64,000 bases of DNA from an uncultured Actinomycetes bacterium (lineage in GTDB: Bacteria; Actinomycetota; Coriobacteriia; Coriobacteriales; Atopobiaceae): assembly GCA_900313905.1 (NCBI GenBank), contig OMTG01000080.1, positions 1 through 64,000 of the forward strand. Direction: 5' to 3'. A program made the translations under genes and the position numbers. Below, piece after piece: positions 1 through 64,000 of this stretch. Every line of letters starts with the position of its first letter. The stretch's first letter is position 1. The notes below the pieces were generated by a model, which did not search any database, was not told the DNA's origin, and saw only the letters and a list, made by a program, of their open reading frames with translations.

Positions 1-127
1 GATCATCAAGATCGTGACGGGATTCGATGGCAGCGGATACCTGAAGAACGCTCAGAAGTCAGTCAGTGCAGGCATCTCCTCGAACGCCTCGCTCGTCCAT
101 GCAAAGCGTGATAAGAAGCAGGACTGA
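1..127 (+). CDS. C-terminal end of an unidentified protein (partial)
   Basis: An open frame enters from the left edge (first full codon at base 2) and stops at TGA 125-127. Only about 41 residues remain. They end in a lysine-rich tail (AKRDKKQD) and carry a short GFDGSGYLKNAQKSVSAG segment. The frame is followed at once by a GC-rich hairpin (152-180), as expected after a real gene end. I do not recognise the family; too little is present to assign a role. Confidence 0.55.
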   Translation, partial: IIKIVTGFDGSGYLKNAQKSVSAGISSNASLVHAKRDKKQD

Positions 128-151
128 GGTCTTTCCCATATCCTTCACACA

Positions 152-180
152 GCCGCCAGGAGCCTTCGGGACCTGGCGGC
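152..180 (+). terminator. Hairpin terminator after the truncated first gene
   Basis: Arms GCCGCCAGG (152-160) and CCTGGCGGC (172-180) form a perfect 9-bp stem with an 11-nt loop, followed by TTCTCT. It lies 25 bp after the stop codon. The rest of 128-336 shows no further gene and should hold the promoter of the next one. Confidence 0.7.
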
Positions 181-336
181 TTCTCTATGGCCCGGCGTGT
201 ACCTGAGGTAGGGAAGAGCGAATGCGCCCTGCCCGCTGCTGGGACTTCAGGTACCAAGAGACGCCTCTCCATCCTTTCCGCCTCCCATATCGGCTATCAC
301 TATCACAGGACAGGGACAGCGAGGAAAGGACCTATC

Positions 337-1326
337 ATGAAGCTTGGCATCTTGGGCACCGGCATGATCGTGGCAGACCTCATGCAGACCTACGACAGCC
401 TCCCCATCGAGAAGACGGTGCTGCTTGGCACCGAGCGCTCCCGCGAGAAGGCGGAGCAGCTTGCACGCGACCATGGGTTCGCGCAGGTCTTCTACGACTA
501 CGACGAGCTCCTGGCCTCAGATATCGATACGGTCTATGTGGCGCTTCCGAACCACCTGCACTACGCCTTCGCAAAGCGTGCGTTCGAGGCTGGCAAGCAT
601 GCCATCATCGAGAAGCCGATCTGCTCCAATCCCCAGGAGCTCGAGGATCTCATGGCTCTGGCCGATGCGCGCCATCTTATGGTGATGGAGGCCATGACGA
701 TACCGTACACGCCCACCTTCCAGAAGATCCAGGAGCATCTCTCCGATCTGGGCAGGCTCCGCATCGTCAGCCTGAACTACAGCCAGTACTCCCATCGCTA
801 TGATGCCTTCAAGGCAGGCACGGTCCTTCCGGCCTTCGATGTGCACAAGTCGGGCGGCGCCCTCATGGACCTCAATGTCTACAACATCTCCCTTATCGTG
901 AACCTCTTCGGCGCGCCTCAGCAGGTCCGCTATCAGGCAAACATCGAGCGCGGCATCGACACGTCCGGCATCGTGACCCTGGACTATGGCAGCTTCCAAG
1001 CCGTCGCCATTGCCGCGAAGGACTGCAGGGCTCCTGTCATGAACACGCTCCAGGGCGATGAAGGGGCGATCGAGATCTTCAAGCCCGTGAACCAGATGAC
1101 CGCATTCACGTTCGATCGCAATGACGGGGAGAAGTCAGAGATCGCCTGCGACGCAGGCACCCATCGCATGTCCTATGAGTTCCGCGAGTTCATCCGCATG
1201 GTCGATGAAGGGGATTTCGACGAGATGCAGCGTCGCCTCGATGTCTCCCATGAGGTAGCGAAGATCATGCATGCCGCCCGGCAGGATGCCGGCATCGTCT
1301 TCGATGCAGATGCCCGCTGGAACTGA
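337..1326 (+). CDS. Gfo/Idh/MocA family oxidoreductase
   Basis: A 329-residue NAD(P)-dependent oxidoreductase, normal length for the family. The N-terminal Rossmann fold shows GILGTG (residues 4-9), and the family signature EKP is at 92-94 (HAIIEKPIC), contributing the lysine that binds substrate and cofactor. A GGALMDLNVYN segment (173-183) sits where the C-terminal substrate domain normally begins its conserved D-x-x-x-Y/H helix. The ATG at 337 is chosen because GAGGAAAGGA lies just upstream; the frame stays open for 150 more bases without support. Substrates in this family are mostly sugars, inositols or dihydrodiols. A VOC protein and an RpiR-type sugar-phosphate regulator follow in the same direction, which fits carbohydrate use, but the substrate is unknown. 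Confidence 0.9.
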   Translation: MKLGILGTGMIVADLMQTYDSLPIEKTVLLGTERSREKAEQLARDHGFAQVFYDYDELLASDIDTVYVALPNHLHYAFAKRAFEAGKHAIIEKPICSNPQELEDLMALADARHLMVMEAMTIPYTPTFQKIQEHLSDLGRLRIVSLNYSQYSHRYDAFKAGTVLPAFDVHKSGGALMDLNVYNISLIVNLFGAPQQVRYQANIERGIDTSGIVTLDYGSFQAVAIAAKDCRAPVMNTLQGDEGAIEIFKPVNQMTAFTFDRNDGEKSEIACDAGTHRMSYEFREFIRMVDEGDFDEMQRRLDVSHEVAKIMHAARQDAGIVFDADARWN

Positions 1327-1368
1327 GCCACCAAAGAGAGCCGCAGCACAAGCAGAAAGGAAGATCCG

Positions 1369-1848
1369 ATGCTCTTCACCTCCATCATGCACGTCTCCTT
1401 CTACACGGAGCAATTCGACGAAATGGTCGACTTCTACCAGAACAAGCTCGGCTGCACCGTGAAGTCGCTCGTCCGCTACAAGGAATACCTTGACCGTCCC
1501 GACCGCCCTGCCTACCAGAAGCTCGCCCAGGAAGATCCAGAAGGCATCTTCTACATCTATTTCGAGATCGCACCCGGGCAGTTCATCGAGCTCTTCCCGG
1601 CCATGCCCGGACAGAAGCCGCACAGGGAGTGGAATGAGGACCACGGCTACTCCCACTTCGCCCTGCTGACCGACGATATCTACAAGACGGAAGCGGAGAT
1701 GAAGGCCCGTGGCGTCGAGCCCGATACGGTGATCTCGAAGGGGCCTTCCGGCACCTACCAGCAGTGGTATCAGGACCCTGATGGCAACAAGTTCGAGGTC
1801 ATGCAATACACCGAAGACTCCTATCAGGTCGTAGGCCACATCAGCTGA
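1369..1848 (+). CDS. VOC (glyoxalase/bleomycin-resistance fold) family protein
   Basis: A 159-residue protein of the vicinal-oxygen-chelate superfamily. The N-terminal half begins with the typical SIMHVSFYTEQFDEMVDFYQ beta-alpha unit, and the second half contains HFALLTDDI and a terminal DPDGNKFEVMQY strand, the usual last metal-ligand region (FEVMQ). It carries candidate ligands H and E in the expected order. Members include glyoxalases, dioxygenases and isomerases; the sequence alone does not say which. It lies 42 bp after the Gfo/Idh gene with an AGAAAGGA ribosome site and is probably co-transcribed. A sugar-epimerase or lactoylglutathione-lyase-like role is conjecture. Confidence 0.85.
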   Translation: MLFTSIMHVSFYTEQFDEMVDFYQNKLGCTVKSLVRYKEYLDRPDRPAYQKLAQEDPEGIFYIYFEIAPGQFIELFPAMPGQKPHREWNEDHGYSHFALLTDDIYKTEAEMKARGVEPDTVISKGPSGTYQQWYQDPDGNKFEVMQYTEDSYQVVGHIS

Positions 1849-1866
1849 AGCTGATAGAATCGGGGC

Positions 1867-2688
1867 ATGGAGAATTCAGGTGCCCTGCATGACATGAGGA
1901 AGATGAGGTCGCTGTTCACGGACAGCGAATGGGTCGTTGTGGACTTCATCGCCAAGCATCCCGAAGAGGTTGTCGGGATGAACATTGGCACCTTGGCAAA
2001 GCTCACCTACAGCACGAATGGCACCATCATCCGCGTGGCCCGCAAGCTCGGCTGCAATGGCTTCCGTGCCCTCAAGATCAGGCTCTCCCAGGAGCTGGAG
2101 ACACGGAAGCATCTTGCAGGCGCGGTCGACTTCTCGGCGCCCTTCAGCGTCGGCGAGAGCACAGCGCATATAGCCCAGGACATGGGGTCGCTCTACCGCA
2201 ATGCCTTGGTCTATCTCGAGAGCTCGCTCGATCTGGATGCCTGCTCCTCGCTGGTGCAGAAGCTGCTCGATGCGGAGCGCATCTACTGCCTTGCAGTCGG
2301 CGATTCAATGGTCACCTTGGATTCCTTCAGGAACAAGCTCGTGAAGCTTTCCATCATGGCCTGCGACGCGATGGAGCTCGGCGATGAGGAAGCAGTCTGC
2401 CAGAGCGCAGGAGACGGCGATGTGGCATTGATCGTCTCCTATAGCGGCGAGAACAGGCGCATCGCTGGCTGCATCCCGATTCTCGAAGAGCGGGGATGCA
2501 CGATCCTCACAATCACGGCCACCCCTCAGAGCGCCTGCGCCAAGGCAAGCGATGAGTTCCTCGCGATACCCGAGCTCGAAGGGGACAGCAGCGAGAAGTA
2601 TGCGACCTTCTATTCGCAGTTCGCCTTCAGCTACGTGCTCAATCTGCTCTATGCCCTCATGTACAACGAGGTGCACAAGGAAGCCTAG
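1867..2688 (+). CDS. MurR/RpiR family transcriptional regulator
   Basis: A 273-residue regulator. The N-terminal RpiR-type helix-turn-helix covers about residues 10-80 (EWVVVDFIAKHPEEVVGMN, then STNGTIIRVARKLGCNGF as recognition helix and following turn). A SIS sugar-isomerase domain follows at about 110-260, with VGDSMVTLDSF and VSYSGENRR, the phosphosugar-binding loops. Proteins of this type sense a sugar phosphate and usually control adjacent sugar-use genes. Here the gene follows the VOC gene by 18 bp, so it may regulate its own Gfo/Idh-VOC operon. The ribosome site is weak (GGGG), and starts at downstream methionines (residues 10 or 13) are possible. Confidence 0.9.
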   Translation: MENSGALHDMRKMRSLFTDSEWVVVDFIAKHPEEVVGMNIGTLAKLTYSTNGTIIRVARKLGCNGFRALKIRLSQELETRKHLAGAVDFSAPFSVGESTAHIAQDMGSLYRNALVYLESSLDLDACSSLVQKLLDAERIYCLAVGDSMVTLDSFRNKLVKLSIMACDAMELGDEEAVCQSAGDGDVALIVSYSGENRRIAGCIPILEERGCTILTITATPQSACAKASDEFLAIPELEGDSSEKYATFYSQFAFSYVLNLLYALMYNEVHKEA

Positions 2689-2753
2689 CTTCAGACAGCA
2701 CGATCATTGAAAGTTGGAACTGCTCCCTTCGTATGAGACAGGAAGGATGCACC

Positions 2754-3239
2754 ATGCTCTATACAGAAGACGACCTGGCCATTCTCGAGAACCAGGAGAA
2801 GGCTTTTGTGCTCGACGGATGCGACAGCAGCATCCTGCTCCCGATAGCAGAGGCCATCCTCAGCCTCCGGCATGAATATGACCGCGGCATCGCCCTCCAG
2901 ATCGTGCGTGAGCATGACCAGCTCGTGATGTTCCAGTTCGTGGACGACGACAAGGCAGAGCGCAACCTCAGGTTCTGCGCCGGCAAGCGCACTGCGGAGC
3001 TCGCGCTGGGCCATTCAAGCGCCTGGGGCTATGTCTACTCTCAGATCCATGGACTCGCATCTACGATGGATATGGTCTATAGTGGGGGAGCTTTCCCGTT
3101 GAAGGACGAGCAAGGCAATCTGCTTGCCTCGATCCTCGTATCGGGGCTCCATGAAGGGGGAGACCACCGCCTGATTGTGCGGGCACTGGCCCAGGCGCTC
3201 GACCGCAGGTGCCCCGAGTTCGAGAAACTACTGGCGTAG
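2754..3239 (+). CDS. UPF0303 / heme-degrading-domain (HbpS/GlcG-like) family protein
   Basis: A 161-residue single-domain protein. It resembles the UPF0303 family: N-terminal helix, a beta segment GIALQIVREHDQLVMFQFVD, a K-R-T-AELALGHSSAW segment and an AFPLKDEQGNLLASILVSGL strand near the end, typical of the DUF336-related fold. Family members are small cytosolic proteins; some bind heme, but most have no proven activity. The ATG at 2754 is preferred over one 21 bases upstream because AGGAAGG lies 7 bases before it. It lies 65 bp downstream of the RpiR gene and is closed by a strong hairpin, so it may be the last gene of the sugar cluster. Confidence 0.75.
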   Translation: MLYTEDDLAILENQEKAFVLDGCDSSILLPIAEAILSLRHEYDRGIALQIVREHDQLVMFQFVDDDKAERNLRFCAGKRTAELALGHSSAWGYVYSQIHGLASTMDMVYSGGAFPLKDEQGNLLASILVSGLHEGGDHRLIVRALAQALDRRCPEFEKLLA

Positions 3240-3248
3240 CGGCAAAGA

Positions 3249-3281
3249 GATGCCCAGAGACGTGAAAGGTCTCTGGGCATC
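3249..3281. terminator. Bidirectional hairpin terminator
   Basis: Arms GATGCCCAGAGAC (3249-3261) and GTCTCTGGGCATC (3269-3281) form a perfect 13-bp stem between two convergent genes. ATTGTCTT follows on the plus side, and CTCTTTGCC follows on the minus side. Confidence 0.85.
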
Positions 3282-3308
3282 ATTGTCTTGCATGGGATTG
3301 CTGAGGGA

Positions 3309-3923
3309 TCAGTCGAAGCGGCTGTTCCGTGCGCGGTTGCGGAGCGCCTGGCGCTCGAGGCGCCGCTGCTCGGCTGCAGCCTTCTCCTCCTCGGTCATGA
3401 CCTTCGGCTTCGGCGGCTCGGGCGGTGTCGGAGCCGCAGCTGCCTTGGGAGCGGTGGCCTTCGAGCGGCTTGATGAGGAGCGCTTCTGGGAGGGAGCCTT
3501 CTTGCCGGCAGGCTTGGTCGTGCGGGCGCTCGCAGCATGGACATGGGCAACCGTCGTATCGGGCGCCGAATTGCTCGTCGCCGGACGAACCGAACCAGCA
3601 TTGCTGCTCTTGTGGAAGCGGAGGGACAGCAGCTTGTAGACACCGGCGCTCTGGCCTGTCTTGCGGCAGAACTCCGCTTCGTTCTGCGCTGCGAAATAGC
3701 TCATCACATAGTTGTCCTCTGCGAAGGTGAGCCTGTCATTGGCAACAGTCTGCACGATGTCCTTCACTTGGACCAGGGGGAGCCCAAGATTGGCTGCGCA
3801 TTCCCCCTCCGGCGTCCCTGAGAAGACCTGGAGGAGCACCTCCTTGCTGGGACTGGGCTGCGCCAGAATCCAATGGAGCAGGGTAGGTACAGAAGAGCTT
3901 CCCGGTCTGCTTTGTCCGCTCAT
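3309..3923 (-). CDS. Hypothetical protein with a low-complexity basic C-terminal tail
   Basis: A 204-residue protein that I do not recognise. Residues about 10-100 look globular, with two helix-turn-helix-like stretches (SKEVLLQVFSGTPEGECAANL and EAEFCRKTGQSAGVYKLLSL). From about residue 105 it is low complexity, rich in S, A, P and K (KKAPSQKRSSSSRSKATAPK), followed by PPEPPKPKVMTEEEKAAAEQ and an arginine-rich end. Such a tail is common in nucleic-acid-binding proteins, so DNA or RNA binding is a guess. GGAGGA lies 7 bases before the chosen ATG at 3923 and only 1 base before the alternative at 3929. The gene is divergent from the next one and stands alone. Confidence 0.7.
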   Translation of the reverse strand: MSGQSRPGSSSVPTLLHWILAQPSPSKEVLLQVFSGTPEGECAANLGLPLVQVKDIVQTVANDRLTFAEDNYVMSYFAAQNEAEFCRKTGQSAGVYKLLSLRFHKSSNAGSVRPATSNSAPDTTVAHVHAASARTTKPAGKKAPSQKRSSSSRSKATAPKAAAAPTPPEPPKPKVMTEEEKAAAEQRRLERQALRNRARNSRFD

Positions 3924-4157
3924 GCGCATATCCTCCGCGTCGGCTTTGCTGCCGTATTAGGGATGCCACCTGTGGCCCGATATCCGCATATCTGGGCCGC
4001 TCACAGCCATTCTAGCAAACCTGCACTCTGTTCTCTGCTAGATGAGGCTCCAGATGCATAAATTGCTGCATGCCTCAGAAGCACTCGCTGGCAGCGATAC
4101 AATTCTTCAAGCTCCCCGCATGCACCAGAATGCAGATATATCCCCGAAAGGACCATC

Positions 4158-4808
4158 GTGGACGATACAGCCAGCTATCTTGACATGCTTGCGAATGAGA
4201 TCCATTCGGTCGTGGTTGCGACGACCGACAGCGAAGGGCACCCCGTCACCCGTGTCATCGATATCATGCTCTCCGATGGGGAGACCATCTATTTCCTGAC
4301 GGCGAAAGGCAAGGCCTTTGCCGGCCAGCTCATGGATACGGGCTTCATCGCGCTCACGGGCATGACGGGAGGGGCTAGCCTGGACCGTGCCCATGCCTCC
4401 CTTGCGATCAAGGCCATATCGCTTCGGGGCACGGTCGAATGCATCGGCCAGGAGAAGCTGGACGAGATCTTCGAGAAGAACCCCTACATGGCCCAGATCT
4501 ATCCGACCGATGCCTCCCGTCAGGCGCTCGTGGTCTTCTGCATGGAGGAAGGCGAAGGTGAGCTCTTCGACCTCTCCACGAAGCCAATCACGAGGAAGAG
4601 CTTCCGGGTGGGGGCTGGCGAGGCAGAAGCACCCCACTATCCCTATCTGATCGGCCCCGCCTGCATAGGATGCGGAGCCTGCCTTGCAGTCTGCCCGCAG
4701 GACTGCATCAAGCACGGGAAGAAGCCATTCGAGATCGAGCAGGACCATTGCCTGCACTGCGGCAACTGCTGGAGCATCTGCCCCGAGCACGCCGTGATGA
4801 AGCGATAG
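4158..4808 (+). CDS. Pyridoxamine-5'-phosphate-oxidase-like flavoprotein fused to a 2x[4Fe-4S] ferredoxin domain
   Basis: A 216-residue two-domain redox protein. Residues 1-145 have the split-barrel flavin-binding pattern of PNPOx-like proteins (TTDSEGHPVTRVIDIM, then IYFLTAKGKAFAGQL and IALTGMTGG). The C-terminal 55 residues hold two ferredoxin cluster motifs, CIGCGACLAVCPQDC and CLHCGNCWSICPEH, each CxxCxxC with a following CP. The fusion should pass electrons between FMN/F420-type flavin and Fe-S clusters; its partner is unknown. The start is GTG at 4158, with GAAAGGA 5-6 bases upstream. It is monocistronic, with a 234-bp divergent spacer before it. Confidence 0.85.
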   Translation: MDDTASYLDMLANEIHSVVVATTDSEGHPVTRVIDIMLSDGETIYFLTAKGKAFAGQLMDTGFIALTGMTGGASLDRAHASLAIKAISLRGTVECIGQEKLDEIFEKNPYMAQIYPTDASRQALVVFCMEEGEGELFDLSTKPITRKSFRVGAGEAEAPHYPYLIGPACIGCGACLAVCPQDCIKHGKKPFEIEQDHCLHCGNCWSICPEHAVMKR

Positions 4809-4907
4809 CCGGCATCTTCTGGAGAGCGCAATCAGAGCCATAGAGAAGCAGAGGCCCGCTTTGATGCGGACCCCTGCCTGCTGTTCGGGATATGTACGGG
4901 AGTGGGC

Positions 4908-6035
4908 CTATGAGGCCTGCTCAGCGCTGTTCGGCTCCTGGTCGATGGGGTCGCCATTCTCGTTCGTACGGCCACGTCCATAGGTCGGACGCGCTGCCTC
5001 GTACTGGATCTGCATGGCGACCTTCTTGACCTCTTCCGGCGTGTTGGCATTCGCATAGCGATGACAGGCACACCAATGGCCTGGCACCTGCTCGGTCAGG
5101 TCAGCAGCTGCGACATCGCAGGCACCGATCTTCGCGAAGCACCGGCTTGCGAAGCGGCATCCCGCCGGCGGATCGATCGGGGAAGGGACATCGCCCTCGA
5201 GGATGATGCGTCGGCGGCGCAGGGTCGGGTCAGTCGAGGGGATGGCCGAGAGCAGGGCCTGCGTGTAGGGGCACAGCGGCTCGTGGTAGAGCTCATGCTC
5301 GTCGGCTATCTCCATGAGCTTGCCGAGATACATGACGCCGACGCGATCCGAGATGTGCTTCACGACGTTCAGGCCATGGGCGATGAAGAGATAGGTGAGG
5401 CCGAACTGGTCCTTCAGGTCGTCGAGCAGGTTCAGGACCTGTGCCTGGATCGAGACATCGAGCGCGGAGACCGGCTCATCGCAGACGATGAGCTTCGGGT
5501 TCACAGCGAGGGCGCGGGCGATGCCGACACGCTGGCGCTGGCCACCGGAGAACTCGTGCGGGTAGCGGTTCCTCATGTACGGGGCAAGGCCGACGCACTC
5601 GAGGAGCTCGTCCACGCGCTTCTCGACCTGGTCGTCCGGCAGGATGTTGTTCGTGCGGATGGGCTCGGCAATGATGTTGCCAATCGTCATCCTCGGATTG
5701 AGCGATGCATAGGGGTCCTGGAAGATGAGCTGGATGTCCTTGCAGTAGGCACGGCGCTCCTTCTCGGAGAGGGCCGTGATGTTCTTGCCCTCGAACCAGA
5801 TCTCGCCCTTGGTCGGACGCAGGAGCCCGACGATCATCTTGCCGATGGTCGACTTGCCGCAGCCAGACTCGCCGACAAGGCCGAAGCACTCGCCCTTGTG
5901 GATCTGGAAGCTCACATCGTCCACAGCCTGCACATAGGAGGTGGGCCGGCCGAAGAAGGTGGTCTTCGCGACGAAGCTCTTCGTCAGGCCGCGGACATCG
6001 AGCAGGATCTCATCCTTGCTGTCATTGGTAGCCAT
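4908..6035 (-). CDS. oppF: Oligopeptide ABC transporter ATP-binding protein OppF
   Basis: A 375-residue ATPase subunit of a peptide importer. Walker A is GESGCGKS (about 59-66), the ABC signature is SGGQRQRVG and Walker B is LIVCDEPVSALD. After the ATPase domain comes the oligo_HPY extension (YTQALLSAIPS, then PPAGCRFASRCF...C), whose cysteines often bind an Fe-S cluster. It is the last gene of the five-component opp operon, 3 bp after oppD. GGAGG precedes the start. The C-terminal tail of about 40 residues is acidic and polar and looks unstructured. Confidence 0.95.
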   Translation of the reverse strand: MATNDSKDEILLDVRGLTKSFVAKTTFFGRPTSYVQAVDDVSFQIHKGECFGLVGESGCGKSTIGKMIVGLLRPTKGEIWFEGKNITALSEKERRAYCKDIQLIFQDPYASLNPRMTIGNIIAEPIRTNNILPDDQVEKRVDELLECVGLAPYMRNRYPHEFSGGQRQRVGIARALAVNPKLIVCDEPVSALDVSIQAQVLNLLDDLKDQFGLTYLFIAHGLNVVKHISDRVGVMYLGKLMEIADEHELYHEPLCPYTQALLSAIPSTDPTLRRRRIILEGDVPSPIDPPAGCRFASRCFAKIGACDVAAADLTEQVPGHWCACHRYANANTPEEVKKVAMQIQYEAARPTYGRGRTNENGDPIDQEPNSAEQAS

Positions 6036-6038
6036 AGC

Positions 6039-7016
6039 TTATGCCTCCTCGCTGTCGTAGAGATGGCAGCGCACTGCGTGCTCAGGGGCATCCTTGAAGG
6101 ACCTGAGCTCAGGCATTGCCTGCTTGCAGATGTCCATGCAGCGCTCGCAGCGGTCGGAGAAGGGGCACCCCTTCGGGAGGTGGAGCGGGTTCGGCACGGA
6201 TCCCTTGATCGTGTAGAGGCGCTTGTTCTCGTCGTCCTCGAGCTTCGGGATGGAGTTCAGGAGGCCCAGCGTATAGGGATGCTGCGGCTTCGTGAAGAGC
6301 TGCATGACCGGAGCGGATTCGACGACCTGCCCGCAGTACATGACGACAACGCGGTCGGCGACCTCAGCGACGACACCCATATCATGGGTGATCAGCAGGA
6401 CGCCCATGTTGTATTCCTCGCGCAGGTTGTAGATGAGCTCGAGGATCTGCGCCTGGATCGTCACATCGAGGGCCGTGGTCGGCTCGTCGGCGATCAGGAG
6501 CTTCGGGTTGCAGGCAAGTGCCATGGCGATCATGACGCGCTGGCGCATGCCGCCTGACATCTGGTGCGGATAGTCGTGGGCACGGTCCTCAGGCGAGGGG
6601 ATGCCGACCTGGCGCAGCGACTCCACGGCGCGGGCCCAGGCCTGCTTGTCATCCATATCGGAATGGAGCTGGATGGCCTCGACGATCTGGTCGCCGACCC
6701 TATAGACCGGGTCGAGCGATGTCATGGGCTCCTGGAATATCATCGCGATCTGGCCGCCACGGACCTGCTCCATCTCCTTCTCGGAGAGGGACAAGAGGTC
6801 GGTCCCATCGAAGGTGATGGAGCCTGAGGCGACATGTCCAGGCGCCTGAAGCAAGCGCATGATGGAAAGCGAGGTCACGGACTTGCCGGAACCTGATTCG
6901 CCGACAAGGGCGACTGTCTCTCCTGCATCCACATTGAAGGTGACGCCGTTCACGGCATGCACGACGCCCTTGCGGGTCGGGAAGTCGGTATGGAGGTCCT
7001 TCACTTCAAGCAGCAT
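6039..7016 (-). CDS. oppD: Oligopeptide ABC transporter ATP-binding protein OppD
   Basis: A 325-residue ATPase subunit that pairs with OppF to drive peptide import. Walker A is GESGSGKS (about 39-46), the signature is SGGMRQRV, Walker B is [12 protein letters not shown] and the switch histidine is in LLITHDMG. The C-terminal HPY domain includes [12 protein letters not shown] and four cysteines ([14 protein letters not shown]) of the Fe-S type seen in OppD/DppD. It lies between oppC and oppF with spacings of 6 and 3 bp. AGGAGGTGATC precedes the ATG. Confidence 0.95.
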
Positions 7017-7022
7017 GCAAGA

Positions 7023-7925
7023 TCACCTCCTACGGGATTTCGGGTCAAGCGCATCGCGGATGCCATCGCCGAGCAGGTTGAAGGCAAGGACGGAGATCGT
7101 GATGGCAAGGCCGGGATAGATCATGAGCCAAGATGCGGAGAAGATGTAGTTGCGGCCACGTCCGAGCATGTCGCCCCACTCGGCTGCAGGCGGCTGGACG
7201 CCGAGGCCGAGGAAGCCAAGGGCTGCGCAGTCGAGGATGGCGCCTGAGATGCCCAAGGTCGCGCGGACGATGATGGACGGCAGGACGTTCGGGAGCACGT
7301 GGCGGAAGATGATCTTCGCGTCGTTGTCGCCGATGACGCGGGCAGCGGAGACATAGTCGTTCTCCTTCACCGCGAGGATCTGCGAACGTACGATTCTTGC
7401 GTACTCAGGGATCGAGACGAGGCCGATGGCGACGACCGCCTTCTCGATGCCGCGGCCGAATGCCGCCATGAAGGCGATTGCAAGAAGGAGGGAGGGGATT
7501 GCGAGCATGACGTCCATGATGCGCATGATCACGGTATCGACCTTGCCGCCCTTGTAGCCAGCGATGGCGCCGAGCGTGACGCCGACCGTGAGCGAGATCG
7601 CGACGGCGAGGAGGCCCACAGAGAGCGAGATCCTCGTGCCGACCAGGATGCGGGAGAAGATGTCGCGGCCCTGCTCATCCGTGCCGCACCAATGCTCGGC
7701 CGAAGGAGCCTGGAGCGAGACCGAGAGGTCCTGCTCATAGGGGTCATAGGGGAGGGTCTGCGGGAAGATGGCGGTGACGATCGCGATCACGACGAGGATG
7801 GCGATTACGATGAGCGACGCCATGGCCCACTTGTTCTCGGACAGCGAGTACCACATGGCCTTCCAGGTGGATTCAGGCTTCTCTTCCTCGAGCTCCTCTT
7901 GGGAGACAGCTGCTTCTTCTGCCAT
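7023..7925 (-). CDS. oppC: Oligopeptide ABC transporter permease OppC
   Basis: A 300-residue membrane permease. The N-terminal OppC_N segment has the first membrane helix (MASLIVIAILVVIAIVTAIF), followed by a periplasm-facing loop with HWCGTDEQGRDIFSRILVG, the hallmark of OppC/DppC. Four or five further helices follow, with the EAA coupling loop at about EYARIVRSQILAVKENDYV. It forms a heterodimer with OppB. GGAGGAGGG before the start overlaps the end of oppB; oppD follows after 6 bp. Confidence 0.95.
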   Translation of the reverse strand: MAEEAAVSQEELEEEKPESTWKAMWYSLSENKWAMASLIVIAILVVIAIVTAIFPQTLPYDPYEQDLSVSLQAPSAEHWCGTDEQGRDIFSRILVGTRISLSVGLLAVAISLTVGVTLGAIAGYKGGKVDTVIMRIMDVMLAIPSLLLAIAFMAAFGRGIEKAVVAIGLVSIPEYARIVRSQILAVKENDYVSAARVIGDNDAKIIFRHVLPNVLPSIIVRATLGISGAILDCAALGFLGLGVQPPAAEWGDMLGRGRNYIFSASWLMIYPGLAITISVLAFNLLGDGIRDALDPKSRRR

Positions 7926-7928
7926 GGC

Positions 7929-8954
7929 TTATCCCTCCTCCATCGAATACTTGATGCGCGGATCAAGATAGGCATAGATGATATCGACGATCAGGTTGAG
8001 GACGACGAAGATGACGCCGATCAGAAGGACGACGCCCTGGACGACCGGGAAGTCGGACTTCAGGATGCAGTCGACCGTGTACTTGCCGATGCCGGGCCAG
8101 GCGAAGACGGTCTCGGTCAGCATGGCGCCGCCGAGAAGGGAGCCCAGCTGCAGGCCGATGACGGTCGTGATCGGCAGCATTGCATTGCGGAGCGCATGGT
8201 GGTGGATCACGCCCTTGCGGCCCTTCTCAGGAAGGCCCTTGGCGCGTGCGGTCCTGACGTAGTCCTCATTGAGGGTATCGAGCATCGAGCTTCTCGTCAT
8301 CCTCGTAATGATCGCCATCGAATACATCGAGAGCGTGAGGGCGGGGAGCACCAAGTGCGCCAGCACATCGCCCAGAGCCTCGAAATCCCCGGAGAGCAGG
8401 GTGTCCAAGACGTAGAGGCCCGTGCCTCCGACAGGCTGGAGCATCGGGTCGCAGCGTCCGGTCGAGGGCAGGATGTGGAGCACGCCCGAGAAGAAGATGA
8501 TGAGGAGGATGCCGAGCCAGTAGACCGGCATGGAGACGCCAATGAGGGAGATGACCATCGAGGCGCCATCGCGGAAGCTGCCGCGGTGCGTAGCCGACGT
8601 CACGCCGAGCTTGATGCCCAGAAGCGACGCGATGATGATCGCGACGAGAGCGAGCTCGACGGTAGCCGGGAAGCGCGATGCGATCTCATCAGCCACCGCC
8701 GTGTGGGTGTAGTAGGACGTGCCGAGATCCCCATGCAGGGCTCCAAGCAGGAAATCGAAGTATTGCTGGACCAGCGGCTTGTTGAGGCCATAGCTCTCAC
8801 GCCACTGCTCCATGGCCTCAGGCGTGGCATGCTCGCCGAGCACGACTGGTGCCGGGTCGGACGAGAATACACGCATGATCAAGAAGACGACAATCGAGAC
8901 GCCCAGAAGCACGCCGATCGACTGCAGGATCCTCTTGAGGATGTATTTGGCCAC
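7929..8954 (-). CDS. oppB: Oligopeptide ABC transporter permease OppB
   Basis: A 341-residue permease. It begins VAKYILKRILQSIGVLLGVS, the standard OppB N-terminal helix, followed by the ESYGLNKPLVQQYFDF loop, five more hydrophobic segments and the EAA loop (EDYVRTARAKGLPEKG). The start is taken as GTG at 8954 because AGAAGGAGGC lies directly before it; upstream in-frame codons (to 9026) run through a hairpin and lack family similarity. The gene is separated from the binding-protein gene by 132 bp containing the hairpin, and is tightly joined to oppC. Confidence 0.93.
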   Translation of the reverse strand: MAKYILKRILQSIGVLLGVSIVVFLIMRVFSSDPAPVVLGEHATPEAMEQWRESYGLNKPLVQQYFDFLLGALHGDLGTSYYTHTAVADEIASRFPATVELALVAIIIASLLGIKLGVTSATHRGSFRDGASMVISLIGVSMPVYWLGILLIIFFSGVLHILPSTGRCDPMLQPVGGTGLYVLDTLLSGDFEALGDVLAHLVLPALTLSMYSMAIITRMTRSSMLDTLNEDYVRTARAKGLPEKGRKGVIHHHALRNAMLPITTVIGLQLGSLLGGAMLTETVFAWPGIGKYTVDCILKSDFPVVQGVVLLIGVIFVVLNLIVDIIYAYLDPRIKYSMEEG

Positions 8955-9017
8955 CTTTGCCTCCTTCTGTGTTGATGCCTGCCTCGGTGCCGGCAGGGTG
9001 GTTGGCTGATAACGAAG

Positions 9018-9046
9018 ACGAGCCAACCCGTCGTGGCTGGCTCGTC
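9018..9046 (-). terminator. Hairpin between oppA and oppB
   Basis: Arms GACGAGCCA (9018-9026) and TGGCTCGTC (9038-9046) form a 9-bp stem between the binding-protein gene and the permease genes. On the minus strand it is followed by TTCGTTATC. Such intercistronic hairpins usually let the abundant binding protein outnumber the membrane subunits, by partial termination or 3' protection. Confidence 0.6.
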
Positions 9047-9086
9047 CTGGTTCCTAGCTCAAGCCCGCGCGCGTTCGTGACGGACG

Positions 9087-10697
9087 CTAGTTCGACTTCG
9101 TTGCGCCCCACATGCGGACGACGCCCGTCGGGTGCACCACGAAGCCCGTGAGCTTCGGGCTGTAGCCATAGAGATCGGCCGAATGCGAGACGAGCAGCCA
9201 CGGCTGCTTCTCAGCGACGATCTTCTCGCACTGGTGGTAGATGTCGTTGCGCTTGTCCTCGTCGGTCTCGGCAGCGCCTTCGGCGATGAGAGCCTTGTAC
9301 TCCGCATCGTCGAACTGCGCGATGTTCATGGTCGGCGTGGCATCGGCAAGCAGGTTCATGAAGTTGTCCGGGTCGCCGTTGTCGCCCACCCAGCCATAGA
9401 AGCAGACGTCCCAGGGATCGGTCTGAACCTTGGTCTTGTAGGTCGTCCAGTCGTACGGCGTGATGTCCATCGTGACGCCGACCTTGGACAGGTAGCCCTG
9501 GATGGCCTCGGCGAGCGTCTGGCCGTTCTTCGTGTTGTAGGGGCGGGAGTTCGAATAGGTGATGCAGGTGATGGAGGTGACGCCGAGGTCGGCGAGCTCC
9601 TGCTTGGCAGCATCCGGGTCATAGGCGGTCTGGACGATGTCCTCGTCGTAGGGAGCCATCCACGTCGGCATGACGGAATTGGCGACGGTCGCGTAATCGC
9701 CGTAGAGCGACTTCACCATCTCCTCGACGTTCACGGCCTTCGCGATGGCCTTGCGCACGTTCTCGTCCTGGCAGACAGAGTTCGTGGTGCAGTTGAATGC
9801 CATGTAGTTGATGTTCATGCCGTCGGTCGAGTAGAGCTTGTCGCCACCGCTCGTGATCTGGTCGGCAACGGAATCGTCGATACCGTCGATGATGTCGACC
9901 TCGCCGTTGTTGAGGGCGGTGACGCGGGAGGCGTTCTCGGTGATGAAGCGGAAGATGAGGTTTTTGGTCTTCGCCTTGCGGTCATCGTTCCAGTAGTCGT
10001 CGTTCGCGACGAGCTTGACGTTCTGGCCCTTGTCCCAGGAGACGAACTTGTAGGGGCCGGTGCCGACCGGGTTCTCCATGAGGGTGGAAGGATCGCTGAC
10101 AGGAGCGGGCAGCGGCGAGCCGACGCACATCGCGAGGTTCTTGATGAAGGGGGCAGAGACAGCGACAAGCTTGATCGCGACCGTGTGGTCGTCGACAGCG
10201 GTGACGGACTCGACGCCCGAGCCCTCGGAGGCCGTGCCGTAGATGAACGATGCGTACGTCATGTCGTCCGTGCGGTTCGGCTCGAGCTCGCGGCTGATTG
10301 CCCAAACGACGGCATCGGCATTGAAGTCGGTCCCGTCGTGGAACTTGATGCCCTCATGCAGGTGGAAGGTGTAGGTCAGGCCATCGTCCGAGATCTCCCA
10401 GGAATCGGCAAGGCTCGGCTCCACATCGCAGGACTCATCACTGTAGGTGACGAGGTTCTCGTAGATGTGGATCATGATCTTTGCAGACTCGCCGTCATCC
10501 ACGTAGGCAGGATCGAGGCCGCGCGGGTCGGCGCCCTGTGCGAAGGTGATGGTATCTGCCGTGCCGCTTGCGGAGCTGCCGCCTGCTTCGGAAGCCCGCT
10601 GGCTGCCGCAGGCTGCAAGGCCCATAGCGGATGTTGCGCTCACGGCACCCATCATCTTGATGAAGGTGCGGCGCGAAAGATCGTGCGCTTCTGTCAT
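9087..10697 (-). CDS. oppA: Oligopeptide-binding lipoprotein OppA (copy 1)
   Basis: A 536-residue extracellular solute-binding protein of family 5. The export signal is unusual: a twin-arginine-like SRRTFIKMMG at residues 8-17 is followed by a hydrophobic stretch and a lipobox LAAC (about 28-31), so it is probably a Tat-exported, lipid-anchored protein. The mature part has family-5 landmarks such as PRGLDPAYVDDGES, LTYTFHLHEGIKFHDGTDF and VRKAIAKAVN. It is very close to the neighbouring copy 2, differing mainly in the linker after the lipobox and scattered positions. The start at 10697 has GGGAGA upstream; an in-frame ATG 105 bases earlier would bury the signal. Confidence 0.93.
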   Translation of the reverse strand: MTEAHDLSRRTFIKMMGAVSATSAMGLAACGSQRASEAGGSSASGTADTITFAQGADPRGLDPAYVDDGESAKIMIHIYENLVTYSDESCDVEPSLADSWEISDDGLTYTFHLHEGIKFHDGTDFNADAVVWAISRELEPNRTDDMTYASFIYGTASEGSGVESVTAVDDHTVAIKLVAVSAPFIKNLAMCVGSPLPAPVSDPSTLMENPVGTGPYKFVSWDKGQNVKLVANDDYWNDDRKAKTKNLIFRFITENASRVTALNNGEVDIIDGIDDSVADQITSGGDKLYSTDGMNINYMAFNCTTNSVCQDENVRKAIAKAVNVEEMVKSLYGDYATVANSVMPTWMAPYDEDIVQTAYDPDAAKQELADLGVTSITCITYSNSRPYNTKNGQTLAEAIQGYLSKVGVTMDITPYDWTTYKTKVQTDPWDVCFYGWVGDNGDPDNFMNLLADATPTMNIAQFDDAEYKALIAEGAAETDEDKRNDIYHQCEKIVAEKQPWLLVSHSADLYGYSPKLTGFVVHPTGVVRMWGATKSN

Positions 10698-10857
10698 GTT
10701 CAGGAATCTCCCCTCTGTGCCCGGATCGGCTTCCTCCCGCCAATCTCCGGGCGATTGCTGATATGCATCCGGAAGCATCAACCATGATGCTGCGGGACGC
10801 ATTCAATTAGAGCCTCAATGGGATTGACGAAACTCTTATGGAAGTGAAAAGTTTCTT

Positions 10858-10875
10858 ATTCGAAACATATCGAAT
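10858..10875. promoter_or_regulatory. Inverted repeat, possible operator of oppA copy 1
   Basis: ATTCGA (10858-10863) and TCGAAT (10870-10875) are perfect inverted arms around AACATA, inside the AT-rich patch upstream of oppA copy 1. This is the size and shape of a dimeric repressor site. No regulator is identified. Confidence 0.4.
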
Positions 10876-11059
10876 TCTCATACACGACTTTTCGGGCTGG
10901 TTTCAGGACCCCCATATGCGCCGTCTTCGCCCTCCGTGCGGCGGAGCGCCCATTCCAGTCAGCATGCCGAGCGGCTCCTGTGACTGATATCCCGAAGATA
11001 TGCAATACGCAGGCAGGGCGATCTTGCAGGGAAAAGCGCCAGATCAGGAGCAACCTGAA

Positions 11060-11095
11060 GACCGGCCCGCACCGTGAGGACGGTGAAGGCCGGTC
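11060..11095 (-). terminator. Hairpin downstream of oppA copy 2
   Basis: Outer arms GACCGGCC (11060-11067) and GGCCGGTC (11088-11095), with inner arms ACCGT (11071-11075) and ACGGT (11080-11084), form a long GC-rich hairpin 25 bp past the stop codon of copy 2. The minus-strand T tract is poor, so termination may be partial. Confidence 0.6.
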
Positions 11096-11120
11096 CATGC
11101 TTCACAGATGCAAGAGGAGG

Positions 11121-12734
11121 CTATGCCTCTTTCTGCGCAGCCCAGAGGCGGACGATGCCAGTCGGATGCACGACGAAGCCGGAGACCTTCGGGTTGTAGC
11201 CGACAAGCTCGGAGCCATGGGAGATGACGAGCCAAGGCTGCTTGTCTGCAACCATCTGCTCGCACTGGTGATAGATGTCGTTGCGCGCATTGTCGTCGGT
11301 CGTCGTGATGCCCTGGGCGATCAGCGCCTTGTAGTCGGCATCGTCGAACTGCGCGATGTTCATGGTCGGGGTGGCGTCGGCAAGCAGGTTCATGAAGTTG
11401 TCCGGGTCGCCGTTGTCGCCGGTCCAGCCGTAGAAGCAGACATCCCACGGGTCGGTCGTGACCTTCGTCTTGTAGGTCGTCCAGTCATACGGCGTGATGT
11501 CCATCGTGACGCCGACCTTGGAGAGGTAGCCCTGGATGGCCTCAGCGAGGGTCTGGCCGTTCTTCGTGTTGTAGGGGCGCGGGTTCGAGTAGGTGATGCA
11601 GGTGAGCTTCGTGACGCCGAGCGAAGCCAGGGCAGCCTTTGCTGCATCCGGATCGTAGGCGGTCTGGACGATGTCCTCGTCGTAGGGCGCCATCCAGGTA
11701 GGCATGACGGAATTCGCGACCGTGGCATAGTCGCCATAGAGCGACTGGACGAGCTCATCGACGTTCACGGCCTGGGCGATGGCCTTGCGCACTGCCTGGT
11801 CATGGCAGATGGAGGACGAGGTCGTGTTGAACGCCATGTAGTTGATGTTCATGCCGTCACGGGTGAACAGCTCGTCGCCGCCATTCTTGATCTGGTCGAC
11901 GACCGAGTCGTCGATGCCGTCGATGATATCGACCTCGCCGTTGTTGAGGGCCGTGACACGGGAGGCGTTCTCGGTGATGAAGCGGAAGATCAGGTTCTTG
12001 GTCTTTGCGCGCTTCTCGTCGTTCCAGTAGCCATCGAAGGCCTGGAGCTTGACGTTCTGGCCCTTGTCCCAGGAGACGAACTCGTAGGGGCCGGTGCCGA
12101 CCGGGTGCTCCATGAGCGTGCTGTAGTCTGCGACGGGAGCGACGACCGGGGCGCCGAGGACCATGGCCATGTTCTTCAGGAATGCGGCGTTGACGGCAGC
12201 CATCTTGATCTCGAGGGTGTGGTCGTCGACCGCCGTGACGGACTCGACGCCTGAGCCCTCGGATGCCGTGCCGTAGACAAACGAGGCATAGGTCATGTCG
12301 TCGGTGCGGTTCGGCTCGAGCTGGCGCTCGATCGACTTCTTGACAGCATCGGCATTGAAGTCGGAGCCATCGTGGAACTTCACGCCCTCATGCAGGTGGA
12401 AGGTATAGGTCAGGCCATCATCTGAGATGTCGTAGGAATCGGCGAGCTCGGGCTTGATGTCGCAGTTCTCGTCGTCGTAGGTCACGAGGTTCTCGTAGAC
12501 ATGGCACATGACCTTGGCGGATTCTCCGTCGTCCACGTAGGCAGGATCGAGGCCGCGCGGGTCGGAACCCTGTCCGAAGGTGATGGTATCAGCGTAGCTG
12601 CCTGAATCCGAAGAGCCGCTCGCGCTCGATGCACGCTGGCTTCCGCAGGCGGCAAGGCCCATGGCAGATGTTGCGCTCACGGCCCCCATCATCTTGATGA
12701 AAGTGCGGCGGGAAATTTCACGAGCAGATTCCAT
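11121..12734 (-). CDS. oppA: Oligopeptide-binding lipoprotein OppA (copy 2)
   Basis: A 537-residue family-5 binding protein and tandem paralogue of copy 1. It carries the same SRRTFIKMMG twin-arginine-like motif, the lipobox LAAC and long identical blocks (for example YDPDAAK and IITEN-type stretches). The copies differ most just after the lipobox and in short surface patches (residues about 120-190), which suggests duplication followed by divergence in ligand preference. The chosen ATG at 12734 has AAGGGGG upstream. It is the promoter-proximal gene of the opp locus, preceded by an AT-rich region with dyads. Confidence 0.93.
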   Translation of the reverse strand: MESAREISRRTFIKMMGAVSATSAMGLAACGSQRASSASGSSDSGSYADTITFGQGSDPRGLDPAYVDDGESAKVMCHVYENLVTYDDENCDIKPELADSYDISDDGLTYTFHLHEGVKFHDGSDFNADAVKKSIERQLEPNRTDDMTYASFVYGTASEGSGVESVTAVDDHTLEIKMAAVNAAFLKNMAMVLGAPVVAPVADYSTLMEHPVGTGPYEFVSWDKGQNVKLQAFDGYWNDEKRAKTKNLIFRFITENASRVTALNNGEVDIIDGIDDSVVDQIKNGGDELFTRDGMNINYMAFNTTSSSICHDQAVRKAIAQAVNVDELVQSLYGDYATVANSVMPTWMAPYDEDIVQTAYDPDAAKAALASLGVTKLTCITYSNPRPYNTKNGQTLAEAIQGYLSKVGVTMDITPYDWTTYKTKVTTDPWDVCFYGWTGDNGDPDNFMNLLADATPTMNIAQFDDADYKALIAQGITTTDDNARNDIYHQCEQMVADKQPWLVISHGSELVGYNPKVSGFVVHPTGIVRLWAAQKEA

Positions 12735-13044
12735 GTTGTAGATCCCCCTTTCGGATTCCCGGGAGGCGTCCCGAAGAGCGCATCCGGAAATCTTGAATGG
12801 CAAGAACGAGCAAAATGCATAATCGCTCCAAATTTCTGAATAGACAGCCAGAATCGCATTCCCGTTACTTCGAAGTAGGCAAAATGTATCTCATTTGAAA
12901 TATAATATATTGTTATATTTCAGAGTCCATTCAGATGCTTACGCAATAGATGCAGGTATGCGCGGTGATTGGTGGCGCTACCTGCGCTATCATAGGAAGC
13001 GATGCGCCGCGGATTCCGCTGCAAGGCAATTGAGGAGGCTTGCC
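12735..13044. other. 310-bp divergent regulatory region (oppA copy 2 / alkyltransferase-like gene)
   Basis: No gene is supported here. The centre is strikingly AT-rich (12880-12930). It contains a 12-bp palindrome TACTTCGAAGTA (12866-12877) and a 10-bp-arm inverted repeat (12896-12922). An open frame continues from 12895 into the alkyltransferase-like gene, but it is not translated by any ribosome site and reads through the dyad. Confidence 0.5.
12896..12922. promoter_or_regulatory. 27-bp AT-rich inverted repeat, candidate operator
   Basis: TGAAATATAA (12896-12905) and TTATATTTCA (12913-12922) are perfect 10-nt inverted arms around TATATTG. It lies between divergent genes, about 160 bp from the oppA copy 2 start and 120 bp from the GTG of the alkyltransferase-like gene. 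It could be an operator for either, or an RNA hairpin. Confidence 0.45.
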
Positions 13045-13359
13045 GTGAACGAAGGTTTCTTCGCCCAGGCCTATGAGATAGTGAAGCAGATACCTGAAGG
13101 CCGCGTCGCGACCTATGGGCAGATCGCCCGCATGATGGGCCATCCCAGGAGCGCCCGCTATGTCGGCTATGCGATGCACGCGAGCCCTGGCATGCGGGAA
13201 GGCGTGCCCTGCCACCGCGTCGTCTTCGCCGATGGGAGCCTGGCCCGGGGCTTCGCCTTTGGCGGCCCTGGCATCCAGCGCCAGATGCTGGAGGAGGAAG
13301 GCATCATCTTCCTGCCCGACGGAAAGGTCGACCTTGCCCAGTGCCAATGGGAGGCGTGA
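13045..13359 (+). CDS. MGMT-family alkyltransferase-like DNA-binding protein
   Basis: A 104-residue protein matching only the DNA-binding domain of O6-alkylguanine-DNA alkyltransferase. RVATYGQIARMMGHPRSARY contains the recognition helix and the arginine that flips the base. The active-site loop reads GVPCHRVV, so the acceptor cysteine is kept. True alkyltransferase-like (ATL) proteins of this size usually have tryptophan there. It may thus repair alkylated bases directly despite lacking the N-terminal domain, or bind them for excision repair. The start is GTG 13045, 7 bases after GAGGAGG. It is monocistronic and convergent with the next gene. Confidence 0.88.
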   Translation: MNEGFFAQAYEIVKQIPEGRVATYGQIARMMGHPRSARYVGYAMHASPGMREGVPCHRVVFADGSLARGFAFGGPGIQRQMLEEEGIIFLPDGKVDLAQCQWEA

Positions 13360-13409
13360 GGGAAGCTCCCTGTCCCGGCAGGTGCGCCCAGCCTGCAGAT
13401 TCCCCGATC

Positions 13410-14315
13410 TCAGCAGCCTTCCTGCGCATCCATCCACGCAAAGAGCCCAGAGAGCGGCCGGGACGCCGCGACCTTGTCCTTGTGGAGCGTGACTGTCGTC
13501 CACATATGCTGCCAGAGCGGGTCATCGATGCTGCAGAGCGTGGCTGCGCCTTCTCCTCCCAGCTCCTCGATCCGCCGCACGAACTCCTCCTCATGCCGAT
13601 AGGGGCTCAGGGTGTCAGCCTTTCCATGGATAGCGAAGAAAGGCGGCAGGATGGCGCCTTCCGGAAGCTCCTCCAGAAGCGGGAGCGGGGAATAGGGGAG
13701 AAGCGCCTCGTGGCGGGAGGCTGTGCCAGGAGCCGAAGGCAGGCCGATATAGCAGGGCCAGATCGGGCCCGGGAAATACTTGAGGAGCATATCGTCCGCA
13801 TCGACGATCGCGGCGACCGAGATGACGCCCGCAATGTCACGAGGATCGAGGCCATGCTCCTTCTGGAGCCATGAGGCATACCCGACCAGCGTGGCGAGGT
13901 GCCCGCCACAGGAGCTTCCGCCGACAAAGAAGCGCCCGGCAGGCCGTCCATGCTCAAGCAGCCATGCACGCGCTGCCGCGATGCCGGCGAAGGCATCATC
14001 GACCTGGGCAGGGAACCGGTCATGGGGCATGAGACGGAAGCCGACCGAGCAGAAGCGGTAGCCTTCTGAGTTGTAGACGTTGGCAGCATCGATCATCGAT
14101 TCGGGCGTGCCGACCAGATACCCTCCGCCATGGAAATACATGACGCACTCGTCGTGCTTCACCTCATCGGGCTCCCAGAGCACGCAGTGCTGCAGGCGAT
14201 GGGGCCCGAAGGGGATGAGGTGCGGCTCTGTGCTCCGTCCCGCATCCTGGTCTCTGACCAACGCCTTCTTGAGATAGGCAGGAGGTGTCGTGAGCACCTC
14301 GAAGACTGCTCCCAT
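13410..14315 (-). CDS. Alpha/beta hydrolase (hormone-sensitive-lipase-like esterase)
   Basis: A 301-residue hydrolase. The oxyanion motif HGGGYLVG is near residue 82, the nucleophile motif is GSSCGG (GxSxG form; GDSAGG is commoner), the acid candidate is in HGKADTLSP and the base is in WQHMWT. This order fits the HSL/esterase-lipase branch acting on short acyl esters. ATG 14315 is chosen with AAAGGAG 12 bases upstream; the frame continues to a TTG at 14363, so 16 more residues are possible. There is no signal peptide, so it is probably cytosolic. Substrate unknown. Confidence 0.85.
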   Translation of the reverse strand: MGAVFEVLTTPPAYLKKALVRDQDAGRSTEPHLIPFGPHRLQHCVLWEPDEVKHDECVMYFHGGGYLVGTPESMIDAANVYNSEGYRFCSVGFRLMPHDRFPAQVDDAFAGIAAARAWLLEHGRPAGRFFVGGSSCGGHLATLVGYASWLQKEHGLDPRDIAGVISVAAIVDADDMLLKYFPGPIWPCYIGLPSAPGTASRHEALLPYSPLPLLEELPEGAILPPFFAIHGKADTLSPYRHEEEFVRRIEELGGEGAATLCSIDDPLWQHMWTTVTLHKDKVAASRPLSGLFAWMDAQEGC

Positions 14316-14537
14316 GTATGCCAGAAGCTCCTTTCCCAGACCTGCCTTGAGATGGCGTGCCAAGCTGGCCTTGCGTGCAGGTTGCGCCAGCCATCTGAAG
14401 CAAAGGTGTCACCAGACGAGCCGAGAGCGGTGCAGACAGGCATCTTTGTCTCAGGCTCGCCTGTGCCGTGCCTGCATGTCTCCGCCATATAGGATACTTG
14501 TCACTGCCAGAATGATATCCGAAGGAAGGACCAGCAC

Positions 14538-14927
14538 ATGGGCATGAAGATCGAGCACGTCGCCGTCTATTTCAACGACCTCGAGCGTGGCAAGGAGTTC
14601 TTCGAGCGCTATTTCGGCGCCACCGAAGGCGAGCTCTACCACAACCCCCGTACGGGCTTCAGCTCGTATTTCCTCTCGTTTGGCGAGGGGGCGCGCCTCG
14701 AGGTGATGCAGAAGGCAGGCGTGCGGGATGAGGAGAAGGAGCCTGAGCGCACCGGCTATGCCCATATCGCCTTCAGCGTCGGCTCGAAAGATGAGGTGGA
14801 CCAGCTCACCGCCCGTCTCAAGGACGACGGGCATGAGGTGCTGAGCGGCCCGCGCACGACCGGCGATGGCTATTACGAGAGCTGCATCCTGGGACCGGAG
14901 GATATCCGCGTGGAGATCACGGAATAG
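14538..14927 (+). CDS. VOC family protein (lactoylglutathione lyase-like)
   Basis: A 129-residue single VOC domain made of two beta-alpha-beta-beta-beta units. It begins MKIEHVAVYFNDLERGKEFF with a candidate metal ligand H6, and it has RLEVMQ, YAHIAFSVGS and a final GPEDIRVEITE, giving the H-E-H-E ligand pattern of glyoxalase-I-like metalloenzymes. Length is typical. The ribosome site GAAGGA is about 9 bases before the ATG. It stands alone between an esterase on the other strand and small unknown genes. Methylglyoxal detoxification is possible but not shown. Confidence 0.85.
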   Translation: MGMKIEHVAVYFNDLERGKEFFERYFGATEGELYHNPRTGFSSYFLSFGEGARLEVMQKAGVRDEEKEPERTGYAHIAFSVGSKDEVDQLTARLKDDGHEVLSGPRTTGDGYYESCILGPEDIRVEITE

Positions 14928-15056
14928 CGGAGCAGCTTCCCCCGATTGCTTCCATCAAGTACGGCATCATGCGCCCAATCCTGTCGGACCCGCGCGCTAC
15001 CATGGACCGAAATGGCGCAGAACCTGGTGCGCCCGCAGCTTGGGAGGCCGGTCAGC

Positions 15057-15260
15057 ATGAAGTTTGGCATGAGGAAGATATCGCCCAGGAAATCCTTCGC
15101 AGCACGCACGAAGGGGAGGGCGACACGTGCGATGAAGCGCGCTTTGATCCCTGGCTATGGCAAGAGGGGGATGGGCATGTTCCATCCGCGGCGCAAGGCC
15201 TATCAGGCCATCTATTCCCGGACGACCTTCAGCCTGGGAGACCTCTTCCGGCATCGCTGA
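15057..15260 (+). CDS. Small basic conserved-looking protein of 67 residues
   Basis: A short frame starting at ATG 15057, 9 bases after GGGAGG. The product is highly basic, with MKFGMRKISPRKSFAARTKG at the start, a turn-rich LIPGYGKRGMGMFHPRRKAY segment and SRTTFSLGDLF at the end. From memory it resembles small unknown proteins of Firmicutes and their phages that share a K-KS-AART start, PxYGKKGMG and a terminal KTTF. I cannot verify that here. No transmembrane segment. Its neighbours give no clue. Confidence 0.6.
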   Translation: MKFGMRKISPRKSFAARTKGRATRAMKRALIPGYGKRGMGMFHPRRKAYQAIYSRTTFSLGDLFRHR

Positions 15261-15363
15261 GCACAGATGCTCCATGCAATGGTCGATTCCGTGTGGAGAG
15301 GCGGCCCTGCGGGTAGAATGGGCTTGTACATTCCTGAAGCTTTCTGAGGAGGCGCGAAAGACC

Positions 15364-15582
15364 ATGTTCACGATTCTGGGCATGATATTCGGCTTCTGGC
15401 TCATTGGCTGTGTCATCTGCGCAGTGGTGCATGTGGCATGGTGGACCATCAGGCTCGCTTTCAAGATCCTTGTCTGGGTCATACTGGCAGGCGTGGTGAT
15501 GGGTCTTCTGGCAATTCCGGCTGTTGCGGCCTTGGCGATTGCGGCAGGGGTTGCCGGTGCGGTGGCCTGCACGAACAGCTAG
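15364..15582 (+). CDS. Small hydrophobic membrane protein of 72 residues
   Basis: Starts at ATG 15364, 11 bases after GAGGAGG. The protein is almost wholly hydrophobic, with two or three membrane helices: MFTILGMIFGFWLIGCVICA, then FKILVWVILAGVVMGLLAIP, then AVAALAIAAGVAGAVACTN. I do not recognise a family. The strong ribosome site and stop soon before the next gene support a real gene. It might be an accessory or stress-induced membrane peptide. Confidence 0.65.
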   Translation: MFTILGMIFGFWLIGCVICAVVHVAWWTIRLAFKILVWVILAGVVMGLLAIPAVAALAIAAGVAGAVACTNS

Positions 15583-15678
15583 CGATGATGTCGGCTGACA
15601 TGCTGGGCGCTGGTGGCCGATGCCGCCAGCGCCTTTTCTTTCTGCAGATTCCCGCCCCATGAGAGCCGAGGCAGCCCA

Positions 15679-16425
15679 TTGAGCACCCGAACGCCACAGA
15701 CCTTCACCATCAAGAGCGCCGGCATCGACGTCCTGGTCACCCGCAAACGCATCAAGAACATGAACCTGCGCATCAACCGCGAAGGCAAGGTGCTGCTCAG
15801 CATCCCTGCCTGGTGCACGAAAAGCGATGCGGCGGCATTCCTTGCCCGTGAGCAGGATTGGATCGCCCGCAGCCGGGCAAAGGTGGACAAGCGTGTGGGC
15901 CCCCTCATGAAGGAGCGCTACCGGGAAGGCGAGGCGACCATGCTCTGGGGCGAGCCCTACAGGCTCTCTTTCGTCCCCTGGGAGCGCAGCGTCTTCAGGC
16001 CGGACGTCGACCCTGCATGCCATGCCATCGAGCTTCGCCTGAGCTCAACGCTCGTCGAGGAAGCAAATGGGGCACGCACCATCCCGAAAGAGGCCATCGA
16101 TCTTATGCGCCGGATAGAGCTCGAGAAGGAGCTTCCCCGCCTTGCCGCCTTCGCCGAGGAGCGTGTCGGTGCCCATGCCACCGAATGGCATGTCAGGACC
16201 ATGAAGACACGCTGGGGATCATGCTCGGTGAAGCTTGGCAGGATCTGCCTCAACAGCGAGCTTGCTGCCTATCCCATCTCCTGCGCAGAGGCGGTCTCCT
16301 GCCACGAGGCATGCCACCTGCTCGTCCCGAACCACAGCGAGGTCTTCTATAAGGAGCTGGGACGCGCCTGCCCAGGATACCGGGAAGTGCGCAGGCTCTT
16401 GAGGGAGCATCCCCACCTGGCATGA
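15679..16425 (+). CDS. YgjP-like (DUF45) zinc metallopeptidase
   Basis: A protein of about 248 residues of the YgjP/DUF45 family, related to the WSS1/SprT-like gluzincins. Landmarks are RKRIKNMNLRINREGKVLLS near the N-terminus, TMKTRWGSCS (the conserved RWGSC), the zinc motif HEACH (HExxH) and a third ligand region PNHSEVFYKEL. These are the diagnostic elements in the right order. The start is uncertain: TTG 15679 after CCGAGG is favoured, and GTG 15613 is the alternative. Members are thought to process proteins or DNA-protein crosslinks; the function here is unknown. Confidence 0.85.
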   Translation: MSTRTPQTFTIKSAGIDVLVTRKRIKNMNLRINREGKVLLSIPAWCTKSDAAAFLAREQDWIARSRAKVDKRVGPLMKERYREGEATMLWGEPYRLSFVPWERSVFRPDVDPACHAIELRLSSTLVEEANGARTIPKEAIDLMRRIELEKELPRLAAFAEERVGAHATEWHVRTMKTRWGSCSVKLGRICLNSELAAYPISCAEAVSCHEACHLLVPNHSEVFYKELGRACPGYREVRRLLREHPHLA

Positions 16426-16537
16426 CACAGACGTTTCCGTTGGGTTGCGCAGCATGCGGCAGGCCCTGCTTTCGTGAGATGCTCATGCACAGCAGCATTG
16501 CAGGGCACCGCTCCCTGCCCACCAGAAAGGATTGCCG

Positions 16538-16963
16538 ATGGAGGCGCTCTCAGAAGAAGAGCTCCGCGAGCTCTTCAAGCATGACCACTATGCCACCGAT
16601 GCGTGCGACTGCACGATCGAGGAGGCGCGGCCGGGCTATGCCCGCTGCAGCTTCGAGATCCAGCAGAAGCATCGCAACCAGCGCGGCGAGGTGATGGGAG
16701 GGGCCCTCTTCACGCTCGGCGATTTCGCGATCGCTGTCGCCTCCAATGCCTCAGGCATGGCGCACGTCGCTGTCAACTGCAACATCGAGTATCTCACGAC
16801 CGTGAAGGGCAGCCGTGTCATCGCTGAGGCCAAGGCCGACCGCGATGGACGCCATCTCGCGTTCTACACTGCCGATATCACGGACGAGCTGGGGACCAAG
16901 GTCGCGAAGATGACATCAGTGGGATTTGCGGTAGGGGAGATTCCCCGTGGCCAGGAGCACTAG
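16538..16963 (+). CDS. PaaI-type hotdog-fold thioesterase
   Basis: A 141-residue hotdog-fold protein. The catalytic region HRNQRGEVMGGALFTLGDFA carries the family N/G-x-x-x-GG-x-x-x-x-x-x-D pattern of PaaI thioesterases, and NIEYLTTVKGSRVIAEAK is the second conserved block. Such enzymes cleave acyl- or aryl-CoA thioesters. ATG 16538 follows AGAAAGGA by 6 bases. It is a single gene 38 bp before the isochorismatase gene, and the two may be co-transcribed. Confidence 0.88.
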   Translation: MEALSEEELRELFKHDHYATDACDCTIEEARPGYARCSFEIQQKHRNQRGEVMGGALFTLGDFAIAVASNASGMAHVAVNCNIEYLTTVKGSRVIAEAKADRDGRHLAFYTADITDELGTKVAKMTSVGFAVGEIPRGQEH

Positions 16964-17001
16964 AATGGGCCTGTCTGGCGAATCATCTGAAGGAGATTGC
17001 A

Positions 17002-17553
17002 ATGGCTGATACTGCCGTCCTCGTAATCGATGTGCTCGTGACCGGAGCAGATGACACCCTCTACAAGCAGGACCCTGCAGAGGCTGCGCTGGTGTCGCAC
17101 GCCGTGAAGGTCGTCGAAGCTGCCCGCAAGGCGGGCCTTCCCGTCTTCTTCCTCTGCGATCAGCATATCCCGGGAGTCGACCGCGAGCTCGAGCTCTGGG
17201 GCGCCCATGGCATCAAGGGCGATGCCCGCCCCAACCCCGAATTCCATGCCGGGACGAGCGACCTCGACTTCATCGTCCCGAAGCGCCGCTACTCGGGCTT
17301 CTTTGGGACCGATCTCGACCTCACGCTGCGGGAGCTCGGCGTGAAACGCCTTCTGGCGGTCGGAGAGGACTCGAACATCTGCGTCCTCCATACGCTGGCC
17401 GATGCCTGGAACCTCGGGTATGAGACGACGGTCGTCTCCGACGCCACCCGCACCTTCCTGGTCGGCACCCAGGAGGGGGCGCTCGAGCATATGCAGAAGT
17501 GCTTCGGCACGAAGGTCGCCACGACGGACGAAGTGGTGGCAGATCTCGCATAG
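17002..17553 (+). CDS. Isochorismatase-family cysteine hydrolase
   Basis: A 183-residue cysteine hydrolase. The triad can be read as Asp10 in LVIDVL, Lys in IVPKRRYSGF (about residue 94) and Cys in EDSNICVLHT (about 120). The cis-peptide before the cysteine loop and the TTVVSDATRTF strand are typical. The family includes nicotinamidases, biuret amidohydrolases and isochorismatases; the length is in the nicotinamidase-like range, so NAD salvage is plausible but unproven. GAAGGAG precedes the ATG, and a strong terminator follows. Confidence 0.88.
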   Translation: MADTAVLVIDVLVTGADDTLYKQDPAEAALVSHAVKVVEAARKAGLPVFFLCDQHIPGVDRELELWGAHGIKGDARPNPEFHAGTSDLDFIVPKRRYSGFFGTDLDLTLRELGVKRLLAVGEDSNICVLHTLADAWNLGYETTVVSDATRTFLVGTQEGALEHMQKCFGTKVATTDEVVADLA

Positions 17554-17587
17554 ATGGCATGCGCAATGCGCATCATGCATCACCTTA

Positions 17588-17623
17588 GATGGGGCAGGAG
17601 GCTCTCGGGCTTCCTGCCCCATC
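17588..17623 (+). terminator. Strong hairpin terminator after the isochorismatase gene
   Basis: Arms GATGGGGCAGGA (17588-17599) and TCCTGCCCCATC (17612-17623) form a perfect 12-bp stem with a 12-nt loop. It isolates the following redox cluster from upstream transcription. Confidence 0.8.
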
Positions 17624-17748
17624 GCTATCCTGAGAGCTTTCAGGCAATTTGTATCCCCATGAGATCCCGATTATTTCTGCAGACCCTTTCAGCATTCACT
17701 ACAATACGAAAACTGTGGCGAAAAACATACACATCTGAGAGGGAATGT

Positions 17749-19137
17749 ATGGACAAGCATCAGCGCATCTGCATTGTCGGTGGCGGACCTGCGGGAACAT
17801 CCATGGCGATGTATCTGCAGAAGCAGGGATTCGACAACTACACGATCTACGAGAAGACGGGACGGGTCGGCGGCAAGGCCTTCTCTCCGCGCATGGAGGT
17901 CACCACCCAGGACGGCAAGAAGGAGCAGCGCACCATCGAGATGGGTGCTGTCATGGGCTGCGACACCTATTTCGCCGTGCATGAGGCAGAGGAGTTCGGA
18001 GGTGCCACCCACGAAGATGGCCCGGCTATGGGACGCCGCTTCACGAACACCGATGGCACCCCCATCAAGCAGTCCAAGCTGTCGCTCCTGAAGAAGGTCA
18101 TGAAGATGCGGAAGCTCTCGAAGCTTCTTGCGACGAAGTACAAGGGCTACGATGTCAATGGCCACAGAGGCGTGGCTGAGGGCCGCTACGAGGGGCTCTG
18201 CCCGTCGCCCGAGCTGAAGCTCGCGCATATCGAAGGGGAGAACCCGAACCTCAAGGACCTGTCGCTTCCCTTCAGCGAATTCCTGAAGCTCAACCACTGC
18301 GAGGATGCCGAGCTTGTCTGGAAGGGACCCTTCACCTCGTTCGGCTATGGCTATTTCGATGAGATACCGGCAGCCTATGTCCTCAAGTACCTCGATGCCT
18401 TCACGGTGAAGCAGTTCCTCTCCACCGGCAAGCTCTGGACCTGGAAGGAGGGCACCGAGTCGATCTGGCAGGGCGTCAACGCCCACCTCACCCATCCTGT
18501 TGTCCTCAACACCGAGGTCACGGGCGTCGAGCGCACGGATGGGAAGGTCACGGTCACCCTCAATGGCACGCAGAAGGAGACCTTCGACAAGCTCATCATC
18601 TGCACGCCGCTCGAGATGTTCCTCGACTACGGTGATCCGACCGCAGAGGAGCGCGAGCTCTTCTCGAAGATCCAGAACAAGGAATACTTCACGATGGCCG
18701 TGAGGACCGAGGACGAGAAGTCGCCTGACATCTCCTACTACTACTTCGACAACATGACGAACGAGACCCGTGGCCACCTGATGGTCTTCTACCATCGCTG
18801 GCCGGACTGCGGCCCCCAGCCGCTCGTGACCTTCACGCTGCGCAACCACGAAGGCATGGAGGATGTCCCCTTCGAGGAGGCCCGCGACACGACGCTCGCC
18901 GATATGGAGAAGAGCGGACTGCCGGTCGTGAAGACCGAGCGCATCGATGACTGGTACTATTTCCCCCATGTATCCAGCAAGGATTACGCTGATGGCTGGT
19001 ACGACAAGGTAGAGGCGCTGCAGGGCCAGAAGAACACCTTCTTCGCCGGCGAGGTCATGGCCTTCGGCGACATGGAGGAGACGGCTGAGTACAGCAAGGA
19101 CCTGGTCCGCAGGTTCTTCACGGAAGACGGGGAATAG
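17749..19137 (+). CDS. FAD-dependent oxidoreductase (amine-oxidase/protoporphyrinogen-oxidase superfamily)
   Basis: A 462-residue flavoprotein. The N-terminus is ICIVGGGPAGTSMAMYL (GxGxxG dinucleotide fold) followed by the acidic strand end YEKTGRVGGK. The C-terminal FFAGEVMAFGDMEETAEYS closes the FAD site as in the flavin amine oxidase superfamily. The substrate cannot be read; the middle is divergent. ATG 17749 follows GAGAGGGA; earlier in-frame codons run back into the terminator. It is 4 bp upstream of hypB, so it is the first gene of the hypB-hypA redox operon. Confidence 0.85.
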   Translation: MDKHQRICIVGGGPAGTSMAMYLQKQGFDNYTIYEKTGRVGGKAFSPRMEVTTQDGKKEQRTIEMGAVMGCDTYFAVHEAEEFGGATHEDGPAMGRRFTNTDGTPIKQSKLSLLKKVMKMRKLSKLLATKYKGYDVNGHRGVAEGRYEGLCPSPELKLAHIEGENPNLKDLSLPFSEFLKLNHCEDAELVWKGPFTSFGYGYFDEIPAAYVLKYLDAFTVKQFLSTGKLWTWKEGTESIWQGVNAHLTHPVVLNTEVTGVERTDGKVTVTLNGTQKETFDKLIICTPLEMFLDYGDPTAEERELFSKIQNKEYFTMAVRTEDEKSPDISYYYFDNMTNETRGHLMVFYHRWPDCGPQPLVTFTLRNHEGMEDVPFEEARDTTLADMEKSGLPVVKTERIDDWYYFPHVSSKDYADGWYDKVEALQGQKNTFFAGEVMAFGDMEETAEYSKDLVRRFFTEDGE

Positions 19138-19141
19138 AGGC

Positions 19142-19813
19142 ATGGAAGAGCTGAAGATCATCGAGCTCAAGGAGAGCGTCTTCGCAGACAACGACGCCGA
19201 GGCGGAGAAGCTCAGAGGCGACCTCAAGGCCAGAGGACAGTTCCTCCTGAACCTCATGAGCTCGCCTGGCTCCGGCAAGACGACGACGCTCGCAAAGCTC
19301 ATCGAATCCCTGAAGGGCCGCTACAAGATCGGTGTGGTGGAGGCCGATATCGACGGAGCTGTCGATGCAGACGAAATCCAGCGTGAGACGGGGGCCCGCG
19401 CCATCCAGCTCCATACGGGCGGCATGTGCCACCTCGATGCGGGGATGACAAGGCAGGGTATCGAGTCGCTCGATGCCGATGGGCTGGACCTCATCTTCCT
19501 CGAGAATGTCGGCAACCTGGTCTGCCCCGCCGAGTTCGATACCGGCGCCTCGAAGTGCGCCGTGATCCTCTCGGTCCCCGAAGGCGACGACAAGCCGCTC
19601 AAGTATCCCCTGATGTTCGAGAAGGCCGATGTCGTGATCCTCAACAAGATCGATGTCCTGCCCTACTTCGATTTCTCGATGGATACGTTCACCACGTACC
19701 TGCGTGCACGCAACAGCCACTGCGACCTCATCCCCATCTCTGCCAAGACCGGAGAGGGAATGGACAAGCTCGCGTCCTGGGTCGCAGACGAGATGGAAGC
19801 CTGGAGGAAGTAG
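19142..19813 (+). CDS. hypB: Nickel-incorporation GTPase HypB
   Basis: A 223-residue GTPase of the SIMIBI class that delivers nickel with HypA. The P-loop is SPGSGKTT (41-48), the metal site motif is GGMCHLDA with C96 and H97, ENVGNLVCPAEFDTG is the switch region and VILNKID is the guanine-specificity motif. The histidine-rich N-terminal tail and CxxCGC motif seen in some HypB proteins are absent, so it has only the G-domain metal site. It sits 4 bp after the FAD oxidoreductase gene and 3 bp before the Fe-S flavoprotein gene. Confidence 0.95.
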   Translation: MEELKIIELKESVFADNDAEAEKLRGDLKARGQFLLNLMSSPGSGKTTTLAKLIESLKGRYKIGVVEADIDGAVDADEIQRETGARAIQLHTGGMCHLDAGMTRQGIESLDADGLDLIFLENVGNLVCPAEFDTGASKCAVILSVPEGDDKPLKYPLMFEKADVVILNKIDVLPYFDFSMDTFTTYLRARNSHCDLIPISAKTGEGMDKLASWVADEMEAWRK

Positions 19814-19816
19814 CAC

Positions 19817-22711
19817 ATGCCTGAGCAGTTTCCAAAGCCCCGGTCGATCTACCAGAACGAGAAGAAGAGGGACGCTGGCCTGGCGAAGCTTGCGCGCAGC
19901 GTCACCGATTCGGTGCAGCACAAGATCTCCGGCATCTCGACCGAGGATCCAGAATACTGGGGTCTCAAGGAAGTGCTGTCTGACGAGATGGTCGACCTGG
20001 CCAACCGCATGAAGGTCAGGAAGTTCTACACCTTCGAGGACTGCATGAAGCTCGTGCCGGACATGGAGCCAGCACACCTCCAGCAGCTCCTCGACGACAT
20101 GTCCGTCATCGGCATCCTCGAGTATGACTACGGCGACCACTACGACGACAACGGCCCCATCAAGGATGCGCCGCGCGAGAAGCGCTGGCGCGTGCCCTAT
20201 TTCGTGCCGGGATCTGCCGAGCTTTTCAACTCCTCGAAGGACCGCATCGACAGGAATCCTGCCGTCGCCTCCTTCTTCGAGCGCATGACCTTCATACCGC
20301 TTGCGGGCATCACCGAGATGGTGCCGCCAGGAGGCGATGGCATCGGCATGCACGTGATCCCGGTCGAGGAGGCCGTCAACTTCCAGAACGAGGCCGTCGA
20401 CCTCGAGCGCATCTCCTACTGGCTCAAGAAGTACGAGGGCCACATCTCTGCCGGCATGTGCTCCTGCCGCTATTCCAGGACCAAGCTCGGGGAGGGCTGC
20501 GCAGACGATCCGGATGACTGGTGCATCCAGGTCGGCGATATGGCCGACTATACGGTCGAGACCCATCGCGCCCACTACATCACGTCGGACGAAGCCCTCG
20601 AGATCCTGCAGAAGGCCGAGGACAACGGCTTCGTGCACCAGATCACGAACATCGACGGCGAGACCAAGATCTTCGACATCTGCAACTGCGATGTGAAGAT
20701 CTGCAATGCGCTGCGCACGAGCATGCTCTTCAATACGCCGAACCTCTCCCGCTCCGCCTATACCGCAAAGGTCACGCCCGAGAACTGCGTCGCCTGCGGC
20801 CTCTGCGTCGAATCCTGCCCAGCCGGTGCCGTGAAGCTCGGCCAGAAGCTCTGCCGCAAGGATGGAACGCTGCCCGACTACCCCAAGGCGATCCTTCCGG
20901 ATGCGATCTCCTGGGGCAAGTATGCCTGGGACGAGAACTACCGCGACACCGCCCGCATGCACAATTCCTGGCCGACGGGATCGTCTCCCTGCAAGGCTGC
21001 CTGCCCTGCCCATGTGCCGGTGCAGGGCTATCTGAAGAAGGCCCGCGAAGGGAAGTATGAGGAGGCCCTTGCCCTCATCAAGACCATGAACCCCTTCCCG
21101 GCGGTCTGCGGCAGGGTCTGCAACAAGCGCTGCGAGGATGCCTGCACGAGGGGCACCATCGACAATCCCGTCTCGATCGACGCCGTGAAGAAGTTCGTGG
21201 CTGACTTCGACCTTGCGCAGGAGCATCCGTATGTCCCGAAGAAGGCGGTTCCTTCTGTCAGGGGCAGCTTCGACCAGAAGATCGCGATCATCGGCGCTGG
21301 CCCGGCCGGTCTTTCCTGTGCCTACTATCTTGCCCTGCTCGGCTATGCGCCGACCGTCTTCGAGAAGCATGCGCTTCCAGGCGGCATGATGGAATACGGC
21401 ATCCCGACCTACAAGCTCGAGAAGGATGTCCTCCAGGCCGAGATCAAGCTGATCCAGGAGCTCGGCGTCGAGATCCGCTGCGGCGTCGAGGTCGGCAAGG
21501 ACGTGACCTTGGACGACCTCAGGGCCGAGGGCTACGAGGCATTCTATATCGCTATTGGCTGCCAGGGCGGCAGGCGTCCCGGTGTCCCCGGCGACACGGC
21601 CGAAGGCACCGATATCGCCGTCCATTACCTCCAGAGATCCATGGCGGAAGGCAATCCTGCCCTTTCTGGACGGGTGGTCGTGGTCGGTGGCGGCAACGTC
21701 GCGGTCGACTGTGCCCGCAATGCCGCCCGCCGCGGCGCCGATGAGGTGCACATGGTCTCGCTCGAGCAGGCAGACGAGATGCCCGCATCGGATGACGAGG
21801 TGCGGGAGACCCGCGAGGACGGCGTCGCGATCGAGAACGGCTGGGGTCCGAAGGAGGTCCTCACCGACAGGGATGGCAAGGTCTCAGGCATCGTCCTCAA
21901 GAAGTGCACCCGCACGATCGATCCTGCGACCGGCCGCTTCTCGCCCCTCTACGACGAAGAGGTGACCCGCACGATTGCCTGCGACCGCATCGTCTTCGCA
22001 ATCGGCCAGGCCATCGAATGGGGGAGCCTCCTCGAGGGGAGCAAGGTCGCCTTCCACCATGGAAACTATCCTGAGGCCGATGGGCTCACCTTCCAGACAG
22101 CCGAGCCTTCGATCTTCGTCGGCGGCGATGTCTACACCGGCCCCAAGTTCGTGATCGATGCCATTGCCGAAGGACACTATGCCGCAGAGTCGCTCCACCG
22201 CTTCGTGCATGAAAATGCATCGATGAGGATAGGCAGGGACAGGCACGACTACCAGCCTTTCAATAAGGATGACCTCTCCTTCGGCTCCTACGACACCTTC
22301 AAGCGCCAAGAGGCTGCATCCGCACCGGAAGGCGCAGACCGCCTCCGCGATGTCTCAGGCACGCTCACAGCCGAGCAGGTCGAGAAGGAATGCTCGCGCT
22401 GCCTGGGATGTGGCGCTTCGGTCGTCGACCCGAACAAGTGCATCGGCTGCGGCATCTGCACGACCCGCTGCCAGTTCGATGCCATCCATCTCTATCGCGA
22501 CCATCCAGAGATGACGGACATGCGCAAGGCCGAGGACAAGGTAGGCGGCCTCATGGCCTACGCGGCGAAGCGTGCGGTGAAGATCGTCGCGAATTCGGGA
22601 TCCGAAGAGGCGAAGATCATGCGCGAGAAGCGCAAGGAATTCGAGCGCACGCACTCGAAGCAGTGGCAGAAGGAGCATCCCTATACCGGGAATGCCGAGA
22701 AGATCGACTAG
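19817..22711 (+). CDS. Large iron-sulfur flavoprotein, GltD/NfnB-like NAD(P)H oxidoreductase
   Basis: A 964-residue multidomain protein. Residues 1-310 are an N-terminal domain with a cysteine cluster (MCSCRYSR, then GC and WC). Around 323-334 lies a ferredoxin motif CVACGLCVESCP. About 390-460 is the GltD-type Fe-S domain (CKAACPAHVPVQGYL, then VCGRVCNKRCEDAC). About 490-830 is the two-dinucleotide-fold FAD/NAD(P)H domain (IIGAGPAGLSC, then VVGGGNVAVDCARN). About 861-885 holds more clusters (CSRCLGCG, CIGCGICTTRC). The architecture suggests electron transfer between NAD(P)H and ferredoxin or a quinone-like acceptor. Placement between hypB and hypA links it to nickel-enzyme metabolism, by inference only. 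Confidence 0.88.
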   Translation: MPEQFPKPRSIYQNEKKRDAGLAKLARSVTDSVQHKISGISTEDPEYWGLKEVLSDEMVDLANRMKVRKFYTFEDCMKLVPDMEPAHLQQLLDDMSVIGILEYDYGDHYDDNGPIKDAPREKRWRVPYFVPGSAELFNSSKDRIDRNPAVASFFERMTFIPLAGITEMVPPGGDGIGMHVIPVEEAVNFQNEAVDLERISYWLKKYEGHISAGMCSCRYSRTKLGEGCADDPDDWCIQVGDMADYTVETHRAHYITSDEALEILQKAEDNGFVHQITNIDGETKIFDICNCDVKICNALRTSMLFNTPNLSRSAYTAKVTPENCVACGLCVESCPAGAVKLGQKLCRKDGTLPDYPKAILPDAISWGKYAWDENYRDTARMHNSWPTGSSPCKAACPAHVPVQGYLKKAREGKYEEALALIKTMNPFPAVCGRVCNKRCEDACTRGTIDNPVSIDAVKKFVADFDLAQEHPYVPKKAVPSVRGSFDQKIAIIGAGPAGLSCAYYLALLGYAPTVFEKHALPGGMMEYGIPTYKLEKDVLQAEIKLIQELGVEIRCGVEVGKDVTLDDLRAEGYEAFYIAIGCQGGRRPGVPGDTAEGTDIAVHYLQRSMAEGNPALSGRVVVVGGGNVAVDCARNAARRGADEVHMVSLEQADEMPASDDEVRETREDGVAIENGWGPKEVLTDRDGKVSGIVLKKCTRTIDPATGRFSPLYDEEVTRTIACDRIVFAIGQAIEWGSLLEGSKVAFHHGNYPEADGLTFQTAEPSIFVGGDVYTGPKFVIDAIAEGHYAAESLHRFVHENASMRIGRDRHDYQPFNKDDLSFGSYDTFKRQEAASAPEGADRLRDVSGTLTAEQVEKECSRCLGCGASVVDPNKCIGCGICTTRCQFDAIHLYRDHPEMTDMRKAEDKVGGLMAYAAKRAVKIVANSGSEEAKIMREKRKEFERTHSKQWQKEHPYTGNAEKID

Positions 22712-22731
22712 CCACCAGCAATGAGGAGGAG

Positions 22732-22763
22732 AAGGGGCATGACGGGAAGCTGCCATGCCCCTT
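22732..22763 (+). terminator. Intercistronic hairpin before hypA
   Basis: Arms AAGGGGCATG (22732-22741) and CATGCCCCTT (22754-22763) form a 10-bp stem in the 95-bp gap between the flavoprotein gene and hypA. No T tract follows, so it is more likely an attenuator or processing element than a full stop. Confidence 0.5.
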
Positions 22764-22806
22764 ACTCAAGACACCAACCAGCCAAACTTTTCGGGAGCAG
22801 GCACGC

Positions 22807-23151
22807 ATGCATGAGCTCGGTATCGTCGTCCATGTGGTCGATATGGTCGAGAAGGCCGCGAGTGAGCACCATGTCACGAAGGTGATGGAGCTCGATCTCG
22901 AGGTCGGCGAGGTGTCGACCATCGTGCCCGACTATTTCCGCGACTGCTATGAGTGGGCCATCAAGAAGACCACCTACATGCAGGACTGCAAGCTCAACCT
23001 CATCATTATCGAAGGCAAGTCGTACTGCCGCTCCTGCAGGAAGACGTACCGCACGACCGAATACGGGAAGGCCTGCCCCTACTGCGGCAGCTATGACACC
23101 TATCTCATCACCGGCCGGGATGTGACGATCCGCGACATCAAGGCCATCTAG
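22807..23151 (+). CDS. hypA: Nickel metallochaperone HypA
   Basis: A 114-residue protein that binds nickel at its N-terminus (MHE, His2) and zinc through two CxxC pairs, C74/C77 and C90/C93 (CRSC and CPYC). Length and motifs match HypA. It receives and passes nickel with HypB during assembly of [NiFe]-hydrogenase or another nickel enzyme. No hydrogenase gene is in the window. ATG 22807 follows GGGAGCAGG; a strong terminator follows the gene. Confidence 0.95.
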   Translation: MHELGIVVHVVDMVEKAASEHHVTKVMELDLEVGEVSTIVPDYFRDCYEWAIKKTTYMQDCKLNLIIIEGKSYCRSCRKTYRTTEYGKACPYCGSYDTYLITGRDVTIRDIKAI

Positions 23152-23161
23152 CCAAAAGAGG

Positions 23162-23192
23162 GCGGGTCTGCGCTACGTTGGCGCAGACCCGC
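23162..23192. terminator. Bidirectional terminator between hypA and flavin reductase genes
   Basis: GCGGGTCTGCGC (23162-23173) pairs perfectly with GCGCAGACCCGC (23181-23192) across a 7-nt loop between two convergent genes. Confidence 0.85.
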
Positions 23193-23220
23193 TCCTCGTG
23201 CGTTCTTCCTGCGAGATGCA

Positions 23221-23769
23221 TCAAGGCTCGATGCGGTATGCATTCACGATCTCGCCGTAGTAGGCGATGTGGACATCCCGGTTGGAGCCGGTCGCATCGG
23301 AGTCCACATCCTGCGGATAGTACTTCTTCTGGATCTTGTCCGGATACAGGCCAAGCTTCTCCTTCTGGCGATAGATGACCTTGCACTCGATCGTGAGCGG
23401 CACCTGGGCGATGCCAGGGGCGCGGACGATATCGGAATCGACGAGCGTGAAGCCGAGCTCCTTCGCCTTGTTCACATCGTGGCGATGGATGGTCCCGCAG
23501 GTCATCACGATCTGGGGCGTGAGCCTGCCGTCGGGGATGTTGAGCGTGAATTCCATGGTACGGTCGAGATTGCCGCGGGTGTCACGTCCCTTGCGGACAT
23601 AGACGACCGCGACGGGCTTGCCCCAATTGATTCCGAAGGTACCCCAACCGATCACCATGGAGTCGACCTTGCTGCCGCCTTTCGTCGTCAGAAGGATGCC
23701 ACCGTTGCCAAGGCTCCGCATGGCCTGGGCTACAGCATCCTCTATCTCTACCTTGGTTTTGCTTGGCAT
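23221..23769 (-). CDS. Flavin reductase family protein
   Basis: A 182-residue FMN-binding split-barrel protein. GGILLTTKGGSKVDSMVIGW is the usual N-terminal strand and loop with the conserved glycine and M/G-W, and VAVVYVRKGRDTRGNLDRT matches the FMN phosphate region. Related proteins reduce flavin or act as simple flavoredoxins. ATG 23769 is chosen because AAGGAGGG lies directly upstream; a frame to 23808 adds 13 unlikely residues. It is a single gene convergent with hypA. Confidence 0.88.
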   Translation of the reverse strand: MPSKTKVEIEDAVAQAMRSLGNGGILLTTKGGSKVDSMVIGWGTFGINWGKPVAVVYVRKGRDTRGNLDRTMEFTLNIPDGRLTPQIVMTCGTIHRHDVNKAKELGFTLVDSDIVRAPGIAQVPLTIECKVIYRQKEKLGLYPDKIQKKYYPQDVDSDATGSNRDVHIAYYGEIVNAYRIEP

Positions 23770-23943
23770 GTACCCTCCTTGCATCTGTACATGCATAATT
23801 ATTACCAAAATCGGGCTTTGCCTTAATATACTTGGATAAATGCTTACATGCCGTGCAGGAGAGGCGCAGGTAGCCTGCGTGCTCTATACTTCATCCTGAA
23901 GCCGCTTGCATACGCTTTACAGACTTTGGGAGGGGATGGCGCC

Positions 23944-24882
23944 ATGAGCATCCGGTTCCGGAAAAGCATCAATCTTGGTCCTGCCTTCAAGATCAACATA
24001 TCGAAGTCAGGCCTCTCGTTCACAGCCCGCGTCCCGGGCATGAAGGGACTGTCCCTCAGCACCGGCTCGAAGGGAACTTATCTCAATGCAGGGCTGCCCG
24101 GCACCGGCCTCTCGTCGAGGACGAAGCTCTCCGGGAAAGGCGTCGGCGTCAGCTTCAGGGATATTGGCGAGAAGATCAAGGGCGCATCCGGCAAGGGCAC
24201 CGAAGCTGAAGGGGAGGAAGGGAAGGCGGCAGCCTCTCCGTCGAAGCGTGCAGAGGCAATGCCTCCCGAAGGGCCTTCGCTCGAAGAGACGCTCATGCCC
24301 TATCTGACGCTCCATCAGCAAGCTCCCACGGTAGGCGCGCTCCATGCGGGCACCGCTCCAGACGAGACGGCTGTCGAGGGCGCCACCGAGGGGGTTCTGA
24401 AGAAGCTCTGCGTGCCCTATGTCTTCTCGGCCTCCTACGAGTACGACGAAGGCACCCAGGCGCTCCTGCTCGATATCGACCTGCCGGAGATCGAGGACAT
24501 CCCCGACGAGGAGGACGAGATCGGCAAAGCCGGCAAGACGGTGCATCGCCGCATCCCGGCCGCCGATGCCCATGCGCACTATGCCACCTGCGTCTTCAGC
24601 CTCTGCCTCTATCTGGCAGCCACGATCTTCTCAGAGGTCCCCAGCCTCGCCCATATCGTGTGCTCCGGCTATACGCAGCGGCGGGACAGCAAGGGCGACC
24701 TCAAGGATGTCTACATCGTCTCGATCCGCTTCGAGAGGGAAGGCCTTGCAGGCAGAGACCTCTCGCAGGTCGCAGATCCCGAGTCCTTCTGCATGGGATT
24801 CGAGAACCGCTGCGCCAAGACCTCGACAGGGCTCTTCCGTAAGATCAGCCCCTATGAGAGCATATCCAGGGAAGGCGATTAG
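23944..24882 (+). CDS. DUF4236-containing protein with a long unique C-terminal domain
   Basis: A 312-residue protein. The first 60 residues are a textbook DUF4236 domain: MSIRFRKSINLGPAFKINIS, then SGLSFTARVPG, then LSLSTGSKGTYLNAGLPGTG. An acidic and polar linker (about 80-130) leads to a second globular region (about 150-312) that I do not recognise (KLCVPYVFSASYEYDEGTQA, then FSLCLYLAATIF). DUF4236 proteins have no proven function. GGGAGGGG precedes ATG 23944. The PHP gene starts 12 bp later, so the two are probably one operon. Confidence 0.82.
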   Translation: MSIRFRKSINLGPAFKINISKSGLSFTARVPGMKGLSLSTGSKGTYLNAGLPGTGLSSRTKLSGKGVGVSFRDIGEKIKGASGKGTEAEGEEGKAAASPSKRAEAMPPEGPSLEETLMPYLTLHQQAPTVGALHAGTAPDETAVEGATEGVLKKLCVPYVFSASYEYDEGTQALLLDIDLPEIEDIPDEEDEIGKAGKTVHRRIPAADAHAHYATCVFSLCLYLAATIFSEVPSLAHIVCSGYTQRRDSKGDLKDVYIVSIRFEREGLAGRDLSQVADPESFCMGFENRCAKTSTGLFRKISPYESISREGD

Positions 24883-24894
24883 AGAGGATAGCCC

Positions 24895-25716
24895 ATGCTC
24901 CGTGCCAACTACCATACCCACACGACCCTCTGCGACGGCGATGACACGCCCGAGGATGTCTGCGCCTATGCCTTCAGTCTCGGGTTCGAGCATCTGGGAT
25001 TCTCGGGCCATATGGACCCGGACATCCACATGGACTGGCCGGTCTATGTGGAGAAGATCTCCGAGCTCAAGCAGGCCTATGCGGGCAGGATGGACATCCT
25101 CATGGGCGTCGAGCTCGATAACATCTACGATCCCGCCTCATGCCCCGGTGCCGAGTACATCATTGGCTCGACGCACTTCCTGGACGTGGAGTCTCCTCAG
25201 CCCATGAGCGTCGACAGCTCGCCCGAGAACATGCAGGCGCTCGCGCGCGACTATTTCGGCGGAGACTATTACGCGCTCTCCAAGGCCTACTACGAGCTGG
25301 AGGCGAAGGTCCATGACCGGCTGAAGTGCACCTTCGTCGGGCACTTCGATCTCGTGACCCGCTTCAACGACGAGGGGCATTTCCTGGATGAGGAAGATCC
25401 GCGCTATCTGCAACCTGCCCTCGAGTCGATGGAATATCTGGCAGGGGAGGGCGTGCCCTTCGAGATCAACTGCGGCGCCGTGAACAGGGGCCGCAAGAAG
25501 GAGCTCTACCCCCGGCATGAGCTGCTCCGCGCCCTCCATGGCTTCGGGGGCGAGATCTTCATCAGCGCCGATGCCCACCAGAAGGAGCGCCTCAATGGCG
25601 CCTTCGATGTGGCGGTGGCAGAAGCGATACGCTGCGGATTCAAGCATGTGAACATCCTCGCGCATGACAGCTTCGGCGCGGTCGTGATGAAGCAGCTGGC
25701 GCTCGACACGCTCTGA
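24895..25716 (+). CDS. PHP-domain phosphatase of the histidinol-phosphatase (HisK/HisJ) type
   Basis: A 273-residue metal-dependent phosphatase. The PHP metal motifs are visible in order: NYHTHTTLCDGDDTPED, FSGHMDPD, GVELDNIY, STHFLD, VGHFDLVTRFN and ISADAHQKE. These match the polymerase-and-histidinol-phosphatase fold, HisK branch. No other histidine biosynthesis genes are nearby, so it may act on another phosphoester. It follows the DUF4236 gene after 12 bp and ends at a strong terminator. Confidence 0.88.
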   Translation: MLRANYHTHTTLCDGDDTPEDVCAYAFSLGFEHLGFSGHMDPDIHMDWPVYVEKISELKQAYAGRMDILMGVELDNIYDPASCPGAEYIIGSTHFLDVESPQPMSVDSSPENMQALARDYFGGDYYALSKAYYELEAKVHDRLKCTFVGHFDLVTRFNDEGHFLDEEDPRYLQPALESMEYLAGEGVPFEINCGAVNRGRKKELYPRHELLRALHGFGGEIFISADAHQKERLNGAFDVAVAEAIRCGFKHVNILAHDSFGAVVMKQLALDTL

Positions 25717-25728
25717 TGCATGGATATG

Positions 25729-25760
25729 AGCAAGGGCTGGCCTAAGGGCCAGCCCTTGCT
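25729..25760. terminator. Bidirectional terminator between PHP and dehydrogenase genes
   Basis: AGCAAGGGCTGGCC (25729-25742) pairs with GGCCAGCCCTTGCT (25747-25760), a perfect 14-bp stem with a 4-nt loop, between convergent genes. Confidence 0.88.
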
Positions 25761-25789
25761 GCTGCATTGCATCTATCTGCGTGCCACCG

Positions 25790-26773
25790 CTACTTGACCT
25801 CGTAGGGCGTGGCCTCGCCCCTGAGGAAGCTGACCAGGGCTCCCGTGGAGCTCGTGATCATCTCACGGACGTCCTCCTGTGTGTAGAACGCCATGTGCGG
25901 CGTCACGATCACATTCGGGAAGGCTGCGAGGATGGCCTTGTCGCGGTTGGGGAGGATATCGCGGGAACGGTCGAGATAGTAGAGGCCGGCTTCGTTCTCG
26001 ATCGTGTCGAGCGCTGCAGCGCCGACATGGCCCGATTCGATGTTCGCAATGAGGGCCTGCGTGTCGATGAGGGAGCCACGTGCCGCGTTCACGAGGATCA
26101 CGCCAGGCTTCATCTTCGAGAATGCCGCTGCGTCGATCATATGGTGATTGCTCTCGAGACCCGGGGCATGCAGGGTGATGATGTCAGAAGAGGCGAGGAG
26201 GGTGTCGAGGTCGACATACTCCGCAGACTTTCTCACCTCATCCTTTGGATAGGGGTCGTTTGCCAGGATCCTGCAGCCGAAGCTCGAGAGATGCTTCACG
26301 ACGGTCGCACCGATCCTGCCCGTGCCGATGACGCCGACGGTAGCCGAGGAGATATCGAGGCCGATCTTGCCCTCGAGGCCGAAATCCTGCACCCGGTCCT
26401 CGCGGCTGATGAACTTCACCTTGCGCGCCGCCATCATCATGAGCATGATCGCGTAGTTCGCGACACCCTCAGGGGGATAGGCGGCGTGCGCGATGCGGAT
26501 GCCGAGCTTGCGGGCATGGTCCATATCGATATGGTCGTAGCCGATCGAGCGGGTGGCGATGGCCTTCACGCCCATCGCATGGAATGCGTCCAGGATCTCA
26601 GGCGTCATCGGGTTCGTGATGATGGAGACGGCCTCGGCGCCCTCTGCAAGAGAGAGGTTGTCCATGCCCGGATACTCCGAGGTCCAGCCGAACTCGAATC
26701 CTTCCTGCGCCGCAAAATCTTCCAGATAGCCCAGCTCATCATAGGGGCGCAGGCTGAAGGCAAAAATCTTCAT
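25790..26773 (-). CDS. D-2-hydroxyacid dehydrogenase (D-lactate dehydrogenase type)
   Basis: A 327-residue NAD-dependent dehydrogenase. The cofactor fold reads VGVIGTGRIGATV. The catalytic residues are recognisable: Arg in NAARGSLID, Glu in TIENEAG and His in VTPHMAFYT. The latter form, with AFYT after the histidine, is typical of the D-lactate dehydrogenase subgroup. ATG 26773 (MKIFAFSLRPYDE) is chosen for family fit, with AGGAAA upstream. It should reduce pyruvate or a related 2-oxoacid and so reoxidise NADH in fermentation. It is divergent from the radical SAM gene. Confidence 0.9.
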   Translation of the reverse strand: MKIFAFSLRPYDELGYLEDFAAQEGFEFGWTSEYPGMDNLSLAEGAEAVSIITNPMTPEILDAFHAMGVKAIATRSIGYDHIDMDHARKLGIRIAHAAYPPEGVANYAIMLMMMAARKVKFISREDRVQDFGLEGKIGLDISSATVGVIGTGRIGATVVKHLSSFGCRILANDPYPKDEVRKSAEYVDLDTLLASSDIITLHAPGLESNHHMIDAAAFSKMKPGVILVNAARGSLIDTQALIANIESGHVGAAALDTIENEAGLYYLDRSRDILPNRDKAILAAFPNVIVTPHMAFYTQEDVREMITSSTGALVSFLRGEATPYEVK

Positions 26774-27146
26774 GTTTCCTACTCCATATGCACACAAAGA
26801 TGCCCGCATCTCGCAATGCAGGCATCTTCCATTCAGGACATATCCATCAAAGCAAATGCGGCAGCTGTTTTGCAGAATTTTATGGAATGGGAAATGAATT
26901 CGTTGCAAAGCCTGCATATGTCCTTTTCAAACCGTCCTATTGGAGTGGCTATGATTGACGAAAGCCCTCTTGGCAACGTCTATGAACATGGTGGAAGCGT
27001 GGAGCAAAGGCACGATTTCCCCTTGTTCTGGCATGGCAGATGCAAGTTTGTCTTTATTTTTGAATCCGATTCAATTATTATAGGCTGCGTTCAGCAAGGG
27101 GAGCATTGCGAGGACTTCGCTTCCCATAATGAGAGGATGTGGAACT
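26774..27146. other. 373-bp AT-rich divergent regulatory region
   Basis: Lies between the dehydrogenase and radical SAM genes. Base composition is visibly lower in GC than the neighbours. It holds a perfect 15-nt palindrome (27060-27074) followed at once by an A/T run TTATTATAGG that could serve as a -10 region for the radical SAM gene. A frame of about 97 codons (26882-27175) crosses it but has no ribosome site, and I judge it spurious. Confidence 0.5.
27060..27074. promoter_or_regulatory. 15-nt palindromic operator candidate upstream of the radical SAM gene
   Basis: TTGAATC C GATTCAA is a perfect inverted repeat 73 bp before the start codon, overlapping or touching a possible -10 (TATTAT at 27076-27081). 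The half-sites TTGA/TCAA recall Crp/FNR sites, but the spacing is 7 rather than 6, so the family of regulator is uncertain. Confidence 0.5.
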
Positions 27147-28667
27147 ATGCAATCAAAGATTGCCCATGCTGCTGAGCGCAAGGCATTCAGCATTGCGCTG
27201 GATCAGGCCATCAAGGGTGTCAAGGGCGACCATCCCGAGGAGGCCATCAACCGCTTCCTGGACATGGGCGGCAAGCTTTTGGCAGATACTGCTCCTGATA
27301 TGGCACTGTCTCTGCGCAAAGCTTTCTACCCTGGCTCCAAGTGGGAGAACTTCCTGATCGGCCTCGTCAACCGCCTCGATCCCAATATCCTGAAGACCGC
27401 CACCCTGAATGGTGCCTATGAGGCTGCATTCCGCGGCCTGCGCGAGACGACCCAGTCCGCTGAGAAGTACCAGTGCAATGTGCCCTGGATCATCATCTTC
27501 GACCCGACCTCTGCCTGCAACATGCACTGCGTCGGCTGCTGGGCTGCCGACTACTCCAAGTCGCTCAACCTTTCCCTCGACGATATGGACAAGATCGTCA
27601 GCGAGGCAAAGGCCCTTGGCTGCCACTTCTTCATGATGACGGGCGGCGAGCCGATGGTCCGCTGGCGCGATATCGTCAAGCTTGCAGAGAAGCACGACGA
27701 CTGCATCTTCGGCCTCTTCACCAACGGCACGCTCGTGACCCAGAAGGTCTGCGACGACGTGAAGCGTCTTGGCAACATCGTCTTCTCGCTCTCCCTCGAG
27801 GGCTTCAAGGATGCCAATGATGGCCGCCGTGGCGATGGCTGCTTCGACAAGGTCATGGCTGCCATGGACCTGATGCGCGAGAACGGCCTTGCCTTCGGCG
27901 TCTCCACCGCCTATACCCGCAACAACGTCGAGTCCGTCACCTCCGATGAGTACTATGACCTGATCATCGAGAAGGGCGCGCTCTGGGCCTGGTACTTCCA
28001 CTACATGCCCGTCGGCGAAGGCGCCAACGCCGACCTCATGCCGACGCTCGAGCAGCGCGAGTACATGCTGCACCGCATCCGCGAGGTCCGCGACTATGAG
28101 GGCGGTAAGCCCATCATGGCAATGGACTTCCAGAACGACGGCGAGTTCGTCGGTGGCTGCATCGCTGGCGGCCGCGTCTTCTGCCACATCACGGCACGTG
28201 GCGACGTCGAGCCCTGCGTCTTCATCCACTACTCCAACGCGAACATCCATGACAAGTCCCTGCTCGAGTGCCTGCAGCAGCCGGTCTTCCAGGCCTACCG
28301 CAAGCATTGGCCGTGGAACGACAACATGCTCCGTCCGTGCCCGATGCTCGAGAATCCTGAGATCCTCCCGCAGATCGTGCATGAGGCCGACGCAAAGTCC
28401 ACCGAGTATGTCACCCCGGAGGATGTCGACCACCTCTGCGCCCGCACCGCTCCCTATGCCCAGGCTTGGGCACCGGTTGCCGACCGTCTGTGGCGTGAGG
28501 AGCACCCGACCGGAAAGAAGGTCTACGAGGACGACATCTCGATGATGCCGGTCGACGAGAAGGCCAAGATGCTGCGCGAGAAGGATGCCCAGCTCGACGA
28601 GGAGATCGACGAGGGCACCGAGTTCGCCGATGTATCCGAGAAGTCCTCTGAGCTCGTCAGCAAGTAG
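27147..28667 (+). CDS. Radical SAM protein
   Basis: A 506-residue radical S-adenosylmethionine enzyme. The cluster motif CNMHCVGC (CxxxCxxC) is near residue 124, preceded by IIFDPTSA, and the SAM-binding MMTGGEPMVR follows. A C-terminal region with more cysteines (GGCIAGGRVFCHITARGDVE, then CVFIHYSN, then LRPCPMLENPE) suggests a SPASM/twitch-like second cluster site. The first 110 residues are a helical extension. Substrate unknown. ATG 27147 is preferred to ATG 27129 because GAGAGG lies between them at the right distance. Codon use is very biased, as in highly expressed genes. Confidence 0.88.
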   Translation: MQSKIAHAAERKAFSIALDQAIKGVKGDHPEEAINRFLDMGGKLLADTAPDMALSLRKAFYPGSKWENFLIGLVNRLDPNILKTATLNGAYEAAFRGLRETTQSAEKYQCNVPWIIIFDPTSACNMHCVGCWAADYSKSLNLSLDDMDKIVSEAKALGCHFFMMTGGEPMVRWRDIVKLAEKHDDCIFGLFTNGTLVTQKVCDDVKRLGNIVFSLSLEGFKDANDGRRGDGCFDKVMAAMDLMRENGLAFGVSTAYTRNNVESVTSDEYYDLIIEKGALWAWYFHYMPVGEGANADLMPTLEQREYMLHRIREVRDYEGGKPIMAMDFQNDGEFVGGCIAGGRVFCHITARGDVEPCVFIHYSNANIHDKSLLECLQQPVFQAYRKHWPWNDNMLRPCPMLENPEILPQIVHEADAKSTEYVTPEDVDHLCARTAPYAQAWAPVADRLWREEHPTGKKVYEDDISMMPVDEKAKMLREKDAQLDEEIDEGTEFADVSEKSSELVSK

Positions 28668-28688
28668 CTCACTCGTTAAGAGACAAGA

Positions 28689-28719
28689 GGGCCCCGAAGC
28701 CACGATAGCTTCGGGGCCC
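28689..28719. terminator. Strong bidirectional terminator after the radical SAM gene
   Basis: GGGCCCCGAAGC (28689-28700) pairs with GCTTCGGGGCCC (28708-28719), then TTCTC. It is a perfect 12-bp stem between convergent genes. Confidence 0.88.
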
Positions 28720-28797
28720 TTCTCATGTGGCTCTTGCCGGGCGCCTGTACAAGAGCGTGATGCGGGAGATGGATAGGACGCTATGGACTGAATGGCG

Positions 28798-29235
28798 TCA
28801 GTTCCTGGCGTTGATGATGGCATAGCAGATGACATATGCCACCGCGAAAACGCAGAGCGCACCAGCCAGGGCATTGAAGGCCTCGGCCATACCCAGGACG
28901 CCGAGCACGGCCATCGCTATCGGCGCGATGGTGATGCACACTACCGCAGCCAGCCTTGTCGCCTTGTAGGCGATCAGGATGTTCCGCTCGTCAGTCTGGG
29001 CGATGGCGGCTTCTGCCAGATAGCCATCGCTCCGGAGCCGGCGCAGATCGCGCACAAGCTGCACAGCCCATATGGCAGCAAGTGCGCATGCTGCATACAG
29101 GTATGTGCTGCTATCGGCCCCCAGATCATGGCCGGAGAGGGCGAGAGTGGCAAGGCCGGCAGCCCAGATCGCAAAGACGATCGTGCGGAGAATGATCCTG
29201 CGCTTGATATTGCTTTTGATGGCAGCGACGTTCAT
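28798..29235 (-). CDS. Small four-helix membrane protein, partner of an XRE regulator
   Basis: A 145-residue membrane protein with about four helices: TIVFAIWAAGLATLALSG, then YLYAACALAAIWAVQLV, and after a cytosolic loop two more (VVCITIAPIAMAVLGVLG, FAVAYVICYAIIN). The loop contains QTDERNILIAYKATRLA, a DER-x-x-x-I-x-x-KA pattern that resembles DUF2178-like proteins often paired with a small XRE gene. It starts 2 bp after that gene, so the two are co-expressed. Function unknown; envelope stress or transport is a guess. Confidence 0.8.
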   Translation of the reverse strand: MNVAAIKSNIKRRIILRTIVFAIWAAGLATLALSGHDLGADSSTYLYAACALAAIWAVQLVRDLRRLRSDGYLAEAAIAQTDERNILIAYKATRLAAVVCITIAPIAMAVLGVLGMAEAFNALAGALCVFAVAYVICYAIINARN

Positions 29236-29237
29236 GG

Positions 29238-29441
29238 CTATCCTTCCAGGTCCGAGAAGTCGAACACGTCTTCTATCGCCAGACCAAAGTAGTGGGCAAG
29301 CTTGTATGCCAGGACGAGGCTCGCGGTGTACTTCTCATTCTCGATAGCGATGATGGTCTGCCTCGTGACCCCCATGGCGGAAGCGAGGTCGGCCTGGCTG
29401 AGGCCTCTCTGCTTGCGGAGCTCTCTCACCTTCGTCCTCAT
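29238..29441 (-). CDS. Small XRE-family helix-turn-helix regulator
   Basis: A 67-residue Cro/C1-type DNA-binding protein, essentially one HTH domain. The HTH reads QADLASAMGVTRQTIIAIEN, and the end, LAHYFGLAIEDVFDF, is the usual fifth helix of YgzD/YozG-like regulators. AGGAGGG-type ribosome site. Such small regulators normally repress their own operon with the membrane protein downstream. The promoter just upstream (29489-29518) is studded with three GCTTTACAT repeats, an obvious candidate for autoregulation. Confidence 0.92.
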   Translation of the reverse strand: MRTKVRELRKQRGLSQADLASAMGVTRQTIIAIENEKYTASLVLAYKLAHYFGLAIEDVFDFSDLEG

Positions 29442-29465
29442 CCGCCCTCCTCTCTGGCTCTGCGG

Positions 29466-29531
29466 GTAAAGCGTGCTTTACATTACCTAGTATAGTCTGC
29501 TTTACATTTATGTGTCAAGTCAGCTTTACAT
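29466..29531. promoter_or_regulatory. Operator array of GCTTTACAT repeats upstream of the XRE gene
   Basis: GCTTTACATT at 29475, GCTTTACATT at 29499 and GCTTTACAT at 29523 are direct repeats spaced exactly 24 bp apart. The first is also part of the inverted repeat GTAAAGC-GT-GCTTTAC (29466-29481). The array spans the promoter from upstream of the -35 to past the start site, as expected for cooperative repressor binding. Confidence 0.7.
29489..29518 (-). promoter_or_regulatory. Promoter of the XRE-membrane protein operon
   Basis: On the minus strand, TTGACA (plus coordinates 29513-29518) and TATACT (29489-29494) are separated by 18 bp, a near-consensus sigma-70-type promoter about 48 bp upstream of the XRE start. 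Confidence 0.75.
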
Positions 29532-29720
29532 GCCAGCCCATGCACTGGGGATCGAGGACGAGCGCCAAAACCGATATCCTGTCCAGGCAATGTTCTTGAG
29601 AAAATATGGTTGGCAGGACACTGCCAGGCGGCCAAGAATACGATGCCCGCGCAGGATATGGTGCATAACGGAGTCTGCAGGTGCGCCACAAGCCAGCAGG
29701 AAACATGCAGCCAGAATGAA

Positions 29721-29747
29721 GAGGCCACCTGCCGGGCAGGTGGCCTC
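29721..29747 (-). terminator. Terminator of the patatin gene
   Basis: GAGGCCACCTGC (29721-29732) pairs with GCAGGTGGCCTC (29736-29747) over a 3-nt loop. On the minus strand TTCATTCTGG follows. It lies about 70 bp after the stop codon. Confidence 0.75.
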
Positions 29748-29815
29748 GATTGCCATCTCATGAGGGCCTGAATGTAGCCAATCGGCACTTCGGCACAGAG
29801 GGAACTGGATCCCGA

Positions 29816-30760
29816 TCACTGGGTCGCTGTGTATTGGCGCACCATGCGCGATATGGCATCGACAGCGGCACGCTTGACTGCCGTGAAGGCCGAGGGGCGT
29901 GCCGGCTCCCAATCGATGGGATGCTCTGCGATCATCTGGCGGGCTTCTGCGATGACCTGCTCGCCCGTTCCCGCCTGGAAGGCATCATCGCCCGAGACCG
30001 GGAGGTTGATGTAGATGTCCGCGGCCTGGGAATAGATGCGGTCAAGCTGGTTGGCGCCGCAGCTCATGGTCTGCTTCGCGATCGACAGTGGCGTCATGTC
30101 CGGGATGGGGCGGGCGCTGCGGATCATGCCGACACCGACCACGGCATCGACCATCGAGCGGTCGAAGAGGGGAGTCGGAAGGTTCATGCGGCATCCGCCA
30201 TCCATGAAGGTGCGGCCCAGATAGGCCGTCGGCGTGATCACGAGCGGATAGGAGGCCGAGCAGACGACGCACTTCGCGACATCGAGCTTCTCGTCCGAAA
30301 GGGTGCGCCAGCTCCCATTCTCGTCGTGGAAGAGGTCTTCATCGTTCGTGAAGACGCAGAGCTCCCCCGATACCACATCGACTGCGGCCAGGGCGACGGG
30401 CATCTTGAAGTCGGAGAATGTCTCGACGCCCACCTCGGAAAGGACGCCACGGGCGAAGCGCTCCATGATCGACGAATCGATGATGCCATGGGTGCCGATG
30501 GAATTCAGCAGCTTCAGGGGATTCATCTTCAGGATCCCCTCGTCGACGATCTGCTGGTCCATCATAACGAGGAGCTCCTCCATGCGGCGCGATTCGATGC
30601 CGGCACCGACGAGCGATGCCACCAGCGCACCCATCGAGGTGCCTGCCGCCGCTCCGATCTGGATATGGTTGCGTTCCATATCCTCTATGGCGGCCACTTC
30701 GGCAAACGAGCGGAAGCCTCCGCCGCAGAATGCTGCGCCTACGCCTTTGACCCTGCCCAT
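29816..30760 (-). CDS. Patatin-like phospholipase
   Basis: A 314-residue serine hydrolase with a Ser-Asp dyad. The oxyanion loop is CGGGFRSFAEVAAI near residue 12, the nucleophile is in AAAGTSMGALVASL (GTSMG, about residue 41) and the aspartate is in FMDGGCRMN (DGG, about 190). The order and spacing match bacterial patatins. There is no signal peptide, so it probably acts on inner-leaflet phospholipid or as an effector. AGGAGG precedes the ATG. It is divergent from the phosphatidyltransferase gene across a 185-bp spacer, which may imply shared control of lipid metabolism. Confidence 0.9.
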   Translation of the reverse strand: MGRVKGVGAAFCGGGFRSFAEVAAIEDMERNHIQIGAAAGTSMGALVASLVGAGIESRRMEELLVMMDQQIVDEGILKMNPLKLLNSIGTHGIIDSSIMERFARGVLSEVGVETFSDFKMPVALAAVDVVSGELCVFTNDEDLFHDENGSWRTLSDEKLDVAKCVVCSASYPLVITPTAYLGRTFMDGGCRMNLPTPLFDRSMVDAVVGVGMIRSARPIPDMTPLSIAKQTMSCGANQLDRIYSQAADIYINLPVSGDDAFQAGTGEQVIAEARQMIAEHPIDWEPARPSAFTAVKRAAVDAISRMVRQYTATQ

Positions 30761-30945
30761 GAACTACCTCCTGGAGAGAATGTGCGGGACAAGGACAGTA
30801 TGCCCGAATTCCTTCAGGTCAGCCAAGGTGCGGCTGGATTTATGGGGAAGAGCGGTGAAGCTTTGCCACCCCGGCCACTCATTGGGTAGTATGTATCTGT
30901 CATAGGTATCTGTCATCCACACCGGAACAAGACTTGAGGTGCGTT

Positions 30946-31710
30946 TTGTCTTTAGGCAAGAAACTGGAGCGCCGCGCAAAGGCGCAGGTGGCTCCCGAAG
31001 TGCTGGCACGGCAGGAATCTGGCGAAGACCTCGGTCCCGTCGGCACGCCCGACAATCCCTCGAACCAGATATGCACGGTCGCCAATCTGATCACGCTCTG
31101 CCGCTTCATCCTGACGATCGTCTTCCTCATCCTCTTCGTGCAGCATGAGCATCGGGTCGCAGCGCTTGTCTGCTACGCTATTGCCGCCATCACCGACTTC
31201 CTTGATGGACAGGTTGCGCGCAGGACCCAGACCGTCAGCTGGGTCGGCAAGATCTCGGATCCAATCATGGACCGGGTGCTTTTGTTCACGGGCGTCCTGG
31301 GCCTTGTGATCACGGGCGAGCTTCCCCTCTGGGTCGCCATCTTCGTTATTGGCCGCGACCTCTACCTGCTCGGCGGCATGATAGCCCTGCAGAAGTACCG
31401 CAAGCGCCCGGTCGATGTCATCTATATCGGCAAGGTCACGACTGCCCTTCTGATGTTCGGCTTCTGCGACCTCCTCTTGGGCCTGCCGCAGATCTCCGGC
31501 CTCGGCATCGCCACGGTATCCTGGCTGCCTGGCCTCAACAGCACGAGCGCTCCTCTTGGCATCTTCTTCGTCTATGCCGGAATCATCTGCTCCACGATCA
31601 CGGCCATCATCTATACGAAGGAGGGGCTCCAGATCAAGGCAGAGGCCCTCTCCCATGCAGCTGAAGCTCCCCAGGGCGCCAAGGATAGCCCAGAGGGAAG
31701 CGGACGCTGA
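30946..31710 (+). CDS. CDP-alcohol phosphatidyltransferase (phospholipid synthase, first copy)
   Basis: A membrane enzyme of about 254 residues. It holds the family motif D-G-x2-A-R-x8-G-x3-D-x3-D, seen as LDGQVARRTQTVSWVGKISD followed by PIMDR. About five or six membrane helices surround it. The enzyme transfers a phosphatidyl group from CDP-diacylglycerol to glycerol-3-phosphate, inositol phosphate or another alcohol. A second family member (53563-54159) has the canonical PgsA position, so this one may make a different lipid. The polar first 45 residues are an extension. The start is TTG 30946 or 30934; GAGGT favours 30946. It overlaps the next gene by one base. Confidence 0.85.
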   Translation: MSLGKKLERRAKAQVAPEVLARQESGEDLGPVGTPDNPSNQICTVANLITLCRFILTIVFLILFVQHEHRVAALVCYAIAAITDFLDGQVARRTQTVSWVGKISDPIMDRVLLFTGVLGLVITGELPLWVAIFVIGRDLYLLGGMIALQKYRKRPVDVIYIGKVTTALLMFGFCDLLLGLPQISGLGIATVSWLPGLNSTSAPLGIFFVYAGIICSTITAIIYTKEGLQIKAEALSHAAEAPQGAKDSPEGSGR

Positions 31711-33101
31711 TGGCAGAGCAGCCGAGACATGCCAGGAGCACGGCCACGCATGTCGGCCGGCATTCCAGCAGTCATCGTCCCGTCCAGAACCAGCATCCAG
31801 GCAGCAGCCATCATCCAGCCCAGGATCCGCATTCGGCCAGGCATGGAAGCCATGTTGCTCCGAAGCCCAAGCGGGTGCGTGGACGATGGCCTGTCCGCTT
31901 CATCGCCATTGCTGCCATCCTCGTCGTCGCTGCCCTGCTGTTCAGCTGCCTTGCAACGAATCATCCTTCAAGGGATGCAGCTTCGGATCTTGTCGCAGCT
32001 GCCGAGAAGACGACTGCCACGACCCAACAGGTGGGCGCTTCTGCCGCAGCGTCGTCCCCTGCACTCTCCGAAGCGACCTCTGCCATCATCGTGGATGGGG
32101 AGGGAAACGAGCTCTGGGGCATCAATGAGGACGAAGAGCTGCCCATGGCTTCGATCACGAAGATCATGACGGCGATGGTCGCCATCGATTCCGGCATGGA
32201 CCTTTCGGCCACCTATCAGGGAATCGACACCAGCCTCGAGAGCGGCACCGTGGTCGCAGGCTACAGCTCCGCCGACACGCCGACCGGCCTCGAGCTCCTC
32301 CGCGTCATGCTGGTACCCTCTGCAAACGATGCTGCCGAGAACCTGGCCACCGACGCCGCAGGTAGCCGCGAAGCTTTCATCGAGAAGATGAACGAGAAGG
32401 CCCAGGAAATCGGGATGACGCACACCCATTTCATGAACCCGACCGGGCTTGAAGAGGATGGGCACTATTCATCTGCTGCGGACCTTGCCCTGATGGGGCG
32501 CTACGCGCTCGAGCACTATCCCCTCATAGCGCAGACCATCCGGCTCAGAAGCACGACTGCCACCATAGGTGGCCATGCCAAGACGTTCACGGCGACAGAC
32601 AGCCTCCTGCAGATGACGCCCGGCATGCTTGGCATCAAGACCGGATCTGTGGCCTTTGGCACCTCCTTCCTCGGCGCCTATCAGCAGGATGGCACCAGGG
32701 TCTACACCTGCGTCCTTGGCTGCAGCACCGAGAGCGGCCGCTTTAGGGATACCACCTCCCTCATCGACTGGGCCTTCTCCGATGCCTATGTGCGCAAGGT
32801 GTATGCATCGAAGAGCATTCCAGTCACGACCGTCAGCTTCTCCGACCATTTCGGCTGGGTCTCGGATGTCTATCCCATCTCATCTGCCATAGGCTATGTA
32901 TGCCCTGGCGAGGCTGGGGTAGAACAGACAAGTGTGGTCAGCACTGCGTCCATGGGGCTGCCTGGAAGCCTCTGGGGGACCTCCACCTGGACGCAATCGG
33001 GAAGGGCCGTTGCTGAGGCCGACTATGTGGTCTCAACGCCGCATCCTGAAGCTGCCTCGCTCGAAACCATCCTCTTTCCTCTGGAAGCGCGAATGCGATG
33101 A
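31710..33101 (+). CDS. D-alanyl-D-alanine carboxypeptidase (low-molecular-weight PBP)
   Basis: A 463-residue penicillin-binding protein of the DacA/DacD class. A basic N-terminal tail of about 60 residues precedes a signal anchor (PVRFIAIAAILVVAALLFSC). The three active-site motifs are present: SITK (SxxK) in MASITKIMTAM, SAN (SxN) in LVPSANDAAENL and KTG in GIKTGSVAFG. It trims stem pentapeptides in the wall. The C-terminal 120 residues hold a wall-associated extension. The ATG overlaps the stop of the phosphatidyltransferase gene (TGATG), so the two are translationally coupled. Confidence 0.93.
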   Translation: MAEQPRHARSTATHVGRHSSSHRPVQNQHPGSSHHPAQDPHSARHGSHVAPKPKRVRGRWPVRFIAIAAILVVAALLFSCLATNHPSRDAASDLVAAAEKTTATTQQVGASAAASSPALSEATSAIIVDGEGNELWGINEDEELPMASITKIMTAMVAIDSGMDLSATYQGIDTSLESGTVVAGYSSADTPTGLELLRVMLVPSANDAAENLATDAAGSREAFIEKMNEKAQEIGMTHTHFMNPTGLEEDGHYSSAADLALMGRYALEHYPLIAQTIRLRSTTATIGGHAKTFTATDSLLQMTPGMLGIKTGSVAFGTSFLGAYQQDGTRVYTCVLGCSTESGRFRDTTSLIDWAFSDAYVRKVYASKSIPVTTVSFSDHFGWVSDVYPISSAIGYVCPGEAGVEQTSVVSTASMGLPGSLWGTSTWTQSGRAVAEADYVVSTPHPEAASLETILFPLEARMR

Positions 33102-33967
33102 CATGGAACAAGAATGCAGAAGGACAGCCAGCGATCCCGCTTGAGGCGGAGCATCTCCTGCTCGGGGCGCTCATGGGATGCCTCGAAGAGGAAGGCATGG
33201 CCGTCCCTCTCAGCTATGGGAACGAAGCGGGCGAGTACAGCAGCCTGAAGGATGGCTGCGGCCTCGCCGACCTTTCGGGGCTGTACTGTGCGCGCATCGG
33301 CGGTGCCCCTGCCGCAGCCTTCGCCGAAGCTGCCTTTGCGGGAAAGAAGCTCGATGTAGGGGAGTGCGCTTTCGAGCCTGCCTTCATGGGCGATGGACGC
33401 GTCTGCTCAATCCCGCTCATCGCCCGCACCGGCGATGAGGAATATGTCCTCTGGGATGCGACGGCCTCTGCTGACATGCTCTGCGCCTGGCTCTCCTTCC
33501 TCGCGAACATCGAGCAGGATGGCTACCGCCCCTATGAGGGGCTCGAGCTCGAGGACGCCAGCGAAAGCCTGGTGCCGCTCGTCCTCTGGGGTGGCCCTGC
33601 CTCTGCCATCATCCGCGACTATGTGGATGCAGATGAGAAGCTTCCGCAGGAAGGCCATATCAAGGATGTGGCGCTTGACGGGCATATACCAAGCCTTGTC
33701 GCCTCGGTGCGTCTCGATGGGAAGCCCTGTCTGCTCCTTCTGGTGGATCCGCATTATGCCCAGATCGTCTGGCGGAGCCTACTTTCCTTCAAGACCGTGA
33801 CGCCAACCGGACAGCGGGCACTGCGGACCCTGGCCACGCAGTCATTGCCGTGGCTCGCTTCGCTTGATGAGGCAATGCCCCATGCGATGGATGCGGACGA
33901 GCTCAGCTCGGCTGGCCTTATTCGTGCAAGCCACGATTTCATCGGAGCACGTGCTCTGGCACAATGA
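33098..33967 (+). CDS. GcvT-like (aminomethyltransferase/YgfZ-related) protein, diverged
   Basis: A 289-residue protein overlapping the carboxypeptidase gene by 4 bp (ATGA). EYSSLKDGCGLADLSGLYCA resembles the N-terminal GcvT signature (x-R-x-x-x-G-x-x-D-x-S), and GLELEDASESLVPLVLWG fits the folate-domain region, but the glycine-cleavage residues are not clearly present. It could be a degenerate folate-binding protein of the YgfZ/GcvT superfamily. Genes for the rest of the glycine-cleavage system are absent. I am only moderately sure of this family. Confidence 0.6.
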   Translation: MTWNKNAEGQPAIPLEAEHLLLGALMGCLEEEGMAVPLSYGNEAGEYSSLKDGCGLADLSGLYCARIGGAPAAAFAEAAFAGKKLDVGECAFEPAFMGDGRVCSIPLIARTGDEEYVLWDATASADMLCAWLSFLANIEQDGYRPYEGLELEDASESLVPLVLWGGPASAIIRDYVDADEKLPQEGHIKDVALDGHIPSLVASVRLDGKPCLLLLVDPHYAQIVWRSLLSFKTVTPTGQRALRTLATQSLPWLASLDEAMPHAMDADELSSAGLIRASHDFIGARALAQ

Positions 33968-33988
33968 GCATCGATACGGAGGGATTCC

Positions 33989-34369
33989 ATGAAGTACGCC
34001 ATCAATGCGCACGAGGTGCCCAACGCCTATGGTTCCTGCTCGCAGGGAACGAAAGCAGGCCGCTTCGTCTTCATCTCCGGCCAGCTCCCTGTCTCTGATG
34101 AGAATCCAGACAAGCTGGTTGCAGACGATATCACAGCCCAGACGAACCGCGTCATCGACCTGATCGAGGAGCTGCTCGCTGAGTGCCCCTGCCACCTCAC
34201 GGATGTGGCGCAGACGACCGTCTATCTCGCAAGCCTCGATGACTTCGACGCGATGGATGCGGTCTTCGTGAAGCGTTTTGGCCGGCCGACTCCTGCGCGC
34301 TCTGTCGTCGAGGTGTCGAAACTTCCTCTCGATGCACGGATTGAGATGGACTGCATAGCCTGCAGATAG
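33989..34369 (+). CDS. ridA: RidA family protein (enamine/imine deaminase)
   Basis: A 126-residue YjgF/YER057c/UK114 protein. It has YGSCSQGTKAGRFVFISGQL near the N-terminus, DITAQTNRVIDLIEELLAE, and PTPARSVVEVSKLPLDARIE with the active-site Arg that binds the substrate carboxylate. Members hydrolyse reactive 2-aminoacrylate and relieve its damage to PLP enzymes. GGAGGG precedes the ATG, 21 bp after the GcvT-like gene. Confidence 0.92.
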   Translation: MKYAINAHEVPNAYGSCSQGTKAGRFVFISGQLPVSDENPDKLVADDITAQTNRVIDLIEELLAECPCHLTDVAQTTVYLASLDDFDAMDAVFVKRFGRPTPARSVVEVSKLPLDARIEMDCIACR

Positions 34370-34415
34370 CGTTAGAATATGAACGATATGAATGCAATGA
34401 ACGAAGGAGCTTCCG

Positions 34416-34862
34416 ATGCCTTTCAATAGCGACGACAGGGACACGATGCCATCCGGCGATGAGACCAAGATCTTCCATGTCCCGACTGCCGATACCACAA
34501 TCCCTGACCTTCGCGGCACGGCCATCCATGCTGCACCGACCCTCACCATCGTGAAGGGCCCGAGCTCAGGCGATGTCTTCGAGCTGAACGAGATGGGCGA
34601 GGTCACCCTTGGCCGCGATCCTTCGAACGATGTGTGGCTGAACGATATGACCGTCTCCCGCCATCATGCGGTGATCGATCTGTCCGGCATCGCCTCGGGC
34701 GTCGTCACGATCAAGGATCTCGGCTCGCTCAATGGCACCTGGGTCGATGGTGCCATCATCAACCAGGCGTATATCAAGGATGGCTCCACCATCCAGATCG
34801 GCACCTTCCGCCTCATCTTCCATGCCAACCGCACGTATTCGAGGATTAAGACTGGGGCTTAG
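34416..34862 (+). CDS. FHA-domain protein of GarA/OdhI type
   Basis: A 148-residue protein with an N-terminal tail (residues 1-50) rich in threonines (GDETKIFHVPTADTTIPDL) and one FHA domain (about 52-145). The FHA shows VTLGRDPSNDVWLNDMTVSR with the phosphothreonine-binding Arg and Ser, RHH and SLNGTWVDG. In mycobacterial GarA and corynebacterial OdhI, phosphorylation of an N-terminal threonine makes the tail bind its own FHA domain and switches control of 2-oxoglutarate metabolism. A MerR-family gene follows 5 bp downstream, the same pairing as garA-ftsR. The link is inference. Confidence 0.88.
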   Translation: MPFNSDDRDTMPSGDETKIFHVPTADTTIPDLRGTAIHAAPTLTIVKGPSSGDVFELNEMGEVTLGRDPSNDVWLNDMTVSRHHAVIDLSGIASGVVTIKDLGSLNGTWVDGAIINQAYIKDGSTIQIGTFRLIFHANRTYSRIKTGA

Positions 34863-34867
34863 CCAGC

Positions 34868-35647
34868 ATGGCAGATGCGGGATATCTGACTATCGGCAAG
34901 GTTGTCAAGAAGCTGCAGCCTGAATATCCGGAGCTCTCCATCTCGAAGGTACGCTACCTTGAGGATGAAGGGCTCCTGACTCCTGCCCGCACACCGGGTG
35001 GCTACCGTCTCTACTCGCAGCGCGATGTGAAGCGCTTGGAGACCATCCTGTATCTCCAGAAGACACGTTTCCTGCCGCTCTCTGTGATCAAGGAAGAGCT
35101 GGGCAAGCATGAGAATGCCTCGAGCGAGGAGCTCGAGCAGGCTCTCACACAGGAGGCACTGGTCCAGAGCGGAGCCGCCACCCTGCCGCAGGACGACGAG
35201 GAGACCATCAGCAAGCTCCATCCCATCGATAAGATGCCTGAGCTCACCGGAGCTCCCGTGAGCTTCGTACGCCAGCTTGCCGATGCCGGCGTCATCACCC
35301 TCAAGAAGTCACCCCATGGCCGCGATCTCGTGGACGGGAAGGACTTCATGATCATCCGCGCAGCGGAACGCCTCCGCCATTACGGCATCGGCCCGCGCAA
35401 TCTCCGCATGTATGTGATTGCCGCCAACCGTGAGGAAGGCATGTTCGAGCAGGCGCTCGGTACGCTCTATGCCAAGAGGGGAGAGGACCCTTCCGCCTCG
35501 GAGCGCATCGAATTCGCCCAGGCGACCGACGAGGTGCTCGCACTCACTGATACCATCCGTGACACCTTGATTCGCCGCATGCTAAGCAAGGCTTTCAAGG
35601 ATCTCGATCTGGAATCTGCCCAGACCACAGACCCTGAGCATAAGTAA
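34868..35647 (+). CDS. MerR-family transcriptional regulator, FtsR-like
   Basis: A 259-residue regulator. The N-terminal MerR domain (residues 6-80) reads YLTIGKVVKKLQPEYPELSI, then SKVRYLEDEGLLTPARTPGG and YRLYSQRDVKRL. The start and the YPE-x-SISK insertion resemble FtsR (Rv1828 type), which activates ftsZ and related genes in actinobacteria. The C-terminal 130 residues hold a helical domain with PVSFVRQLADAGVITL. It directly follows the FHA gene (5 bp) and precedes apt (22 bp). Confidence 0.85.
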   Translation: MADAGYLTIGKVVKKLQPEYPELSISKVRYLEDEGLLTPARTPGGYRLYSQRDVKRLETILYLQKTRFLPLSVIKEELGKHENASSEELEQALTQEALVQSGAATLPQDDEETISKLHPIDKMPELTGAPVSFVRQLADAGVITLKKSPHGRDLVDGKDFMIIRAAERLRHYGIGPRNLRMYVIAANREEGMFEQALGTLYAKRGEDPSASERIEFAQATDEVLALTDTIRDTLIRRMLSKAFKDLDLESAQTTDPEHK

Positions 35648-35669
35648 CCATTTTAGGAAAGGACCCATC

Positions 35670-36203
35670 TTGTCAAGCGTGGATTACGAGAGCCTGGTTG
35701 TCAGCATCCCTGACTATCCTGAGCCGGGCGTCATCTTCAAGGACATCACGCCGCTGTTCGCCGATGCCCAAGGCATGGCTGCCGCCATTGACGATATCGC
35801 TGACCATTTCATCAACAAGGGCATCACGAAGGTCGTCGGCGCCGAGGCCCGCGGCTTCCTCGTCGGCGCTCCGGTCGCCTATCGCCTCAATGCAGGCTTC
35901 GTGCCGGCACGCAAGCCGGGCAAGCTTCCGCGTGAAGTCTACTCCCAGACCTACGCCCTCGAGTATGGCACGGACGAGCTCCAGATCCACAAGGATGCCC
36001 TCACGCCTGAGGACCATGTCCTGATCGTCGACGACCTCGTCGCAACCGGCGGTACCGCCGTCGCCACCGCCGAGCTGGTCGAGAAGTCTGGCGCCAAGGT
36101 CGATGGCTTCGCCTTCATGCTCGAGCTCACCTATCTCCATCCGCGCGAGGAGATCGCCAAGAAGTACGACGAGGAAGTCTTCACCCTCATCAAGGTCCAG
36201 TAG
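35670..36203 (+). CDS. apt: Adenine phosphoribosyltransferase
   Basis: A 177-residue enzyme that makes AMP from adenine and PRPP in purine salvage. The PRPP loop is VLIVDDLVATGGTA (about 113-126), EARGFLVGAPVAYRL is the second loop and IPDYPEPGVIFKDITPLF is the APT-specific N-terminus. The start is TTG 35670, with GGAAAGGA upstream. It is closed by a terminator with a long T-rich tail. Confidence 0.95.
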   Translation: MSSVDYESLVVSIPDYPEPGVIFKDITPLFADAQGMAAAIDDIADHFINKGITKVVGAEARGFLVGAPVAYRLNAGFVPARKPGKLPREVYSQTYALEYGTDELQIHKDALTPEDHVLIVDDLVATGGTAVATAELVEKSGAKVDGFAFMLELTYLHPREEIAKKYDEEVFTLIKVQ

Positions 36204-36235
36204 TCGTATTCTTGAACAAGAAGGACACTGTGGGA

Positions 36236-36260
36236 GCCGCCAGGTCATGTGCCCGGCGGC
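36236..36260 (+). terminator. Terminator after apt
   Basis: GCCGCC (36236-36241) pairs with GGCGGC (36255-36260), with a 13-nt loop, followed by TTCTTTCTGTTTT, a genuine T tract. It separates apt from the ClC gene and argues against a start of the latter at 36212. Confidence 0.78.
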
Positions 36261-36289
36261 TTCTTTCTGTTTTGGAAGGCAGGACCTTT

Positions 36290-37915
36290 GTGAAGCATAT
36301 AGGATTCCTCGAGGACAAGTTTTCGCATCCGAACCAGGCGCGGCTTGTGCTCGAAGGCGCTTTGGTAGGCCTCGTGGGCGGCGGCGTCGTGACGCTCTAT
36401 CGCCTCGCGCTCTCGCAGGCAGAGAAGCTCCTCCGTGCCATCACCGGGCAGGCGGCCGGCCATCCTTTGATGGTGGCGCTCTGGTTCCTCGTCCTCGCAG
36501 CGGTCCTCATCGTGGTCTGCAAGCTCATGCTCTGGGAGCCCTATACCCAAGGCTCGGGCATTCCCCAGACCGATGCAGAAGCCATCGAGCGCATCGATAT
36601 GCCCTGGCATCGCGTCATGGGCGCGAAGTTCGTCGAAGGCACGCTCTGCGCCTTCGCAGGGCTCTCTCTGGGCCGCGAAGGCCCTTCTGTCATGCTGGGC
36701 GGCATGTCCGGCAAGGCCGTCTCGAAGGCGCTCCACAAGGACCGCGACCATGAATCGCTGTTCGTCACCTGCGGAGCGGCGGCAGGCATGGCAGCAGCCT
36801 TCCATGCACCCCTGACCGGCGTCCTCTTCGCGGTCGAGGAGATCCATAAGGTGTTCTCCGCGTCCCTGGTCGTCACCGCCATGGCATCGGCAGTGGTCTC
36901 AGACTTCTTCGTATCCCAGGTGCTCGGCGTGAAGCCGACCCTGAATTTCGGTCTCGTCTCGAACCTGCCCCATATGAGCTATCCTCTCATCATCGTTATG
37001 GGCATCTACTGCGGCCTGCTCGGAGCGCTCCACAACGCAGGCATGTTCGGCTGCCAGAAGCTCTACGACAAGATAGGCCGCTTCGTGCCCTATAGCCGCC
37101 TTGCCATCCCATTCATGCTCTCAGGCATCGTGGCCTTCACGCTGCCTGATCTCATGTGCGGCGGTGACGCTATCATCGACCAGCTCATGAATCCGCAGGC
37201 GCTGCCCGTCACGTTCGTGATCTTCCTCCTGATCGGGAAATACCTCTTCACGACCATCTGCTTCGCCTCAGGAGCTCCAGGAGGGACGCTTTTCCCGCTT
37301 GTCGTGATGGGCTCTCTGGCAGGAGCCCTCTTCGGCTACGGAGCGAATGCCCTGCTGGGCACTTCTGAGCTCTACATGATGAACTTCATCTATTTCGGCA
37401 TAGCCGGCCTCTTCGCAGGCGTCGTGAGGGCCCCTGTCACGGCCATCGTCCTGGTCTTCGAACTGACGGGCAGCCTGGATGCCCTGCTTTCGGTCAGCAT
37501 CGTCTCGATGATCGCCTATGTGACCGCCAATCTCCTGAATGTCGACCCGTTCTACGAGCATCTGCTCCACAAGCTGCTGGGCGGCCTTGCCCCTGAGCAG
37601 GAGCTGCAGCAGAGCCACGGCGTCGCCCTGCGCACGTATCATGTTTCGCTCGCAAGCATTGTGGAGAACCGTACCATCGCAGAGATCCCATGGCCCAAAG
37701 GCTGCCTCATCGTCCTGATCGAGCGGGCAGGAGGGCGCATCACACCTCATGGAAGCACCCGACTCGAGCCGACTGATGTCATAACCGTCATCCTCCCAAC
37801 CGCATCGCTTGTGGAGGATGACCGCGAGATACGGGTCCTCTGCGGACCACCGGAGAATAGGCCAGACAAGTCTGATGGAGCTCCAGGCCTGAAGACATCC
37901 CTTACATCATCCTGA
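36290..37915 (+). CDS. ClC-family chloride/proton antiporter with a TrkA-C domain
   Basis: A 541-residue membrane protein. The ion-pathway motifs are GSGIPQT (about 88), GREGPSVML with the gating glutamate (about 128) and GAPGGTLFPL (GxFxP-type, about 328). FHAPLTGVLFAVEEIHK keeps the internal proton glutamate pair of antiporters. A C-terminal TrkA_C/RCK_C-like region of about 80 residues (RTYHVSLASIVENRTIAEIP, then GGRITPHGSTRLEPTDVITV) could bind a nucleotide or ligand. The start is GTG 36290 after GGAAGG, downstream of the apt terminator; earlier in-frame TTG codons lie inside the terminator. Confidence 0.9.
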   Translation: MKHIGFLEDKFSHPNQARLVLEGALVGLVGGGVVTLYRLALSQAEKLLRAITGQAAGHPLMVALWFLVLAAVLIVVCKLMLWEPYTQGSGIPQTDAEAIERIDMPWHRVMGAKFVEGTLCAFAGLSLGREGPSVMLGGMSGKAVSKALHKDRDHESLFVTCGAAAGMAAAFHAPLTGVLFAVEEIHKVFSASLVVTAMASAVVSDFFVSQVLGVKPTLNFGLVSNLPHMSYPLIIVMGIYCGLLGALHNAGMFGCQKLYDKIGRFVPYSRLAIPFMLSGIVAFTLPDLMCGGDAIIDQLMNPQALPVTFVIFLLIGKYLFTTICFASGAPGGTLFPLVVMGSLAGALFGYGANALLGTSELYMMNFIYFGIAGLFAGVVRAPVTAIVLVFELTGSLDALLSVSIVSMIAYVTANLLNVDPFYEHLLHKLLGGLAPEQELQQSHGVALRTYHVSLASIVENRTIAEIPWPKGCLIVLIERAGGRITPHGSTRLEPTDVITVILPTASLVEDDREIRVLCGPPENRPDKSDGAPGLKTSLTSS

Positions 37916-37930
37916 GGCGCGAAACCAGCA

Positions 37931-37957
37931 GCGGCAATCCTGATACGGGGTTGCCGC
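37931..37957 (+). terminator. Hairpin after the ClC gene
   Basis: GCGGCAA (37931-37937) and TTGCCGC (37951-37957) are perfect arms, extendable by CC/GG pairs, 16 bp past the stop codon. The T tract is weak. Confidence 0.55.
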
Positions 37958-37986
37958 ATGCTTTGCGCTATGATCGTCGAGCAATA

Positions 37987-38000
37987 TGGAAACGTTTCCA
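37987..38000. promoter_or_regulatory. LacI/CcpA-type palindromic operator
   Basis: TGGAAACGTTTCCA is a perfect 14-bp palindrome centred on CG and satisfies the TGNAANCGNWNNCA core of catabolite-responsive elements. No intact gene follows in either direction for more than 500 bp. Confidence 0.55.
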
Positions 38001-38494
38001 GCCATCTGGAAGGGGAGTCCAGCCTCCGGAAAGAACATCTTGAGCCGATGTCTGCGCCCTTTGGCTCACCCTAATGCTTCGCTGCGGAGTGCCGCAGGAG
38101 CCGTCCCGCCATGCTCTCCATAAGCGAGTGCAGAGTGCAGAAAATTGGGACAGAGCAGACGGGCCATGTCTTCAGGCGCAGGGCACGTCGAGCCACAGGG
38201 ACTCCAGGTTCGTCCGCAGCGGCTCGATATCGTCTGCCCAGCGCCGCATACCCGCAAGAAATCGCAGCCGAAGCAAGAACGTTCGCATCAAAGCACGATC
38301 CAGAGCATCCTCTAAAACCCCAGCCAGACGAGGCGCTGAGAGGCGTTCTAAGGGCCGCAGAACCATTCAATGGGATCTGGACCTCTGAACCTCATATATA
38401 GCGAGGGGAGGTCCTTGTCGTGAGATGAGATTTGGTTCGAAGTCTCTACTTTACATAAGATATATTATCGTACATATTGAGAAGCGGCGAAGAA

Positions 38495-38526
38495 AGGGGA
38501 GCCAGCCCTCTCGGAACGGCTCCCCT
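38495..38526 (-). terminator. Terminator of trxB
   Basis: AGGGGAGCC (38495-38503) pairs with GGCTCCCCT (38518-38526). On the minus strand the stem is followed by TTCTTCGC. It lies about 30 bp past the trxB stop codon. Confidence 0.8.
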
Positions 38527-38555
38527 TGATGCGCAACATATATATGATGCGATGC

Positions 38556-39506
38556 TCACGAATCGATGTGCTGGCCCAGATAGGCAGCGGCCGCAGTCGC
38601 AGCGAGCGCTCCATCTGCCGTTGCCGTCACGATCTGGCGCAGCTTCTTCTGGCGGATATCGCCAGCGACAAAGAGGCCGGGCGTCCTGGTCTCCGTGCTC
38701 TCGTCTGCAATGACATAGCCACGGTCGTCACGTTCGGCCATATCGGCGATGAGCTCTGTGGCGGGCACGCGGCCGACAAAGACGAAGACACCGAAGCTTC
38801 CCTCATCGAAGGTCTCCTTGCTGAGATCGCCCGTCTCGTTGTTCCGGAAGGTGATGCTTGTCGGCAGCTGGTTTCCTTCGAGCCTCTCGACGCTCGTGAG
38901 ATAGCGGATCTCTGTCTTCTCGCTCTCCTCGAATTCCTTGAGGATGGCCTGCTGGGCACGCACATGGTCCTTGCGGACGACAAGCGTGACCTTCGAGGCG
39001 AAGCGCGTCAGGAAGAGCGCCTCCTCGACGGCAGAATTTCCGCCGCCAACCACGAAGACCTGCTTGTTGCGGTAGAACATGCCGTCGCAGGTTGCGCAAT
39101 ATGACACGCCATGGCCACCGAAGGTCTCTTCGCCCTCGAAGCCAGCATGCCTCGGCGTGGCACCTCCCGCAAGGATGACGGTACGGCTCTGATAGCTGCC
39201 TTCTGCTGTCGTGACGGTGAAGATCTTCGTTGCTGCATCCTGCTCGATCTTCGTGGCCTGCTCGCTTTTGATGGTCGCACCGAGGTCCTCTGCCTGCCCA
39301 CGCATCTTGTCCGCTAGCTCATAGCCGTTCGTATGCGGGACACCTGGATAGTTGTCGACAGAATCGGTCAGGATGACCTGTCCGCCCACAGATTCCTGCT
39401 CGAGCACGACGCTATTGAGCATCGCACGCTGTGCGTAGATGGCAGCAGTCAGCCCTGCAGGGCCAGCTCCTATGATCACGAGATCGAGCACCTTGTTCTC
39501 TTCCAT
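38556..39506 (-). CDS. trxB: Thioredoxin reductase
   Basis: A 316-residue NADPH-dependent flavoenzyme that reduces thioredoxin. FAD motif IIGAGPAGLTAAIYAQRA at the N-terminus; redox-active CATC followed by D (VSYCATCDGMFY, about residues 136-139); NADPH fold VVGGGNSAVEEALF; and C-terminal TPGLFVAGDIR for FAD. All diagnostic elements are intact. GGGGAGAC precedes the ATG. It is monocistronic between two terminators. Confidence 0.95.
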   Translation of the reverse strand: MEENKVLDLVIIGAGPAGLTAAIYAQRAMLNSVVLEQESVGGQVILTDSVDNYPGVPHTNGYELADKMRGQAEDLGATIKSEQATKIEQDAATKIFTVTTAEGSYQSRTVILAGGATPRHAGFEGEETFGGHGVSYCATCDGMFYRNKQVFVVGGGNSAVEEALFLTRFASKVTLVVRKDHVRAQQAILKEFEESEKTEIRYLTSVERLEGNQLPTSITFRNNETGDLSKETFDEGSFGVFVFVGRVPATELIADMAERDDRGYVIADESTETRTPGLFVAGDIRQKKLRQIVTATADGALAATAAAAYLGQHIDS

Positions 39507-39586
39507 ATGTCTCCCCTATCAATAACAGGAATATTTTCTGTTAGTGAGTCTTCCCGCTCATCCACGATACCATTCAGCACAAAAGA

Positions 39587-39617
39587 AGCCCGCTGCTTCT
39601 CCATAAAGCAGCGGGCT
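39587..39617 (-). terminator. Terminator of the purine permease gene
   Basis: AGCCCGCTGCTT (39587-39598) pairs with AAGCAGCGGGCT (39606-39617). The minus strand continues TCTTTTGTGC. A perfect 12-bp stem. Confidence 0.85.
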
Positions 39618-39640
39618 CCAAAAACCTTGCGCAGAATCGG

Positions 39641-40954
39641 CTACAACAGCAGGAAGTAGACGACGAAAGCGATGGTAGCGACCCACATGAGCGGCTTGAT
39701 GTTCTTTGCCTTGCCCGTCACGAGGTTGATGAGGACATAGGCGATGAAGCCGAAGCCGATGCCGTCGGAGATGCTGTAGGTGAACGGGATGCCTGCGATG
39801 ATCATGAAGGCAGGGAACGCATCCGTTATGTTCGTCCAGTCGATATCGACGACGTCGCCCATCATCAGGTAGCCGACGATCACGAGGGCACCACAGGTAG
39901 CAGCAGAGCTGATGATGGAGATGATCGGTGCGAAGAAGGCTGCGATGATGAAGAGGATGCCCGTGACGATGGAGGTGAGGCCAGAGCGTCCGCCATCGGC
40001 AGCGCCCGAGGAGGACTCGACAAAGGTCGTGATCGAGGAGGCGCCGACGAAGCCACCGACAGCTGCAGCAGCGGAGTCGACAATCAGGATCTGCTTGATG
40101 TCCTCGACCGAGCCATCATCGTTCAGGAATTCGCCCTGCTTTGCGACAGCCATGGCGGTGCCCATGGTGTCGAAGAAGTCGCTCATCATGAGCGAGAAGG
40201 CGAAGACGAGCAGCATCGGGTTCACGATGACCTTCGCGATGCCCATCACGCCGCTGGCATCGGTCTGGAACGGCGCACCGAAGCTCGAGAAATCAAGCGG
40301 AGAGACGATGCCGGTCGGCATCTGGGTGACACCCAGAGGGATGCCGGCGATGACAGCGATGATGATGCCGATCAAGAGGGATCCCGGCACCTCCATCGTA
40401 TAGAGGATGGCAGTTGCGACAATGGAGATGACGCCGACGATGAAGGTGGCGCTCGTCACATTGCCGAGGCCGACCATCGTGGACTCATTGGCGACGATGA
40501 TGCCGCCGTCCTTGAGGCCGATCATGGCAATGAAGAGGCCAAGGCCGACGGAGATGGCGTGGCGCAGAGGAACCGGGATGGCATCCATGATGGCCTCGCG
40601 CAGGCCGCAGAGCACCAGGATGAGGATGGCGACGCCCTCGATGAAGATGACAGCCATCGAGGCATGCCAGTCACCACCGTCGATTGCCGTCAGCGAATAG
40701 GCGACGACGGCGTTGATGCCCATGCCGGAGGCGCAGGCCAGAGGACGGTTCGCGAAGATGCCCATCATGATAGTCATGATGCCGGCGCCGACGCAGGTCG
40801 CGGTCACGGCTGCATTTGCCGGAACGCCTGCAACGACCATGAGGCCGGGGTTCACGGCGATGATGTACGCCATTGCGAGGAACGTCGTGAGGCCAGCACG
40901 TGCCTCCTGGCCAACCGACGATCCACGCTCCTTCAGCTTGAAGAATTGTTCCAT
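39641..40954 (-). CDS. NCS2 family (AzgA-type) purine permease
   Basis: A 437-residue transporter with about 13 membrane segments. ERGSSVGQEARAGLTTFLAM and YIIAVNPGLM at the start are typical of the AzgA/PbuG branch that takes up adenine, guanine or hypoxanthine by proton symport. ATG 40954 (MEQFFKLKERG) has AAGGAAGGAACC upstream; 12 extra in-frame residues before it lack support. apt nearby would use imported adenine. I looked for a purine riboswitch in the 93-bp leader and did not recognise one. Confidence 0.9.
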   Translation of the reverse strand: MEQFFKLKERGSSVGQEARAGLTTFLAMAYIIAVNPGLMVVAGVPANAAVTATCVGAGIMTIMMGIFANRPLACASGMGINAVVAYSLTAIDGGDWHASMAVIFIEGVAILILVLCGLREAIMDAIPVPLRHAISVGLGLFIAMIGLKDGGIIVANESTMVGLGNVTSATFIVGVISIVATAILYTMEVPGSLLIGIIIAVIAGIPLGVTQMPTGIVSPLDFSSFGAPFQTDASGVMGIAKVIVNPMLLVFAFSLMMSDFFDTMGTAMAVAKQGEFLNDDGSVEDIKQILIVDSAAAAVGGFVGASSITTFVESSSGAADGGRSGLTSIVTGILFIIAAFFAPIISIISSAATCGALVIVGYLMMGDVVDIDWTNITDAFPAFMIIAGIPFTYSISDGIGFGFIAYVLINLVTGKAKNIKPLMWVATIAFVVYFLLL

Positions 40955-41047
40955 GGTAAGGTTCCTTCCTTTACAACCTTGCACGAACAAGATATGTGGT
41001 GCCGCATTCTCCGCGCTGCACTACATACCGATCGACGGCGTCCCCTC

Positions 41048-41494
41048 TTAGACGCCGGAAGATCCAAATCCGCCCTGGCCGCGGTCCGTCTCGTCGAGCT
41101 CATCGACTTCCATGAGGCTGACACGGGGAACGCGCTGAATGACGAGCTGGGCGATGCGCTCGCCTCGGGAGATCCTGATCACATTCTGGGGATCCAGGTT
41201 GATGGCACAGATCTTGAGCTCGCCGCGATAATGCGAATCGATGAGCCCAGGCGTGTTCACCATGGAGAGCCCTTCGCGAAGGGCCAGGCCGCTTCTGGGC
41301 TGCACGAAGCCTGCATACCCATCCGGTATCGCAATGGCCAGGCCCGTGCCGATGAGACGGCGCTGGAACGGCTTCAGCACGATATCGACATTGGAACGAA
41401 GATCGAGCCCCGCATCGCCTTCATAGGCGTATGACGGAAGCTCGACGGCAGGATCCAGACGCTTTATGGGCAGAATGATGTGCTCCTCGCTCAT
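41048..41494 (-). CDS. dut: Deoxyuridine 5'-triphosphate nucleotidohydrolase (dUTPase)
   Basis: A 148-residue trimeric dUTPase that converts dUTP to dUMP and keeps uracil out of DNA. The five motifs are visible: DAGLDLRS (about 27), [35 protein letters not shown] and the C-terminal [10 protein letters not shown]. Its ATG overlaps the nrdR stop (ATGA), so the two are translationally coupled. Together with nrdR it links nucleotide supply to the SOS region next door. Confidence 0.95.
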
Positions 41495-41940
41495 TTGCTG
41501 AGGCTCCTTAGCTCTTCATTGAATTCATCGATGTCCTTGAAGTCGCGATAGACCGAGGCAAAGCGCACGTAGGCCACCTTGTCGAGCTTGACGAGGCGCT
41601 TCAGGACCATCTCGCCAATCTCCTTGGAGCTGATCTCGGTCACGCCAGAATCCCGGAGCTCCGATTCCATATCATCGATGAGCGCATCAAGCTTCGCAAT
41701 CGGGATGTTCCGTTTCACCGTAGCAGCAACAAGGCCGCGCATGAGCTTCTGGCGGTTGAAGGTCTCCTTGGACCCATCCTTCTTGATCACGACGATGGGC
41801 GTCTCTTCGCGCCTCTCATAGGTCGTGAACCGGTAGCCACATTGAATGCATTCGCGCCTGCGCCGTATGGCATCATTGTTCTCCGACGGGCGTGAATCTA
41901 CTACTTTAGATTCTTCGCAGCCGCATTTTGGACAGCGCAT
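41491..41940 (-). CDS. nrdR: Transcriptional repressor of ribonucleotide reductase genes, NrdR
   Basis: A 149-residue regulator. The zinc ribbon [20 protein letters not shown] with CxxC, then [18 protein letters not shown] with the second CxxC, leads into an ATP-cone domain (about 48-138). It senses dATP/ATP and represses nrd operons. It lies downstream of the LysM gene after a 119-bp gap and is coupled to dut. The lexA-LysM-nrdR order matches lexA-divS-nrdR of corynebacteria. Confidence 0.96.
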
Positions 41941-42059
41941 ACATCCCTCCTGTGCTCTTCAACGAAAAGAACATAACACAGAAAGGGATGCATGCCAGCT
42001 CTGTTTTCAAATTTAATTCGAAATGAAATACAAGGGCTTATCAAGCGAGTGGCAGGATC

Positions 42060-42476
42060 TCATTTCTGAGCGACGGAAACCGTCAGCTTCTGGCCATCAA
42101 ATATGATGGACTTGTCAAGACCGTTCGTCTCTTTGATCCAATCCACCATCTCCTGGGTGCTCATGCCATCCACATGGTGGGATGAGGCGATGCTCCAGAG
42201 CGTGTCATCAGCGCTCACGGTATAGGTCTCGGTCTCAATGGACGCTTCGGCCTGGCGAATCCTGGCTGCCTGCAGTGCATCATTGACCTGCCAGAGCGCA
42301 CCGCAGAGCGCAGCTATGAAGACGACGACCGCAATCTCTGCCAGCAGATGAGAGGATGGGCGCCTCTTCTGAGCGGGCTGTGCATGCCTGCGTCCCTCAT
42401 GCAGGATGAATTCCGACGACTCCTCATAGGCCAGTGCTGTATTTCCATCGGCGTAGTAGCGGTTTGTGCTCTTCAT
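42060..42476 (-). CDS. LysM-domain membrane protein, candidate SOS cell-division inhibitor (YneA/DivS type)
   Basis: A 138-residue protein. A cytosolic N-terminal tail of about 45 residues is followed by one membrane helix (LAEIAVVVFIAALCGALW) and an outside LysM domain (ETYTVSADDTLWSIASSHHV, then WIKETNGLDKSIIFDGQKLT). This is the architecture of YneA (Bacillus), which blocks septation during SOS. It is divergent from lexA, as yneA and divS are, and its promoter carries SOS boxes. ATG 42476 has AGAAAGG upstream; a longer frame reaches 42536. Confidence 0.85.
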   Translation of the reverse strand: MKSTNRYYADGNTALAYEESSEFILHEGRRHAQPAQKRRPSSHLLAEIAVVVFIAALCGALWQVNDALQAARIRQAEASIETETYTVSADDTLWSIASSHHVDGMSTQEMVDWIKETNGLDKSIIFDGQKLTVSVAQK

Positions 42477-42544
42477 GATATGGAACCTTTCTCTCATCGT
42501 CTGCGCCCTCTTTATAGCAAGCGCCCCAGACAACAATGAAAGAC

Positions 42545-42558
42545 CGAACGTCTGTTTG
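42545..42558. promoter_or_regulatory. SOS box 1 (LexA operator), LysM-gene side
   Basis: CGAACGTCTGTTTG matches the Gram-positive consensus CGAAC-N4-GTTYG exactly. It lies 69 bp upstream of the LysM gene start, near its likely transcription start. Confidence 0.85.
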
Positions 42559-42571
42559 TTATACTATCTAA

Positions 42572-42585
42572 CGAACATCTGTACG
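42572..42585. promoter_or_regulatory. SOS box 2 between lexA and the LysM gene
   Basis: CGAACATCTGTACG differs from the consensus at one position. It directly abuts a minus-strand TTGACA (plus 42586-42591), so it lies in the spacer of the probable LysM-gene promoter. Confidence 0.75.
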
Positions 42586-42599
42586 TGTCAAGAGAAACC

Positions 42600-42613
42600 A
42601 GAACATTTGTTTG
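42600..42613. promoter_or_regulatory. SOS box 3 overlapping the lexA -35
   Basis: AGAACATTTGTTTG matches the consensus except at its first base and overlaps TTGCAC at 42611-42616. LexA bound here would block its own promoter. Confidence 0.8.
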
Positions 42614-42639
42614 CACAAATGCGCAGGATACCGTATGAT
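42611..42639 (+). promoter_or_regulatory. lexA promoter
   Basis: TTGCAC (42611-42616) and TATGAT (42634-42639) are spaced 17 bp apart, 23 bp before the lexA ATG. AAGGAGG (42651-42657) is the ribosome site. Confidence 0.75.
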
Positions 42640-42662
42640 GAGAGGAGACCAAGGAGGATCTC

Positions 42663-43316
42663 ATGGCAAAGAAGCTTTCCAAACGGCAGAAAAGCATCTA
42701 TGACTTCATCTGCACCTACAGCTCGGAGCATGGCTATCCACCCTCTGTCCGCGAGATCGGGGCAGCCGTGGGGCTTGCCTCCCCTTCGACAGTGCACATG
42801 CATCTCCAGGTGCTCCAGGATCTTGGCTACATCAAGCGCGACTCGAAGAAGCCCCGTGCCATCGAGGTCGTTGAGAGCCACTCCGAGGAGGCAGCTTCCT
42901 CGGCACCTTTGGCCGCCGTATCGGAAGATCCCGACAAGAACACGATCTCCCTGCCTGTCGTCGGCCGTGTCGCGGCTGGCCAGCCCATCCTGGCAGAGCA
43001 GAACGTCGAAGAGCATCTGAGCCTGCCCACGAGCATCGTCGGCGACTCCTCTTCCTTCATCCTCAGGGTCCACGGCGAGTCGATGATCAACGCCGGCATC
43101 TTCGACGGCGACTATATCGTCGTGAAAGAGGAGCATGAAGCCCATAATGGCGAGATTGTCGTTGCCCTGATCGATGATTCCGCAACGGTCAAGACCTTCT
43201 ATCGCGAGAAGGACCGCATACGCCTTCAGCCGGAGAACGACACGATGGAGCCAATCTATGCCGAGAATCCGCGCATCCTTGGCCGCGTGACTGCCCTCAT
43301 ACGTTCCATCGGCTAG
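42663..43316 (+). CDS. lexA: SOS repressor LexA
   Basis: A 217-residue repressor and self-cleaving peptidase. A winged helix at residues 1-70 (SKRQKSIYDFICTYSSEHGY, PPSVREIGAAVGLASPSTVH) binds SOS boxes. The cleavage site is Ala105-Gly106 in VGRVAAGQPI, the catalytic Ser is S140 in VHGESMINAG and the Lys is K177 in SATVKTFY. All parts are intact. It is autoregulated through the box over its -35. It is followed after 4 bp by an unrelated membrane-protein gene, so that gene may be SOS-induced too. Confidence 0.97.
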   Translation: MAKKLSKRQKSIYDFICTYSSEHGYPPSVREIGAAVGLASPSTVHMHLQVLQDLGYIKRDSKKPRAIEVVESHSEEAASSAPLAAVSEDPDKNTISLPVVGRVAAGQPILAEQNVEEHLSLPTSIVGDSSSFILRVHGESMINAGIFDGDYIVVKEEHEAHNGEIVVALIDDSATVKTFYREKDRIRLQPENDTMEPIYAENPRILGRVTALIRSIG

Positions 43317-43320
43317 CTCT

Positions 43321-44073
43321 ATGGCAGGCATGAAGCAGCGGCTTCGCCTCTTCGATATCCTGAGGGGCGTCTCGGTCGTCTCGATGATGGGATTCCATGC
43401 CACCTATGACCTGGTGTACATCTTCGGGATGGATATCCCTTGGTTCCAGACGCCTTTCATCGATATCTGGCGCGCATCGATCTCCTGGACCTTCCTCTTC
43501 ATAGCTGGCGTCATGTGCAGCTTCTCGAGGAGCAACTTCAGGAGATCTGGACGCTATCTTGCTGTCGCGCTCCTGATATGGATAGCGACGACCGTGGCTG
43601 CGGTCGATACCCCCATCAATTTCGGGATCATCTTCTGCATGGGTGCCTGCACGCTCATCTATGCAGCGCTGCAGAAATTGGGCTTTGCGCCTCGGGGATG
43701 GGGCTTTGCCACAGCCTTCCTCGCGCTCTTCCTCATCCTCTTCGGCCTTCCCCATGGGTATCTTGGCATCGGGCCTTGGACGTTCCCACTGCCGCACACG
43801 CTCTATCAGGCAACAGGTCTGGCCTGGCTTGGCATCCCAGGTCCGCATTTCGCCTCGGGCGACTATTACCCGGTGCTCCCCTTCCTGTTCATGTATCTCA
43901 CAGGAGCCTCTTTGGGAGCCCTGTGGAAGAAGACAGGATATCCCGAGCCCGTCCGCAAGGCTACGTTCCCGCCGCTCGAGTTCGTCGGCAGGCATCCCCT
44001 TGCGTTCTATATCCTGCACCAGCCCGTCATTCTCGTCCTCTGCGCTGCGGCGACCGGCACACGCCTCTTCTAG
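43321..44073 (+). CDS. DUF1624/HGSNAT-like acyltransferase membrane protein
   Basis: A 250-residue protein with about seven membrane helices. It begins RLFDILRGVSVVSMMGFHAT, the DUF1624 (heparan-alpha-glucosaminide N-acetyltransferase catalytic region) signature with the conserved D-x-x-R-G and H. It also has HPLAFYILHQPVI near the end. Family members move acetyl groups across membranes to sugars; the acceptor is unknown here. It starts 4 bp after lexA and is convergent with hflX, only 4 bp apart, with no visible terminator between. Confidence 0.85.
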   Translation: MAGMKQRLRLFDILRGVSVVSMMGFHATYDLVYIFGMDIPWFQTPFIDIWRASISWTFLFIAGVMCSFSRSNFRRSGRYLAVALLIWIATTVAAVDTPINFGIIFCMGACTLIYAALQKLGFAPRGWGFATAFLALFLILFGLPHGYLGIGPWTFPLPHTLYQATGLAWLGIPGPHFASGDYYPVLPFLFMYLTGASLGALWKKTGYPEPVRKATFPPLEFVGRHPLAFYILHQPVILVLCAAATGTRLF

Positions 44074-44077
44074 GCGC

Positions 44078-45385
44078 TCAGAGCGTCTTGGCGCCGCTGT
44101 CGAGCCGATAGGGGCCAAAGGTCCCAACGAGGCGTTCAGGCACCTTTGCCGTGGCCCTGAGCCCTCCCTCGTGGTATTCCTCGTGTATGACCTGACACCG
44201 CTCATGGAGCATGTTCATGAGGAGGCCCTTCCCATAGGGCACCTCCACGGTCATGGTCACATCGCCACGGCCGGCCTCCTGGGCGATCCGGTACAGAAGG
44301 CCACGTATGCCCTTGCCTTCCGTCGCGGAGATGAACACCGCATCGGGAAAGCGCAGGCGCAGCTGCTGCAGCTCCTCTCCATCCAGAAGATCGCACTTGT
44401 TGTAGACGACGACGCTCCGGATGCGATCGGCTGCGATCTCCTTCAGGATCTCGTCCACGACTGAGAGCTCCTTTGCTGCATGGGGATCCGAGACATCGAC
44501 GACCTTGAGGATGAGGTCGGCATTCACGACCTCAGCCAGCGTCGATTTGAACGATTCCACGAGCAGTGTCGGCAGCTTCTGGATGAAGCCGACCGTATCG
44601 GTGATCGTGATCTTGCGTCCCTCTTCGAGCTCGACCGCACGCGTCGTCGGGTCGAGCGTCGCGAAGAGCTCGTCCTTCACGTAGACCGCTGAGCCTGTGA
44701 CCTGGTTGAGCAGCGTCGATTTGCCGGCATTCGTATAGCCGACCAAGGCGACCCGATAGACTCCTGATTCCCAGCGTGCCTTCGACTGCGTCGAGCGCTG
44801 GGTCGAGAGGTTCTTGAGCTCCTGGGTGAGGATTGATATGCGCTTCCTCACGAGACGGCGGTCTACCTCGAGCTGGGACTCGCCCTGGCCGAAGCGCGAG
44901 CCTATGCCGCCGCGCGTCTGCTCGCCGACGAGATGGCTCCACATGCCTCTCAGGCGCGGCAGGAGGTAGTTGGCCTGCGCCAGCTGCACCTGGAGGCGTC
45001 CCTCCTTCGTCGTCGCATGGGCGGCGAAGATATCGAGGATGAGGGCCGTGCGGTCGATGACCTTCACATGCGATCCCATGATATGCTCGAGATTCGACTG
45101 CTGCGAAGGCGTGAGCTCATCGTCGAAGACGACCACATCCGCATCCATGCCCTTTGCCATCTGCGCGATCTCTTCCGCCTTGCCAGAGCCCACGAATGTG
45201 CGCGCGACCGGCACGTCGAGCTTCTGCGAGACAGAGGCGACGACCTCTCCCCCATCGGTCTCGACCAGGCGCCCCAGCTCGGCCAGGGACTCGTCGAGCG
45301 ACCACTCGGAAGACCCGGTGTCGACCCCTACCAGTATGGCCCGCTCTGGCTGCAAGGTCGTCGATTCCGGCTTGAAACGTGGCAT
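44078..45385 (-). CDS. hflX: Ribosome-associated GTPase HflX
   Basis: A 435-residue GTPase that splits stalled or hibernating 70S ribosomes. The N-terminal HflX domain (about 1-200) has TFVGSGKAEEIAQMAKGMDA and VVFDDELTPSQQSNLE. The G domain shows the P-loop GYTNAGKSTLLN, the G3 region TVGFIQKLP (DTVGFI) and the G4 motif VYNKCDLL. ATG 45385 is used; the frame stays open into miaA but that part is not family-like. It starts 1 bp after the miaA stop codon and ends the rny-miaA-hflX operon. Confidence 0.95.
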   Translation of the reverse strand: MPRFKPESTTLQPERAILVGVDTGSSEWSLDESLAELGRLVETDGGEVVASVSQKLDVPVARTFVGSGKAEEIAQMAKGMDADVVVFDDELTPSQQSNLEHIMGSHVKVIDRTALILDIFAAHATTKEGRLQVQLAQANYLLPRLRGMWSHLVGEQTRGGIGSRFGQGESQLEVDRRLVRKRISILTQELKNLSTQRSTQSKARWESGVYRVALVGYTNAGKSTLLNQVTGSAVYVKDELFATLDPTTRAVELEEGRKITITDTVGFIQKLPTLLVESFKSTLAEVVNADLILKVVDVSDPHAAKELSVVDEILKEIAADRIRSVVVYNKCDLLDGEELQQLRLRFPDAVFISATEGKGIRGLLYRIAQEAGRGDVTMTVEVPYGKGLLMNMLHERCQVIHEEYHEGGLRATAKVPERLVGTFGPYRLDSGAKTL

Positions 45386-45386
45386 C

Positions 45387-46310
45387 TCATCGCTCCTCTT
45401 GGGCAAGTATCCTGTCAGCCGCTTCGTTCGTGTCCATGGCATCGAGATCGAGCCAGATGACCCGTCCTTCGCGCTTGAACCAGGAGATCTGCCGTTTCGC
45501 ATAGCGGCGCGTCCGCATCTTGATCTGATCGATGGCCTCATCCATGGTGCAGCTGCCCTGGAGCGCCGCCACGATCTCCTTGTAGCCAATGGCCTGCATG
45601 GCGGTGAGCGTCTTAGCCAAGCCCTGGTCCATGAGGGAGCGCACCTCCTCGACAAGGCCCTCTGCCACCATCTGGTCCACCCGCTCCGATATACGCGCAT
45701 AGAGGCGCTCACGCGACATTCGGATCCCGTAGATGGAGGCTTCATACCAAGGTGCCGTATGGCGGAGCCCGGCATGCTGCTTGGCGTAGCTCTTCCCCTC
45801 ATCCAGAAGCTCGAGCGCACGTATGACACGGCGCACATTGTTCGGATGGATCAGCTCGGCGCTCTCAGGATCGCGGCTGCGCAGCAGCTCGAAGACAGCA
45901 TCTGCACCCTCCGCCTCTGCCATCTCCTCGTAACGCTTCCTCGCCGGTGAAGATGTGTCCCCTTTCGGGAACCTCATGTCGTCGATCACCGCATCGAGGT
46001 AGAGCCCGGTTCCTCCGCAGAGTATCGGGAGCTTCCCCTCTGACTGGAGGCGGTCGATGCAGTCCCGTGCATCGGTCTGGAAGAGCTGCACCGAGTAGCT
46101 CTCTCCGACATCGGCCACATCGACCATCTCAAGCGGACACCTGCGTTCGCTCACGGGCGTCTTGGCCGTGCCAATGTCCATGCCACGATATACCTGCATG
46201 GCATCGATGGAGACGACAGAGCTGCCGAGACGGCATGCCACCTCATCTGCAAGCGCGCTCTTGCCCGATGCCGTCGGGCCGACGATGCAGAGGACCCTGT
46301 CTCCCCTCAC
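45387..46310 (-). CDS. miaA: tRNA dimethylallyltransferase MiaA
   Basis: A 307-residue enzyme that adds dimethylallyl to A37 of tRNAs reading UNN codons. The P-loop is GPTASGKSAL (11-20), followed by SIDAMQVYRGMDIGTAK, the DxxQ-type catalytic region, and RYAKRQISWFKRE near the end for tRNA binding. Its ATG overlaps the miaB stop (ATGA). MiaB, encoded just upstream, performs the next step on the same base, so the pair forms a pathway. Confidence 0.96.
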   Translation of the reverse strand: MRGDRVLCIVGPTASGKSALADEVACRLGSSVVSIDAMQVYRGMDIGTAKTPVSERRCPLEMVDVADVGESYSVQLFQTDARDCIDRLQSEGKLPILCGGTGLYLDAVIDDMRFPKGDTSSPARKRYEEMAEAEGADAVFELLRSRDPESAELIHPNNVRRVIRALELLDEGKSYAKQHAGLRHTAPWYEASIYGIRMSRERLYARISERVDQMVAEGLVEEVRSLMDQGLAKTLTAMQAIGYKEIVAALQGSCTMDEAIDQIKMRTRRYAKRQISWFKREGRVIWLDLDAMDTNEAADRILAQEER

Positions 46311-47674
46311 CGGGGGTCGCCTTCGAGCGACCCTGCCAGATACCAGGATTTCGTCTCATCGATCCGGATGTCGGCAAGCTTTCCGACAAAGTCCTCAGGT
46401 GCGGCACCATCTGGCAGCGGGAAATGGACGGTCTGGTTCTTGCGGCTGTGTCCTACCATCACCTTGTCGTTGCGCTTCGAGACCCCCTCGACGAGGACCT
46501 CGGAGAGCGTCCCCATATCGCGTGCGTTCGACGCATGGGAGAGATCGGTCACGAGCTCGGCAAGCCGGTCGAACCGCTCCTGTATCACCTCATGGGGCGT
46601 TGGATCCTCGATCTTGGCGGCGGGGGTGCCAGGACGCTTCGAATAGATGAAGGTGAAGGCGGAATCGAAGGCCACCTCACGCACCAGCGAGAGCGTGTCC
46701 TCGAAGTCCTCTGCGGTCTCGCCAGGGAACCCGACGATTATGTCGGTCGAAAGCGCAAGATCCGGCATCGCGGAGCGGAGACGCCCAGCAAGGTCGATAT
46801 ACTGCTCGCGGGTGTAGCGGCGGTTCATGGCCTTCAGTATGCGTGTCGACCCGCTCTGGACCGCAAGATGCATATGGGGCATCACGTTCGGCGTCTCCGC
46901 CATGGCGGCGATCACCTCATCCGAAAGATCCTTCGGATTGGATGAGGTGAAGCGGATGCGGTCGACACCAGTCTTGCCGACCTCGCGCAGAAGCTCTGCG
47001 AAGCGCGGCTTTCCGTAGATGTTCCGTCCGTAGGAGTTCACGTTCTGGCCCAAGAGCGTTATCTCGCGCACGCCGTCAGCAACGAGGCCCTCGCACTCGA
47101 TGAGGATGCTCTCCATGGTGCGGGAGCGCTCCCTGCCGCGGACATAGGGCACGATGCAGTAGGTGCAGAAGTTGTCGCATCCTGTCATGATCGGCACCCA
47201 GGCATGGAAGCGCTCAGCGCGCCTGCTGGGCAGGTCGGTCGAGAAATGCTCCGTATCCTCTTCGGTATCCACGAGGACCTTGTGCTTCTTCTCGGCCATC
47301 GCTTCGACAAGAAGCTCGGGCAGCGCTGCCAAGGCACCGGTGCCGAAGACCACATCGACACAGGGGATGTTCTTCTTGAGGTCAGCGCCAGAGCGCTGCG
47401 CGACACAGCCGCCTACGCAGACGATGCGCTTGCCTGAAGGGGGTGTCGGAGCGCTTGCAGCGCCTGATGCCACGCCGTAGAGGCGGGTGTCCGCGCCTTC
47501 GCGCACGCTGCATGTCATGAATACGACGATGTCTGCCTCGTCGATGGTCTCCACCTCGAGGCAGCCGCAGGAATCAAGCAGGCCTGCCACCCGTTCTGCG
47601 TCGTGGAAATTCATCTGGCAGCCGAACGTCTTCACGTGGTAGGTCTTGCCGGCGAGCTTGGGGTACTGCTGCAT
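46307..47674 (-). CDS. miaB: tRNA-2-methylthio-N6-dimethylallyladenosine synthase MiaB
   Basis: A 455-residue radical SAM methylthiotransferase. The N-terminal UPF0004 domain (TYHVKTFGCQMNFHDAER) carries three Cys for the second cluster. The radical SAM motif is CDNFCTYCIVPYVRGRERSR (about 167), and a TRAM domain ends the protein. It adds CH3S to i6A37 made by MiaA. One base separates it from spoVS upstream. RimO, a relative, is also in this window. Confidence 0.96.
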   Translation of the reverse strand: MQQYPKLAGKTYHVKTFGCQMNFHDAERVAGLLDSCGCLEVETIDEADIVVFMTCSVREGADTRLYGVASGAASAPTPPSGKRIVCVGGCVAQRSGADLKKNIPCVDVVFGTGALAALPELLVEAMAEKKHKVLVDTEEDTEHFSTDLPSRRAERFHAWVPIMTGCDNFCTYCIVPYVRGRERSRTMESILIECEGLVADGVREITLLGQNVNSYGRNIYGKPRFAELLREVGKTGVDRIRFTSSNPKDLSDEVIAAMAETPNVMPHMHLAVQSGSTRILKAMNRRYTREQYIDLAGRLRSAMPDLALSTDIIVGFPGETAEDFEDTLSLVREVAFDSAFTFIYSKRPGTPAAKIEDPTPHEVIQERFDRLAELVTDLSHASNARDMGTLSEVLVEGVSKRNDKVMVGHSRKNQTVHFPLPDGAAPEDFVGKLADIRIDETKSWYLAGSLEGDPR

Positions 47675-47675
47675 G

Positions 47676-47993
47676 CTATGAAACCATCCTGGAGTCAGTG
47701 GGTGAAGAGGAGCTGAGCGACTGCGGCGTCAGCTTGTGGACATAGATCGCGATGCGGATGGCGGTTCTGCTCTCTCCGCCAATCTCGATATCGGAGAAGG
47801 TCGGCGCACAGGAGATATCGACACCTGTCGGGATCAGGAAACCTCGGGCGATAGCCACCGCCTTGATGGCCTGGTTCACCGCTCCAGCGCCGACGCACTG
47901 GAGATTCACCGGCACCCCATCCTTCACCATGCCGGCAATGGCACCCGCAACCGATGCGGGCGACGATTTGCTTGATACTTTGAGGAAGTCCAT
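47676..47993 (-). CDS. spoVS: Stage V sporulation protein S (SpoVS)
   Basis: A 105-residue small Alba-like protein. MDFLKVSSKSSPASVAGAIA, VNLQCVGAGAVNQAIKAVAI and GVDISCAPTFSDIEI are the near-invariant SpoVS blocks. In Bacillus it affects sporulation and septation; many non-sporulating bacteria also have it. The C-terminal 15 residues (QSLSSSSPTDSRMVS) are an extension. ATG 47993 follows AGGAGCAGG; it is 100 bp downstream of the GHKL ATPase and 1 bp upstream of miaB. Confidence 0.95.
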   Translation of the reverse strand: MDFLKVSSKSSPASVAGAIAGMVKDGVPVNLQCVGAGAVNQAIKAVAIARGFLIPTGVDISCAPTFSDIEIGGESRTAIRIAIYVHKLTPQSLSSSSPTDSRMVS

Positions 47994-48093
47994 ACCTGCT
48001 CCTGGCACATCTTCTATCTTGTGTCGTATCTTACAACGACCTAAAGCATCTGGTCTAGCACATATGCCATGTGACCATCTTACGCTTTCGCGC

Positions 48094-49188
48094 TCAGTCC
48101 TCTTCCATGAAATCGAAGCTGACCTGCACTTTTCCCGACGATACCCGCACTTCGGGCCTGCCTGTGGGCACCAAGTAGTAGCGCTCGGCCAGCTGCTGGA
48201 AATCCTTCGCGAGCACTTCCTGGAACTGCTCGATATCCTCGTCGGCAATCTTCAGGCCCCGGGAATCCTTCGCAAGATCGACCTTGTGCCGTGCCTGCGC
48301 GCCAGCTGCCTTCTGCTTGGCGCCGCAGCACCAGGCATAGGCGCCTTGGGCAGGCTTGATCTCGCCCGCAAGGATGCGGTGGGCAGTCCGCTCCGATATC
48401 ACCAGGCCAAGCTTTCCGGCAATCTCTGCAAGCTCCTGCGCATCTGCAGCAAGCCTCAGCTGCTGCAGGAGCGAAAGGTCGGAGAGCGCTGTCGTCAGGA
48501 GCTTCTCCCGGACCTCACGGGGAATGCGGACGTGCCGGCGAGCCGCCGCTATGACTTCAGCAGCAGAACCGACATAGACTTCGCAATCCCCTTCGTCCTC
48601 GAGCGCAAACTCGCAGCAGGTACGGCAGATGTTGTGGGGGCCACGCTCGATGAGAGGCTTTCCGGCATCGTCTGTGCCCATCTCAGGCCACGATGACTGG
48701 TCTGCCTTCTCCTGGATCGTCTCGGTATCGAAGACTGCCTGGATCGCTGTGCCCTTGCCGGGAGCAGATGCCATGACCTGGGCTGATTGGGCATTCTGCC
48801 TGATCGAGAAGAGCGCCATGCCCCTTCCGTGGACACCCCAGGCATCCATATGCATGGAGTCGAGCTTTGAGGTCACACGTGCATCGAATATGCGCTCCCA
48901 CATAGCCTCAGGAATGCCCGATCCATCGTCGATGGCCGTCAGTGTGCGCAGGGAGTCTGTCTTCGTCGTAGCCATCAGAATCGTATGCGCCCCTGCATCG
49001 CGGGCGTTGCGCAGGAGCTCGATCGCTGCATCCTCGACCGAACGGATATCATGCTTCGCCTGGCGGCGTTCGGCTTCGTCCACCCGAAGACGGACGAAGC
49101 CTCCGCCAAAGCTTTCCTCGACGCGCAGCTTCCCTGCATGCCCCGTCAGGGCGACGAAATCTGCAAGGCTTCCTGCGTCCTGGACCAT
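48094..49188 (-). CDS. MutL-like GHKL ATPase with a unique C-terminal region
   Basis: A 364-residue protein. Residues 45-155 form a GHKL ATP-binding domain: N-box IELLRNARDAGAH (57-68, E57 and N61), G1 DDGSGIPEAM (87-96), and a TSK loop (106-108) followed by GVHGRGMALFSIR (118-130). The TSK plus GRGMAL-S-I combination is closer to MutL/Hsp90-type than to sensor kinases. Residues 160-364 match nothing I know and include a cysteine-rich patch (ICRTCCEF, C201) and a helical end. No MutL endonuclease or dimer domain is seen, and no mutS is in the window. It starts 1 bp after the rny stop, so it is firmly coupled to RNase Y. Confidence 0.85.
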   Translation of the reverse strand: MVQDAGSLADFVALTGHAGKLRVEESFGGGFVRLRVDEAERRQAKHDIRSVEDAAIELLRNARDAGAHTILMATTKTDSLRTLTAIDDGSGIPEAMWERIFDARVTSKLDSMHMDAWGVHGRGMALFSIRQNAQSAQVMASAPGKGTAIQAVFDTETIQEKADQSSWPEMGTDDAGKPLIERGPHNICRTCCEFALEDEGDCEVYVGSAAEVIAAARRHVRIPREVREKLLTTALSDLSLLQQLRLAADAQELAEIAGKLGLVISERTAHRILAGEIKPAQGAYAWCCGAKQKAAGAQARHKVDLAKDSRGLKIADEDIEQFQEVLAKDFQQLAERYYLVPTGRPEVRVSSGKVQVSFDFMEED

Positions 49189-49189
49189 G

Positions 49190-50761
49190 CTACTTCGCCG
49201 TATCGACCGCGCGGGACTCGCGGATCACGACGACGCGGACCTGGCCGGGATACTCCATCTCGTCCTCGATCTGCTTCGCGATATCGTGCGCGAGCACGAC
49301 AGCCTCGGAGTCGGAGATCTTCTCCGGCTCGACCATGACGTGAAGCTCGCGGCCCGCCTGCATGGCGTAGGTGCGCTCGACGCCCTCGTGTGCGTTGGCG
49401 ATCTCCTCGAGCTTCTCGAGGCGCTTGATGTAGTTCTCGGCAGACTCGCGGCGTGCGCCCGGGCGGGCGGCCGAGATGGCATCAGCTGCCTGCACCAGGA
49501 CATCGAGGACCGTATCCGGCTCGACGTCGGCATGGTGCGCCTCGATAGCGTGGACGATGTCGGCCTTCTCGCCGTAGCGGCGGGCGAGGTCGGCGCCGAT
49601 CACGGCATGCGGCCCCTCGACCTCGTGGTCGATGGCCTTGCCGATATCATGCAGAAGTCCTGCGCGCTTTGCGGGCGCCTCGTCCATGCCAAGCTCCGAT
49701 GCCATGATGCCGCAGAGCGTGGCGACCTGGATGGAATGCTGGAGCACATTCTGCCCATAGGAGGTGCGGTAGCGCAGGGCTCCGAGGGTCTTCACGAGCT
49801 CGGGATGCAGATCGTGGATGCCCATATCAAAGGCAGCCTGCTCGCCTGCCTCGCGCACGCGCTCGTTCACGAGCGTCTCTGCCTTCTTGTACATGTCCTC
49901 GATACGCGCTGGATGGATGCGTCCGTCGGCAATGAGGTTCTCGAGGGTGACGCGGGCCGTCTCGCGGCGCACCGGATCGAAGCTGGAGAGCACGACCGTC
50001 TCAGGCGTATCGTCGATCACGAGGGAGACGCCAGTGACCTGCTCGAAGGTGCGGATGTTGCGGCCTTCGCGGCCGATGATGCGGCCCTTCAGATCGTCGG
50101 AGGGGATATGGACAGAGGTGACCGTGATCTCGCCTGCCTGATCTGCTGCGCAGCGCTGGATGGCGGTCGAGACGATCTCGCGGGCAGTCTTGTCTGCCTG
50201 TGCCCGGACGCGCTGTTCGGACTCGCGCAGGATCTGTGCTTCCTCATGCACGCTCTGCTTGCGCACACGTGCGATCAGCTCGTCGTGGGCCTCTTCCGTA
50301 TTGAGTCCAGCGATGCGCTCGAGCTCGGCAGTCTTCTGTGCTTCCATCTTGTCGAGGTCGTTCTTGCGGCGGTCAAGCTGGCCCTGGAGGCTCTGGAGCT
50401 GATGCTCCCGGCGATCGAGCGAATCATTGCGCTTGTCGAGGGACTCCTCGCGCTGCACAAGACGGTTCTCGAGGGTGTGGATCTCGCTCTTGCGCTGTTT
50501 GTCCTCATTCTCGGAGGCCTGGCGCATCTCGAGGATCTGCTCCTTGGCCTTGAGGATCTGCGCCTGCTGCTCGGTCTCTGCCTGGCGCCTGGCATCTGCC
50601 GTGATCTGCTCTGCCTGTGCACGCGCTTCATCGATCTGCGACTTGGCTTCGTCGACCTGGCGCTGCGCCTCCTGCACTTTCGTATTGTTCTTCGACGAGA
50701 AGATGAGGAAGCAGGCAACTGCTCCTATCGCCACGCCGAGAACAACCAGTACGATTTCCAT
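49190..50761 (-). CDS. rny: Ribonuclease Y
   Basis: A 523-residue membrane-tethered endoribonuclease that starts mRNA decay. One N-terminal helix (VLVVLGVAIGAVACFLIFSS), a long coiled coil (about 25-190, full of Q, E, R, K), a KH domain (about 210-270, IIGREGRNIRTFEQVTG) and an HD domain with HSIQVATLCGIM and LLHDIGKAID (about 370) occur in the normal order. GAGGAG precedes the start. It is the first gene of the rny-GHKL-spoVS-miaB-miaA-hflX unit and has a clear promoter upstream. Confidence 0.97.
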   Translation of the reverse strand: MEIVLVVLGVAIGAVACFLIFSSKNNTKVQEAQRQVDEAKSQIDEARAQAEQITADARRQAETEQQAQILKAKEQILEMRQASENEDKQRKSEIHTLENRLVQREESLDKRNDSLDRREHQLQSLQGQLDRRKNDLDKMEAQKTAELERIAGLNTEEAHDELIARVRKQSVHEEAQILRESEQRVRAQADKTAREIVSTAIQRCAADQAGEITVTSVHIPSDDLKGRIIGREGRNIRTFEQVTGVSLVIDDTPETVVLSSFDPVRRETARVTLENLIADGRIHPARIEDMYKKAETLVNERVREAGEQAAFDMGIHDLHPELVKTLGALRYRTSYGQNVLQHSIQVATLCGIMASELGMDEAPAKRAGLLHDIGKAIDHEVEGPHAVIGADLARRYGEKADIVHAIEAHHADVEPDTVLDVLVQAADAISAARPGARRESAENYIKRLEKLEEIANAHEGVERTYAMQAGRELHVMVEPEKISDSEAVVLAHDIAKQIEDEMEYPGQVRVVVIRESRAVDTAK

Positions 50762-50936
50762 GTTGGCTCCTCAGCTGTTCATCATCATTTCATGCAGGGA
50801 TCCGCATGCGGACCCCGCCACCTGAGGCGTCACACTCACGGGCTTGCGCCCGATCAGACAAGATATTCCTTCAATGACATATCGCAACGTCTGACAGACG
50901 AAACTGCAGGCGTGTATCACCAGAGCTGGCTATTAA

Positions 50937-50965
50937 ATCGTATGTTCGTTCTGCACAACTGTCAA
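50937..50965 (-). promoter_or_regulatory. Promoter of the rny operon
   Basis: On the minus strand TTGACA (plus 50960-50965), a 17-bp spacer and TACGAT (50937-50942) make a near-consensus promoter, about 175 bp upstream of the rny start. The long leader is otherwise empty. The spacer end reads CGAACATA, a perfect left half of an SOS box without a right half. Confidence 0.75.
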
Positions 50966-51006
50966 ATGTCTGTAAGCCTCGACGGTCGGGATTTTTCGTG
51001 GATGGC

Positions 51007-51044
51007 AGATTCATGCCCCGCTCTGCATGCAGCGGCATGAATCT
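51007..51044 (-). terminator. Hairpin after recX
   Basis: AGATTCATGCC (51007-51017) pairs with GGCATGAATCT (51034-51044), an 11-bp perfect stem with a 16-nt loop, 12 bp past the recX stop codon. The T tract is poor. Confidence 0.6.
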
Positions 51045-51055
51045 TGCGCCCCATC

Positions 51056-51721
51056 CTATCCAGCCCGGCGCTCCTCCATCACCTGGGCAGCAACCCGTCC
51101 CGCAAGGTCGTAGCCATAGCCTCTGCCCGCAAGGAATCGCACAAGCTTCTGGTATTCATTCCCAGAAGAGATGTGCTTGCGCCGCGCAAGCTCGAGGGCC
51201 CGCTCCTCCTCCGACTCGTCTCCTGAAGCCTCAGACCACGAGAGGCCTTGGGGAAGCTCTATCCCGCGCCGCCTGAGCTCGAGGAGGATCTTCCTCTTTC
51301 CCCAGCCTGCCCTGATCTTCGTCTCGATGAATGTCTTCGCGTAGCGCCTGTCGTCCACGAGATGGTGGCCTTCTGCACGCTCCACCGTCTGCTGGGCCAC
51401 GGCTTCAGGATAGCCGCGCAGGACCAGCCGGTCGTGCATCTCCTGTGCGGTATAGTCGCGGCGATTGAGGAGGCTCACGGCCTTCTGCCAGGCGCACTCA
51501 TGCTCGAAGCGCTTGACCGCCACCGCAAGCTCGTCTGCGCTCCACGGATGCCCCGATTCCTTCTGTCCCTTCTTCAGGCAGCGTCCCACCTCGACCGGTA
51601 TGCGCTGCCGTCTGCCATCAGGGAAGGTGAGCGTGGCGACGGGGCGCCTCAGGTCGAACGAGCCTGCCTTCCGGTCAGGGAAGGCGACATCCCAATCCAC
51701 GCTTTCATCCATGTCTCCCAT
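51056..51721 (-). CDS. recX: Regulatory protein RecX
   Basis: A 221-residue modulator of RecA filaments. It is a helical-repeat protein; RRDYTAQEMHDRLVLRGYPE, then VVDDRRYAKTFIETKIRAGW-type and GKRKILLELRRRGIE segments are the RecX repeats. The first 70 residues are an N-terminal extension seen in several actinobacteria. The start at 51721 lies just past the recA stop; ATG 51712 is an alternative. It is co-transcribed with recA and therefore SOS-controlled. Confidence 0.9.
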   Translation of the reverse strand: MGDMDESVDWDVAFPDRKAGSFDLRRPVATLTFPDGRRQRIPVEVGRCLKKGQKESGHPWSADELAVAVKRFEHECAWQKAVSLLNRRDYTAQEMHDRLVLRGYPEAVAQQTVERAEGHHLVDDRRYAKTFIETKIRAGWGKRKILLELRRRGIELPQGLSWSEASGDESEEERALELARRKHISSGNEYQKLVRFLAGRGYGYDLAGRVAAQVMEERRAG

Positions 51722-51725
51722 GGAG

Positions 51726-52823
51726 CTATGCTTCCGTCTTCGCCGCATCGCTATCCGGAAGGACCGGCTCGCCGACGCGCTCATCCGAGAGGACCAGGCC
51801 GCAGGCAACGCGCACCTTGTGGTCGATCTCCTGCATGAGGTCAGGGTTCTCGCGCAGGAATTCCTTCGCGGCCTCGCGGCCCTGTCCCAGGCGCTCTCCC
51901 TCATAGGTGAACCAGGCGCCCGACTTGTCGACTATGCCGTAATCGACGCCCATATCGAGGACCGAGCCCTCCTTCGATATGCCGGTGCCGTACATGATGT
52001 CGAACTCTGCCTGCTTGAAGGGAGCTGCCACCTTGTTCTTCACGACCTTGACGCGGACACGGTTGCCGATGATCTCGCCGTTCTGCTTGATGGAATCGAT
52101 GCGGCGGATGTCCATGCGCACCGAGGCGAAGAACTTGAGGGCACGCCCACCCGGTGTCGTCTCGGGGTTGCCGAACATGACGCCGATTTTCTCGCGCAGC
52201 TGGTTGATGAAGATGCAGGTGGTGTTCGATTTCGCAAGGGAGCCGGCAAGCTTCCTCAGCGCCTGGCTCATGAGGCGGGCCTGTGCGCCGACCGTCGTCT
52301 CGCCGATCTCGCCCTCGATCTCGGCACGTGGCACGAGCGCCGCAACGGAGTCGATGACAATCGCGTCGATGGCGCCAGAGCGGACCAGCATGTCGCAGAT
52401 CTCGAGTGCCTGCTCGCCCGTATCTGGCTGGGAGATCAGCACCTCGTCGATATCGACGCCGATGCGGGCGGCATAGCCCGGATCGAGCGCATGCTCTGCA
52501 TCGATGAAGGCGACGACGCCGCCCATCGCCTGGGCCTCGGCAAGGATCTCGAGCGAGAGCGTCGTCTTTCCGGATGATTCAGGGCCATAGATCTCGACGA
52601 TGCGGCCACGCGGCACGCCGCCGATGCCCAGTGCGGCATCGAGGGCCAGAGATCCTGTCGGTATCGCCTCGATATCGAGGTTCTGCGCCCCATCGCCGTA
52701 CTTCATGATCGAGCCCTTGCCGAACTTCTTCTCGATCTCGGCAGTGGTCGCCTCGACCATCCTGTCGCGCTCTTCTCCATAGGTGCGCTCGTGCACTTCG
52801 CGCGCTACCGTCTTCTTAGCCAT
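51726..52823 (-). CDS. recA: Recombinase RecA
   Basis: A 365-residue strand-exchange ATPase and coprotease for LexA. Walker A is GPESSGKT (80-87), preceded by the RecA signature [14 protein letters not shown]. Loop L1 and L2 regions ([20 protein letters not shown], then [19 protein letters not shown]) and the acidic/basic C-terminus are intact. GGAGGAG precedes the ATG. Its promoter contains a perfect SOS box. Confidence 0.97.
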
Positions 52824-52858
52824 TCCGGTCTCCTCCGGTCTCGTCTTTGCCCTTAGCC

Positions 52859-52887
52859 ATCCTAGACGAACACGCGTTCGTAGTCAA
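52859..52887 (-). promoter_or_regulatory. recA promoter
   Basis: On the minus strand TTGACT (plus 52882-52887) and TAGGAT (52859-52864) are 17 bp apart. The SOS box fills the spacer. The start codon is 36 bp from the -10. Confidence 0.75.
52867..52880. promoter_or_regulatory. SOS box (LexA operator) of recA
   Basis: CGAACACGCGTTCG is a perfect palindrome and exact match to CGAAC-N4-GTTCG. It lies wholly within the recA promoter spacer, so LexA binding should exclude RNA polymerase. Confidence 0.92.
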
Positions 52888-52977
52888 TTCCTGCACGGCA
52901 ATCATATCCGATGCCTCTGGCAGGAATGGATGGCGCAGCTGGCTGGACTCTGCCAGCGCTCCGCCCCCGATATGAAA

Positions 52978-53017
52978 AGAGGCTGGCCCGGGACCTGACA
53001 GCCCAGAGCCAGCCTCT
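52978..53017 (-). terminator. Terminator of the rnj-ftsK-...-cinA operon
   Basis: AGAGGCTGGC (52978-52987) pairs with GCCAGCCTCT (53008-53017). The minus strand continues TTTCATATC after the stem. It insulates recA from the upstream operon. Confidence 0.85.
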
Positions 53018-53031
53018 GATGGACAGCAGCA

Positions 53032-53559
53032 TCAGAGCTCCTCGAGGCCTTCCTTCAGAAGCCCGAGCGCCACCATGACTGCCTTCATGCGCACCTCGCG
53101 CCTATCGCCGGTGAAGAGATGCATCTCGGTCGCGATCGTCGACCCGTTGCTCATCCCGAACCAGACCGTGCCGACCGGCTTTCCCGGCTCGGCGCCGCCA
53201 GGGCCGGCGATGCCCGTGATCGAGACCGCCACGTCGGAGGCAAGCACCCGCCGTGCGCCCTGGGCCATCTGTGCCGCACACTCAGGCGACACCGCACCGA
53301 CCCCCGGCGCATCGAGGATGTCCTGGGAGACGCCGAGCACCGCATGCTTCACGGGAATCGCATAGCTCGTGATGCCGCCCCGGACGACGGATGAGGAGCC
53401 CGGCACCGCCGTGAGGGCGCCTGAGACAAGGCCGCCGGTGCAGGACTCTGCCGTGCCGACCGTCTTGCCCTTGCTGTGCCCCAGGTCGAGCACCTCTTTG
53501 GCCGCTTCCAGGATCTGGTCCCGCGTCGGCAGCTCGATGTCCCTGCTCTTATCAGCCAT
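53032..53559 (-). CDS. cinA: CinA-family nicotinamide-nucleotide amidohydrolase (PncC domain only)
   Basis: A 175-residue protein with only the C-terminal CinA domain. TVGTAESCTGGLVSGALTAV and SITGIAGPGGAEPGKPVGTV are the active-site blocks (AESCTGG; GIAGP-GG). PncC deamidates NMN to NaMN in pyridine nucleotide recycling. The N-terminal MoaB-like domain of full-length CinA (about 410 residues) is absent. It follows pgsA by 3 bp and ends the operon, next to recA as in Bacillus. Confidence 0.93.
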   Translation of the reverse strand: MADKSRDIELPTRDQILEAAKEVLDLGHSKGKTVGTAESCTGGLVSGALTAVPGSSSVVRGGITSYAIPVKHAVLGVSQDILDAPGVGAVSPECAAQMAQGARRVLASDVAVSITGIAGPGGAEPGKPVGTVWFGMSNGSTIATEMHLFTGDRREVRMKAVMVALGLLKEGLEEL

Positions 53560-53562
53560 ACT

Positions 53563-54159
53563 CTACTCTCCCGTCACATAGCTCCAGGATTTGACAAGAT
53601 AATCGACGCCCGACCAGATGGTGAGGATGGTCGCGACAACCAGGATCCACCAGCTGGCACCTGCAAGCAAGGCCTGGAAGGGCCCCTGCGCAAATGCGCG
53701 TGCCAGAAGCATGCCGCAGATGCCCACCATGGTCGTCGCCGTCTTCGCCTTGCCGAGGTTGCTGGCAGCGATCACGACGCCTTGCGAAGCCACGACCATG
53801 CGAAGCCCCGATACCAGAAGCTCGCGCACGACCACCACCAGGAGCATGAAAGGACCCAGGTCCCCCGTCATGAGAAGGTAGACCAGGGCGAAGATCACGA
53901 CGAGCTTGTCTGCGATCGGGTCGAGGAACTTCCCGAAGGTCGTGATCTCGTTCCTGCTCCGCGCAAGATACCCATCGAGCTTGTCTGTGCCCGAGATCAC
54001 CATGTAGAAGAGCGCGATGCCGAGCGCAGGCCAGGACACAGCATCCGTTGCCGGCTCCATGGCAAGGCAGGCCAGCATGAACCAGACCGGTATGAGCACG
54101 ATCCTCACGCAGGTCACGATATTGGCCGCGGTCCAGAGCTTCGATGACGTCCGTCCCAT
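53563..54159 (-). CDS. pgsA: CDP-diacylglycerol-glycerol-3-phosphate 3-phosphatidyltransferase
   Basis: A 198-residue membrane enzyme that makes phosphatidylglycerophosphate. AANIVTCVRIVLIPVWFMLA at the start and the CDP-alcohol motif DKLDGYLARSRNEITTFGKF with LDPIADK (D-G-x2-A-R-x8-G-x3-D-x3-D) are diagnostic. Six membrane helices are expected. The place between rimO (2 bp) and cinA (3 bp) is the classical PgsA locus. A second relative is at 30946-31710. Confidence 0.94.
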   Translation of the reverse strand: MGRTSSKLWTAANIVTCVRIVLIPVWFMLACLAMEPATDAVSWPALGIALFYMVISGTDKLDGYLARSRNEITTFGKFLDPIADKLVVIFALVYLLMTGDLGPFMLLVVVVRELLVSGLRMVVASQGVVIAASNLGKAKTATTMVGICGMLLARAFAQGPFQALLAGASWWILVVATILTIWSGVDYLVKSWSYVTGE

Positions 54160-54161
54160 GC

Positions 54162-55532
54162 TCAGTCTCCCACCAGCTCGCCGACGAGCTCATAGCAGAA
54201 GCTGTCGACCAGCCTGACGCGCACGATGTCGCCGACGGCAGCCTCTCCGCTCTCGATATGCACGGCACCATCCGAGTCAGGCGCCTGGAACCAGGCGTGG
54301 CCGATGAGCTCGGGGCCGCCTTCGCCTTCCTCGATGCCGTCGACGATCACATCGACGACCTCGCCGATGTGCTTTGCCGTGGCAGAGAAGCCCATCTGCT
54401 CCGCAAGGTCGACGAGGCGCTGCGTGCGCTCCATCTTGATATCATCTGGGACCTGGTCTGCCATCTCGGCAGCGCGGGTGCCCTCTTCCGGCGAATAGGC
54501 GAAGACGGAGGTGTAGTCGAACTCCTCCTCCTTGATGAAGTCGAGGAGCTCCTCGGCCTCGTCGTCGGTCTCGCCCGGGAATCCCGCCATGCCGGTCGTC
54601 CTCAGCACCATGCCGGGGATCTCGCGGCGGAGCCGTGCGAAGAGCATGCGCAGCTCCTCTTCGGAGCCAGAGCGTCCCATGCGCTTCAGGACCGACTCGC
54701 AGCAGTGCTGGATCGGGATATCGATGTAGGGAAGCACCTCATCCACATCGCGGATGGTCTCGATGAGCTCGTCTGTCATCCCCTCAGGCTGGAGGTAGAG
54801 CACGCGGATCCACCCATGGTAGGGCCGCACGGCCTCGGCGACCTGCCGGAGCAGCCAGGCCAGGCTCTTCTTCTCCTTGAAGTCATGGCCCCAGATGCCC
54901 GTATCCTGGCCGATGAGGACGAATTCGCGCACGCCGCCCTCAGCAAGCATCCTGACCTCCGAGAGGATCTCCTCGGCGGAGCGGGAATGATAGCGGCCAC
55001 GGATATAGGGAATGGCGCAGAAGGCGCAGAAGCGATCGCAGCCCTCGGAGATCTTCACATAGGCGCTTGCCCCTTCGATGGTGCGCAGCGCCCCCGCATC
55101 GAGCGGCGCTGTGCCCGATGCCACGTCTATGCCCAGGACCTGCGACACGACCGAGACGATCGAGTCCTCGTCGTCCGCCTTCACGAAGGCGGCGACCTCA
55201 GGCAGCTGCTCAGGGAGGTCGTCCCCATAGCGCGAGGGGACGCAGCCGCACATCACGATCGGAAGTCCCCGCACGCCCTCCTCGGTGGCCTCCTCGGCAA
55301 GCTCGAGCGTCGTCTCGATGGACTCGGAGGTCGCCGAGGCAAGGAATGAGCAGGTGTTGATCAGCGCGATGTCTGCATCGCCGACGCCCTCAGCCTCGCC
55401 GAAGCCCGCATGGCCCAGAAGCGACCGCATGCGGTCGGTATCGACCTCATTCTTGGCGCATCCCAGCGTGATATAGAGGACCCGGATGTCTTTCGGGCTA
55501 GCGGTAATTGACGTACTGGAGTGGCTGTCCAT
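54162..55532 (-). CDS. rimO: Ribosomal protein S12 methylthiotransferase RimO
   Basis: A 456-residue radical SAM enzyme that methylthiolates Asp of ribosomal protein S12. The N-terminal UPF0004 domain (YITLGCAKNEVDTDRM) has three Cys, the radical SAM motif is CDRFCAFCAIPYIRGRYHSR (about 162) and a TRAM domain is C-terminal. LGCAKNxVD is the RimO-specific variant. The only start in frame before YITLGC is ATG 55532, which overlaps the end of yajQ by 35 bases, longer than other overlaps here. Confidence 0.95.
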   Translation of the reverse strand: MDSHSSTSITASPKDIRVLYITLGCAKNEVDTDRMRSLLGHAGFGEAEGVGDADIALINTCSFLASATSESIETTLELAEEATEEGVRGLPIVMCGCVPSRYGDDLPEQLPEVAAFVKADDEDSIVSVVSQVLGIDVASGTAPLDAGALRTIEGASAYVKISEGCDRFCAFCAIPYIRGRYHSRSAEEILSEVRMLAEGGVREFVLIGQDTGIWGHDFKEKKSLAWLLRQVAEAVRPYHGWIRVLYLQPEGMTDELIETIRDVDEVLPYIDIPIQHCCESVLKRMGRSGSEEELRMLFARLRREIPGMVLRTTGMAGFPGETDDEAEELLDFIKEEEFDYTSVFAYSPEEGTRAAEMADQVPDDIKMERTQRLVDLAEQMGFSATAKHIGEVVDVIVDGIEEGEGGPELIGHAWFQAPDSDGAVHIESGEAAVGDIVRVRLVDSFCYELVGELVGD

Positions 55533-55995
55533 AATCCTGCTCTCTGAGAAATGCGATCACTTGCTGGAGGGTGTCACGGGAGGCGGAGCTCACCCTGAGC
55601 TTGTCGCCCTCGACCGTGGCCTTGGCCTTCAGCTTCGTGCCCCGGATATCCTTCGCGATCTTCTTCGCCGTCTCCTGGTCGATGCCCTGCACGAGGACGG
55701 CACGCCTCCGTGCAGCTCCGGCTGCCGCAGGCTCGGTCGCCTGCCAGCGGATGGCGCCGAGGTCGATGCCACGCTTCGCGCATTTCGAATTCACGATGTC
55801 GGAGACCTGCCCCACGACGAACTCGGAAGGGGCGGTGACAGTGATGACGCCTTCCTTCTTGGCATATTCGATCCGGGCGCCGGACCCCTTCAGGTCGTAG
55901 CGCTGGGACAGCTCCTTCTGGGCCTGCTGGATTGCGTTGTCGACTTCCATGAGGTCGATCTCGGAGACTACATCGAAGCTGGATTCCTTTGCCAT
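55498..55995 (-). CDS. yajQ: YajQ family cyclic-di-GMP/nucleotide-binding protein
   Basis: A 165-residue protein with two RNP-like ferredoxin folds. ESSFDVVSEIDLMEVDNAIQ, QKELSQRYDLKGSG, and DIRGTKLKAKATVEGDKLRV near the end (KxxKxK) are the family blocks. Homologues bind c-di-GMP or nucleic acid; the partner here is unknown. GAGGGGAAG precedes ATG 55995. It follows rodZ by 19 bp. Confidence 0.93.
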   Translation of the reverse strand: MAKESSFDVVSEIDLMEVDNAIQQAQKELSQRYDLKGSGARIEYAKKEGVITVTAPSEFVVGQVSDIVNSKCAKRGIDLGAIRWQATEPAAAGAARRRAVLVQGIDQETAKKIAKDIRGTKLKAKATVEGDKLRVSSASRDTLQQVIAFLREQDYGQPLQYVNYR

Positions 55996-56014
55996 CTTCC
56001 CCTCGCTTCCTTCC

Positions 56015-57481
56015 TTATGCCTTGCCAGCCGAAGCTGCTGCGGACGTGCTCTTCTTCGAGGACGTCTTCGTCGAGGATGACGTGGTCGACGACGTGGAGG
56101 TGTCAGACGTTCCCGCTGTGGACGAGGATGTTGAGCCCGTGCCAGAAGAGGAGGCATCGGCCGTCGCATCCTTGCTCGTCGTGCTTGCATCCGTGCTCGT
56201 GCCGTCAGAGGACGAGGTGGCCGCATTGGAGCCATCTGTCGTCGTGGTCGTCGTCTGGGGCACCTTGATCGTGAGCGTGCCCAGCCCCGATGTCTTGGTA
56301 TCGAAGGCCTGCGTCACACCGTTCTTCGTGACCGTGACGGCCGAGGTATCCCCCACCTGGATGCTCATGGTATCCGTCGGCTCGTAGGTCTGGGTCCAGG
56401 GGCCTGTCACCGACTCGGCGACCATGCTCTTCCCATCGACCGTGATCTCGACCCATGAGACGCTGTTGTCGGAGACGGTCACGACCACTTCCGTCTTCTC
56501 GGGCGTGGTCGTCGTCGATGTGGAGGACGTATCGGTCGTCGATTTCGTCTGCGACGCAGCCGTGCTGTCCTGGGAGCTGCTGCCCTGGGAGGAGCTCTGG
56601 GAATTCGAGCTCGTGCCTGAATCCGTGCTGGTGGTCGTCGTGACGGGCACCGTCGAGGACGAATCATCCGATTCGCCGACCGCATGGTTCACGCACGATC
56701 CGACCGAAAGGACGATGATGAGGGTCAGGACCAGAGCGACGATGATGCCGAGCATGATGACGGTATTCTGGTTCCCGAGCAGCGGCTGTGGCTGGCTGCG
56801 GCGGCGCTGCTGCCGTCTCGGGCGGTCCACATTCGGGCGCTGGGGGTTGGCGATGTTCCTTGAATACCTGCGCCCCTGGGCGGAGTTCGCCGCCTCATAG
56901 GGAGAGGTCGTCTGCCCATAGCGCATGTCGTCGGTATAGCCCTGCTCGACTGGGCGCGTCTCTATCCTCTGCGCGGAGCCATATAAATCGCTCGATCCCT
57001 GCCGAGCGCCTGAGGTGCGGTCCCGGCGCGCAGTCCTTGGTGCCTGCTGCGGGTTGCGTGCCGTATAGGGGCGGCCCTGCTGGGAGCGCTGCCTCTGGCC
57101 ATATGCCTGGCTCTGCCCGGCTGGATAGGATGCATCCTGCTGCGATCCGTAGCGGTCCTGCTGGGCTGCCCTTCTGTCCTGATAGGATCGCCGTGCCTCA
57201 TCGCGCGAGCGGCGGCGGTCCCTGCTGTCTCCATGTTCGTACACGTCTAGGTCCTCGTTGAATTGCCGTATCACTGCCTGATCGTCCAAACCAAGATAGC
57301 GCGCATAAGATCCGACCATGCTCTGCGCATAGCCATTGTTCGGAATCGACGCGAAATCGCCGCGTTCGAAGGCATCCAGGATGCGCTCCTTCATGCAGAG
57401 ATCGTGGGCTGCCTGTCCGAGGGTGATTCCGAGCTGCCTGCGGCGATCAGCCAGCAGCGTGCTGAACCGTGCCTGGGCCAT
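56015..57481 (-). CDS. RodZ-like protein (HTH + transmembrane + DUF4115) with S/T-rich ends
   Basis: A 488-residue cell-shape protein candidate. N-terminal HTH_25 domain (about 1-75: LADRRRQLGITLGQAAHDLC, then YAQSMVGSYARYLGLDDQAV) binds MreB in RodZ. A long Q/R/S-rich cytosolic linker (about 75-235) follows, one membrane helix (NTVIMLGIIVALVLTLIIVL, about 237-262) and an outside DUF4115-like beta domain (VSWVEITVDGKSMVAESV, then GLGTLTIKVP). Both flanks of that domain are low-complexity S/T/D. The start is ATG 57481, 1 bp after the ftsK stop codon. Confidence 0.88.
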   Translation of the reverse strand: MAQARFSTLLADRRRQLGITLGQAAHDLCMKERILDAFERGDFASIPNNGYAQSMVGSYARYLGLDDQAVIRQFNEDLDVYEHGDSRDRRRSRDEARRSYQDRRAAQQDRYGSQQDASYPAGQSQAYGQRQRSQQGRPYTARNPQQAPRTARRDRTSGARQGSSDLYGSAQRIETRPVEQGYTDDMRYGQTTSPYEAANSAQGRRYSRNIANPQRPNVDRPRRQQRRRSQPQPLLGNQNTVIMLGIIVALVLTLIIVLSVGSCVNHAVGESDDSSSTVPVTTTTSTDSGTSSNSQSSSQGSSSQDSTAASQTKSTTDTSSTSTTTTPEKTEVVVTVSDNSVSWVEITVDGKSMVAESVTGPWTQTYEPTDTMSIQVGDTSAVTVTKNGVTQAFDTKTSGLGTLTIKVPQTTTTTTDGSNAATSSSDGTSTDASTTSKDATADASSSGTGSTSSSTAGTSDTSTSSTTSSSTKTSSKKSTSAAASAGKA

Positions 57482-57482
57482 C

Positions 57483-60116
57483 CTACTCGACCTCCCGATA
57501 CTTCTCTTCAGCAATCCTCAGCTCTTCGAGCCCCGCTTCGTCGAGGAGCACCTCACGGGGCTTCGAGCCATCCGGCGGCCCCACGATGCCCTTGCTCTCG
57601 AGCATGTCCATGATGCGGCCAGCGCGTGCATAGCCCACCTTGAGGCGGCGCTGCAGGCCCGAGGTGGATCCAAGCTGCGAATCCACGACGATCTGTGCAG
57701 CCTCCCACACGAGGGGGTCGTCGTCCTCGGCGGCAGACTGGCCCGATGCGGAGCCATCCACGCTTCCCGGCGTCACCGCCGAGAGGATCTCGGAGTGGTA
57801 GTCGGCCTCGAAGTGGTCCTTCACGAAGGCGACCACGCTCTCGATCTCGTCGTCCGAGACATAGCAGCCCAAGGCACGCTTCGGCTTGCGTCCACGCAGC
57901 CGGTAGAGCATGTCGCCCGACCCCAGCAGGCGCTCTGCACCCGTCGCATCGAGGATGATGCGGGAGTTCACGGAGGAGTCGACCGACAGCGCGACGCGGT
58001 TGTCGATGTTGGCCTTGATGAGGCCGGTCACGACATCGGCCGAAGGACGCTGGGTCGCGACGATCAGATGGATGCCTGCCGCTCGTCCAAGCTGTGCGAT
58101 GCGGACGATCGAGGCCTCGACATCCTTCCTCGCCACCATCATGAGGTCGGAGAGCTCGTCGATCACGATCACGAAATAGGGCATGTGCTCAGGTGGATGC
58201 TCCATGTCGGCCCATTTGTCGCCGTCTATGTTCGCATTGAAGGTCTTGATGTCGCGCACCTTGTAATGCTCGAAGACCTTGAGGCGGCGCTCCATCTCGG
58301 AGACGCCCCACTGCAGGGCGCCTGCCGCCTGATGCGGATCGGTCACGACCGGCACATAGAGATGGGGCAGGCCATTGTAGCCGGTGAATTCGACACGCTT
58401 CGGATCGATCATGATCATGCGCACCTGCTGAGGCGTCGCACGCATGAGCATCGAGACGATGATGGTATTGAGGAGCACCGACTTGCCAGAGCCCGTCGTG
58501 CCTGCCACGAGCAGGTGCGGGAGTTTCGCGATATCGACCGTGATGGGCCTTCCTTCGGTATCGCGGCCGAATGCCACCTCGAGCGGGCTCTGGCTCTTCG
58601 CATAGGGCAGCACATCGCCGAGGCAGACGCTCTGGCGCTCCTTGTTCGGAATCTCGATGCCAACAAGCGAGGTGCCCGGGATGGGGGCGAAGATGCGGAC
58701 TGAAGTCGCTGCGAGCGAGAGGGCGATATCGTCCTCGAGGTTCGTGATGCGGCTCACACGCTCGCCTTCGCCCATCGAGATCTGGAACGTCGTGACGATC
58801 GGGCCCGAGACCCAGCCGACGACCTTGCTCGTGAGGCCGAACTCCTCAAGCGTGCTCTGGAGGCGCGCAGCGGTCGCCTTGAGCTCATCCTGCGAGCTCA
58901 TGCTCTGGGCCGAGTCGGGATTCGATTCGAGGAGCGAGAGCGGCGGCAGCTCGGGGTTGTCGGCAGAGGCATCCTTCGCCGGCACGATGGCAGGCGTCTC
59001 CGCCTTCTGGGAGGAGGCCGCAAACGGCTTGAGGCGGCGCTTCTTGGTCGACCCCTCCTTCTGGGCAGAGGCCTTGTCCTCGGCCTCCTTCTTCGCAGCT
59101 GCGTCGCGGAGGAAGTCAGGGACGTTCTCATGCTGCGGCGCTGCAGCTGCCACCGTGGCAGTCGCAGGATCTGCCGTCACATTCGATGCATCGGAGTCGT
59201 CGGCCACATCCTTGGCCGGCTCGGCATGCTTGAGCGAGAGGCGGGGATGGCGCTTCTTCTTGGGGGCCTCGGCCTCATCGGAAGCAGCATCCTGCGCCTT
59301 CTTGCCACGCTTCAGCACGGTCGTCTTGCGTTCGCCGATATAGGTCGTCTTCCCCTCCCCCGTCTCATCGAAGAGCCTTGTGGGAGCGGTGCCATCAGGA
59401 TCGTCCATATCGGAGAAGAGGTCGTCCACGCTCTGGATGGGGGAAGCAGCAGCGCCGCCGAAGGCAGCCTCCGGCACGGCTTTGGCCTGTGCCCTCTGCG
59501 CCTGGGCAGCAAGCCTTCCCTGCTTTGCCTGCTCTACCGTTCGCTTCATGCCCTCCTGCATCTTCTGGAAGGAGAGGCCACAGACGAGGATGCCCGTGAC
59601 GATGAGGGCGACGAGGACGACATTCGCGATGATGCGTCCCACCAGGGCAAGCAGCGCCCATGCAAGGGCGCCGCCCACGATGCCGCCGGTCGTCTCCACG
59701 TACCCCTCCATCAGGAAGATCTGGCTGGGGGCCGACTCAGGCACGCCGCCATTCACCGAGAAGAGGGCAAGGATCGCAAGGACGATGGGCCCGAGGCCAC
59801 ACGCCACGCGCTTCGACCCCACGACGTCGCGCTGCATGAAATGGGAGATGGCAAAGACGACGATGGCGATGGGGCACAGGATGGCACCGACCCCGAAGAG
59901 GTAGGTGAGCCCGGCACCCAGCAAGGAAGTCACGATGGCGGTCGTCGGAAAGACGAGGGATACCACCATCGCGACGGCAAGCACGATGAGGGCCACCGCC
60001 AGGATGTCCTGCCTGACGGATGGCTCGATGACGGCAGGAGCATTCTGCTGCACCTGTGGCTTGGCCGAGCGGCCCTTTTTCTGCTGTGCGTTCTGTCCCT
60101 TGCGTTGAGAAGCCAT
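57483..60116 (-). CDS. ftsK: DNA translocase FtsK/SpoIIIE
   Basis: An 877-residue septal DNA pump. About four N-terminal membrane helices (25-170), an Ala/Lys/Glu-rich linker (about 200-400), and the motor domain from about 430 with Walker A in VAGTTGSGKSVLLN (about 540) and Walker B in FVIVIDELSDLM. The C-terminal gamma domain (about 800-877, SGLQRRLKVGYARAGRIMDM) reads KOPS/SRS orientation sequences. Its ATG follows the RNase J stop codon directly; rodZ follows after 1 bp. Confidence 0.96.
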   Translation of the reverse strand: MASQRKGQNAQQKKGRSAKPQVQQNAPAVIEPSVRQDILAVALIVLAVAMVVSLVFPTTAIVTSLLGAGLTYLFGVGAILCPIAIVVFAISHFMQRDVVGSKRVACGLGPIVLAILALFSVNGGVPESAPSQIFLMEGYVETTGGIVGGALAWALLALVGRIIANVVLVALIVTGILVCGLSFQKMQEGMKRTVEQAKQGRLAAQAQRAQAKAVPEAAFGGAAASPIQSVDDLFSDMDDPDGTAPTRLFDETGEGKTTYIGERKTTVLKRGKKAQDAASDEAEAPKKKRHPRLSLKHAEPAKDVADDSDASNVTADPATATVAAAAPQHENVPDFLRDAAAKKEAEDKASAQKEGSTKKRRLKPFAASSQKAETPAIVPAKDASADNPELPPLSLLESNPDSAQSMSSQDELKATAARLQSTLEEFGLTSKVVGWVSGPIVTTFQISMGEGERVSRITNLEDDIALSLAATSVRIFAPIPGTSLVGIEIPNKERQSVCLGDVLPYAKSQSPLEVAFGRDTEGRPITVDIAKLPHLLVAGTTGSGKSVLLNTIIVSMLMRATPQQVRMIMIDPKRVEFTGYNGLPHLYVPVVTDPHQAAGALQWGVSEMERRLKVFEHYKVRDIKTFNANIDGDKWADMEHPPEHMPYFVIVIDELSDLMMVARKDVEASIVRIAQLGRAAGIHLIVATQRPSADVVTGLIKANIDNRVALSVDSSVNSRIILDATGAERLLGSGDMLYRLRGRKPKRALGCYVSDDEIESVVAFVKDHFEADYHSEILSAVTPGSVDGSASGQSAAEDDDPLVWEAAQIVVDSQLGSTSGLQRRLKVGYARAGRIMDMLESKGIVGPPDGSKPREVLLDEAGLEELRIAEEKYREVE

Positions 60117-61778
60117 TTACACCTCCAGGACGACCGGGATGACCATCGGCCTCGTGTGCGTCCTGTTCCAGAGATAGTTGGAGAGTCCATTGCGTGCTGC
60201 CTTGCGCATCGCATCGATCGTCGCATTGCCGGAGATCTTGTTGACGGCCGCACGGACGGAATCCTCTGCGCCACCGATGAGCTCCTCGTCGTTTGCGGCC
60301 GAGAAGCCACGGCTCGAGAGGTCGACGTCCTCGACCTTGTGGGTGCGCGAAGAGGTCGTGACGACGCAGGTGACGATGCCGTCGGTCGCAAGACGCTTGC
60401 GGTCGCGCAGCACGACAGGATCGGCATCAGAGACCGAGCCGCCGTCCACGTACACGACGCCGGAGTCAACCGGGGCCGAACGGCGTACCTTGTGGCGGCG
60501 CATCTCGAGCGTGTCGCCGTTGTCGCAGACGAAGATGTTCTCGTCGGGGATGCCCATCTGGCGGGCAAGCTCGGCGTGCGCCCTCAGGTGCACTGCCTCG
60601 CCGTGGACCGGCATGAAGTACTTCGGATGCACCATGGCGAGCATGAGCTTGAGCTCCTCCTGGGAGCCATGGCCCGAGACATGCACGAGCGTGTTGCTCT
60701 TGTCGTAGATGTAGCATCCAAGCTTCGAGAGCGAGTTGATGACGCCCTGGACGCTCTTCTCGTTGCCCGGGACCGGCGTGGCGGAGATGATGACCGTATC
60801 TCCCTCGTGGATCGAGAGGGACTTGTGCTCGCCGTTCGCCATGCGCGAGAGCGCGGAGAGCGGCTCGCCCTGCGATCCCGTGCACATGACGACGATCTTC
60901 TCGTCGGGTATGGAGTCCACATCGTAGGCATCGATGATGTCCTCATCGGCGATGTTGAGGTAGCCGAGCTCTCGGGCGATGGCGGTGTTCGTGACCATCG
61001 AGCGGCCGGTCACGACGACCTTGCGGCCGACAGCCGTGGCGGCATCGCAGATCTGCTGCAGGCGATGGATATGGCTCGAGAAGGACGCGACGAAGACGCG
61101 TCCCGGAGCATTCTTGATGATGTGGCGAAGGGCGGGGCCGACCGCTGCCTCGGAGGGCGTGAAGCCGGGCTTGGTCGCATTCGTCGAATCGGAGAGCAGG
61201 AGGTCGACGCCCATGGAGGCGAAGCGGTTGATCGCTGCATAGTCAGGGCGCACGCCGTCAATCGGCGTCTGGTCGAGCTTGAAGTCGCCCGTATGCATGA
61301 CCGTGCCGGCAGGGCACTTGAGGTAGACGCCAAGCGATGCCGGAATCGAGTGCGTCATGCTGAAGAAGTTGACCGTGAACTCGCCGAGCTCGATCTTCGA
61401 GCCGTCCGTCACCTCGCGGAAATCCGGATTCTTGATGCGGTGCTCCTCGAGCTTGCCTTCGATGAGCTTGAGGGTGAGCTTCGATGAGAAGATGGGCACC
61501 TTATGGGTGAGGTCCTGCAGAAGGTAGGGCATCGCCCCCGTGTGGTCCTCATGCCCGTGGGTCACGATGATGCCACGGAGCTTCTCTTCGTTCTCCAGCA
61601 CGTAGGTATAGTCGGGCAGCACCAAGTCAACGCCGGGCATATCGTCGTCCGGGAACATGATGCCGGCATCGATCAGGATCATGTCGTCGCCGTACTCGAA
61701 GGCGGTCATGTTCTTGCCAATGCCATCCAAGCCCCCAAGCGGTATGACCTTGAGGGACTTCACTTCAGTTTTTGCCAT
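60117..61778 (-). CDS. rnj: Ribonuclease J
   Basis: A 553-residue metallo-beta-lactamase/beta-CASP RNase with endo- and 5'-exonuclease activity. VIPLGGLDGIGKNMTAFEYG at the start, the zinc motif VTHGHEDHTGAMPYL (HxHxDH, about 72-80), HTGDFKLD, and ATG-type MCTGSQGEPLSALSRMANG of beta-CASP are clear. The C-terminal domain of about 100 residues is present. ATG 61778 has AAGGAG upstream; longer in-frame frames to 61898 lack support. It is the first gene of the rnj-ftsK operon. Confidence 0.96.
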   Translation of the reverse strand: MAKTEVKSLKVIPLGGLDGIGKNMTAFEYGDDMILIDAGIMFPDDDMPGVDLVLPDYTYVLENEEKLRGIIVTHGHEDHTGAMPYLLQDLTHKVPIFSSKLTLKLIEGKLEEHRIKNPDFREVTDGSKIELGEFTVNFFSMTHSIPASLGVYLKCPAGTVMHTGDFKLDQTPIDGVRPDYAAINRFASMGVDLLLSDSTNATKPGFTPSEAAVGPALRHIIKNAPGRVFVASFSSHIHRLQQICDAATAVGRKVVVTGRSMVTNTAIARELGYLNIADEDIIDAYDVDSIPDEKIVVMCTGSQGEPLSALSRMANGEHKSLSIHEGDTVIISATPVPGNEKSVQGVINSLSKLGCYIYDKSNTLVHVSGHGSQEELKLMLAMVHPKYFMPVHGEAVHLRAHAELARQMGIPDENIFVCDNGDTLEMRRHKVRRSAPVDSGVVYVDGGSVSDADPVVLRDRKRLATDGIVTCVVTTSSRTHKVEDVDLSSRGFSAANDEELIGGAEDSVRAAVNKISGNATIDAMRKAARNGLSNYLWNRTHTRPMVIPVVLEV

Positions 61779-62058
61779 CGAGGATTCTATCTCCTTCCAT
61801 GTGATGGGTTTGCATTTCGTTCGTACCTGCACAGCCAGCGCTGATGTTGTTGCCAGGCTGTGCTTGCTTGCATTGATTCGGGGGCCATGCGCCATCACAG
61901 GCGCGGCCGCGCTTTCCTACCCTCTGATAGTACCCGACTGGAGCACCTTCGGAAGCGTTGCGCATGAAGCGCCATGATTATTCTTGAGTTCTGTAAAAAG
62001 GGGTGGGAACCTTCACAGTCCCCACCCCTCCTGTCTGGAATATGCCAGATGCTCTGGA
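61779..62058 (-). other. Spacer between pnp and rnj
   Basis: Contains the pnp terminator at 62000-62028, then about 200 bp of leader before rnj with no gene I can support. The rnj promoter should be here; I see no clear -35/-10 pair. Confidence 0.4.
62000..62028 (-). terminator. Terminator of pnp
   Basis: GGGGTGGG (62000-62007) and CCCACCCC (62021-62028) form the stem. The minus strand then reads TTTTTACAG, a clear T tract, about 30 bp past the pnp stop codon. Confidence 0.88.
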
Positions 62059-64000
62059 CTAGGCGTCGTGATGGCGGCGCGGCTGGCGGCCGTGCGGCGC
62101 ATCATCCGAGCCACCCTTGCGTCCGCCGTTGTCGCCCGGACGGCGCGTATGGCGCTGCCGGCGCTCGCCGGAATCCTCGCGGGCCCCATGGTCTCCGCCA
62201 TTCGAGTGGGGAGCCTCAGGCTTGTCGAGGCGATCGAGGCTGATCTTGCCCTTCTCGTCGACCTCGAGGACCTTGACCTTGACCTCGTCGCCGATGTTCA
62301 GGACGTCCTCGACCTTATCGACACGGCCCTTGGCGACACGGGAGATGTGGAGCAGGCCGTCCTTGCCCGGAAGGAGCTCGATGAAGGCGCCGAAGGGCTG
62401 GATGCCGACAACGCGGCCGGTGTACTCCTCGCCGACCTCGGGGACCTTCACGATGGCCTTGATGCGCTCGGCTGCTGCATCTCCTGCACCATTGATGCCG
62501 GAGATGAAGACAGTGCCGTCCTCCTGGACATCGACGGTCGCGCCCGTCTCTTCCTGGATGCCACGGATGACCTTGCCGCCAGAGCCGATGACATCGCGGA
62601 TCTTGTCGGTCGGGATGTGGAGGCTGATGATCTGCGGAGCGGTCGGCTTCGTGTGCTCACGCGGAGCAGGGATTGCATCGAGCATCGCATCGAGGATGAA
62701 CATGCGGCCCTCATGCGCCTGCAGGAGCGCTGCACGCAGGATCTCGGGCGTGAGGCCCGTCGCCTTGTTGTCCATCTGCATGGCCGTGATGCCCTTGGTC
62801 GTGCCGGTGACCTTGAAGTCCATGTCGCCGAGGAAGTCCTCGAGGCCCTGGATGTCGGTCAGGACGACAGTCTTGCCCTCCTCCTGGATGAGGCCCATGG
62901 CGACACCGGAGACCGGACGCTTGATGGGCACGCCGGCATCCATGAGGGCGAGCGTGGAGCCACATGTCGATGCCATGCTCGAGGAGCCATTGGACTCCAT
63001 GACCTCAGAGACGACACGGATCGTGTAGGGGAACTCCTCCTCGGACGGGATGACCGGGAGAAGGGCACGCTCGGCGAGGTTGCCGTGGCCGATCTCGCGG
63101 CGCTTCGGAGAGCCCATGCGGCCCGTCTCGCCGGTGCAGAACGGCGGGAAGTTGTAGTGGTGGATGTAGCGCTTGCCCTCGACCGGCTCGATCGTGTCAA
63201 GGCGCTGCCACTCGTTGAGCATGCCAAGCGTGCAGACCGAGAGGACCTGGGTCTGTCCACGCTGGAAGAGGCCGGAGCCATGGACGCGCGGCAGGTAGTC
63301 CGGCTTGATCATGAGCGGCCTGACCTCGTTTGCCTTGCGGCCATCGACGCGCTCGCCGGTCTCGACGACCATGCGGCGCATGGCATGCTTCTCGAGGCTC
63401 TTGAGCTCGACCGGGATGGCGCGGCTCCACTCGGCCTGCTCCTCCTCGGAGAACTCGGCGGTGATGGAGGCCTTGAGGGCCTCGACCTTGTCGATGCGGG
63501 AGAGCTTGTCCGGATCCTTGAGGGCTGCGCTCATCTCGTCGTAGTGGGCGAAGATGCGGTCATGGACCTCGGCGATCGGCTCGTCGAGGATGTACTCATG
63601 CTTCGGGAAGGGGCCATTGGCGGCCTTCACCTTGTCGAAGAAGACCTTCTCCTGCTCGCAGAAGGCAGCGATGGCCTCCTGGCCGAATGCCATGGCGGCG
63701 AGCATGTCGTCCTCGGAGATCTCCTGGGCGCCCGCCTCGAGCATGCTGATGAAGGTGGCAGAGCCGCCGAGCTCGAGGTCGAGATCGGAGGTCTTGCGCT
63801 CCTCGTAGGTCGGGTTCACGATGAACTCGCCCGTCTCGGTGTTGCGGCCGATCCTCACGCAGGCAAGCGGGCCCTCGAAGGGCACGCCACCGACCGTGAG
63901 GGCTGCGGAAGCGGCCATGACGCAGATGGTGTCAACCGGGTTGATCTGGTCGGCGACGAGCGTCGTGGCGACAATCTGGACCTCGTTGCGGAAGCCATCC
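62059..64000 (-). CDS. pnp: Polyribonucleotide nucleotidyltransferase (5' end outside the window)
   Basis: The C-terminal 647 or so residues of PNPase, a trimeric phosphorolytic 3'-5' exoribonuclease. The reading frame continues past the right edge; the first codons seen spell the conserved GFRNEVQIVATTLVADQINP. RNase PH domain 2 holds KRREIGHGNLAERALLP and SNGSSSMASTCGSTLALMDA. KH (IPTDKIRDVIGSGGKVI) and S1 (VGEEYTGRVVGIQPFGAFIE) domains follow. The last 50 residues are a charged G/R/H-rich tail. The methionine at 63918 is internal, not the start. Confidence 0.96.
   Translation of the reverse strand, partial: DGFRNEVQIVATTLVADQINPVDTICVMAASAALTVGGVPFEGPLACVRIGRNTETGEFIVNPTYEERKTSDLDLELGGSATFISMLEAGAQEISEDDMLAAMAFGQEAIAAFCEQEKVFFDKVKAANGPFPKHEYILDEPIAEVHDRIFAHYDEMSAALKDPDKLSRIDKVEALKASITAEFSEEEQAEWSRAIPVELKSLEKHAMRRMVVETGERVDGRKANEVRPLMIKPDYLPRVHGSGLFQRGQTQVLSVCTLGMLNEWQRLDTIEPVEGKRYIHHYNFPPFCTGETGRMGSPKRREIGHGNLAERALLPVIPSEEEFPYTIRVVSEVMESNGSSSMASTCGSTLALMDAGVPIKRPVSGVAMGLIQEEGKTVVLTDIQGLEDFLGDMDFKVTGTTKGITAMQMDNKATGLTPEILRAALLQAHEGRMFILDAMLDAIPAPREHTKPTAPQIISLHIPTDKIRDVIGSGGKVIRGIQEETGATVDVQEDGTVFISGINGAGDAAAERIKAIVKVPEVGEEYTGRVVGIQPFGAFIELLPGKDGLLHISRVAKGRVDKVEDVLNIGDEVKVKVLEVDEKGKISLDRLDKPEAPHSNGGDHGAREDSGERRQRHTRRPGDNGGRKGGSDDAPHGRQPRRHHDA

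Follow-up and report, generated by a model that had tools for sequence, protein, structure and literature searches.

In the Coriobacteriia and at one fixed place across several deep actinobacterial lineages, the gene directly behind rny encodes an ATPase with intact motifs, with MutL as its nearest relative in sequence and with a conserved C-terminal half that has no known match. We tentatively propose that this GHL-type (MutL/MORC/Hsp90-like) ATPase, with its family-specific C-terminal half, is a dimer switch that is driven by ATP and acts on RNase Y, an enzyme that initiates mRNA decay. The combination of a MutL-like motor domain, another half without known match and a place right behind rny hints at a regulator of RNA turnover that has so far gone unrecognised. 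The family is known in annotation only as "ATP-binding protein", the label given to a member in a Collinsella record, and we found no published description of it in the open-licence literature. The Coriobacteriia include common human gut genera, e.g. Collinsella and Olsenella. We know of no GHL ATPase tied to bacterial mRNA decay so far; if acting on RNase Y, the protein would be the first one, as far as known, and would help to account for the control of RNase Y in bacteria without RicA and RicF.

In the window, i.e. the whole stretch of 64,000 nucleotides that was analysed, the ORF proved real and exactly as the first-pass annotation had delimited it; it starts with an ATG one base past the rny stop. 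The gene is under purifying selection (dN 0.24 and dS 1.36 against the closest relative, L001). It lies among the following genes:

48094..49188, minus strand: RNase Y-linked GHKL ATPase gene, 364 amino acids (ORF, Pfam, related loci)
49190..50761, minus strand: rny, RNase Y (TIGR03319, 702 bits)
47676..47993, minus strand: spoVS (PF04232, 118 bits)
46307..47674, minus strand: miaB, 1 base past the spoVS stop (ORF, related loci)

The order recA-recX-rny-ATPase-spoVS-miaB-miaA-hflX, of which the part from rny onwards had been described before, was found in the window and in nearly all of 80 related loci, the exceptions being cut by contig ends or having a recX too diverged for a match. Deep lineages typically show recA-recX-rny-ATPase-spoVS-PHP hydrolase-miaB, and four loci of lineage f33 were seen by BLAST to have recA-rny-ATPase-miaB without spoVS. 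Synteny by itself cannot point to RNase Y, because recA-recX and miaB-miaA-hflX are about as syntenic as rny in these loci. The tightest genetic bond of the ATPase is that to rny, given the distance of 1 base in the window, overlapping profile matches in 16 genomes and a near-complete dependence on the presence of RNase Y. According to the gene-neighbour survey this linkage is conserved phylum-wide: of the 92 genomes for which both genes were listed, 91 have the ATPase gene directly 3' of rny on one contig and in the same orientation, and in the remaining one the pair is divided over two contigs. The two profile matches are separated by -5 to 547 bases; in 16 genomes of family f26 (e.g. L142) they overlap by 5 bases, which suggests translational coupling.

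Searches of genomes covered the Actinobacteriota. The ATPase was matched in 147 of 149 sampled Coriobacteriia genomes, almost always as a single copy, and in all 124 of good quality (at least 90% complete, at most 5% contaminated). Among 296 genomes drawn across the phylum, 118 were positive at E<1e-20. Presence is lineage-bound: f26, f33, f36, f39 and f42 have the gene almost throughout, and other families are without it. All positive genomes of this draw also had a RNase Y match, except for one 79%-complete assembly, and many Actinobacteriota with RNase Y lack the ATPase. We inspected 18 loci of such RNase Y-positive, ATPase-negative genomes and found the flanking genes kept and no relative of the ATPase; what comes after rny there is miaB, spoVS, a PHP gene or some other gene. 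The trees built for the ATPase and for RNase Y agree in 16 well-supported splits against three conflicting pairs, and the correlation of pairwise distances is 0.87, which argues for vertical inheritance and not for mobility. A mobile or viral gene was dismissed, as relatives were absent from viral contigs and the single match in a plasmid collection is a 900-kb Collinsella record with the same recA-rny-miaB block. A defence gene was likewise ruled out, there being no PADLOC match.

The N-terminal half carries the ATP-binding domain. Pfam reports HATPase_c_3 (1e-7) and HATPase_c (2.5e-7) over residues 47-164, both above the gathering scores. The following elements could be assigned:

49048..49128, minus strand: N-terminal segment, residues 21-47, with strongly conserved EAERRQAKHD (low model confidence)
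48724..49050, minus strand: GHKL (Bergerat-fold) ATPase domain, residues 47-155 (Pfam, AF2, Foldseek)
48997..49020, minus strand: N-box E57-L-L-R-N61-A-R-D64, invariant in alignments A2 and A4, with E57 aligned with the MutL catalytic Glu
48910..48930, minus strand: G1 box D87-D-G-S-G-I-P93 (family alignment)
48862..48879, minus strand: RVTSKL (104-109), MutL-like TSK loop (alignment including MutL)
48811..48837, minus strand: G2 box G118-V-H-G-R-G-M-A-L126 (alignment including MutL)

Among 30 deeply diverged members, E57, N61, D64, D87, G91, T106, G118, G121 and G123 are invariant, and G89 is kept in 97%, so that N-box, G1 and G2 are intact throughout or nearly so. E57 is present in 100% of the sequences of A2 and A4; one f33 sequence has Gln instead. 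In the profile alignment, E57 falls on the catalytic glutamate and N61 on the asparagine of MutL. The TSK loop (ARVTSKL, 103-109) and the GRGMAL motif (HGRGMAL, 120-126), which the first-pass annotation had noticed in the single sequence, are strongly conserved in the family. A Glu in the N-box (ExxxN), here E57, is the GHL form of the GHKL motif. The motif set is that of the GHL ATPases, and not of kinases; GHL ATPases dimerise on ATP and hydrolyse it (GHKL superfamily knowledge; PMC2292703).

With the deep-family profile of 30 members, the PDB search gave Aquifex MutL (8.4e-10) as the best match, followed by MLH1 (4e-6) and B. subtilis MutL (2e-5); histidine kinases reached 1.7e-4 at best. 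Foldseek with the ATPase model (AF2, pLDDT 79) likewise listed MutL first, then histidine kinases and topoisomerase VI-B. The domain is therefore closer to MutL/MLH1 than to histidine kinases, as had been supposed, sharing with the MutL/MLH1 N-terminal domain the Bergerat fold, the ExxxN..DA N-box, D.G.G, the TSK loop and RG.AL.SI. It is not MutL, however: the protein reaches 32.2 bits with the MutL equivalog model (32.3 in the search of its own genome), far below the cut-off of 180, its C-terminal half is unrelated, it occupies a different locus, and MutL was found in 0 of 99 Coriobacteriia genomes. The idea of a displaced MutL had to be abandoned on these grounds.

The protein could also be a sensor-kinase-like or anti-sigma-type protein kinase stripped of its other domains, since all members are matched by HATPase_c, the ATP-binding fold of the CA domain of sensor histidine kinases, with scores similar to those for HATPase_c_3, and a RstB kinase model matches members with values up to 8e-10. 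Yet only HATPase models exceeded the Pfam cut-offs, with no HisKA/DHp or receiver domain found; the invariant N-box Glu is of the GHL type, and kinases rank below MutL in the PDB profile search, so that we consider a kinase highly improbable. MORC and paraMORC GHKL-S5 ATPases (PMC2292703) are similar in being GHKL ATPases of prokaryotes that stand alone and bear a C-terminal extension specific to their family, and MORC2 and MORC4 are among the weak PDB profile matches of the family. They differ in their restriction-modification neighbours and patchy spread, as opposed to the vertical inheritance and fixed locus seen here. The GhXhhpXXRhl motif of the MORC S5 domain is absent from the ATPase and was detected by a regular expression in one of 30 family members, so that membership in MORC was rejected.

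The proximity to MutL, the lack of MutL in the class, and recA and recX just upstream in nearly every locus raise the question if the ATPase is a MutL-like, DNA-acting recombination or repair clamp that partly replaces the missing MutL and whose true association is with recA-recX, not rny. We regard this as unlikely, because the protein lacks a MutL-type C-terminal half or any other recognised domain, because 295 bases separate recX from rny in the window as against the single base between rny and the ATPase gene, and because RNase Y-positive genomes devoid of the ATPase still have recA upstream of rny wherever the locus extends that far.

The C-terminal half is the part in which the family stands apart, and comprises:

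48097..48723, minus strand: C-terminal region, residues 156-364, of no recognised family or fold, conserved family-wide
48685..48711, minus strand: EKADQSSWP (160-168), just past the ATPase domain, a candidate gamma-phosphate or transducer loop; E160, K/R161, Q164 and S165 kept down to f33
48352..48408, minus strand: GLVISERTAHRILAGEIKP (261-279), most conserved C-terminal motif; S265, R267 and R271 invariant, even in f33

These approximately 205 residues are kept throughout the family and always fused to the GHKL ATPase. A profile of the C-terminal half picked up 116 of the 296 phylum genomes, none of which lacks the ATPase, and the loci coincide with those of the ATPase except for fragments at contig ends; the profile also detects most f33 sequences without help of the ATPase domain. 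The conserved motifs are E(R/K).DQS..P (160-168), GP.N (183-186), Y.GS (205-208) and LGL.IS.R...RI..GEI (about 260-277). Modelled alone, residues 152-364 gave a structure of fair confidence (pLDDT 83.5) that is based on close relatives only. No match emerged from PDB folds (best E 0.41), PDB sequences (best E 0.1) or viral models, and Pfam yielded nothing beyond weak Nif11 or HTH matches, in agreement with the earlier statement that this part is neither the MutL dimerisation/endonuclease domain nor another known one. To the eye, the LGL.IS.R...RI..GEI motif resembles a helix-turn-helix and may be taken as a candidate for one. HTH_31 was matched weakly in eight of 69 members (best 0.0025) and there was no significant fold match; neither an HTH nor a Nif11 domain was accepted on such weak matches. 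As to an S5-type transducer, the model shows beta-beta-alpha-beta-alpha at 169-219, and the C-terminal model alone has no S5 fold match.

The Cys-rich patch that had attracted attention in this half lost its standing as a feature, as it is limited to the window's sequence and its near kin: C188, C287 and C288 are essentially confined to the window's sequence; C191, C192 and C202 are frequent in near relatives (76-91%) but not in the deep alignment (13-27%). With Cys residues so poorly conserved, there is no conserved site, and a zinc or redox site was ruled out. The first-pass annotation thus held in part, namely for the MutL-like ATPase, the C-terminus without known domain and the linkage to rny, and failed for the displaced MutL and the Cys patch. 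It had named three results that would speak against it, i.e. a kinase-like profile, a known C-terminal domain and lack of linkage to rny in relatives; all three were looked for and none was observed.

It had also left the choice of partner between RNase Y and SpoVS, a member of the Alba superfamily (PMC11621453) and a probable nucleic-acid binder, whose complexes the ATPase might remodel in a joint regulator. The gene spoVS comes next after the ATPase gene in 80 of 83 genomes with both, the other three being split between contigs. The linkage is looser than that to rny, though: of the 118 ATPase-positive genomes, 35 show no SpoVS, among them the entire f33 and f42 lineages, and about ten genomes have SpoVS but not the ATPase. 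The spacer between the two genes is longer (61-752 bases by match coordinates) and often contains a TAGAAT/TAAGAT-like -10 sequence (window 47994-48093; L002, L003, L006, L017 and L036), so that spoVS-miaB may be transcribed from a promoter of its own. A promoter and terminator scan returned no informative site, and no Rfam element was found near the gene junctions. Since f33 and f42 keep rny-ATPase without spoVS, and spoVS occurs near rny in other lineages that lack the ATPase, SpoVS is the less likely of the two partners, and we judge a regulator built on it to be very unlikely.

A translation or tRNA factor, whose true partners would be miaB, miaA or hflX and whose co-transcription with rny would be a chance of operon structure, appears distinctly unlikely as well. 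These three genes are found downstream in most loci of the Coriobacteriia, miaB also where spoVS is missing; on the other hand, a PHP gene and others intervene between the ATPase gene and miaB in several lineages, and miaB keeps its position where the ATPase is absent.

We thus propose an ATP-gated partner of RNase Y, because rny is the tightest bond of the ATPase, and because RicA and RicF are absent, YmdB is nearly so and RicT is kept. PMC10470536 describes B. subtilis RNase Y as directed by, and dependent on, its partners RicT, RicA and RicF. RicA/RicF (Com_YlbF) were detected in 0 of 99 Coriobacteriia genomes and YmdB (TIGR00282) in one of the 99 (G087:C110:1847-2599). PSP1/RicT is present in the window's own genome (G000:C2:13225-13479, L150), where it is kept without its two known partners. 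In Bacillus, ymdB occupies the slot between rny and spoVS, which is the slot of the ATPase gene here; the two proteins are unrelated. The proteins of the RicT-RicA-RicF (Y) complex are unrelated to the ATPase, too, and the likeness would lie in the role as RNase Y partner.

ATP would close the lid and dimerise the N-terminal domains, and the C-terminal region, with its conserved LGL.IS.R...RI..GEI motif and a predicted long helix and hairpin, would contact RNase Y or its RNA. This contact could alter the site, the timing or the choice of transcripts in RNase Y cleavage, and hydrolysis with E57 as base would reset the switch. In deep Actinobacteriota the ATPase would then play a role akin to that of the Y complex for B. 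subtilis RNase Y. Whether we deal with a new GHL ATPase family of undescribed C-terminal fold that regulates or remodels RNase Y in an energy-dependent way, and hence with an ATP-gated mRNA-decay switch of deep Actinobacteriota without known counterpart in Firmicutes or E. coli, is more doubtful, if conceivable.

We also looked for residues that set RNase Y of ATPase-positive genomes apart, and found nothing convincing: D207 (94% against 22% in ATPase-positive and ATPase-negative Actinobacteriota) and A431 (91% against 28%), both also found in f33, were the sole differing positions, and the signal is weak and confounded by phylogeny. As to the wider locus, many deep lineages (L128-L133, L138, L143) carry a gene for a PHP-family hydrolase (DLHIHSTASDGT...) between spoVS, or the ATPase gene, and miaB. 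It is absent from this position in Coriobacteriia of the window's family, and some ATPase-negative genomes have it after rny (L159, L165).
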